The notes beneath the pieces were generated by a model that was not told the origin of the DNA, ran no database searches, and saw nothing but the letters and a program-made list of their open reading frames with translations. From positions 1-32,074 of the forward strand of contig CALVWU010000012.1 of assembly GCA_944367955.1 (NCBI GenBank): a stretch of 32,074 nucleotides of DNA. Reading direction: 5' to 3'. The translations under genes were made by a program, and so were the position numbers. Positions 1 to 32,074 of the stretch are shown in pieces. Origin of the DNA: an uncultured Clostridia bacterium (GTDB lineage: Bacteria; Bacillota; Clostridia; Christensenellales; Borkfalkiaceae). How positions within the stretch are numbered: position 1 is the first letter of the stretch; every line of letters begins with the position of its first letter.

Positions 1-222
1 GGGCAACGCTTCATACCGGAGTTTGAATACACCGTTGAAAACTGCGAAAAGTCTCATAACCTGCTCTGCATGTCGGCCGACTATTCGGCGGAGTATATTT
101 CGGGAGTCGCGGTGAAATACGGCGGCGGGGTGCTGTGCTTTTCTCTCGCGGGCAACAGCGGCACAAGCGAAATGTGCCATGGCTGCGCGGCCCGCGTAAC
201 CGTAACTTTACGCGCAATTTAA
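1..222 (+). CDS. 3' end of an unrecognised protein (partial)
   Basis: The window opens inside a reading frame (frame 1) that runs 73 codons to a TAA at 220-222. The visible tail is rich in Gly, Ser and Thr and has six cysteines, including a CHGC motif near the end. I do not recognise the family. Codon use resembles the neighbours, and the frame ends about 40 bases before a good promoter for the next gene, so it is probably the last gene of an upstream unit. The start and most of the protein lie outside the window. Confidence 0.55.
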   Translation, partial: GQRFIPEFEYTVENCEKSHNLLCMSADYSAEYISGVAVKYGGGVLCFSLAGNSGTSEMCHGCAARVTVTLRAI

Positions 223-262
223 AACGGCGGCGGCCATGGTAAAAATTTAAAGTTAAAGTTGG

Positions 263-291
263 TTGCGCCCGCGCGTTTCATGTGCTATAAT
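263..291 (+). promoter_or_regulatory. SigA-type promoter for mscS
   Basis: TTGCGC at 263-268 and TATAAT at 286-291 are separated by 17 bp. The -10 is preceded by TGC, giving an extended -10. The predicted transcript starts near 298, about 42 bases before the mscS ATG. Confidence 0.7.
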
Positions 292-339
292 CTGAATATG
301 ACGTTGCGCGGCGATCCCGCGTCTGTAAAGGAAGCTATC

Positions 340-1368
340 ATGAAATTTTTAAAAATCGAACGAAAAAAACTGCTCTGGTACATCTTCGTCGCGTTGCTCG
401 CCTGCGGCACCGTTGCGGCCTTCGTGTTTTCAACGCAGCTCTTCGGCCCTGATTCCATATTCAACAAGGCCCTTACGGGCAACGCGTTCGTCGATTGGCT
501 GTTCGGCCACATCCCCTCGGCGGTGCGCACCGTGCAGGTGATAACCATCGCCATTCTCGTTTCAATGCTCACGCGCTATTTCATGCGCAAGGGCCTGGCC
601 AAAAGCAACCGCGGGCTAACCATCGTGCGCCTGCTCGAAAATTTCATCCGCTGGGTGATAGCAATAATAACCGTGCTCGTAATTCTGGCCGCATGGGGCG
701 TGGATACCACCGCCATAATCGCCAGCGCGGGCATTTTAACGCTTGTCGTCGGCCTCGGCGCGCAAAGCCTTGTCGCCGACGTCGTTGCGGGCATCTTCAT
801 GGTTTTCGAAGGCGAATTTCAGATAGGCGACATAGTTATCATCAACGACTGGCGCGGCACCGTGCAGGAGATAGGCATCCGCACCACCAAGCTTGTCGAT
901 GCGGGCGGCAACGTCAATATCATAAACAACAACGAAATCAAAACGGTCGTAAATCAAAGCAAAGCTCCTTCGGTGGCCAACTGCCGCATAAGCATCGAAT
1001 ACGGCGAATCCATCCCTCGCGTCGAGGTGGTCATCCGCGACAATCTCGACAGATTAAGGGCCGCCATTCCCGCCATAACCGAAGGCCCTTACTATAAGGG
1101 CGTGGACAAGCTCGGCTCTTCAAGCGTCGACCTGCTCATCATTGCCAAGTGCAAAGAAGAGGATATATTTCAGGTTCAAAGGGATATGAACCGCGAATTG
1201 AAGCTGCTGTTCGACGAAAACGGCATAAACATTCCCTTCCCGCAGATAACAATAAACAAGCCCCCCGTGTTTGTCGGTCGGGACAGCGAATCGCAAAACC
1301 GCGAGGCCCGCGCGTTCGTAAAAGAGCAGGAGGCGCAGTCGGCGGGCGTCGAAGACGAAAACGATTGA
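340..1368 (+). CDS. mscS: MscS-family small-conductance mechanosensitive channel
   Basis: A 342-residue inner-membrane channel that would release solutes on hypo-osmotic shock. Three hydrophobic helices lie at about residues 10-30, 61-82 and 101-120. The pore helix follows, with the Gly/Ala-rich pattern typical of MscS TM3 (ASAGILTLVVGLGAQSLVAD). After it come the beta domain (GDIVIINDWRGTVQEIGIR) and the soluble C-terminal domain (INIPFPQ near the end), so length and architecture are those of the family. I chose the ATG at 340 because AAAGGAAG sits at 327-334; an in-frame codon at 259 lies upstream of the predicted transcription start. Single-gene unit with its own promoter and a strong downstream hairpin. 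Confidence 0.93.
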   Translation: MKFLKIERKKLLWYIFVALLACGTVAAFVFSTQLFGPDSIFNKALTGNAFVDWLFGHIPSAVRTVQVITIAILVSMLTRYFMRKGLAKSNRGLTIVRLLENFIRWVIAIITVLVILAAWGVDTTAIIASAGILTLVVGLGAQSLVADVVAGIFMVFEGEFQIGDIVIINDWRGTVQEIGIRTTKLVDAGGNVNIINNNEIKTVVNQSKAPSVANCRISIEYGESIPRVEVVIRDNLDRLRAAIPAITEGPYYKGVDKLGSSSVDLLIIAKCKEEDIFQVQRDMNRELKLLFDENGINIPFPQITINKPPVFVGRDSESQNREARAFVKEQEAQSAGVEDEND

Positions 1369-1406
1369 TTTAATTTAAACAAATACCGCGGCGTTTTGTA
1401 TCCGCA

Positions 1407-1450
1407 GGGCGCGGGCGCACAAATTTTGTGCGCCCGCGCCCCTTAATTTT
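1407..1450 (+). terminator. Rho-independent terminator after mscS
   Basis: A 17-bp perfect stem (1407-1423 pairing with 1425-1441, GC-rich outer part, AAA/TTT at the tip) is followed by a T-rich tail, CTTAATTTT. It separates mscS from the sporulation operon. Confidence 0.8.
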
Positions 1451-1480
1451 ACGATGTTTTTTTATAAAATGCGTCTTAAT

Positions 1481-1514
1481 TTTACATTTTGCAACATACA
1501 TTAAGATATATAAT
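1481..1514 (+). promoter_or_regulatory. Candidate spoIIGA promoter with a 22-bp spacer
   Basis: TTTACA at 1481-1486 and a perfect TATAAT at 1509-1514 are 22 bp apart. This wide spacing is the known hallmark of the Spo0A-activated spoIIG promoter of Bacillus subtilis. An 11-bp sequence, CTTAATTTTAC, occurs at 1442-1452 and again at 1475-1485 overlapping the -35, 33 bp (three helical turns) apart, as expected for activator sites on one face of the DNA. An alternative -35, TTGCAA at 1489, would leave only 14 bp. Confidence 0.5.
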
Positions 1515-1525
1515 AGCTTTCACAT

Positions 1526-2314
1526 ATGAACGTGTACGTCGAATACGCTCTTGTCGAAAATTTCTGCATGGATTTTGTTTTGCTGTATGCGGCCAAGTGC
1601 GTCACAAAAAATCGCGCGGGCATGGGCAGAATATGCATTGCGTCTTCGCTCGGCGCGGCGTTTGCCGTCGGCTTTCCGCTGCTGGGTCTTAACGGCTTCG
1701 CTGCCGCGGCGGTAAAGCTGGTCTTCGGCGCGGCGATGTGCCTTGTCGCGGGCAGGTTTTCGCGCGTCGCTTCATGTTTCGCGTATATCGGGGTTTTCGC
1801 CGCGTTCACATTCGCGCTCGGCGGCGCGCTCGTCGCCCTGTTTTCGCTCACGGGCACGGAGTATGCCGAAGGCGGAGGGGTACTCATCTCGCGCGTGCCC
1901 GTCGGCATTCCGCTGTTCTGCGCCCTCGCGCTGCTTGTCGCGGCAAGGCGGGTCGCTTCGCGGTTTACGAAATATAATTCAAAAATAAGCGTTGTCTGCC
2001 ACATATATGCGGGTAAATACCATGTTTCTGTGCCCGCGTTCTTCGATAGCGGCAACAGGGTATACCGCTTCGGCTCGCCGGTAAGCGTGCTGCCCCGCGC
2101 CGCCGCCAAACAGCTTGTCGACGTGGCGCGTATAAATACCTTTGTCAGCGTACATACTGTTGCGGGAGATAAAAAACTGCCCGTGTTCGTTGCCGATAAG
2201 GTAAAAATAGATTGCGGTAAAAAAGTTATAACGTTGCGGGGCGTGGAGTTCTGCATAGGCGGCGCGCACCGCGCCGTGCTCCATCCCGACCTTGCGGAGG
2301 TTTGTCTATGTTAA
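1526..2314 (+). CDS. spoIIGA: SpoIIGA, pro-sigma-E processing aspartic protease
   Basis: Membrane protease that removes the pro-sequence of sigma-E in the mother cell after asymmetric division. The 262-residue protein has about five hydrophobic N-terminal segments (roughly residues 10-150), then a cytosolic aspartyl-protease-like half. The FFDSGNRV motif there, with Asp174, corresponds to the catalytic DSGN of the family. The start ([17 protein letters not shown]) aligns with the known SpoIIGA N-terminus, so ATG 1526 is right although no Shine-Dalgarno is visible. The predicted transcript start is only about 5 bases upstream, so the message may be nearly leaderless. The last seven bases overlap sigE. 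At 262 residues it is shorter than the about 309 of B. subtilis. Confidence 0.9.
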
Positions 2315-3006
2315 ATGCAATAAAGCGCGTACTGCGCACTATCTTCGGCGAACAAAATACCCTCGACTATATCTGCGGGGCCGAAGCGTTGCCGATGCCC
2401 CTTTCGGGCGAGGAAGAAAGCCGCGCCATCCGGCTTTTCGAAGGCGGCGACGGCAACGCCCGCAACGAACTCGTCGAACACAATCTCCGCCTCGTTGTGT
2501 ATATCGCAAAAAAGTTCGAAGGCTCCGGGGCGGACGGCGACGATCTCGTTTCGGTCGGTACGATAGGTTTAATAAAGGCCATCAACTCTTTCCGCTCGGA
2601 TAAAAACATCAAGCTCGCCACCTATGCCTCGCGCTGCATCGAAAACGAAATTCTAATGTATTTAAGGCGGCTTTCGCGCATTCACCGCGAAGTATCGTTC
2701 GATGAACCGCTGAACACAGATTGGGAAGGCAACGAATTGCTCCTTTCCGACGTCATGGGCACCGATGCCGACGCGGTGTATTCGGATATAGAAGGCGGGG
2801 TGGAGCGCGAATTGCTTAAAGCTTCGCTTTCCAGGCTTTCGCAGCGCGAACAAAAGATAATGCGCATGCGCTTCGGGCTTGACGGCGGCGAAGAGATGAC
2901 GCAAAAGGATGTTGCCGACTGCCTCGGCATTTCGCAAAGTTACATATCCCGCCTTGAAAAAAAGATAATAGTAAAACTTAAAAAGGATATTTCAAAAAAG
3001 ATTTAA
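2308..3006 (+). CDS. sigE: Pro-sigma-E, mother-cell sporulation sigma factor
   Basis: RNA polymerase sigma-70-family factor that runs the early mother-cell programme. Translation starts at ATG 2308, seven bases after GGAGG at 2296-2300; an in-frame TTG at 2302 is too close to that site. The 232-residue protein begins with a basic, amphipathic pro-sequence (about residues 1-22) before [11 protein letters not shown], the region cut by SpoIIGA in relatives. Region 2 ([33 protein letters not shown]) and region 4 ([25 protein letters not shown]) are intact and nearly identical to B. subtilis SigE. It overlaps spoIIGA by 7 bases, so protease and substrate are translationally coupled. Confidence 0.96.
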
Positions 3007-3092
3007 CCGCGGCATATTCCCGCGCGTTTCATAAGCATAACGGCATTAAAGGTTCGCCTTCGCTCGCTTTTTTACATAGGAGGAGTGCATTA

Positions 3093-3863
3093 ATGCTGTC
3101 AAAAGTAGTCATCTGCGGCGTAGATACTTCGGGTCTGCCAAAACTCTCTCAAAGGGAACAAACCGAGCTTATGCAGCGCATAAAGGCGGGCGACGAGCGC
3201 GCACGCGAGCAGTTCATAATCGGCAATATGCGGCTGGTGCTTTCGCTCGTGCGCAGGTTCTGGGCCAAAAACGCCAACGCCGACGACGTGTTTCAGGCGG
3301 GCTGCGTGGGGCTTATAAAGGCCATCGACAACTTCGACGTGACCGTGGGGGTAAGATTTTCAACCTATGCCGTTCCGCTCATTCTCGGCGAGATCAAGCG
3401 TTATCTGCGCGACGGAAACAGCCTGCGCGTTTCGCGTTCGATAAGGGATACTGCCTATCGTATCTTAAAAGTAAGGGAGCAGCTCGAAACCGAGTGCGAC
3501 GACGTTACCTATGATAAGATCGCCGAAAAAATGAATATCGCCGTGTCGGAAGTGGCCTATGCCCTCGACGCCATCTCCGACCCCGTTTCGCTGTACGATC
3601 CCGTATACAACAAGTCGGGCGACGAACTGTTGCTCGTCGATCAGATATTCGATAAAAAGAACAACGACGAGGTGTGGACGGAGCGCGCCGCGCTGTACGA
3701 GGCCATCGCTAAGCTTGACGAGCGCGAAAAGAGCATAGTGCTTTTAAGGTATTTCGAGGGCCGCACCCAAACCGAAATTTCGGCCGCGGTCGGCATATCG
3801 CAGGCGCAGGTGTCCAGGCTTGAAAAGTCCGCCCTTAAAAGAATAAGGGAGGAGATAGGCTGA
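3093..3863 (+). CDS. sigG: Sigma-G, late forespore sigma factor
   Basis: 256-residue sigma factor for late forespore genes such as coat-protected DNA-binding proteins and germination receptors. It opens with VVICGVDTSGLPKL, the sigma-G signature just after the start. Core motifs are NMRLVLSLVRRF, FSTYAVPLILGEIKRYLRD and ISQAQVSRLEKSALKRI. A perfect AGGAGGAG at 3078-3085 supports ATG 3093. The 86-bp gap after sigE is long enough for its own forespore promoter; I could not find a convincing sigma-F/sigma-G box. The spoIIGA-sigE-sigG order is the classical one. The usual upstream ftsZ and downstream ylm genes are not next to it here. Confidence 0.95.
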   Translation: MLSKVVICGVDTSGLPKLSQREQTELMQRIKAGDERAREQFIIGNMRLVLSLVRRFWAKNANADDVFQAGCVGLIKAIDNFDVTVGVRFSTYAVPLILGEIKRYLRDGNSLRVSRSIRDTAYRILKVREQLETECDDVTYDKIAEKMNIAVSEVAYALDAISDPVSLYDPVYNKSGDELLLVDQIFDKKNNDEVWTERAALYEAIAKLDEREKSIVLLRYFEGRTQTEISAAVGISQAQVSRLEKSALKRIREEIG

Positions 3864-3911
3864 TATTTTAAAATTCTAAGCTCTCCCCGCGCGGGATATT
3901 CAAGGCGGATA

Positions 3912-3955
3912 TTAAACGGGAGGCGGCCGGCAAAAGCCGGCCGCCTCCCGTTTAA
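3912..3955. terminator. Strong hairpin terminator after sigG
   Basis: A perfect 20-bp stem (3912-3931 pairing with 3936-3955) with an AAAA loop. The stem base is TTTAA on either strand, so it could act in both directions. The remaining gap to 4035 holds nothing else I can identify. Confidence 0.8.
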
Positions 3956-4035
3956 GCTGTTTTCAAATACTCCGCGGTGCCGCTTTTTGTTAGTCGCGAC
4001 AAAAAAATATAATAATTTCAGTGCGCGTGTTTCGG

Positions 4036-4065
4036 TTGCAATAAACTGGTTATATAAAATATAAT
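4036..4065 (+). promoter_or_regulatory. Candidate promoter for the pyridoxal kinase gene
   Basis: TTGCAA at 4036-4041 and TATAAT at 4060-4065 with an 18-bp spacer, in an AT-rich stretch. The implied leader is about 75 bases long. Confidence 0.5.
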
Positions 4066-4145
4066 TATATTGGGTATTTATTTAATGCCAGATATGTGTT
4101 ATCATACTATGGAACGTAAAAGTTTATTGGATAAGGAAAAAAATT

Positions 4146-4958
4146 ATGAACGGTAAAAGGATTTTAACAATACAAGATCTGTCCTGCGTCGGGCAGTGTT
4201 CGCTCACGGTCGCTCTGCCCGTGCTGGCCCATTACGGGTTAGAGGCGGCAATTCTGCCCACCGCAGTGCTTTCAAACCACACAATGTTTGCCGAGTGGTC
4301 TTACCTCGATATGAGCAGCGAGATTCCTCGCATCTTTTGCAACTGGCGTAAAAACAACATAAAGTTTTCGGGCTTTTTGCTGGGCTATCTGGGCAAAACG
4401 CAGATAATGAATTTAAGCCGCAGGGCCTTTGCCGAATTTTCCGAACCCGGCGCGCCCGTTATAATCGACCCCGCGTTCGGCGACAACGGCAAGCTGTACG
4501 GCGGATTCGATATGCAGTATGTGCAGGATATGCGCAATCTTTTAAAGTGCGCAAACATAATCCTGCCCAACCTTACCGAAGCAACGTTTATGCTTGGCGA
4601 AGAGTATAAAACGCAGTACGACCGCAAGTATATCGAAGATATTGCACAAAAATTGCATAAGTTCACGGGTGCTACCGTAATAATCACGGGCGTTGAACTT
4701 GACGGGCTGATCGGTGAAGTAATTTATAAGGATAACGGTGCGCAGTATGTGTTGCTTGAAAAAGTGCCCAAATTTTCGCACGGCACGGGCGACATTTTTT
4801 CCGCCGCGTTCACGGCAAACTATCTCAACGGTCTTTCGCTTGAAAAATCGTGCGAAATAGCCGGCAAGCTTGTTGCCGACAGTCTTAAAGCTACTGCCGA
4901 AGGCCACGACTACGGCGTACAGTTCGAAGACGTGCTCTATTCGCATATTCAAAAATAA
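4146..4958 (+). CDS. pdxK: Pyridoxal/pyridoxamine kinase (PfkB-like, PdxK/PdxY type)
   Basis: ATP-dependent kinase of the ribokinase superfamily that phosphorylates pyridoxal, pyridoxamine or pyridoxine in B6 salvage. The 270-residue protein starts with RILTIQDLSCVGQCSLTVALP and PTAVLSNHT, as in the PdxY group. It ends with the anion hole and catalytic base in HGTGDIFSAAF (Asp216). The family-typical ILPNLTEATFMLG lies mid-protein. RBS AAGGAA at 4133-4138. It is a single-gene unit between a promoter and a terminator. PLP is the cofactor of SerC in this window, but there is no sign of co-regulation. The gene symbol is given by family; substrate preference cannot be read from the sequence. Confidence 0.85.
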   Translation: MNGKRILTIQDLSCVGQCSLTVALPVLAHYGLEAAILPTAVLSNHTMFAEWSYLDMSSEIPRIFCNWRKNNIKFSGFLLGYLGKTQIMNLSRRAFAEFSEPGAPVIIDPAFGDNGKLYGGFDMQYVQDMRNLLKCANIILPNLTEATFMLGEEYKTQYDRKYIEDIAQKLHKFTGATVIITGVELDGLIGEVIYKDNGAQYVLLEKVPKFSHGTGDIFSAAFTANYLNGLSLEKSCEIAGKLVADSLKATAEGHDYGVQFEDVLYSHIQK

Positions 4959-5025
4959 TTTTCGGCGTTTTCAAATTTGAACGGCTCTATGTCAAATTTA
5001 ATACCGTTACAAAAAAGCACAAACG

Positions 5026-5057
5026 GCGGGCGCATTTCAATGCGCCCGCTTCTTTTT
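5026..5057 (+). terminator. Rho-independent terminator after pdxK
   Basis: GCGGGCGCATT (5026-5036) pairs with AATGCGCCCGC (5039-5049), followed by TTCTTTTT. It is the best intrinsic terminator in the first part of the window. Confidence 0.85.
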
Positions 5058-5082
5058 GCGCCGCGGCGCAACAAAAATTTGC

Positions 5083-5111
5083 TTGCTATTGTTCGCGTTT
5101 TGGAATATAAT
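5083..5111 (+). promoter_or_regulatory. Promoter for the winged-helix/nuclease-like gene
   Basis: TTGCTA at 5083-5088, a 17-bp spacer and TATAAT at 5106-5111. GAGGTG at 5128-5133 then serves as ribosome binding site for ATG 5140. Confidence 0.65.
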
Positions 5112-5139
5112 ATATCCATAACTTGTCGAGGTGTGGGAT

Positions 5140-5850
5140 ATGCGGCAAAAGGATTATGTTATTTCGGCAATGCGGCAAAACGGCGGCTATGCAACGTTTC
5201 AACAATTAAATCAAAGCATAGATTTTTCTTCATGGGGAACAAAAACTCCGCAGGCGTCCGTAAGGCGCATTGTTCAAACCAATAAAGAATTTTTCCGTAT
5301 AGCCGCGGGGCTTTGGGGTTTAAACGAAAACAGGCAGGAAATACTAAAAAAGCTCGATATTTGCGAATCGGATAAAAAATCAATAGAAAATTTTACGCAC
5401 GGATATATTCAAGGAATAATATCCGAGATCGGAAATTTAAGAGGGTTCGAAACCTATGTCCCCCCGCAGGATAAAAATCGGCTGTTTTTAGAGAGAAAGC
5501 TGTGCGATGTCGTTTCGGTTAGTCATATATATGATTTTACATATCCACAAATAATTAAATTTGCCAAAACCGTCGACGTGGTATGGTTTAATGAGCGCAG
5601 GCTTCCCGATGCGTTTTATGAAGTGGAACATACGACCGATATTAAAAATTCGCTGAATAAGTTTTACGAACTGCAAGATTTCAGGGCCAAATTCTATATT
5701 GTGGCTCCCAAGGAGCGCGAAAGGCAGTACGCCGACATAATTTCATCTTCGATTTACAAAAAAATTAAAAATATCGTTTCTTTCGTAAGTTACGATACGC
5801 TTATAAAACAATACGAAAAAGAGATAATAACTATCGAAGGTGCTATCTGA
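5140..5850 (+). CDS. Winged-helix protein with restriction-nuclease-like C-terminal half
   Basis: A 236-residue protein of unknown role. Residues 1-70 look like a small winged-helix DNA-binding domain (DYVISAMRQNGGYATFQQLN; PQASVRRIVQTNKEFFRI; GLWGL). The C-terminal half has a PD-(D/E)xK-like arrangement: Asp146 in VDVVWF, Glu161-Val-Glu163 in FYEVEHTTDI, then a helix and the strand AKFYIVAP. That suggests a solitary restriction-like endonuclease or a repair nuclease; the catalytic Lys is replaced by Glu, a known variant. No methyltransferase is adjacent. It is clearly AT-richer than its neighbours and has its own promoter and a downstream hairpin, which suggests horizontal gain. I prefer ATG 5140 over the in-frame GTG at 5131 because GAGGTG (5128-5133) lies just upstream. 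Confidence 0.6.
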   Translation: MRQKDYVISAMRQNGGYATFQQLNQSIDFSSWGTKTPQASVRRIVQTNKEFFRIAAGLWGLNENRQEILKKLDICESDKKSIENFTHGYIQGIISEIGNLRGFETYVPPQDKNRLFLERKLCDVVSVSHIYDFTYPQIIKFAKTVDVVWFNERRLPDAFYEVEHTTDIKNSLNKFYELQDFRAKFYIVAPKERERQYADIISSSIYKKIKNIVSFVSYDTLIKQYEKEIITIEGAI

Positions 5851-5996
5851 CCGGCTTAGTTGTAAGTCGATATCCGTTGGACGGATATGATCAAACGGTT
5901 GTTTAAGCGAACGGTAAAGTTGTTCGGCGAAGTGACTCTTATTAAAATCGCTGCCGGTTTAGACGCGGCGGAATAAACATATATATAACAAAGCGC

Positions 5997-6030
5997 GCCC
6001 GAAGCCGACGAAAAATTGTCGGCTTCGGGC
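5997..6030. terminator. Bidirectional hairpin between convergent genes
   Basis: A 13-bp perfect stem (5997-6009 with 6018-6030, loop GAAAAATT) lies between the converging nuclease-like gene (plus) and phosphatase gene (minus). On the plus strand it is followed by TTATTATAATT. Confidence 0.7.
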
Positions 6031-6056
6031 GTTATTATAATTAATTATATGCAGTT

Positions 6057-7124
6057 TTAAAGGTCGAATGCTATCGCGGTTATGTCGTCGTCGAGGTGCG
6101 AGCAAAAGTTTTTAAGGTTTACTTCAAGGTCTTTTATAAATTCCTCGCCCGTGCGCGCGTACGAGAGTGTGCGAATCGCGCCTTCTACTCCGAACATTTC
6201 GCCCCGCTCGTTGCGGCATTCGGTAACGCCGTCGGTAAGCAAAACCAAAATATCGCCCCGCTTATACGGTATCGTGTCTTCAAAATACCTCGGATTTTCA
6301 AACCAGTTTGAAACGGGAGGGGAGTTGAGCATTATCCTGGTTATTCCGCCGTCCGATTTAAGCAGAATGGGCACGTTGTGCCCCGCCATGGAATAGGTTA
6401 TGCTGTGTTCGTCTATCCTCGCCGCGGCAACGGTAATATAATTTCTTTCGTCCAGCCCCAATTCGCCGAACCTCGCCGAAAGCGCGCCTATCGCCTCTGC
6501 CGGCGAGCGCAGCGTTTTGTCGTACGCCGCCTTTACAAACGCCGTAAGCATGCCCGCCGAAATGCCCTTGCCCGAAACGTCGGCTATCACTCCGCAGGCC
6601 GAATTTTCCACCGCGAAAATTTCGGGCAGATCGCCGCCGATGTCGCGGCAGGGGATATACATGTACGAATATCTCTTTCCCGCAACCCATTTGCCGGCGG
6701 GCAAAAGTTTTTGTTGTATATACCTTGCCGAAAGCAGTTCGGTGGCTATTTCCGTCTGCATCGCGTCGTCGATTATTCCCATGCACAGGCCGTCGCCCAC
6801 GGGCTTTACCGTAAGCACAAACGAAACTTCCTTCGCGCCCTCGCCCGCCGTGGTAACTGCCACGCGCTGCATGGTGGTGCGGTTTGAATACAGCGCGTCC
6901 TCAAACGCGTGTAAAAGCGAGCACGTTTTTGAACATCTTCCGCCGCCGCAGTGTTTAACTTCGCCCGCGCATGCCGTAATTTTGCCCAGGCTTCCGCGCT
7001 TGAAGGGGGAGGGGAACAGGGCTTTAAACGCATGGTTGGCGTAAACGACTTTTAAGTTTTTGTCGGTCACTATCAGGCCCGAAGGCACTTCGTCAAGCAG
7101 CCGTCTGTAATATTTTTCTATCAT
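6057..7124 (-). CDS. PAS domain plus SpoIIE/RsbU-type PP2C protein phosphatase
   Basis: A 355-residue signalling phosphatase. Residues 1-120 form a PAS-like sensor (LLDEVPSGLIVTDKNLKVVYANHAFKALF). It carries a cysteine cluster C-X6-C-X4-C-X3-C at about residues 52-68, which could hold a metal or Fe-S centre or act as a redox switch. Residues about 145-355 are a SpoIIE/RsbU PP2C domain with GVIADVSGKGISAGMLTAF, LLTDGVTECRNERGEMFG and a final DDDITAIAF. In the first metal motif the usual GGDFYDFF reads GGDLPEIF, so one acidic ligand is Glu. Such enzymes dephosphorylate anti-anti-sigma proteins; no partner is visible here. It follows the diacylglycerol-kinase gene by 48 bp on the same strand and is probably co-transcribed. 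The ribosome binding site is weak. Confidence 0.85.
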   Translation of the reverse strand: MIEKYYRRLLDEVPSGLIVTDKNLKVVYANHAFKALFPSPFKRGSLGKITACAGEVKHCGGGRCSKTCSLLHAFEDALYSNRTTMQRVAVTTAGEGAKEVSFVLTVKPVGDGLCMGIIDDAMQTEIATELLSARYIQQKLLPAGKWVAGKRYSYMYIPCRDIGGDLPEIFAVENSACGVIADVSGKGISAGMLTAFVKAAYDKTLRSPAEAIGALSARFGELGLDERNYITVAAARIDEHSITYSMAGHNVPILLKSDGGITRIMLNSPPVSNWFENPRYFEDTIPYKRGDILVLLTDGVTECRNERGEMFGVEGAIRTLSYARTGEEFIKDLEVNLKNFCSHLDDDITAIAFDL

Positions 7125-7139
7125 TCTGTTTTAATTGCA

Positions 7140-7153
7140 CGGCATATATGCCG
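7140..7153. other. 14-bp perfect palindrome between two co-directional genes
   Basis: CGGCATATATGCCG lies in the 48-bp gap between the kinase stop (7173) and the phosphatase start (7124). It may be a small intercistronic hairpin or an operator. Nothing else supports a function. Confidence 0.3.
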
Positions 7154-7172
7154 CAATAAATGCAATTCAAGT

Positions 7173-8075
7173 TTAAACGAGGTGTTCGGTATGCGGCAGA
7201 TAGAATTTAAGTTTTCCGCTTACAAGCTCCGCGCTTATCCGCTGCCTGCGCTTAACTTCGTAAAGTTCGCCCTCGGCCTGTATAGTCATATCCTCGTCGG
7301 ACAAAAAGGTCGCGCTCTTGCAGCGCAGCTTTGTGGTTTCCTTAACGCTGTCCAGCTTTCCGAAAAATATCTTTGCAAACGCCAAAAACGACTTTGCGGG
7401 CGAAATATAGTCCACTATCAAAAAATCCATAAAACCGTCGTCGACGCGCGAACGGGGGAACAGCTTTATTCCGCCGCCTATCTGCCTGCCGTTGCCAAGG
7501 CATGCCAAAAGCCCGTTGAACCGCCTCGTCTTGCCGCCGTCGGTCTGCACTTCGAACGTGTGCGGCCTGTATGAAAACACGCTTTTGAAAAATCCGGTAA
7601 TGTATCTGAATTTCCCGCGCTTGCCTGTGGAATATGCTCTTTTAAGTATCTCCACGTCCAGCCCGCACCCAAGCGCGTTTATCGAACGCGTTCCCGTTGA
7701 AAGCTGAATATAATCTATCGCCGTGGGTGCGCGGAAGGCAATTATCTGCGCGGCGTATTTAATGTCGTCTTCGGGGATGCCCATTGCCGCGGCAAAATCG
7801 TTTCCGCTGCCCGCGGGTATAACGCCCAGCCTGCATTTGTCGGGGTATTTTATGCCGTTCAGCACTTCGTGCAGAGTGCCGTCGCCGCCCATGGCTATGA
7901 TGCGCGTCTTTTCGCCGCTTTCGGTGAGTCGTTCGGCCAGCTCCGTGGCGTGTCCCGCGTACTGCGTAAAATAAAATTCGTACTGTTTGCCCGCTCTGTC
8001 AAGCACCGACTTCACGGTCTTTATGGTGTTGTCGTCCTTTTTTACTCTTGCTGAATTTACTATTATGTGATACAT
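7173..8075 (-). CDS. Diacylglycerol kinase-family lipid kinase (DagK/YegS-like)
   Basis: A 300-residue soluble lipid kinase of the DAGK catalytic family. Members phosphorylate diacylglycerol or related lipids to recycle lipid from phospholipid and teichoic acid turnover. The nucleotide motif IIAMGGDGTLHEVLNG lies at about residues 58-73, followed by VIPAGSGNDFAAAMGIP. The C-terminal beta domain carries GNGRQIGGGIKLFPR and DDGFMDFLIV. I place the start at ATG 8075 (MYHIIVNSARVKK), the normal family N-terminus. The open frame continues upstream to 8402, but that part overlaps cca and lies upstream of the predicted promoter. It is transcribed divergently from cca. Confidence 0.9.
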   Translation of the reverse strand: MYHIIVNSARVKKDDNTIKTVKSVLDRAGKQYEFYFTQYAGHATELAERLTESGEKTRIIAMGGDGTLHEVLNGIKYPDKCRLGVIPAGSGNDFAAAMGIPEDDIKYAAQIIAFRAPTAIDYIQLSTGTRSINALGCGLDVEILKRAYSTGKRGKFRYITGFFKSVFSYRPHTFEVQTDGGKTRRFNGLLACLGNGRQIGGGIKLFPRSRVDDGFMDFLIVDYISPAKSFLAFAKIFFGKLDSVKETTKLRCKSATFLSDEDMTIQAEGELYEVKRRQRISAELVSGKLKFYLPHTEHLV

Positions 8076-8126
8076 TTCATCCGCGCGTATTTCAAACGAA
8101 AACGCCTTTCCCGTCAGTATAAAGAT

Positions 8127-8155
8127 ATTATACAATATAATTGTAATAATTGCAA
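8127..8155 (-). promoter_or_regulatory. Leftward promoter for the lipid kinase/phosphatase pair
   Basis: On the minus strand TTGCAA (8155 to 8150) is followed after exactly 17 bp by TATAAT (8132 to 8127). The predicted start is near 8120, giving a 45-base leader to the ATG at 8075. The -35 is the same six bases used by the rightward cca promoter. Confidence 0.75.
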
Positions 8156-8178
8156 TCAAATTAAAAATGTGATATAAT
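8150..8178 (+). promoter_or_regulatory. Rightward promoter for cca
   Basis: TTGCAA at 8150-8155, a 17-bp spacer and TATAAT at 8173-8178, with TGA just before it (extended -10). The predicted start near 8185 leaves only about 9 bases before the cca ATG. It shares its palindromic -35 with the leftward promoter. Confidence 0.75.
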
Positions 8179-8193
8179 CGTTTAAAGATAATT

Positions 8194-9402
8194 ATGCAAC
8201 AAATTTTACCCGTACAACTAAAAAATCTTGCAAAGGCATGCCCGTTCCCCCTGTATGCGGTGGGGGGAGCCTGCCGCGACTTCTTGGCCGGGCTTGAACC
8301 GAAAGAGCGCGACTGGGATATATGCGCGCCCGTACCGTTCGAGTTGTTCGCCCGCGTCGCGGAGGAGCAAGGATGGCGCGTTGCGGCCGTGTTTGCCCGC
8401 ACGGGCAGCGTAAAGGCGGAATATAACGGCCTCGCGTGTGAATTTACCTCCTTCCGCAGCGACGTGTACGCAGAGGGCGGACATTCGCCCTCCGAGGTGA
8501 AGTTTACCTATGATATGGCCGAAGACGCGCGCCGCCGCGATTTTACCTGTAATGCCGTTTATTACGATATATGCGGGGGGCAATTTGTCGATCCGCTCGG
8601 CGGTGCGGTCGATATATCGGCAAAGCTTCTTCGTCCGTGCATATCCGCGGAGAAGTTGTTTGTCCGCGACGCCCTGCGCGTTCTGCGTCTCGCCCGCTTC
8701 TGCGGCGAGCTCGGCTTTTCGCCGGCGGATGGGTGCATGCCCGCCGCGGCTTCGGCCGTTCCGCTGCTCCCGTTGCAGCCGCCCGCGCTGGTTTGGCGCG
8801 AACTTAAAGGCATATTCGGCGCGGATGAAAAATACGGTCTTGCGGGCGGGGCGCAAACGGCTCTCGGCTGTCTGCACGCGGTCGGCGCGCTGCGCCCCCT
8901 GTTCGGGGCGGAGAGCGCGAGCGAAGAGCGCGTCGCCGCCGCCGTGCGTTCGGCCGGCTTTGTTCCTTCCCGCCTGCGCCTCGCCGCGTTCATGTGCGCC
9001 CTCGGTCTTACGTCCGAGCGGCTCAACCCCGCCTGGCCGATACCCAAGGCCTGCGCTTCGTGCCTTTCCGCCCTGCTGTCTTGCGCGTACTCTTCAAACT
9101 GTTCTTCCGCGTTCGTGCGTGACAACCGCACCGTCGTCGAGGACGCGGCGGCCGTGCTTCGTGCGGCCGGGGCGGAAGAGAGGGCAAACGCGCTTTGCCG
9201 CGCCTTCGATCGTTTGAAAAAGTCGGGTGTGCCTCTCGATATATCCGAACTCGCCGTCGGCGGCAACGAATTGCTGGCCGCGGGCATTCCCGCGCGGCAG
9301 GTAGGCGGGGTATTGAATAAGCTGCTGTCCGACTGCGCGGACGGCGGTTTAAAAAACGAAAAAGAGCAACTTATAAGGCGAGCCGTGCAATATCGCACAT
9401 AA
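8194..9402 (+). CDS. cca: CCA tRNA nucleotidyltransferase / poly(A) polymerase family
   Basis: Adds or repairs the 3'-CCA of tRNAs. The 402-residue class II enzyme has the head motif LYAVGGACRDFLAGLEPKER followed by DWD (metal-binding DxD, about residues 38-40). It also has RRDFTCNAVYYDI and the neck motif FVRDALRVLRLARFCGELGF. The helical tail is Ala/Cys-rich and poorly conserved. No Shine-Dalgarno is visible before ATG 8194, and the promoter sits so close that the mRNA may be nearly leaderless. The gene has a higher GC content than the adjacent AT-rich promoter region. CCA-adding activity rather than A-adding cannot be separated by eye. Confidence 0.88.
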   Translation: MQQILPVQLKNLAKACPFPLYAVGGACRDFLAGLEPKERDWDICAPVPFELFARVAEEQGWRVAAVFARTGSVKAEYNGLACEFTSFRSDVYAEGGHSPSEVKFTYDMAEDARRRDFTCNAVYYDICGGQFVDPLGGAVDISAKLLRPCISAEKLFVRDALRVLRLARFCGELGFSPADGCMPAAASAVPLLPLQPPALVWRELKGIFGADEKYGLAGGAQTALGCLHAVGALRPLFGAESASEERVAAAVRSAGFVPSRLRLAAFMCALGLTSERLNPAWPIPKACASCLSALLSCAYSSNCSSAFVRDNRTVVEDAAAVLRAAGAEERANALCRAFDRLKKSGVPLDISELAVGGNELLAAGIPARQVGGVLNKLLSDCADGGLKNEKEQLIRRAVQYRT

Positions 9403-9427
9403 ATTTGCCTTTTTTTCGCGCATACAG

Positions 9428-9456
9428 TTGATTTAAAAACATTTATGAGTTATAAT
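9428..9456 (+). promoter_or_regulatory. Promoter for the 1093-residue repeat protein
   Basis: TTGATT at 9428-9433, 17 bp, TATAAT at 9451-9456. A short GC hairpin follows, just before the ribosome binding site GGAGGA at 9498. Confidence 0.65.
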
Positions 9457-9505
9457 AGTTATAGCTACAACAATATTCGGGCGGTGCGCCGCCTTCGGAG
9501 GAAAT

Positions 9506-12500
9506 ATGGCTAAGACAAAAACAAAAGGCAGCGGCAAATTAACCGGGTTGCTTGCTTTTCTGCTCGGTTTCATTTTTGCGATCATCGTCGAAGCGGGCGT
9601 CATCTTCGGCGTGGGCTATTACGCGCTCACAACGCCCATCGACAACGTGTTCGGCATGATCGGCCGCGAAAACGACGACGGCAACGGCAATCAGCTGATC
9701 GATACCACCGGCAGCGTATCCACCCTTATGGATCTCATCAAAGAGATCTCGTCCATAGCGGGCGAGGGTGAAAATCTTGTCATCGGCGACGTGATAAAGC
9801 TTTCGCCCGCACTCGACGCAAAGCTTAAAGAGCTGTACGCCGAGGCCGAAAAATACGGCGTTTACATCGACGCCGAGGCCGTAAAAGAGCAAAAGCTTTC
9901 AAATCTGTCCGAATATCTTGTAAACGAAGTGGTGATGGAGATCCGTCCCTACGAACTTTTAACCTCTTCCGAGCTGGGGCTCGGCGGCGAAGACAGCGTG
10001 TTCGAAAACAACGTGCTCGTCCGCACCCTGTTGCTCGGCGCAGAGGCCGAATACGTTGTAAACGGCGACGAAAAGTATGTGGTTTACTACGATGAATACG
10101 TTGCCGAAGGCGACGGCTTCGTGCGCACCGACGGCGAGGCGTATCCCGCAGGGATCGACGCCGAAGAGTGGCTTACCCCCACAAACGCCGTTCTCGCGGC
10201 CGAAGAAGAGGGGGCCGGCTCAAAGATATACAGGCAGTATTTCTATTACGATCCCATAGCCGAAAATTACGTCGTCACCGCCGAAGACGAAGACGGCGCG
10301 TTCAAGCTCGTATCGGCTTCGCAGGCCACCGTCTATCCCGAAGACTACGGCAATCCCCCCCTTAATTATACCGGCAACTACGTCACCGACGAAAACGGCG
10401 ACAGGCAGTTTTTAACTTACGTCGACGAAAACGGCGAAGAACAGTCGCTCGAAGTTACCTTTGCAACCCTTCAAAACACAAATACGCTGTACAGAACGCT
10501 GCACTATGTGGATGCGGCCGAAATGCTCACCGACCTGATGGGCGGAACGCAGAGCGAAATGCTCACAGACCTGATGGGCGGCATAACCGTTGGCGACATG
10601 CTCGAAGGCAGGGTGGATATAGACTCCACCGTTCAAAACGTAACGCTCGTGTCCGTCATGGGCGGCGTCGATCCCGAAAACCGCGTAATGGCCTATCTCG
10701 GCCACCGCATCAGCAACGTTACGCCCGTCGCCGGACAGGAATACGCCTACACCGCAACCTACTCCTATACCGATGAAGACGGCAACGCCGTAAGCGGCAA
10801 CGCCCGCGTATATGTAAACGAAGCGGGCGAGATCGAACGCGTCGCCGATGCCGATACGGGCAAAGAAGTTCCCGCAACCACCGTCGGCGAAGCGCAGGAC
10901 ATGGTAAACGACTTGCAGATAAGCTCTCTGCTCGCCGTTCCCGCCGACGATTCCGTGCTGGCCTATCTCGGTTACGGCATAACGCAGGTCGCCGCAACTT
11001 CCGATCCCCTTGTGTACAGCGCGGTATACAACGATAACGGCACGGATGTCTCAGTAACCGTAACCGTAACCGACGCCGAGGATAAAATAATATCTTCTGT
11101 CGTAAGGGACGATAACGGACAGTCCATCCCGGCCGCCACCATCGAAGTGCTCGAAGACAGGGTTTCGGGCATAACCGAAACTCTCGCCCTGGCCGACTTC
11201 ATGTCCGTCGCGCCCTCCTATACCGATACCGACGGCACGGCCGTAAACAATAACATTACGCTGTTTATCACCTTCTCCGCAACCATGCAGTCCGATGCCG
11301 CAATAGCTTCCGATTCCTACGGCAGCTATTACGAAGGCAAATATATCGATCCTCAAACCGAAGAGAGCCGCACGGCCCGTCTGTATGTAAACGACGCTTC
11401 GCTGCCTGCCGCGCAGCAAAAGATTGTCAACGTAAAATATACCGTCGACGGCACCAACTGGCTCAACGGACAAAAGACCACCATCGACGGCGAAAGCGGC
11501 GTTTCGTCGCAGATAAACAGGGTCACCGGCGTTCTCACGATAGGCGACCTCATCGAGATCGAAGAGGACGACAGGCTGATGCAAAATCTGGCCGGTTACA
11601 CTCTCGACAACGTATCCGACGCGCTCAACGATATAGCTCTCGCCGACGCCATCGATATAGGCCCGGATGAAGACATCATGCTCTATGTCGCGTTCGGTCT
11701 CACCGACGTCGTTCCGAGCGGCGACGGCTATGCGGGTACCTACCATTCGTTGGAGGGCGCGGCATCGCCGGCCAAACTCGTAATCGATACAAACGGCGAA
11801 GGCAAAGAGATAGTCGTCGGCATAGTTGTAGACGGCGAAGAGCTCTCCGGCACAACGCTCGGCGAAGCCGGCGAAAGGGTGGGCAGGCTCTCCCGTGATA
11901 TGGCCGTGACCGCTTTTGTCGATATTTCCGCCGACAGCCCTATAATGATGTATGTCGGCTACGGCGCGACCGAAGTGGTATACGACGACGCGACCCGTTC
12001 CGGCACGGCAGTGGTTGACGGCAGTCCCGTAAGCTTTACGGCCGACGACAAAGGCAACGTCGCCGCAATAACCTTCCAAAACGGCGCGGCCGTTCCCGGC
12101 ACCGCCATTGAGAAGATAGGTTCGCGCATCGACGGGCTTACAAGCACCCTCACCATAGGCGAGCTGATGCCCGACGCCGCTCAAAACAACCTGTTAAAGC
12201 TTGTTGTAAATTCAACCATTGACACGCTTTCCAAAGATATAAACGCCATCACCGTGCAGGAAATGTATGCTGAAAACATCTATGCAGGCGGCGGCGCAAT
12301 GGCGCAGGCCGAGGCATACAACGCAAATTATGTGTACTACACGCAGAACGCCGACGGCAGCTATACCCTTGCGGGAAGCGACGGCAAGCTCACCCAAGAC
12401 GAGTTTGAAGAAGGCGGCACTTTCCATACCCGCGGCGCAACCAAGGGGGTGTGGACGCTGCTTCTGTGCAACGACGGCAACGAAAAGGTTTATAAAATAA

Positions 12501-12787
12501 CCGAACTCGGCACGATGATAGGCGATGCAACCGAAAATCTTCAAAGTGCCACGCTTAAAGATTTTGACGACGCCAAAATAATCGAGCTTGAAGCGGGCAG
12601 CGAAAATACCCTCGTTCCCATTCGCGAAGGCACGGATGTCGACTCCTCGGCGGGCGAACAGCATGGCACGGGTGTGCTTACACGTTTTGTCGTAAAGCCC
12701 CTGCCCAAATGCACCATCAAGGAACTTATCACCGCCATCGACAACATGTTAACTTTAATCGAACAGTTCGGCGGCGCGGGTAATTGA
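9506..12787 (+). CDS. Large membrane-anchored repeat protein of unknown function
   Basis: A 1093-residue protein that I do not recognise. A short basic start (MAKTKTKGSGK) is followed by one long hydrophobic helix (about residues 12-42). The rest is acidic, Asp/Gly/Tyr/Val-rich and most likely outside the membrane. Several degenerate units of roughly 110-130 residues recur. Each has a helix ending in a TIGDL/LADFM-type motif, then a DDSxLxYLGYG-like motif, then a beta-rich strand pair resembling Y-x-A-x-Y. Examples lie near residues 380-480, 480-580, 690-790, 790-880 and 880-930. A 36-bp in-frame tandem duplication (12 residues, EMLTDLMGG) lies at 10520-10591. RBS GGAGGA supports ATG 9506. 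It is a monocistronic unit between cca and the ribosomal operon. A cell-envelope structural or binding role is only an inference. Confidence 0.7.
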   Translation: MAKTKTKGSGKLTGLLAFLLGFIFAIIVEAGVIFGVGYYALTTPIDNVFGMIGRENDDGNGNQLIDTTGSVSTLMDLIKEISSIAGEGENLVIGDVIKLSPALDAKLKELYAEAEKYGVYIDAEAVKEQKLSNLSEYLVNEVVMEIRPYELLTSSELGLGGEDSVFENNVLVRTLLLGAEAEYVVNGDEKYVVYYDEYVAEGDGFVRTDGEAYPAGIDAEEWLTPTNAVLAAEEEGAGSKIYRQYFYYDPIAENYVVTAEDEDGAFKLVSASQATVYPEDYGNPPLNYTGNYVTDENGDRQFLTYVDENGEEQSLEVTFATLQNTNTLYRTLHYVDAAEMLTDLMGGTQSEMLTDLMGGITVGDMLEGRVDIDSTVQNVTLVSVMGGVDPENRVMAYLGHRISNVTPVAGQEYAYTATYSYTDEDGNAVSGNARVYVNEAGEIERVADADTGKEVPATTVGEAQDMVNDLQISSLLAVPADDSVLAYLGYGITQVAATSDPLVYSAVYNDNGTDVSVTVTVTDAEDKIISSVVRDDNGQSIPAATIEVLEDRVSGITETLALADFMSVAPSYTDTDGTAVNNNITLFITFSATMQSDAAIASDSYGSYYEGKYIDPQTEESRTARLYVNDASLPAAQQKIVNVKYTVDGTNWLNGQKTTIDGESGVSSQINRVTGVLTIGDLIEIEEDDRLMQNLAGYTLDNVSDALNDIALADAIDIGPDEDIMLYVAFGLTDVVPSGDGYAGTYHSLEGAASPAKLVIDTNGEGKEIVVGIVVDGEELSGTTLGEAGERVGRLSRDMAVTAFVDISADSPIMMYVGYGATEVVYDDATRSGTAVVDGSPVSFTADDKGNVAAITFQNGAAVPGTAIEKIGSRIDGLTSTLTIGELMPDAAQNNLLKLVVNSTIDTLSKDINAITVQEMYAENIYAGGGAMAQAEAYNANYVYYTQNADGSYTLAGSDGKLTQDEFEEGGTFHTRGATKGVWTLLLCNDGNEKVYKITELGTMIGDATENLQSATLKDFDDAKIIELEAGSENTLVPIREGTDVDSSAGEQHGTGVLTRFVVKPLPKCTIKELITAIDNMLTLIEQFGGAGN

Positions 12788-12806
12788 ATCTGACCCGTAA
12801 AAAAGG

Positions 12807-12835
12807 TTGACAAAATTTTAAATTTGCTGTATCAT
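12807..12835 (+). promoter_or_regulatory. Promoter of the rpsF-ssb-rpsR operon
   Basis: A consensus TTGACA at 12807-12812, a 17-bp spacer and TATCAT at 12830-12835. It is among the strongest promoters in the window, as expected for ribosomal proteins. Confidence 0.75.
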
Positions 12836-12847
12836 AATCAGGTATTT

Positions 12848-12925
12848 TGCAGAACCTTTCTGCATGGCGGCGTCTGCCGCATACACCTTGCGTACCTTCG
12901 CGGTACGCCGAATAAGTCCGGGAGG
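12848..12925 (+). promoter_or_regulatory. Structured rpsF leader, candidate S6:S18 autoregulatory RNA
   Basis: The leader between promoter and rpsF holds three consecutive hairpins: TGCAGAA/TTCTGCA (12848-12864), GCGGC/GCCGC (12867-12880) and GCGTACC/GGTACGC (12890-12908). The last is flanked by CACCTT on the left and CCGAAT on the right, then GGAGG. A leader RNA bound by the S6:S18 complex is known upstream of rpsF in many bacteria and carries a conserved CCG. Placement and the CCG fit that idea; I cannot verify the consensus without a covariance model. Confidence 0.5.
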
Positions 12926-12933
12926 TGAATTCA

Positions 12934-13218
12934 ATGAAAACTTACGAGATGCTCTATGTGTTAGACAGCGCGCTCGCCGACGAAGCCAAAGACGCTTTCG
13001 AGGCCAAGTTCGCCGCTATCGTCCAAGACTTCAACGGTAAGGTCGTTTCCACCGATAAGTGGGGCGTAAAAAAGCTTGCGTATCCTATCAATTACAAGAA
13101 CGACGGCTATTACGTTTTAATGACCTTTGAAGCCGAAAGCGGCGTAGTTAAAGAGCTTGACCGCGTTGCCGGCCTTTCAACCGAAGTTTTAAGAAGAGTT
13201 ATTACCGTAAAAGCGTAA
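12934..13218 (+). CDS. rpsF: 30S ribosomal protein S6
   Basis: 94-residue small-subunit protein S6, which binds 16S rRNA as a heterodimer with S18. The start MKTYEMLYVLDSAL, the KWGVKKLAYPINYKNDGYYVL core and the VLRRVITVK end are diagnostic. GGAGG at 12921-12925 makes ATG 12934 the start; an in-frame GTG at 12925 overlaps the ribosome binding site. First gene of the rpsF-ssb-rpsR operon, preceded by a structured leader. Confidence 0.97.
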   Translation: MKTYEMLYVLDSALADEAKDAFEAKFAAIVQDFNGKVVSTDKWGVKKLAYPINYKNDGYYVLMTFEAESGVVKELDRVAGLSTEVLRRVITVKA

Positions 13219-13236
13219 AATTCAAAGGAAGCCACA

Positions 13237-13671
13237 ATGAACAGAGTATTTTTAATAGGCAACTTAACCCGCGACCCCGAATTAACCGAAACTTCTTCGG
13301 GCGTTGCCGTTTGCCGCTTTTCGATAGCGGTAAACCGCAATTATACCACGGGCGGAGAGCGTCAGACCGACTTTTTTAATTGCACGGCATGGCGCGGCTT
13401 GGGCGAAAACGTTGCCAGATACGCAAAAAAAGGCAATAAAGTCGCGGTAATGGGCTCGGTAGAACTTCGCAATTACGAAGACAGCCAGGGCGTAAAACGC
13501 ACGGCAGTGGATATAAGCTGCAACGACGTCGAATTTTTAACGCCCCGTCCGGCCGGCGGCGACAGCGGTTACGAAAGCGATATTCCCGCTTCCGCGCCCC
13601 GTTCGCAGCGTCAGCCCGCACAAAAGCCCGCTCTGCAGTCCTTCGATGACGATGGCGACATTCCCTTTTAA
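13237..13671 (+). CDS. ssb: Single-stranded DNA-binding protein
   Basis: 144-residue SSB that coats single-stranded DNA in replication and repair. The OB fold covers residues 1 to about 105 (MNRVFLIGNLTRDPELTETS, DFFNCTAWRGLGENVARYAKKG). A Pro/Ser/Gln linker leads to the acidic tip SFDDDGDIPF, which recruits partner proteins. It starts 18 bp after rpsF with an AAGGAAG-like site upstream and is followed by rpsR, the standard order in Firmicutes. Confidence 0.97.
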   Translation: MNRVFLIGNLTRDPELTETSSGVAVCRFSIAVNRNYTTGGERQTDFFNCTAWRGLGENVARYAKKGNKVAVMGSVELRNYEDSQGVKRTAVDISCNDVEFLTPRPAGGDSGYESDIPASAPRSQRQPAQKPALQSFDDDGDIPF

Positions 13672-13704
13672 TGCGTTGCATATTTAGTCAAGGAGATCTT
13701 AAAA

Positions 13705-13950
13705 ATGGAAGAAAAACCCGTTAAAAAGAGCTATAAAAGAGCACCTCGCAGAAAGGTTTGCGTCTTCTGCCAGGAAAAGGTTGAAGTTATCGACTATAAG
13801 GATGTAAACCGCCTTAAAAAGTTCGTAACCGAATCGGGCAAAATGCTGCCCCGCCGCATGAGCGGTACCTGCGCAAAGCACCAAAGGGAACTTTCCAAGG
13901 CAATCAAGCGCGCCCGCATCGCTGCGCTTCTGCCCTTCAAAGGTGAATAA
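13705..13950 (+). CDS. rpsR: 30S ribosomal protein S18
   Basis: 81-residue partner of S6 on the 30S platform. It is recognised from [35 protein letters not shown] and [20 protein letters not shown]. The CVFC pair together with CAKH could bind zinc, as in the C+ variants of S18. AAGGAG at 13691-13696 supports ATG 13705. Last gene of the operon, followed by a strong terminator. Confidence 0.97.
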
Positions 13951-13975
13951 TTTTTGCAATTTCATATGCAAACGT

Positions 13976-14013
13976 ACGCCGCCGCAGACAAATGTGTCTG
14001 CGGCGGCGTTTTT
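13976..14013 (+). terminator. Terminator of the rpsF-ssb-rpsR operon
   Basis: A perfect 15-bp stem (13976-13990 with 13995-14009), loop AATG, and a TTTTTA tail. Textbook intrinsic terminator. Confidence 0.92.
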
Positions 14014-14130
14014 ATGTGCGTCAACCGCTTTTTTTCGCATGTCCATTGCAAACAGCGCGGCTTTTTTGCGGCCGATGCGCTTTCGCGGTCTTGCCGCTTA
14101 AAAAACTTTGTGCGGCATGCGGCGCGGCGG

Positions 14131-14159
14131 GCATAATTTTCGCGCGGGCAAAATAGATT
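14131..14159 (+). promoter_or_regulatory. Weak candidate sigma-E promoter for the spoIVA-like gene
   Basis: GCATAAT at 14131-14137 fits the sigma-E -35 consensus (KMATATT) at six of seven positions. After 14 bp, AATAGATT at 14152-14159 fits CATAYAHT at six of eight. Spacing and the expected mother-cell role agree, but the missing C in the -10 keeps this tentative. Confidence 0.35.
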
Positions 14160-14200
14160 ATTATAAAAGATAAACCGTAAGGCACAAACAGGAGGTAACA

Positions 14201-15349
14201 ATGCAAAGCCAAAGTGTTTATAAAAGTTTTGCCCAAAGGTGCGGCGGCGGGGCGCGTGTGGGTGTGGTTTGTCCCTCGGGCGAGCTTTTCGCCCGCGCGT
14301 TCAACGAAGCATGCGGAGAGGAGGGGATAGAATTTTGCGACGGAGCCGCAACCTGCAATGCCGCCGTGTTGGTGCTTTCCGGCCCGCCCGTCGGCGAGGA
14401 CGCCGCAAACAGTCTTGCCGCACTCGTCGCCCGCGGCCTGCCGTGCGCGGTGCTGTGCAAGCAGCTTCCCGACGGCTTGCAATCCGATTTCGGCTCGGTT
14501 CCCTGCATGGCAATAGATCCCGCTTCACCCGATAAAAACAGACTCGAAGAAGAGTTATCCGCCCTTTTGATGCAGTTTCCCGTCGAGCGCATAGATATTG
14601 CCGTTCCCGCATGGGTGCGCTCTCTGCCCGCCGAAAATTCGGCCGTGGCCGAATTGACGGAGCGTGTACGCGCATGCGTAAAGGATATCGAAAAAATGTG
14701 CGACTGTACCCGTCTTTCGTCTCTTTTAAGCGGCAGCAAAAACTGGCGGCAGGATGTAGAGCTTGAACTGTTTCCGCATAGCGGCAGGGCGCGCGTCACG
14801 GCAAAAATTTGCGACGGCGCGTTCTTTAACATGCTCAGCGAAACCGCGGGCGAAAGCATAACGGACGAAAGTTCGCTGATGACTTTTGCTGTATCCGCGG
14901 CGCAGGCCCGCGCCGAATACGGCAAAATTAAAGACGCACTCGAATGCGCGCGCGAAACGGGTTACGGCATAGTCGTTCCAAGCGACTGCGACATGACGCT
15001 CGAAAAACCCGCCGTTGTAAAGCAGGGCCAAAACGTGGGGATAAGATTAAAGGCCGCCGCGCCCAGTTACCATATTATAAAAGTGGATGTCTGCGGCGAA
15101 GTAAGCCCCATGCTCGGCAATACTGCCAGGTCTGAAGAGATGGTAAACGAAATTATAGGCGGCTTCGATTCCGACCCGCAGGGCATGTGGAACACAAACC
15201 TCTTCGGCAGGTCGCTTCGTTCCATGGTGCAGGAGGGGCTGAACGGCAAAACCGACGGCATGCAGCAGGATACCCGCATAAAGCTTCGCAAGGCGCTAAC
15301 GCGCATGGTAAACGAAGGCAAGGGCGGGGTGATATGCATATTGCTGTAA
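14201..15349 (+). CDS. SpoIVA-family spore coat base protein lacking the ATPase P-loop
   Basis: 382 residues, against about 492 for SpoIVA. In B. subtilis SpoIVA hydrolyses ATP and polymerises around the forespore as the coat platform. The C-terminal two thirds follow SpoIVA closely: TGYGIVVPSDCDMTLEKP, VGIRLKAAAPSYHIIKVDV, WNTNLFGRSLRSMVQEGL and the terminal NEGKGGVICILL. At the N-terminus the family pattern (FKDIAERTGG then GVVG-x-VRTGKST) survives only as YKSFAQRCGG then GVVCPSGELF (residues 7-30): no Walker A Lys or Ser/Thr. The segment with the Walker B and VDCVGY region, about 110 residues, is gone. It is therefore probably a non-hydrolysing paralogue. RBS AGGAGG at 14190-14195 supports the ATG. 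It stands alone after the ribosomal operon, and its stop codon abuts a repeat element. Confidence 0.82.
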   Translation: MQSQSVYKSFAQRCGGGARVGVVCPSGELFARAFNEACGEEGIEFCDGAATCNAAVLVLSGPPVGEDAANSLAALVARGLPCAVLCKQLPDGLQSDFGSVPCMAIDPASPDKNRLEEELSALLMQFPVERIDIAVPAWVRSLPAENSAVAELTERVRACVKDIEKMCDCTRLSSLLSGSKNWRQDVELELFPHSGRARVTAKICDGAFFNMLSETAGESITDESSLMTFAVSAAQARAEYGKIKDALECARETGYGIVVPSDCDMTLEKPAVVKQGQNVGIRLKAAAPSYHIIKVDVCGEVSPMLGNTARSEEMVNEIIGGFDSDPQGMWNTNLFGRSLRSMVQEGLNGKTDGMQQDTRIKLRKALTRMVNEGKGGVICILL

Positions 15350-15406
15350 ATGTTGTCGCGCTTAACGGCGGAATGAATCCGCCTTGCGCACACAATAATT
15401 TTTATT
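15348..15406. repeat. Distal part of a 188-190 bp multi-hairpin repeat unit
   Basis: This segment, starting on the last bases of the spoIVA-like stop codon, matches 31789-31847 and 31979-32037 with few differences. It includes the hairpin GGCGGA-ATGAA-TCCGCC at 15367-15383 followed by TTGCG and an AT-rich linker. Confidence 0.85.
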
Positions 15407-15594
15407 AACGCAAGTTTCGGCTGGCGACGCCTGCAACTTGCCGTTAGTTGAGGGCTCTGCCCTCGCGGGCGCAATCTTTACGTGCCCTGCATCATATAAT
15501 TGCGCCCGCTTCACCCGCTGAGGCGCAGGTATGCGCAAATTGAGTCCGCTTGCGGGGAAATGAATTCCCCTTGCGACGTTATTATTTTTGAATT
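15407..15594. repeat. Complete 188-bp multi-hairpin repeat unit
   Basis: It contains in order: hairpin GCAAGTT/AACTTGC (15410-15441) with a 15-bp tip; GAGGGC-TCT-GCCCTC (15450-15464); a long-loop stem GCGGGCGCAAT/ATTGCGCCCGC (15465-15509); GCGCA-GGTA-TGCGC (15523-15536); and GGGGAA-ATGAA-TTCCCC (15554-15570). Order, spacing and several loops equal those of the units after glnN, while most stem sequences differ and remain paired. Confidence 0.85.
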
Positions 15595-15730
15595 AATGCA
15601 AATCTCGGCAGGGATGCCCTGCGGCAGGGTTCCGCGAACGAGCGTTATTGCATTGCACAGCCTGTTGCGCGGCCAGCGGAGTTTAAACAATATATCCATG
15701 CCGCGCAGCGCGCGCAGGCTTGGCCGAGCA
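15595..15730. repeat. Composite repeat: start of another unit fused to an inverted second family
   Basis: It begins like the multi-hairpin unit (AATGCAAATCTCG and a 15-bp tip, GCAGGG-ATG-CCCTGC, at 15608-15622). It then switches to sequence whose reverse complement resembles 22496-22600, sharing blocks such as GCTGCGCGGCATGG and GTGCAATGCAATAA. No coding region is supported between 15350 and 15917. Confidence 0.7.
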
Positions 15731-15774
15731 CCCTTTTATTGCTTTTGCAATACCAAAATTCGACATGAACGGCG

Positions 15775-15804
15775 TGGGCGGCGGCGCATATGCGCCGCCG
15801 CCCA
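15775..15804. repeat. Perfect 30-bp palindrome centred on GCATATGC
   Basis: All 15 positions pair around the centre between 15789 and 15790. The arms are almost pure G/C (GGGCGGCGGCG). It directly abuts the next palindrome. Confidence 0.9.
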
Positions 15805-15834
15805 TGTTATTTGCCGCATATGCGGCAAATAACA
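15805..15834. repeat. Second perfect 30-bp palindrome centred on GCATATGC
   Basis: All 15 positions pair around the centre between 15819 and 15820, with unrelated arms (GTTATTTGCC). It starts on the base after the first palindrome ends. A further stem, GCGCCG-CATA-CGGCGC, lies at 15874-15889. Confidence 0.9.
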
Positions 15835-15917
15835 ATTATCTGCCGTGCATATGTTGCTTAAAGCATATGTCGTGCGCCGCATACGGCGCGGAATATGCCT
15901 CAATTTAGCGGATTTTG

Positions 15918-16070
15918 TCAGCTTTCGCCGTGCTCTCCTTTCTTGATTTCGGCGGCCTCGTCCGCTCTGTCCTTTTCGGCCATTCCGACGGCCGCGCCCG
16001 CTTTAAGCGCGGTGATATACTCGTTGTACTGCTCGTCGGTCAGTTTTTTGATCTTGTGCTTTTTCGACAT
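15918..16070 (-). CDS. Small hydrophilic protein, 50 residues, unknown function
   Basis: ATG at 16070 is preceded, six bases away, by a perfect GGAGGTGA (16077-16084 on the minus strand), one of the best ribosome binding sites in the window. The 50 residues begin MSKKHKIKKLTDEQYNEYI and are rich in Lys, Glu and Ala. They are predicted to be helical, without signal peptide or membrane segment. It lies 121 bp after serA on the same strand and is preceded by a strong hairpin. I do not recognise the family. It could be co-transcribed with serA by read-through or have its own promoter. Confidence 0.6.
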   Translation of the reverse strand: MSKKHKIKKLTDEQYNEYITALKAGAAVGMAEKDRADEAAEIKKGEHGES

Positions 16071-16088
16071 AAAAAATCACCTCCGTTC

Positions 16089-16126
16089 CGCGTCGCGCGG
16101 GCGCGCTTACGCACCCGCGCGACGCG
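16089..16126 (-). terminator. GC-rich hairpin between serA and the 50-residue ORF
   Basis: A 13-bp perfect stem (16089-16101 with 16114-16126, 12-base loop) ends only about five bases before the small gene's Shine-Dalgarno on the minus strand. No run of T follows. It may be a serA terminator or attenuator, or a structure that controls translation of the small gene. Confidence 0.5.
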
Positions 16127-16191
16127 CCTGTATGTACACCATAAATTATGTACCGGAAGGCGATTATTATACCGTTTCGCAACGATTTGTC

Positions 16192-17349
16192 TTAAACCGT
16201 GCGCACCCGCAAAACGCCTGGAACGTCTTTCAGTGCGGCGGTAAGTTCGTCGTCGGTCTGCGCGTCTATGTCTATTATGGCATAGGCATAGTCGCCTTTG
16301 CTCTTGTCTAAAAGGTTGGCGATATTTATTCCTCTTGCCGATACCGCTGCCGAAAGTCCGGCGATTATGTTGGCGATATTCCTGTGGCAAACGCATATCC
16401 TGCTCTTGCCCGCCCTTGCCGCGCTTACGGCGGGGTAGTTTACGGAATTGGTTATGTTGCCGTTTTCAAGGTAATCTTTAAGCTGTCTTGCGGCCATAAC
16501 CGCGCAGTTGTCCTCGGCTTCGGGAGTGCTCGCGCCCAGGTGGGGTACGCATATCGCGCCCTTTACTCCTATAAGTTCGTCGGCGGGGAAGTCGGTTATA
16601 TACCTTGCAATCTTTCCGCTTTCAAGCGCGGACTTTATGGCGGCGTTGTCGGCCAGTTCGCCGCGCGCGTTGTTTATGATCACAACGCCGTCCTTGCACA
16701 TGGCTATCGCTTCACCGTCTATCATGCCGCGAGTGCCGTCGTTTAAAGGTACATGCAGGGTAATAAAGTCTGCGCGCTTTAAAATTTCGCCGTCGTCGGC
16801 GACGGCTTCCACCGCGGGGTCGAGCATAAGCGCGTTGTGCGTCGAAAGATATGGGTCGCAGCCTATAACTTTCATGCCCAGAGCTACGGCGGCATTGGCC
16901 ACCATGATGCCTATCGCGCCCAAACCTATAACGCCCAGCGTCTTTCCGGCTATCTCGCAGCCTACAAAGTTCTTTTTGCCCTTTTCAACCAGCTTGCCCG
17001 TTTCCGCGCCGCTGCCTTTAAGCGTCTTTACCCAGTCGATGCCGTCAACTATTTTTCTGCCGCCCAAAAACAGCTCGCATATCACCAGTTCCTTGACCGC
17101 GTTGGCGTTCGCTCCGGGGGTATTGAATACAACAATTCCCTTTTCGGCATACTTTGCCGAAGGTATATTATTGGTTCCCGCGCCCGCGCGCGCCACGGCC
17201 AAAAGGCTTTCGCCCGGTTCGTATTCTGCCATCTGCGCCGAACGCACAAGTATGCCCGCAGGGTCTTTTACGTCTTCGCCGCAGTCGTATCCCGCCAGTA
17301 TGCCGTCGGCAAGCGGGCTTATGGCGTTAAGTTTAAGTATTTTTGCCAT
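16192..17349 (-). CDS. serA: D-3-phosphoglycerate dehydrogenase with ACT-like tail
   Basis: First step of serine synthesis: oxidises 3-phosphoglycerate to 3-phosphohydroxypyruvate with NAD. The 385-residue protein has the substrate domain (RAGAGTNNIPSAKYAEKGIVVFNTPGA, split here for reading), the Rossmann motif LGVIGLGAIGIMVANAA, and catalytic-site regions NNARGEL and CVPHLGASTPEAEDN. A short C-terminal regulatory ACT-like domain (about residues 315-385, GINIANLLDKSKGDYAYAIIDID) could bind serine. ATG 17349 overlaps the TGA of serC (TGATG), and AAAAGGAG sits 8 bases upstream; a GTG three bases earlier is possible. Operon serC-serA; no serB is visible. Confidence 0.94.
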   Translation of the reverse strand: MAKILKLNAISPLADGILAGYDCGEDVKDPAGILVRSAQMAEYEPGESLLAVARAGAGTNNIPSAKYAEKGIVVFNTPGANANAVKELVICELFLGGRKIVDGIDWVKTLKGSGAETGKLVEKGKKNFVGCEIAGKTLGVIGLGAIGIMVANAAVALGMKVIGCDPYLSTHNALMLDPAVEAVADDGEILKRADFITLHVPLNDGTRGMIDGEAIAMCKDGVVIINNARGELADNAAIKSALESGKIARYITDFPADELIGVKGAICVPHLGASTPEAEDNCAVMAARQLKDYLENGNITNSVNYPAVSAARAGKSRICVCHRNIANIIAGLSAAVSARGINIANLLDKSKGDYAYAIIDIDAQTDDELTAALKDVPGVLRVRTV

Positions 17350-18422
17350 CACGCGTTCTCCTTTTCGAATTTTTTCATGAACTCTATCAGCGACTTAACG
17401 CCCTCCACGGGCATCGCGTTGTATATTGAAGCTCTCATGCCGCCCACCAGCCTGTGGCCTTTAAGCGAAACCAAACCGCTCTTTTTGGCCTCGGCTATGA
17501 ATTTGGCGTCCAGTTCGGCGTCTCCGGTAACAAAGGGTACGTTCATTATCGAGCGGTACTTTCTTTCCACGTTGTTTTTGTACAGCGCGGAGTTGTCTAT
17601 AAAATCGTACAAAAGCCCGGCCTTGTATTCGTTTATCTCGTTCACCGCTTTCACGCCGCCGCGCGCTTTAAGGTCTTTAAGCACAAGCCCGGCCATATAT
17701 ATGGCGAAGGCGGGGGGAGTGTTGTAAAGCGAACCGTTTTCGTCCTGCACCTTCCATTTAAGCATCGTGGGGCATATTTTAAGCGGGGTCTGAATAAGCT
17801 CGCGTTTGGCTATCACGATGGTAACGCCCGCGGGGGCAAGGTTCTTTTGCGCTCCCGCATATATCACGCCGAATTTCGAAACGTCCACCTCGCGCGAAAA
17901 TATTTCCGACGACATGTCGGCAACCAGCGGCGCCGGGCATTCGGGAAACTTTATATATCTCGTGCCGAATATCGTGTTGTTCGAAGTTATATGCACATAG
18001 TCCGCGCCCTCGGTGTATTGCAGTTTGTCTACGTCGGGAATGTATGTGTAAGTTTTGTCCGAACTGTCGCCTATCTTGTTGGCTTCGCCGTAAATTTGTC
18101 CCTCCTGCCAGGCCTTTTTTGCAAAGTTGCCCGTAACTATATAATCCGCCTTTCCCCCGTGCATAAGGTTCAGCGGCACCGCGGCAAACTGCGTCGACGC
18201 GCCGCCCTGCACAAATATCACCGCGTAGTCGTCGGGTACTCCCAAAAGTTCGCGCGTAAGTGCTTCCGCCTCCTTAACCACGCCTTCGAACGCCTTGTCC
18301 CTGTGCGAGATCTCCGTAACCGACATGCCCGTGCCGGCAAAGTCCAAAAATTCTTCGCGGGCCTTTTCAAGCACGTTCAACGGCAGGGTGGAAGGCCCGG
18401 CCGAAAAATTGTAAACTCTCAT
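17349..18422 (-). CDS. serC: Phosphoserine aminotransferase
   Basis: Second step of serine synthesis, a PLP enzyme that transfers an amino group from glutamate to phosphohydroxypyruvate. The 357-residue protein starts with MRVYNFSAGPSTLPLNVLEKA, has GGASTQFAAVPLNL, and carries the PLP-binding Lys in GVIYAGAQKNLAPAGVTIVI. The C-terminal VGGMRASIYNAMPVEGVKSL is family-typical. GGAGG at 18429-18433 supports ATG 18422. It is the first gene of the serC-serA operon and has its own SigA-type promoter. Confidence 0.96.
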   Translation of the reverse strand: MRVYNFSAGPSTLPLNVLEKAREEFLDFAGTGMSVTEISHRDKAFEGVVKEAEALTRELLGVPDDYAVIFVQGGASTQFAAVPLNLMHGGKADYIVTGNFAKKAWQEGQIYGEANKIGDSSDKTYTYIPDVDKLQYTEGADYVHITSNNTIFGTRYIKFPECPAPLVADMSSEIFSREVDVSKFGVIYAGAQKNLAPAGVTIVIAKRELIQTPLKICPTMLKWKVQDENGSLYNTPPAFAIYMAGLVLKDLKARGGVKAVNEINEYKAGLLYDFIDNSALYKNNVERKYRSIMNVPFVTGDAELDAKFIAEAKKSGLVSLKGHRLVGGMRASIYNAMPVEGVKSLIEFMKKFEKENA

Positions 18423-18525
18423 ATTGCGCCTCCTTCGCGCCGTCTGCGGCCGCTCTGCGTCCGCATTGACGGCTTTTATTCATTAATTATTAATAAAATA
18501 TATACTAAAATGTATATTTGGGATA

Positions 18526-18554
18526 ATTATACAATATTAATTAAAAATATACAA
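18526..18554 (-). promoter_or_regulatory. Promoter of the serC-serA operon
   Basis: Minus strand TTGTAT (18554 to 18549), 17 bp, TATAAT (18531 to 18526). The implied leader to serC is about 95 bases. I saw no T-box or riboswitch fold in it. Confidence 0.65.
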
Positions 18555-18767
18555 CTGTTTTGAATAAATTGATTAAAATTTCACACAAAATAATTTATGA
18601 GCGCGGCCGGGCCGATATTCGCCCTGCGGCGCGGCGGGTGTGCCGCGGCCGTGCCGTTTTTTGCCAAAAACGGAAGCAAAACCCTGTCGGCGGGGCATAT
18701 TGAAAGGCCAATTTGAAAAAAAATTAAAAAAATTGCCAAAAAATCAAAAAAATTTTGCCTCTAAGTA
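18555..18767. other. AT-rich intergenic region with a GC-rich island
   Basis: Most of this stretch is very AT-rich, but 18600-18700 is GC-rich and contains an imperfect inverted pair, CCGTTTTTT/AAAAACGG (18654-18673). A 39-codon frame at 18597-18716 lacks a ribosome binding site. No gene is supported. Confidence 0.4.
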
Positions 18768-18796
18768 TTTACAATTTGCATTTTTTAGTGTAAACT
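18768..18796 (+). promoter_or_regulatory. Candidate promoter for the 1058-residue coiled-coil protein
   Basis: TTTACA at 18768-18773, 17 bp, TAAACT at 18791-18796. The -10 is imperfect and is overlapped by a tandem direct repeat, as expected for a regulated promoter. The leader is about 135 bases and contains two perfect stems (18836-18853 and 18902-18914). Confidence 0.45.
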
Positions 18797-18812
18797 AAAT
18801 AGTGTAAACTAA
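18786..18812. promoter_or_regulatory. Tandem 13-bp operator-like direct repeat
   Basis: TAGTGTAAACTAA occurs at 18786-18798 and again, identically, at 18800-18812 (period 14 bp). It covers the candidate -10 and the start region. That arrangement suggests a repressor site; the regulator is unknown. Confidence 0.5.
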
Positions 18813-18939
18813 TAAAGGGATATACAGGCATATTTCGGAATTTCAAAATTCCGTAAAATAGCAGTGCCGCGATAAGGTTCGGCAAAACCGCCGCGGCGCA
18901 GGGGGAAATCCCCTATGACTACATTTATCGAGGTGTATT

Positions 18940-21900
18940 ATGGGTGTAAACAACAACGGTTCGGGTCAGACCAAGGCAGATCTTCTTTTATCCAAGGTCG
19001 AAAAGCTGGCTCAACAAAACAGAACGCTTGACGCAAAGGTCGAACAGCTCGCCAGACAAAACCAGACCGTGGTGGCGCAAATCGCCCAGCAGTCTAACTC
19101 GGTAAGCTCAAACGTCGCAAGAATATCGCAGGCCAACGATGCGGTAGGCAAGCAGATAGCGCGGCTAACCGAGCAGAACAACGCGGTGCAAAAAAACTTT
19201 GCCGCGCTGGCCTCTCAGGGAAAAACCGTCGAAGGCAAGGTGCAGGAAGTCATCGACTCCGCCATCGACAGGGAAATGGATCGCGAAGCCATCATGCGCA
19301 AGATGGAGGCGGATAAAAACGAACTGCTGCAACAGCTCGACTACATGTCCGCCCAGTCGCAGAGCGTATACTCAAACGTCGTCAAAACCGTTGGCGGCGG
19401 AAATATCAACGTCGACGAACTCGCCGCAAAGGTGGCCGAAAAGATCAACGTGCCCCAGGGCGAAACCGACTATGAACGCCTTGCCGAGGAGGTTTCAAAG
19501 CGCATAACTCTTCCTCAGCAGAGCGAAGTCGAAATCGATTACGAACGCCTTGCCGAGGAGGTGGCAAAACGCATGCCTTCCGCGCAGCCCGAAATCGATT
19601 ACGACGAACTCGGCTCCCGCGTGGTCGAAAACATGTACATACCTTCGGCCCTCGTCGAGGATATCGATTACGATACTCTTGCCGAAAAGGTGGCCGCAAA
19701 GCTCACGGTAGGTACTCCCGAAATCGACTATGATACACTTTCGCAAAAGGTGGCCGAACTTCTGTATATTCCCGAAGCCGTGGTCGAAGACGTCGATTAC
19801 GACGAGCTTGCCAAAAAGCTTGCCGACAATCTTCCCGCCGAAGAGGTCATCTCTCCCGATCAGATAGCCTCCAAGGTGGCCGAACAGATAGTTCTGCCCC
19901 AGGTAGACGAGGAATCGCTTGCCGAACGCATCGCCGGCAAGATAGTCATTCCTCAGGCAACCGCACAGGAGATCGATGAACAGTCGCTTGCAGAGCGCAT
20001 CTCCGGTCTTATAGTTGTGCCTCAGCCTTCTACCGAAGTGGATGCCGACGCTGTTGCCGAAGCGTTGGCCGAAAAACTCGATATAACCGTCGACAACGAA
20101 GAGATAGCCGACCGCATCGCAAAACAGGTTGGCACGATAGCTCCCGAACAGTTCGACGTTATGGTGGACGAAGACGGCTGCGATTCGCTTGCCAAGGCGG
20201 TCGAAAGCAAGCTCGACTACGACGCGATCTCCTCTGCCGTGGCCGAAAAGCTGGCTGCCGCAAACGTATCCGGCGAGCTTGACAGCGAAGAGCTTGCAAC
20301 GGCCGTGGCCGAAAAGCTCAATGTCGAAAAGATAAACGAAGACGCGCTTGCAGACAAGGCGGCCGCCGTTCTTTCCAACTACATCCCCGAAGTCGACAGC
20401 GACGAAATAGCCGAAAAGGTAGCCGCTGCGGTAATTCCTTCGCTGCCCGCCGCACAGGTGGATACCGAAGCCGTAGCTTCGGCCGTGGCCGAAAAGATAG
20501 CCGCCGTCCAGCAGGATGTCGATTACGATATAGTTATAGACGAGGACGGCATAGGCAAGATAAGCACTGCCGTGGCCGAAAACTTGAAGCCCGAACTTGA
20601 AGCCGACCGCGACATCGTTGTGGATGAAGAGGGCGTTTCGGCCATCTCCGAAAGCGTTGCTCAAAAGGTTCGCGCGGGCGTTGCCGAAGAGGTCGCCCCC
20701 GTACTCGAATCCGCAAACGGCGACGTAAGCGTAAGCGAAGACAGCGTAAACGCCATCTGCTCCGCCGTTTCCGACAGGGTGCGCGACAACATTACAGAAG
20801 ATATAATTCCCATCCTCGAATCCGAACACGACATATCGGTAGACGAAGAGGGCGTAAACAGAATAAGCGAAATAGTAGCTCAAAAGGTTCGCGAAAGCCT
20901 TTATAACGAAATTAAGGCCCAGTTCGATGCCGACCGCGACATTGTCGTGGACGAAGCGGGCATCAACGAAGTGGCCAAATCGGTTGCAAGCAATTACAGC
21001 TACGACGACTATTTCCGCAAGCTCGAAGAAGATATAGCCGAATTAAAGGCCATGGCTTCCGCGCCCGCTCCCGAAAAGGAAGAGGATTTGGATGTCGTTA
21101 TCGACGATGAAGGCGTAAACGAAATCACCGACATCGTAACCGAAAAAGTAGCTCAAAACTACGATGACCGCATCGATAACATTCAAAAAGAAATCGAAGA
21201 GATCAAGGCCATGCTCGCCGCAGGCGTAGTAACCGCCGTTGCCGCCGAAGAGCTTGCTCCCGCAGCCGCCGAAGAGGTCGTTGAAGAGACGGCCGAAGAA
21301 GAGCAGCCCGAAGAGGTTGTCGAAGAGGCAGCGGAAGAAGAGCAGCCCGAAGAGGTCGTTGAAGAGACGGTCGAAGAAGAACAGCCCGAAGAGGTCGTTG
21401 AAGAGACGGCCGAAGAAGAACAACCCGAAGAGGTTGTTGAAGAGACGGCCGAAGAAGAGCAGCCCGAAGAGGAAGAAGAGCTTGTAACCGTAAGCGACAT
21501 CGTTGAAGAACAGCCCGAAGACGAAGAGGGCGGCGACGACGTTATAGAAGAGATAGTCGACGACATCGATGAAACGCCCGTTGAAGGCGAAGTCATGCCC
21601 GACGGTATACCCGGCATATCCAATACCGGCGTCGATTTCGCCAACATGATGAAGTACAACCGTTCGTTCATTGCAAGAATAATTCAAAGCACCGACGAAC
21701 AAAAGAGGTACTACGGTCAGGTTAAAAACGCGTTGCTTGCATACAAGAAGGTAAACTCCAACATTGCATGGGGTGCCGAACGCTTCAACAAGGGCCGCGA
21801 AACCATCGCCCGCTTCAAGATCCGCGGCAAGACTCTCTGCCTGTATCTCGCGCTTGACCCCAACGAGTTTGCAACAAGCGTATATCATCAGGTTGACGTG

Positions 21901-22116
21901 TCCGACAACAAGTCGATGCACGGTACGCCCATGATGGTAAAGATTAAGAGTCCTCGCGGCGTTAAAAAGGCAATCAGGCTCATCGATATAATGCTTGCCA
22001 AGCGCGACGGCGTAAAGCGTGAAATAGTAGAACGTGACTATGCCGCAATGTATCCTTACGAAACTATCGAAGAACTCATCGAAGAAGGTCTCGTAAAGGA
22101 CGTAAGCAAAAAGTAA
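18940..22116 (+). CDS. Large coiled-coil and acidic repeat protein with conserved C-terminal domain
   Basis: 1058 residues, no signal peptide or membrane segment, strongly acidic. Residues about 10-130 form a heptad-like coiled coil rich in Gln and Asn (KVEKLAQQNRTLDAKVEQLA). Residues about 150-720 carry more than a dozen short repeats built on the pattern DYDELAEKVAEKL, alternating with DIVVDEEGVxxISExVAxKV. Residues 777-841 are five near-identical 13-residue repeats (PEEVVEETAEEEQ type). The C-terminal 160 residues look like a folded domain (YNRSFIARIIQS, IRGKTLCLYLALDPNEF). I have seen this domain in uncharacterised Clostridial proteins but know no function for it. RBS GAGGTG before ATG 18940. 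A scaffold or cell-shape role is only a guess. Confidence 0.7.
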   Translation: MGVNNNGSGQTKADLLLSKVEKLAQQNRTLDAKVEQLARQNQTVVAQIAQQSNSVSSNVARISQANDAVGKQIARLTEQNNAVQKNFAALASQGKTVEGKVQEVIDSAIDREMDREAIMRKMEADKNELLQQLDYMSAQSQSVYSNVVKTVGGGNINVDELAAKVAEKINVPQGETDYERLAEEVSKRITLPQQSEVEIDYERLAEEVAKRMPSAQPEIDYDELGSRVVENMYIPSALVEDIDYDTLAEKVAAKLTVGTPEIDYDTLSQKVAELLYIPEAVVEDVDYDELAKKLADNLPAEEVISPDQIASKVAEQIVLPQVDEESLAERIAGKIVIPQATAQEIDEQSLAERISGLIVVPQPSTEVDADAVAEALAEKLDITVDNEEIADRIAKQVGTIAPEQFDVMVDEDGCDSLAKAVESKLDYDAISSAVAEKLAAANVSGELDSEELATAVAEKLNVEKINEDALADKAAAVLSNYIPEVDSDEIAEKVAAAVIPSLPAAQVDTEAVASAVAEKIAAVQQDVDYDIVIDEDGIGKISTAVAENLKPELEADRDIVVDEEGVSAISESVAQKVRAGVAEEVAPVLESANGDVSVSEDSVNAICSAVSDRVRDNITEDIIPILESEHDISVDEEGVNRISEIVAQKVRESLYNEIKAQFDADRDIVVDEAGINEVAKSVASNYSYDDYFRKLEEDIAELKAMASAPAPEKEEDLDVVIDDEGVNEITDIVTEKVAQNYDDRIDNIQKEIEEIKAMLAAGVVTAVAAEELAPAAAEEVVEETAEEEQPEEVVEEAAEEEQPEEVVEETVEEEQPEEVVEETAEEEQPEEVVEETAEEEQPEEEEELVTVSDIVEEQPEDEEGGDDVIEEIVDDIDETPVEGEVMPDGIPGISNTGVDFANMMKYNRSFIARIIQSTDEQKRYYGQVKNALLAYKKVNSNIAWGAERFNKGRETIARFKIRGKTLCLYLALDPNEFATSVYHQVDVSDNKSMHGTPMMVKIKSPRGVKKAIRLIDIMLAKRDGVKREIVERDYAAMYPYETIEELIEEGLVKDVSKK
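21268..21462 (+). repeat. 39-bp in-frame tandem repeat, five copies
   Basis: Units begin at 21268, 21307, 21346, 21385 and 21424 and encode 13 residues each, mostly Glu, Val and Thr. Copies differ mainly at synonymous sites and at one Ala/Val position. The low divergence makes this a likely site of copy-number variation. Confidence 0.9.
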
Positions 22117-22140
22117 TTTAAGCGCGACCGCTTAAAAAAT

Positions 22141-22168
22141 AAAAGGGGGTTTTAAATAACCCCCTTTT
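22141..22168. terminator. Terminator after the coiled-coil gene
   Basis: A perfect 11-bp stem AAAAGGGGGTT (22141-22151) pairing with 22158-22168, six-base loop, ending in TTTTAT. The A/T flanks allow activity on both strands. Confidence 0.9.
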
Positions 22169-22169
22169 A

Positions 22170-22780
22170 TAGTGCATTGCAAAATTTTACAAAGTACGGC
22201 AAGATTCCGCATTGCAACGTCGCGTCGGCAAACTCCGCTTTAAGCAAGCAGCACAGATTGTCATCCTGAGTGTAGCGACCGCAGGGAGCGCAATCGAAGG
22301 ATCTGGCAGGGTTACAATAGGGTTTGTGTATAGGAACGCGGGCATTATTGCATTGCAACTACTTCGCGGCGGCCTAAGCAGATTCTTCGACACGCCGCAT
22401 GCGCGGCGGCTCAGAATGACATCGCGGTTGTCCGCGGAATGGGTTTGGTAATGTTATAATACCCGTTCGCGGAATAAGGTAGCGGCGACACGCCGTCGGC
22501 GAAGCCTGCGCACGCTGCGCGGCATGGTTATATTATTTATAAACCCTGCTGTCCGCGGAATAATGTTGTGCAATGCAATAATGCTTGTTCGCGGAATAAG
22601 GCAGAGCGGACACCGCTCTCGCGGAATCTGATGCAACGGAACGTTGCCGGAACAAGGCAGCGGCGACACGCCGCTCTGTCATCCTGAGCGAAGTGCCGAG
22701 CGAATAGCGAGGCGCGAAGTCGAAGGATCTTGCAGGATTGCAATAGTGCGGTTGTATTAAAACGGCGGCACGGTTTCAAT
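22170..22780. repeat. Intergenic mosaic of palindromic repeat families, no gene
   Basis: This 600-bp gap contains at least three families. ACA-loop stems lie at 22483-22495, 22603-22619 and 22659-22675. GTCATCCTGAG with TCGAAGGATCT brackets 22260-22304 and 22678-22730, and an inverted variant with ATTCT/AGAAT lies at 22380-22420. A block at 22496-22600 is related to the reverse complement of 15620-15725. GCAACG-GAA-CGTTGC lies at 22633-22647. Short open frames here are translations of repeats and have no ribosome binding site. Confidence 0.75.
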
Positions 22781-22816
22781 TTTAATTAAATAAATCATTT
22801 TTTAAGGAATATAATT

Positions 22817-24733
22817 TTGGAATTTTTTAACGACTCAAACAAGAAACAGCGCAAACCGCGCAAAAAAAAGGAAGATAAAAGCCAAAAAGCTAACAAACAG
22901 CCCAAACAGGGCAAGCAGTCCAAGACCAAGCGCGAAGTTCAGGCGGGTGCCTCGACGCAGCAAAACCGCCGCGCTCCCGTGCGCATACCGATGCCCGCGG
23001 CCATTCTGCCGCCGGCACAGTCGCAAAAACGTCTTTCCGCCGTGCAGCAGTTGTTTTTGCCCGCAGGCAAAAAGGAGCGGGCAAAAAAGAACGCGGTAAA
23101 GGTAATATTCATCGGCGGCGTGGGCGAAATAGGCAAAAACATGACCGCCCTCGAATGCGGCGACGACATAATAATAATTGACGCCGGCGCAACATTCCCC
23201 ACGCAGGAATTGCCGGGCATCGACCTTGTAGTGCCCGACTTGACCTATCTTGTCGAAAACAAGCGCAAGGTGCGCGGATTATTGCTCACGCACGGGCACG
23301 AAGACCACATCGGCGGCGTTCCATATCTTTTAAAAGAGATGGATATACCCGTCGTCGGCACCAAGCTTACCCTCGCGCTCGTCGATAACAAGCTGCGCGA
23401 ACACCGCCTGAACAACGTAAAGGAAGTAACGGTTGAACCCGGCGGGCATATCCAGCTCGGCTGCTTTAAAATAGACTTTATAAACGTAAACCACTCCATA
23501 GCCGGCGCGGTAGCCCTCGCCGTGCATACGCCGCAGGGCATCATCTTCCACAGCGGCGACTTTAAAATAGACCTCACCCCCGTTGCCGGCCAGCCGATAG
23601 ACTTAAAGACGATAGCCGACCTCGGCGGCAAGGGCGTACTGCTGTATATGGGCGAAAGCACCAACATCGAACGCCCCGGCTTCACCATGAGCGAAACGGT
23701 GGTGGGCGACACCCTCGACAGGCTTGTCGGCGAAAACTCCACCCGCAGGGTGATAATAGCCACGTTTGCCTCTAACGTGCACAGGTTGCAGCAGATAATC
23801 GATCTCGCCGCGCGGCACGGCAGAAGGGTGGCGTTAAACGGCCGCAGCATGCTCAATGTCGTCGAGGCCGCCCAAAAGATAGGCGAACTCACCATACCCG
23901 ACGGCATAATAATCGATATATCCCGCACAAAAAATCTGCGCGACGACGAAGTTTTAATAGTGTGTACGGGCAGCCAGGGCGAGCCTATGAGTGCCCTGCA
24001 CCGCATGGCCAACGGCGAAAATCCCGCTCTGTCGGTGGGTTCAAACGATACCATAATAATCTCCGCTTCGCCCATTCCGGGCAACGAGCGCGACGTGTAC
24101 GGCGTTATAAACAAACTGTACCATCTCGGTGCCGACGTGGTGTATGAACGGCTTGAAAACATCCACGTTTCGGGCCACGCCTGCCGCGAAGAACATAAAA
24201 TAATGCACACGCTGCTCAAACCCAAATTTTTCATTCCCGTCCACGGCGAATACAGACATCTCGTAAAGCATTCGCAACTTGCGCAGAGCCTCGGTTTAAG
24301 CGAACGCAATATATTTTTGCCCGATCTCGGCAACTGTATCGAGGTCACTTCAAAAACAATGCGCCGTCTGCCCGACGTCGCGGCCGGCTCCCGCCTTATC
24401 GACGGCGAGGGAATAGAGGACGAAAAGGCTTCGCTCGTCATGCAGGACAGGCGTCAGCTCGCACAGGAGGGCATCTTCATCGTGGCGGTAACCGTTTCGG
24501 GCGGGGAAGTCATCGGCGAACCGGTGATAAATTCGCGCGGATTCGTGTTCGACTTCCACCGCGACTACAACAAGGAGATGCGCGAAGTCATAAACAGGGC
24601 AATATCGGGCTACGATCTGCATTCGGGCAACACCGACGATTTAAAACGTGTCATCAAAAAGGCGTTAAGAAACTATCTTGTGCGCAAAACAAGGCAGTCG
24701 CCCATGGTCGTGCCGGTAGTGGTGGAACTTTAA
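22817..24733 (+). CDS. rnj: Ribonuclease J with a long basic N-terminal extension
   Basis: Metallo-beta-lactamase/beta-CASP RNase with 5'-3' exo- and endonuclease activity in mRNA turnover and RNA maturation. 638 residues, against about 555 in B. subtilis: residues 1 to about 90 are an extra Lys/Gln/Pro-rich tail. The catalytic HGHEDH motif starts at His159. Other family motifs are VGEIGKNM, HSIAGAVALAVHTPQGIIFHSGDFKID, RSMLNVVEAAQKIG, TGSQGEPMSALHRMA, HVSGHA and FFIPVHGEYRHL. The start is TTG 22817 with AAGGAA seven bases before it; no ATG lies nearby in frame. Its stop overlaps the next gene by one base, so the two are translationally coupled. Confidence 0.95.
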   Translation: MEFFNDSNKKQRKPRKKKEDKSQKANKQPKQGKQSKTKREVQAGASTQQNRRAPVRIPMPAAILPPAQSQKRLSAVQQLFLPAGKKERAKKNAVKVIFIGGVGEIGKNMTALECGDDIIIIDAGATFPTQELPGIDLVVPDLTYLVENKRKVRGLLLTHGHEDHIGGVPYLLKEMDIPVVGTKLTLALVDNKLREHRLNNVKEVTVEPGGHIQLGCFKIDFINVNHSIAGAVALAVHTPQGIIFHSGDFKIDLTPVAGQPIDLKTIADLGGKGVLLYMGESTNIERPGFTMSETVVGDTLDRLVGENSTRRVIIATFASNVHRLQQIIDLAARHGRRVALNGRSMLNVVEAAQKIGELTIPDGIIIDISRTKNLRDDEVLIVCTGSQGEPMSALHRMANGENPALSVGSNDTIIISASPIPGNERDVYGVINKLYHLGADVVYERLENIHVSGHACREEHKIMHTLLKPKFFIPVHGEYRHLVKHSQLAQSLGLSERNIFLPDLGNCIEVTSKTMRRLPDVAAGSRLIDGEGIEDEKASLVMQDRRQLAQEGIFIVAVTVSGGEVIGEPVINSRGFVFDFHRDYNKEMREVINRAISGYDLHSGNTDDLKRVIKKALRNYLVRKTRQSPMVVPVVVEL

Positions 24734-25398
24734 TGGATTTCAATTACGCCCACAACGATACCTCCCGCCCCGAACGCCCCTCACGCACGGGCTGCGTAAA
24801 CAAACTGACCGTCGCGGGCGAAGCGGTGCAAAACATAAGGCGTTCTGCCTTTGCCCGCTCCATACCCGTATCTTCCGACGAAACGTTGCAGTTTATCTGC
24901 ATGCAGGCGGCGGCCGTCGGAGCAAAAAACATTCTCGAAGTCGGCACGGCCGTGGGTGCTTCGGGCATAGCTCTGCTGCAAACCTGTCCCTCGGCCCGCC
25001 TTACCACAATAGAAAAGAACGAAGAACTGTTCGGCGAGGCCGTGCAAAATTTTCAAAGCGCGGGCCTTTCAAGCAGGGTAACCGCACTCTGCGGCGACGC
25101 GGCGGAAGTAATGTCAACTCTCGGCGGAGGGTACGACTTTATATTTTTAGACGGCCCCAAAGTGCAGTACGTCAAGTGGCTGCCCCGTTTAAAGGAGCTG
25201 CTTGCGCGCGGCGGACTGCTCGCCGCCGACGACGTGTTGCTGTACGGCTGGGTGAACGGCGAGGAGCAGCCGCCGAAAAAGCGGCGCATGCTCGTCGAAC
25301 ATGTGCGCGAATATTTAAATGCCGTCACTTCTGACGACGGGCTTATAACATACATTGCCGACGTGGGCGACGGTATCGCGCTTTCGGTAAAAAAATAG
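24733..25398 (+). CDS. trmR: O-methyltransferase, TrmR (YrrM)-like tRNA 5-hydroxyuridine methyltransferase
   Basis: 221-residue SAM-dependent class I methyltransferase with ILEVGTAVGASGIALLQ (motif I, about residue 67), LTTIEKNEE, DFIFLDGPKVQYVKWL and LLAADDVLLYGWV, typical of the metal-dependent O-methyltransferase group. In B. subtilis YrrM (TrmR) methylates 5-hydroxyuridine at tRNA position 34, and its gene neighbours the U32 proteins that create that base. Here a U32 gene follows 24 bp downstream, so the same job is likely. The start ATG overlaps the rnj stop (TAATG). Confidence 0.78.
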   Translation: MDFNYAHNDTSRPERPSRTGCVNKLTVAGEAVQNIRRSAFARSIPVSSDETLQFICMQAAAVGAKNILEVGTAVGASGIALLQTCPSARLTTIEKNEELFGEAVQNFQSAGLSSRVTALCGDAAEVMSTLGGGYDFIFLDGPKVQYVKWLPRLKELLARGGLLAADDVLLYGWVNGEEQPPKKRRMLVEHVREYLNAVTSDDGLITYIADVGDGIALSVKK

Positions 25399-25422
25399 GC
25401 GCGTAACGCGTTATTAATAATT

Positions 25423-26616
25423 ATGAACGTTGAACTTCTTGCCCCTGCGGGCAATCGTGCAAAACTGAACTGCGCGCTGTATTTCGGCGCGGACGCGGTA
25501 TATGTCGGGGGTAAAAATTTTTCCCTGCGCTCCTTTGCCGATAATTTCGGCGAAGACGAGCTTGCTTCGGCTATAAAATACGCCCACTCGCTCGGCAAAA
25601 AGGTGTATGTTACGGTAAATATTTTTGCCAAAAACCGCGACGAAGGTCGGCTTAAAGACTACTTCGCCTATCTGCTTGCGGCGGGGGCGGACGCGGCCAT
25701 AATCTCCGATCCGGGGGTGTTCTATCTGTGCAAAAAGAGCGCGCCCGGCTTAAACGTGCATATATCCACTCAGGCGAATATAAATTCGGCCGCCGCCGTA
25801 AGGTTCTGGCATGACCTGGGCGCGACCCGCGCAATACTTGCGCGCGAACTCTCGCTTGAAGAGATAGCCGACATCCACGCCGCCGTGCCCGAAATCGAAC
25901 TCGAAGCCTTTGTCCACGGCGCGATGTGCATATCTTATTCGGGCAGATGCCTTTTATCAAACTATCTTGCGGGGCGCGATTCCAACCGCGGAGAGTGCGT
26001 TCAGGCCTGCCGCTGGAACTGGCAGGTGCGCAAAAACGGACCCGGCAGAGAGAGCGGCTGGATGAACGTGGAGGAGGACGGGCGCGGCACATACATATTC
26101 AATTCAAAAGACCTAAATATGTCGGCCCACTTAAACGAAATGGCGCGGGCGGGGGTGTACTCCTTTAAGATAGAGGGGCGCATGAAGAGCGAATACTACC
26201 TCGCCACGGTGATAAACGCCTATCGCCGCTGTATCGATTTTGGCTTTACGCCAGTTATCGAGCGCGAACTTCTCACCGCCGCTCACCGCGATTATACTAC
26301 TGCCTACATGCTGGGCGAAAATTCCGATACGGTAAATTATACCGACAGTCAAACGAAGGGCGACTGCGACTATGTGGCCAACGTGCTGTCTTGCTCCGAC
26401 GGCCGCGCGGTCGTCGAGATGCGCGGCAGATTCAAAACGGGTGATGTGCTCGAAGTGCTGTCGCCCACCGAAAATTTTTTAAAGACATTTGTCGTTAAAA
26501 ACGCCGCATTGCCCGACGGAACGGGCGTCGACGACTGCAAAAGGGTGCAGGAACGTTACACGCTCGACTGTCCTTTCAACCTTGCGGCGGGCGACATACT
26601 GCGCCGTCGCAAATAA
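25423..26616 (+). CDS. trhP: Peptidase U32 family, TrhP-like tRNA uridine 34 hydroxylation protein
   Basis: 397-residue member of the U32 family (YrrN/YrrO/YegQ). TrhP proteins make 5-hydroxyuridine at tRNA wobble position 34 with prephenate as cofactor source. The TIM-barrel half opens with ELLAPAGNRAKLNCALYFGA and DAVYVGGKNFSLR. The family signature AFVHGAMCISYSGRCLLSNY gives Cys169 and Cys176, and RGECVQACRW gives Cys192 and Cys196, four likely Fe-S ligands. B. subtilis has two such genes after yrrM; only one is present here. A weak ribosome binding site precedes ATG 25423. The next gene is an EPSP synthase of the shikimate pathway that also leads to prephenate. Confidence 0.8.
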   Translation: MNVELLAPAGNRAKLNCALYFGADAVYVGGKNFSLRSFADNFGEDELASAIKYAHSLGKKVYVTVNIFAKNRDEGRLKDYFAYLLAAGADAAIISDPGVFYLCKKSAPGLNVHISTQANINSAAAVRFWHDLGATRAILARELSLEEIADIHAAVPEIELEAFVHGAMCISYSGRCLLSNYLAGRDSNRGECVQACRWNWQVRKNGPGRESGWMNVEEDGRGTYIFNSKDLNMSAHLNEMARAGVYSFKIEGRMKSEYYLATVINAYRRCIDFGFTPVIERELLTAAHRDYTTAYMLGENSDTVNYTDSQTKGDCDYVANVLSCSDGRAVVEMRGRFKTGDVLEVLSPTENFLKTFVVKNAALPDGTGVDDCKRVQERYTLDCPFNLAAGDILRRRK

Positions 26617-26684
26617 CGGTAATAGCGGCGTAAACGGCGCATATATGCGGGGCATTTGATAGTGTCTTGCCAAAAGGAGCACAT

Positions 26685-27905
26685 ATGAACTATGCGGTAA
26701 AGCCCGTATTCGGCAAAATAACGCACGCAACGCAGCGCGTCTGCGTACCCGGCTCAAAATCCATAACCGCCCGCGCTCTGCTCATCGCCGCGCTCGCTCG
26801 CGGCACAAGTGTGCTCTGCGGCATTCAGACTACCGGCGACTGCGCCGACTTCATAGGCGGACTGCGTTCCCTGGGCATAGATATAAAGGTGAACGGCAAC
26901 ACGGCCGAAGTAAAGGGCTGCGGCGGCAAACTCCCCTTGGAATCGGCAGAGGTGTACGTCGGCTCGGCGGGTACGGCGGCGCGGTTTTTAACCGCCCTCG
27001 CCGCGCTTTCAAACGGCACTTTCCGCTTTACGTCATCCGAGCAGATGAAACGCCGCCCCATATCGCCGCTTATAAATTCGTTAAGGGATATGGGCGCGTC
27101 TTTTACGTTTCACGAACATGCGGACTGTTTTCCGTTCACCGTAAGGGGCTGCGGCGGCATACCCGGCCGCGCAAAAGTAGACATTCAAAAGAGCAGTCAG
27201 TTTCTCTCCGCGCTGCTCATCTGCGCCGTGTGCGCGGGCAAACCGTTTTCGGTGGAAGTTTCGGGCACTCACGGCATGGACTATGTGCGCATGACGGCTG
27301 CAATGATGTCGGCCTTCGGCGCGGGCGTGGAATGCTCGGACAATGTGTATACCGTCGTCGGATCGTACAGCGCGCGGCGGTACGATATAGAGCCCGACGT
27401 TTCGGCCGCATGCTATTTTTACGCCGCAAATAAATTGCTGGGTACAAACATCTGCGTCGAGGGGGTAAAGGAGGACATGTTGCAGGGCGACGGCAAGTTC
27501 ATATCCCTTTTAAAACATTTCGACGGCGGAAAAATCGATATGTCCTCGTTTTCGGATCAGGCCTTGACGCTTGCCGCCGTCGCGCCCTATCTAAGCCGTC
27601 CCACGCACATATGCAACATAGCGCATGTGCGCGGGCAGGAATGCGACCGCATCTCGGCGATGGCGCAAAATTTAACCGCTATGGGCGTAAAGGTGAACGA
27701 ACTTCCCGACGGCATAATAATATACCCGTCGTCCCCCGTCGGGTGCGAAATCCAAACATTCGGCGATCACCGCGTGGCCATGTCGTTTGCGATAACGGGA
27801 CTGCGCTGCGAGGGCATTGTTATTAAAGACTGCGAAGTCTGCGGCAAAACTTTCGCATCGTTTTTCAGTGTCTTAACCGACCTTATTGCGCGGTTGACGG
27901 CATAA
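26685..27905 (+). CDS. aroA: 3-phosphoshikimate 1-carboxyvinyltransferase (EPSP synthase)
   Basis: Sixth step of the shikimate pathway: joins phosphoenolpyruvate to shikimate-3-phosphate. The 406-residue protein keeps the family motifs PGSKSITARALLIAALA, VGSAGTAARFLTALAAL, KRRPISPLINSLRDMG, QKSSQFLSALL, RGQECDRISAMAQNL and FGDHRVAMSFAITG. It is fairly divergent from the standard bacterial enzyme; for example, the usual LRxKESDR stretch reads VRGQECDR. AAAAGGAG at 26672-26679 selects ATG 26685; a TTG 18 bases earlier is unlikely. It lies in the same direction as trhP, 68 bp apart. No other aro gene is in the window. Confidence 0.93.
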   Translation: MNYAVKPVFGKITHATQRVCVPGSKSITARALLIAALARGTSVLCGIQTTGDCADFIGGLRSLGIDIKVNGNTAEVKGCGGKLPLESAEVYVGSAGTAARFLTALAALSNGTFRFTSSEQMKRRPISPLINSLRDMGASFTFHEHADCFPFTVRGCGGIPGRAKVDIQKSSQFLSALLICAVCAGKPFSVEVSGTHGMDYVRMTAAMMSAFGAGVECSDNVYTVVGSYSARRYDIEPDVSAACYFYAANKLLGTNICVEGVKEDMLQGDGKFISLLKHFDGGKIDMSSFSDQALTLAAVAPYLSRPTHICNIAHVRGQECDRISAMAQNLTAMGVKVNELPDGIIIYPSSPVGCEIQTFGDHRVAMSFAITGLRCEGIVIKDCEVCGKTFASFFSVLTDLIARLTA

Positions 27906-27986
27906 TATGCCTTAAATATTTAAAAATCGACATCAGTTTCCGCCGCCAGCCGCAATCTTGCCGCGCGGGAACGGAGCGGGTACGCC

Positions 27987-29366
27987 TTGAACGAAAAAAT
28001 CATCCTGCACAGCGATCTCAATAATTTTTACGCTTCGGTGGAACGCCGCCTCAATCCCGAACTTGCCGGGGTGCCGCTGGCCGTGTGTGGCAGCAAGGAA
28101 GAGCGGCACGGCATAGTGCTTGCCAAAAGCGAAGAGGCAAAAAGAGCGGGTGTAAAGACGGGCGACACCATCTGGCGGGCCAAACAAAAGTGTCCCGGCC
28201 TTGTAACCGTGCCGCCGCACTTTGACAGGTATATCGATTTTTCGCGCAGAGTAAAGGCGATATACGCCCGCTATACCGAATATATCGAAAGTTACGGCAT
28301 CGACGAATGCTGGCTGGATATTTCAAACTTTTTATCGGTCTTTCCCCGTTTCAACGGCGCGGCGCGGGCAGAGGGAATGTGCACCGACGAGTATCTGCGT
28401 TTTTTGGGCGATACCATCCGCTTCGCCGTAAGGGACGAACTGGGTCTTACGGTATCCGTTGGGGTGTCGTTCAACAAAATTTTTGCAAAGCTGGGCAGCG
28501 ATTTAAAAAAGCCCGACGGCACGTCGGTGATCTCGCTGTCCAACTTTAAAAACGTAATATATCCCCTGCCGGTCGAAGATCTTTTAATGGTGGGCGGCGC
28601 AACTTCAAAAAAGCTGCGCGCTATGGGGCTTACAACGATAGGCTCTCTGGCCGCCGCCGACGACGATAAAATAATTAAGACCTTCGGCAAGTTCGGCGCA
28701 ACCCTTTTAACTTACGCCCGCGGCCGCGATACAAGCCCCGTCGCGCACGTCGACGACGAACGGCAGTTAAAGTCTATCGGCAATTCGCAGACATACGCAT
28801 ACGACCTCGTATATCCCGAACAGATAGAGCGCAACATATATGTATTGTCCGAAAGCGTCGCGGCGCGCCTGCGCGAATCGGACAGGGGCAAGGCCGATAC
28901 CGTGCATCTGTGGGTGCGGTACGACGATCTCACTTCGTTTCAGGTGCAAAAAAAAGTGCGGCATACTGCACTGTGTTCCGAAATCGCTCAAACGGCGTTC
29001 GAGCTGTTCAAGGCCAACGTCCGCCATCCGTTCGCGGTGCGTTCGCTGGGCGTCACCGTTTCGGGATTCGACGGGCAGAGCTCGCAAATCACCCTCGATG
29101 AAGCCTGCGGCAGCTATTCAAGGCGCGAAAAAGTTGAACGCGCCGTAGACGGCATACGCAAAAAGCACGGCTATGCCTCCATTCAGCGCGGTATCCTGAT
29201 CGATGACCCCGCGGGCATGCACAACGACGTAAAAAATTCCCATCTGATAAAGCCCGCCCGCTTCGAGGACAGGCCCGAAGGCCGTGTAAACGGCGACGGG
29301 GCCGAGGGCGGCAGAAACCCTTTCGAAGACGACGGCGACGAACCGTTCGGCGGCGGCGAATTTTAA
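27987..29366 (+). CDS. dinB: Y-family DNA polymerase (Pol IV / DinB)
   Basis: 459-residue translesion polymerase. The palm begins at once with ILHSDLNNFYASVERRLNPEL (metal Asp in HSDLN). YGIDECWLDIS holds the catalytic acidic pair, and SVGVSFNKIFAKLGSDLKKP and the GATSKKLRAMGLTTIGSLA helix-hairpin-helix follow. The little-finger domain runs to about residue 400. The last 55 residues are a disordered acidic tail ending DGDEPFGGGEF. The start is TTG 27987 with GGAG ten bases upstream and no better in-frame ATG. The canonical QxxLF clamp-binding motif is not obvious. Separated from aroA by 81 bp. Confidence 0.9.
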   Translation: MNEKIILHSDLNNFYASVERRLNPELAGVPLAVCGSKEERHGIVLAKSEEAKRAGVKTGDTIWRAKQKCPGLVTVPPHFDRYIDFSRRVKAIYARYTEYIESYGIDECWLDISNFLSVFPRFNGAARAEGMCTDEYLRFLGDTIRFAVRDELGLTVSVGVSFNKIFAKLGSDLKKPDGTSVISLSNFKNVIYPLPVEDLLMVGGATSKKLRAMGLTTIGSLAAADDDKIIKTFGKFGATLLTYARGRDTSPVAHVDDERQLKSIGNSQTYAYDLVYPEQIERNIYVLSESVAARLRESDRGKADTVHLWVRYDDLTSFQVQKKVRHTALCSEIAQTAFELFKANVRHPFAVRSLGVTVSGFDGQSSQITLDEACGSYSRREKVERAVDGIRKKHGYASIQRGILIDDPAGMHNDVKNSHLIKPARFEDRPEGRVNGDGAEGGRNPFEDDGDEPFGGGEF

Positions 29367-29430
29367 AGGGGTATAATCTTAGCTTTTAAGATATATAAAA
29401 ATCGGTTAAAAACAGTCTGCCGCTTATCGT

Positions 29431-29459
29431 TTGACTTATGCGCCGGATTACATTATAAT
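29431..29459 (+). promoter_or_regulatory. Promoter of glnN
   Basis: TTGACT at 29431-29436, 17 bp, TATAAT at 29454-29459. The 60-base leader has two TGCGTAAA direct repeats and a matching TTTAAACGCA, which could fold as a weak hairpin. RBS AAGGAG at 29516-29521. Confidence 0.75.
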
Positions 29460-29528
29460 TTAATGCGTAAACAGAGTGCGTAAATAATTTTAAACGCATC
29501 GGCTAAAAAATTTATAAGGAGCAACAAG

Positions 29529-31610
29529 ATGAACGTACCTCAGATGTTCGGCGAAAACGTCTTTAACGACGCCGTACAAAAAGAAACGCTGCCCAAGGAA
29601 GTATACAAGGCTTTAAGGGCCACTATCGAGTCGGGCAAGCAGCTCGATGTGTCCATTGCCGGCACGGTTGCCGCCGCAATGAAGGACTGGGCCGTTTCAA
29701 AGGGCGCAACGCACTACACGCACTGGTTCCAGCCCCTTACGGGCCTTACTGCCGAAAAGCACGACAGTTTCATCGAACCCGAAGGCGACAGGGTAATAAT
29801 GCGTCTTACGGGCAAGAGCCTTATAGTGGGCGAATCCGACGCCTCGTCTTTCCCTTCCGGCGGCTCGCGTTCGACGTTCATGGCCCGCGGCTACACCGCG
29901 TGGGATCCCACTTCGCCCGCATTCGTAAAGGAGGGTACTTTATACATTCCCACCGTTTTCGTGTCGTATACCGGCGAAACGCTCGATAAAAAGTCGCCCC
30001 TGCTCCGTTCCATGAACGCCATCGACAAGCAGGCCAAGCGCATATTAAAGCTTTTCGGCATAAACTGCAAAAAGGTTTCAACCACGGTCGGGCCCGAACA
30101 GGAGTATTTTATCATCTCCAAAGAGATGTACGACCGCCGCAAAGATCTGCGTCTTACCGGCCGCACGCTCATCGGCGCGCCCGTCAGCCGCGGACAGGAG
30201 CTCGAAGACCACTATTTCGGCGTACTCAAACCCGCCATTGCCGAGTTTATGGCCGACCTCGATAAAGAGCTGTGGTCTTACGGCATACCCTCAAAGACAA
30301 AGCACAACGAGGTTGCCCCCGCCCAGCACGAAATGGCACCCGTGTTCTCCACCACAAACACGGCGGTCGATATGAACATGCTCACCATGGAAATAATGCG
30401 CAAAGTCGCCAAAAAACACGGGCTTATCTGTCTTTTGCACGAAAAGCCCTTCCGCGGCATAAACGGTTCGGGCAAGCACAACAACTGGTCTATGTCCACC
30501 GATAACGGCTTCAATCTGCTCGATCCCGGCCCCGCGCCCGAAAAGAACACTCTTTTCAAACTTATTCTTGCCGCCGTTGTAAAGGCGGTGGACGACTATC
30601 AGGGTATTTTAAGGGCTTCTGTGGCCACGGCGGGCAACGATCACCGTCTCGGCGCAAACGAAGCTCCCCCTGCGATCATCTCGGTATACCTCGGCGACCA
30701 CCTCGGCGCGCTCGTCGATTCCATTGTCAAGGGCGAAGACTTCGTTACCGATAAAACTTCGCTCGAAGGCTCTATCGGCGTTCCCGAATCCCCCATATTC
30801 CCCAAGGATGCCACCGACCGCAACCGCACTTCGCCCTTTGCTTTCACGGGCAACAAGTTCGAGTTCCGCATGCTCGGCTCCCAGGCCAACGTGTCCGATC
30901 CCAACATTGTGCTCAATACCATAGTCGCCGACGCCTTCGAACAGTTCGCCGACGAGCTTGAAGGCAAAAAGGATATCGAAAGCGCGGCAAACGCCATATG
31001 CGAGCGTGAACTCAAAGCTCACTACCGCATCATATACAACCTCGACGGCTACGGCCCCGAATGGGAGCCGGAGGCGGCAAAGAGGGGGCTGCTCAACTAC
31101 AAAAATACGGCCGACGCCGTGCCCGTATGCTTTGAAGATAAAAACATTCAGGTGTTCGTAAGACAGGGCGTATACACCAAGGCCGAAGCTATCGCCCGCG
31201 CCAATATTCAGCTCGAAAATTACACAAAGATAATCAATATCGAGGCGTTGACTCTGTTAGAGATGGCCAAGCAGGATATAATCCCCGCCGTTTCCGACTA
31301 TGTGGCTTCGCTCTGCTCAAACGTCGCCGCAAAACAGGCTGTAAACGACTCCATTCCCTGCAATACCGAACGCGACCTTATAATGAAACTTGCAGGCTAC
31401 AACGACGAACTTTCGTCGCTGATCGGCAAGCTCGAAGACGTTCTGGGCGGGATAGTGATGGAAGAGGTGATTTCGGCCTCGCAAGCCATGGCGCACAGCG
31501 TAATTCCGCTCATGGAGCAGATGCGCACCGTTATCGATTCCATGGAAAAGATAACCGCCGCCGATTATTGGCCCTATCCTTCATATTTCGATCTTCTGTA
31601 CAGCGTGTAA
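29529..31610 (+). CDS. glnN: Glutamine synthetase type III
   Basis: ATP-dependent synthesis of glutamine from glutamate and ammonia, the main entry of ammonium nitrogen. The 693-residue length is that of the GSIII class, against about 450 for GSI. Class motifs are MFGENVFNDAV at the start, HYTHWFQPLTGLTAEKHDSF, SFPSGGSRSTFMARGYTAWD, VGPEQEYFII, HNEVAPAQHEMAPVF and HEKPFRGINGSGKHNNWS. Monocistronic with a strong promoter. The gene end is followed within six bases by the decaying start of a repeat array. Confidence 0.97.
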   Translation: MNVPQMFGENVFNDAVQKETLPKEVYKALRATIESGKQLDVSIAGTVAAAMKDWAVSKGATHYTHWFQPLTGLTAEKHDSFIEPEGDRVIMRLTGKSLIVGESDASSFPSGGSRSTFMARGYTAWDPTSPAFVKEGTLYIPTVFVSYTGETLDKKSPLLRSMNAIDKQAKRILKLFGINCKKVSTTVGPEQEYFIISKEMYDRRKDLRLTGRTLIGAPVSRGQELEDHYFGVLKPAIAEFMADLDKELWSYGIPSKTKHNEVAPAQHEMAPVFSTTNTAVDMNMLTMEIMRKVAKKHGLICLLHEKPFRGINGSGKHNNWSMSTDNGFNLLDPGPAPEKNTLFKLILAAVVKAVDDYQGILRASVATAGNDHRLGANEAPPAIISVYLGDHLGALVDSIVKGEDFVTDKTSLEGSIGVPESPIFPKDATDRNRTSPFAFTGNKFEFRMLGSQANVSDPNIVLNTIVADAFEQFADELEGKKDIESAANAICERELKAHYRIIYNLDGYGPEWEPEAAKRGLLNYKNTADAVPVCFEDKNIQVFVRQGVYTKAEAIARANIQLENYTKIINIEALTLLEMAKQDIIPAVSDYVASLCSNVAAKQAVNDSIPCNTERDLIMKLAGYNDELSSLIGKLEDVLGGIVMEEVISASQAMAHSVIPLMEQMRTVIDSMEKITAADYWPYPSYFDLLYSV

Positions 31611-31615
31611 AATAT

Positions 31616-31668
31616 AACCGCAAAGTTTTTAACGCAAAGATGTTAACGCAAAAAGGTTAACGCAAATC
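31616..31668. repeat. Four short direct repeats of the unit's left end
   Basis: AACGCAAA-type segments begin at 31616 (AACCGCAAAG), 31631, 31645 and 31659, spaced 15, 14 and 14 bp. The last one opens the first complete repeat unit. Confidence 0.75.
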
Positions 31669-31847
31669 TCGGCAGGCCGTGCCTGCGATTTGCCGTTATT
31701 TGAGAGGCTCTGCCTCTCTTGCCGCGATATGTTTTAGCCCACGGTTTACTAAATCGCGGCAATTCACACCGGCGAGCCTGCTTCGCAGCAAATGTTGTCG
31801 CGCTTAATGGCGGAATGAATCCGCCTTGCGCACACAGTAATATTATT
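31659..31847. repeat. Multi-hairpin repeat unit 1 after glnN (189 bp)
   Basis: Hairpins in order: GCAAATC/GATTTGC (31662-31693) with tip GCAGGC-CGT-GCCTGC; GAGAGGC-TCT-GCCTCTC (31702-31718); TTGCCGCGAT/ATCGCGGCAA (31719-31762) with a 24-base loop; CTGC-TTC-GCAG (31778-31788); GGCGGA-ATGAA-TCCGCC (31809-31825). It ends in an AT-rich linker. No plausible gene. Confidence 0.9.
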
Positions 31848-32037
31848 AACGCAAATCTCGCCTTGTGGCGGCTGCGATTTGCCGTTATTTGAGAGGCTCT
31901 GCCTCTCTTGCCGCGATATGTTTTAGCCCACGGTTTACTAAATCGCGGCAATTCACACCGGCGAGCCTGCTTCGCAGCAAATGTTGTCGCGCTTAATGGC
32001 GGAATGAATCCGCCTTGCGCACATCATTATTTTTATT
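31848..32037. repeat. Multi-hairpin repeat unit 2 after glnN (190 bp)
   Basis: Nearly identical to unit 1. It differs in the 15-bp tip of the first hairpin (CCTTGTGGCGGCTGC instead of GCAGGCCGTGCCTGC) and in the terminal AT-rich linker. Confidence 0.9.
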
Positions 32038-32074
32038 AACGCAAGTTTTGGCTGGCGACGCCTGCAACTTGCCG
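32038..32074. repeat. Start of a third multi-hairpin unit, cut by the window end
   Basis: It begins AACGCAAGTT and carries the tip GCTGGCGACGCCTGC with arm AACTTGC. It matches the unit at 15407 rather than the two units next to it. The array continues beyond the window. Confidence 0.85.

Follow-up and report, generated by a model that had tools for sequence, protein, structure and literature searches.

IS200/IS605 elements have hairpins at their ends, make no target duplication and follow a single-strand logic. In attC sites, the stems vary from one site to another, while the fold and an extrahelical base are kept. Recognition of folded single-stranded DNA is described, in passages of PMC8266576, for TnpA-REP, IS200/IS605 and IntI, and the same passages report that TnpA-REP recognises such DNA with its bulge, its loop and a tetranucleotide. 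For REPIN hairpins, a section of PMC3116915 reports compensatory changes as common; going by that section, the principle of compensatory change is already known.

The element analysed here was found in a stretch of 32,074 nucleotides from an uncultured Clostridia bacterium, called hereafter the window. Like the REP, BIME and REPIN sequences (TnpA-REP/RAYT), it is mostly intergenic, multi-copy, palindromic and mobile. Unlike REPINs, it is made of five hairpins, its copies differ by wholesale replacement of stems, and a third strand covaries with one of the stems. Its genome is also without a Y1/RAYT transposase, unlike those of REP and REPIN sequences, and the tetranucleotide that lies 5' of these (mostly GTAG) has no equivalent in the 30 nt preceding 116 copies, where no position exceeded 0.62 bits. 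With IS200/IS605 ends the element shares end hairpins, the absence of a detectable target duplication and a near-fixed start, (T)TCAC or TTAAC. It differs from them in that its start pairs into hairpin A, in that the Y1 transposase domain (Y1_Tnp, PF01797) occurs in only 28 of 93 genomes of the genus, and in that no version with a long ORF was present among 349 loci: the search for one between the same ends gave 11 split matches, the longest stop-free insert being 85 codons and one insert being N-masked. A Y1 transposase was rejected as the resident mover, since the domain was absent from the element's own genome (G000); it was also absent from G002, G102, G108, G014 and G107. Genomes rich in copies did not have it more often: with at most 28 candidates scored per genome, it occurred in 8 of the 25 genomes where 20 or more copies were counted, versus 20 of the other 68.

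A classical MITE would differ from the element on two points, as here no duplication signal is seen and the end hairpins, A and E, are not alike. Like attC sites, the element has variable stems with a conserved fold and a conserved unpaired base, and in the lineage of the window its foot is TAAC/GTTA. Unlike attC sites, most copies in the genus have TCAC/GTGA feet, no gene cassettes were seen, and no integrase was found above the cut-off. An integron was rejected on this last result (TIGR02249, 0 of 93 genomes); weaker matches to integron integrases occur in 87 of the 93 genomes, as they do in all 14 control genomes. Finally, the element resembles the structured RNAs of Rfam by its covarying multi-hairpin fold, and departs from them by the lack of a clear G-U preference and of an Rfam match on the element. 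The best reading is that it works like REPINs, IS200/IS605 ends or attC sites, yet fails defining features of each. No description of the five-hairpin element, of its extent, of the lack of wobble preference or of the third-strand relation was found in searches of one open-access library.

Anatomy of the element and its copies in the window

The unit is about 185 nt long and consists of five hairpins, A-B-C-D-E, with AT-rich ends. All copies in the window lie on the forward strand. Copy 1 (15405-15587) is located downstream of a SpoIVA-like gene (14201-15349, Pfam) and matches positions 1-187 of the covariance model R1 with 175.6 bits (E 2.7e-45). The first-pass annotation had placed the start of this unit at 15407, about 2 nt late: it opens with TTAAC at 15405.

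Hairpins A, B, C and E were positioned from coordinates and DNA folding, D from coordinates and a pattern scan. Hairpin A (15406-15446) has a foot, TAAC/GTTA, one unpaired C adjoining the foot, a long stem (in copy 1, GCAAGTT at 15410-15416 with AACTTGC at 15435-15441) and a variable tip. Hairpin B (15450-15464) reads GAGGGC-TCT-GCCCTC. It is followed directly by hairpin C (15465-15509), in which GCGGGCGCAAT (15465-15475) pairs with ATTGCGCCCGC (15499-15509) around a 23-nt loop. The segment 15510-15540 contains a linker beginning TTCACCC, the D hairpin GCGCA-GGTA-TGCGC (15523-15536) and CAAAT. Hairpin E (15554-15570), GGGGAA-ATGAA-TTCCCC, precedes an AT-rich 3' tail that extends to about 15587.

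Copy 1 abuts, on its 5' side, a truncated copy (15345-15404) that retains the 3' part with hairpin E, GGCGGAATGAATCCGCC; it was detected as direct repeat D3 and as a weak model match at 15279-15400 (E 0.0033). After copy 1, a partial second A hairpin (15593-15625) was detected as direct repeat D12 and by matches of the own genome running into it. A second copy of hairpin A, complete or cut, also follows the elements of L101, L169 and L232, as well as copies in the own genome.

Two further complete copies stand in tandem downstream of glnN (29529-31610, glutamine synthetase III, Pfam): copy 2 at 31657-31842 (R1, 140.9 bits, E 4.1e-36) and copy 3 at 31846-32031 (R1, 146.6 bits, E 1.2e-37). They differ at 13 of 189 positions, seven of which are in the tip of hairpin A and six in the AT-rich tail, with none in stems B, C, D and E. 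The start of a fourth unit (32035-32074; direct repeat D3, sequence) is cut by the end of the contig. Short direct repeats of TTAACGCAAA lie directly 5' of some elements or arrays, at 31616-31660 in the window and also in L005, L019 and L023.

In the units after glnN, the A stem is GCAAATC/GATTTGC (31662-31668/31687-31693 and 31851-31857/31876-31882), and the other stems are GAGAGGC-TCT-GCCTCTC, TTGCCGCGAT/ATCGCGGCAA and GGCGGA-ATGAA-TCCGCC. All the stems that had been quoted from these units and from the one at 15405-15587 are thus present. Folding two window units as single-stranded DNA gave z scores of -5.28 and -6.21, the latter for copy 2, and for each none of 200 shuffles was as good. 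ORFs of 110-135 codons overlap the element (15067-15594 on the reverse strand, 15500-15832 on the forward strand) and are taken as due to chance.

Distribution of the element

The repeat unit is real and wider than had been reported from the window, where there are three complete copies. A BLAST search of the own genome with two queries gave 23 and 26 places, partial ones included. A covariance model built from 35 copies matched 80 of the genus's 93 genomes, including the own one, in a survey where at most 28 candidates were scored per genome with filters stricter than in the following count. When six genomes were counted more deeply, with up to 150 candidates each, 11, 4, 51, 32, 59 and 63 matches were obtained.

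From an order-wide draw of 151 genomes, seven matched, three of them in the own genus (own genome included) and four in genus g27 of the same family, whose matches were weaker; the 144 genomes without a match include at least two of the same family (G133, G193). A pattern for the D motif was present in at least 118 stretches of a species-genome collection, and the 80 matches listed came from metagenome-assembled genomes of Clostridia, Clostridiales or Eubacteriales, several of them Candidatus Coproplasma. The element belongs to Candidatus Coproplasma and, in diverged form, to a second genus of the same family, so that its occurrence, as seen so far, is limited to one group of uncultured Clostridia. 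The g27 loci L117, L111, L119 and L123 contain shorter relatives, with hairpin A, CAAATTG and hairpin E kept and different middle parts.

Cargo of phages or plasmids was rejected, as one copy used as query gave no match in phage or plasmid collections; the exact D-motif pattern was likewise absent from viral contigs. A fixed partnership with spoIVA was also rejected, as only three of 30 spoIVA loci examined carry the element within about 1.5 kb. A spoIVA protein match is found in 84 of the 93 genomes, and G002, outside the 30 loci, also has the element beside this gene.

Sites and mobility

Orthologous sites were sought by an all-against-all comparison of 319 loci. Comparison of junctions gave 105 records; in 33 of them an element was detected in the partner, and in 72 none was. 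Loci are counted repeatedly in these numbers, and comparisons within the own genome are included. Among the junctions listed, orthologous sites without a detected element are exemplified by L071/L234, L101/L267 and L058/L238 (in the last, a small gene differs too), and by element L190 relative to the window region of the own genome, L290. Opposite orientations at a shared site were found, among the same junctions, for L106/L108, L063/L127, L074/L087, L157/L228 and L232/L258, and the same orientation for L187/L244 and L107/L246. Since orthologous sites can be empty or occupied in the opposite orientation, the element moves.

For the 87 solo copies out of 116, no target duplication was detected: the shared string averaged 4.30, versus 4.20 when flanks were re-paired, and 30 of 200 re-pairings reached as high a mean. 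The flanks exhibit only weak A-rich and G preferences. Of 96 copies examined, 78 had no long overlapping ORF and 18 overlapped a predicted ORF of at least 100 codons by more than 100 nt. By simple ORF calls, the flanking genes of the 94 that could be classified were ++ for 39, -- for 24, +- for 20 and -+ for 11.

Stem pairing is maintained by changes on both sides

The first-pass annotation had claimed that stems change on both sides with pairing kept, and this held across the family. In an alignment of 35 copies made by sequence only (A1), pairing is kept in 93.8% of 1532 cells, and both sides have changed in 37 of the 44 pairs. Sliding the partner by 1-3 columns lowered pairing to 37-44%. 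The covariation score was 0.591, versus 0.180 after shuffling and at most 0.130 after sliding, and the RNAalifold energy was -103.8, versus -2.9 to -9.8 in five column-shuffled alignments. The larger alignments are fitted to the model, and only A1 is free of such fitting.

R-scape had been proposed as the check; we ran a home-made test of the same kind, a G-test with APC in which substitutions were re-placed on a FastTree tree to give 10 null alignments. With 116 structure-fitted copies, it returned 22 column pairs at E<=0.05. Of these, 20 are from the 44 proposed stem pairs, 24 of which thus stayed below threshold, and two connect column 139 with either side of one B pair. Every hairpin has at least one significant pair: genus-wide, at least nine A pairs are above the null, C and E covary, and B and D have one pair each. 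In L057, L064 and L071 the C loop looks, by eye, well able to form a pseudoknot with the 5' strand of E, but no column pair for this was above the null. Overall, it is Watson-Crick pairing that is conserved in the stems, and the sequence itself in the loops, the linkers and the unpaired C.

Wobble pairs are not favoured

Covariation is usually taken as proof of a functional RNA. Selection on one RNA strand should tolerate G-U and not A-C. Among 5092 stem cells of the element, we counted 21 G-T, 38 A-C and 133 other mismatches; 88 further copies gave 42, 33 and 181 in 3809 cells. As a control, the acceptor and T stems of 66 tRNAs, from examined loci in this genus and in other families of its order, contained 55 G-T, 6 A-C and 7 other mismatches in 792 cells. 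The comparison of 21:38 with 55:6 gives 3e-10 in a Fisher test, with the reservation that the tRNA set was filtered on standard pairs, which removed 2 of 68 and slightly boosts G-T; the model that picked the element copies also favours G-T. Between copies less than 10% apart, one-sided changes produced 21 G-T and 24 A-C, in comparisons that are not independent.

This absence of a preference for wobble pairs argues against ordinary RNA selection. Because G-T is not clearly better tolerated than A-C, unlike in tRNAs, what folds is probably a DNA strand and not an RNA; the fold would be selected either as DNA or on both strands. The element is a large natural family with strong stem covariation in which wobble is not favoured, so that the fold appears selected as DNA.

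Linker letters covary with hairpin B, a possible third strand

The linker that joins hairpins C and D contains alignment columns 137-139, whose letters vary with the B pairs 64-66 in parallel register. Genus-wide, it is the first three pairs of B that covary with three linker letters, which by alignment columns correspond to C15512, A15513 and C15514 in copy 1. Where the third pair is G-C, the linker letter is C in 70 of 71 cases; for C-G it is A in 21 of 22, and for A-T it is T (12) or A (10). At the first position, taking the letters of the A-T side, A goes with A in 87 of 91 cases and G with C in 18 of 22. The 18 combinations of columns 64-66 with columns 136-141 were tested after the pattern had been seen, on structure-fitted alignments: the three in-register pairs were equalled or exceeded in 7, 11 and 0 of 1000 tree simulations, only 66/139 (0/1000) being strong alone, and one out-of-register pair (65,136) in 24 of 1000. 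The in-register pairs had 11, 3 and 16 branches with change in both columns.

The code derived from this first set was tried on the 88 further copies, of which 67 were usable and 21 unreadable by a fixed rule. Agreement was found in 51 of 67 copies at position 1 (shuffles 31.7, maximum 41) and in 56 of 67 at position 3 (shuffles 33.7, maximum 44), position 2 being invariant. In these copies C-G goes with T (9) more often than with A (5), so the code looks looser than the first set implied. C over a G-C pair in parallel register recalls a Hoogsteen triple, and by this analogy the linker may contact hairpin B as a third strand.

A mobile element, probably recognised as folded DNA

The element is multi-copy and mostly intergenic, is present or absent and in either orientation at orthologous sites, and has whole hairpins mixed between copies. 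Our main reading, to which we give somewhat better than even odds (about 0.55), is that it is a non-autonomous mobile DNA of about 185 nt, recognised as a folded single strand by an enzyme acting in trans. The selected form would be one DNA strand, folded when it becomes single-stranded, at the replication fork or in an excised circle. The enzyme would read shape, loops and the unpaired base rather than stem sequence and would move the element without target duplication, a mobilising step that we infer. New stem versions would spread as blocks by recombination between copies. The anatomy of the element fits recognition of folded single-stranded DNA: loops, unpaired C and linkers are fixed, paired stems are free, the end hairpins are unlike, and no target duplication is detected. 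In most carriers the enzyme would not be a Pfam Y1_Tnp protein, nor would it be an integron integrase. Weighing against this reading are the absence of a Y1 transposase from the own genome, flanks with no more than weak letter preferences, the 18 of 96 copies that overlap predicted ORFs and the close likeness of some orthologous copies.

A bolder and distinctly more tentative proposal, which we hold to be doubtful, is that these copies form a mobile element of a new class, in which the unit under selection would be a three-dimensional fold of single-stranded DNA (five hairpins and a parallel third-strand contact), read by shape and loops, with stems free to change if compensated. If true, the family would be a DNA counterpart of a structured RNA family. 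If the main reading is right, the copies constitute rich data on how folded single-stranded DNA is recognised, offer a definite starting point for seeking a new enzyme in uncultured Clostridia, and call for caution in automated RNA discovery in metagenomes.

Resident copies and a possible host function

Between species, intergenic elements sometimes resemble each other more closely than the neighbouring genes do (L100/L249, L199/L230, L102/L266). L100/L249 differ at 3 of 186 positions in a region of 91% identity, and one L199/L230 pair at 3 of 188 in a region of 82% identity. Nine 100-nt windows touching an element were 97-99% identical for six and 86-92% for three, and flanking windows were mostly 76-97% identical, with a wide range. 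Orthologous close copies can therefore be more alike than idle mobile DNA predicts, which may reflect either a host function in place or exchange between species.

Such likeness is one reason to consider that the copies serve the host where they stand, as bidirectional terminators, insulators or binding sites for nucleoid proteins or topoisomerases, both strands having to fold. If the fold were needed on both strands, G-T and A-C would be avoided alike, as is observed, and by eye many A hairpins of the genus have an A-tract, a GC-rich stem and a T-tract. However, the A hairpins of the own lineage are, by eye, without a T run, and a scan of 15300-15950 for an intrinsic terminator (GC stem and T run) found none, with 1.5 expected from shuffles, so that a terminator in the window copy was rejected. 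Relatives have the same sites without the element, and the loop sequence is fixed on one strand. We therefore regard host function as an unlikely explanation of the family.

How stems change

Among close copies, with 2-5% divergence at unpaired positions, two-sided changes affected 1.3% of pairs and one-sided changes 0.97% (7 comparisons); at 5-10% divergence the values were 5.1% and 1.6% (76 comparisons). The two-sided excess grows with distance, and changes gather in one helix at a time. Mixing of modules by the four-gamete test was detected in three of four genomes tested (G000, G002 and G102, and not G108, which has 8 copies). Clustering of the changes in single helices and the four-gamete mixing together indicate that hairpins are exchanged as blocks.

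Nine pairs at the same site and in the same orientation were found. Three of them are clean and close, with differences at 13 of 296 unpaired positions, versus 1 one-sided and 2 two-sided changes in 128 base pairs (binomial P 0.002, a value that omits the two-sided changes). In L385/L440, L387/L433 and L451/L419, 44-49% of unpaired positions differ, and these may be independent insertions; in L405/L434 and L406/L439 the figure is 25-28%. L199/L230 are orthologous copies in which a different tip has replaced that of A and most of the remainder is identical. Between L102/L266, one C pair switches between A-T and G-C on both sides, and hairpin A contains an insertion. In L230, L266, L200, L168, L254, L281, L138, L134, L236 and L238, hairpin B is either replaced or interrupted, at one and the same position, by another hairpin module, about 120 nt long, whose own hairpins also look compensated.

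The first-pass annotation had left two causes for the compensating stems, selection on a folded single strand or copying of one arm from the other. Under the second, stems would be kept by quasipalindrome template switching and not by selection of the fold. Template switching is reported to make and mend hairpins in part of PMC8794818, and both the excess of two-sided over one-sided changes between close copies and the replacement of tips as blocks, in adjacent and in orthologous copies, are what it would give. Exchange between copies explains block replacement equally well, however, as hairpin types occur in new combinations. Inversion of the spacer is a known outcome of template switching between repeat arms, according to a passage of PMC8604942; yet a loop in exact reverse complement was found in 0 of 116 copies for each hairpin, an exact-string test whose result is telling chiefly for loops B, D and E, which have few letters. 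Copying also leaves aside the conservation of the unpaired loops, linkers and C. Moreover, it does not predict the covariation of columns 137-139 with stem B, as these letters are outside both arms. Selection on a folded single strand is thus the better supported of the two causes, and copying as the sole cause is rather improbable. Arm copying or conversion may nevertheless contribute, given that helices and tips change as whole blocks. With this family it becomes testable whether new stems arise step by step, through arm copying or through the exchange of entire hairpins.

A structured RNA as a possible reading

G-C pairs with C as third strand also occur in RNA triple helices. The least probable reading is that of a structured non-coding RNA or mRNA element, in which the covariation would come from selection for the way one RNA strand folds: the complex five-hairpin fold with its conserved loops, the C accompanying G-C pairs, and copies that by eye begin a few letters past a stop codon (L058, L060, L074) speak for it, but G-T is not clearly above A-C as it is in tRNAs, copies lie in all orientations to the neighbouring genes, a genome can have tens of them, with presence and absence at orthologous sites, and no Rfam family matches the element. 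Known RNA families were rejected, as Rfam gave none at the gathering threshold in the window, and the matches obtained at E<=10 in four loci, a low threshold, lay off the element. As regards the features of functional structured RNAs, stem covariation goes beyond phylogeny and no preference of G-U over A-C is seen.

Other repeats in the window

Other intergenic palindromic repeats are present at 15593-15830 and 22200-22770, of the TTCCGCGAACG...TTCCGCGG and GCGGCGTGTCGCCGC types, as inverted copies about 6.8 kb apart; repeats of both types are also found beside or inside some elements of the own genome. A TGTCATCCTGAG...GAAGGATCT repeat, a motif that is presumably widespread in bacterial genomes, has two diverged copies in the window, at 22256-22330 and 22680-22745. 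Finally, an ORF of 1058 codons (18940-22116) contains degenerate internal repeats, with a 39-nt tandem repeat near 21230-21511.
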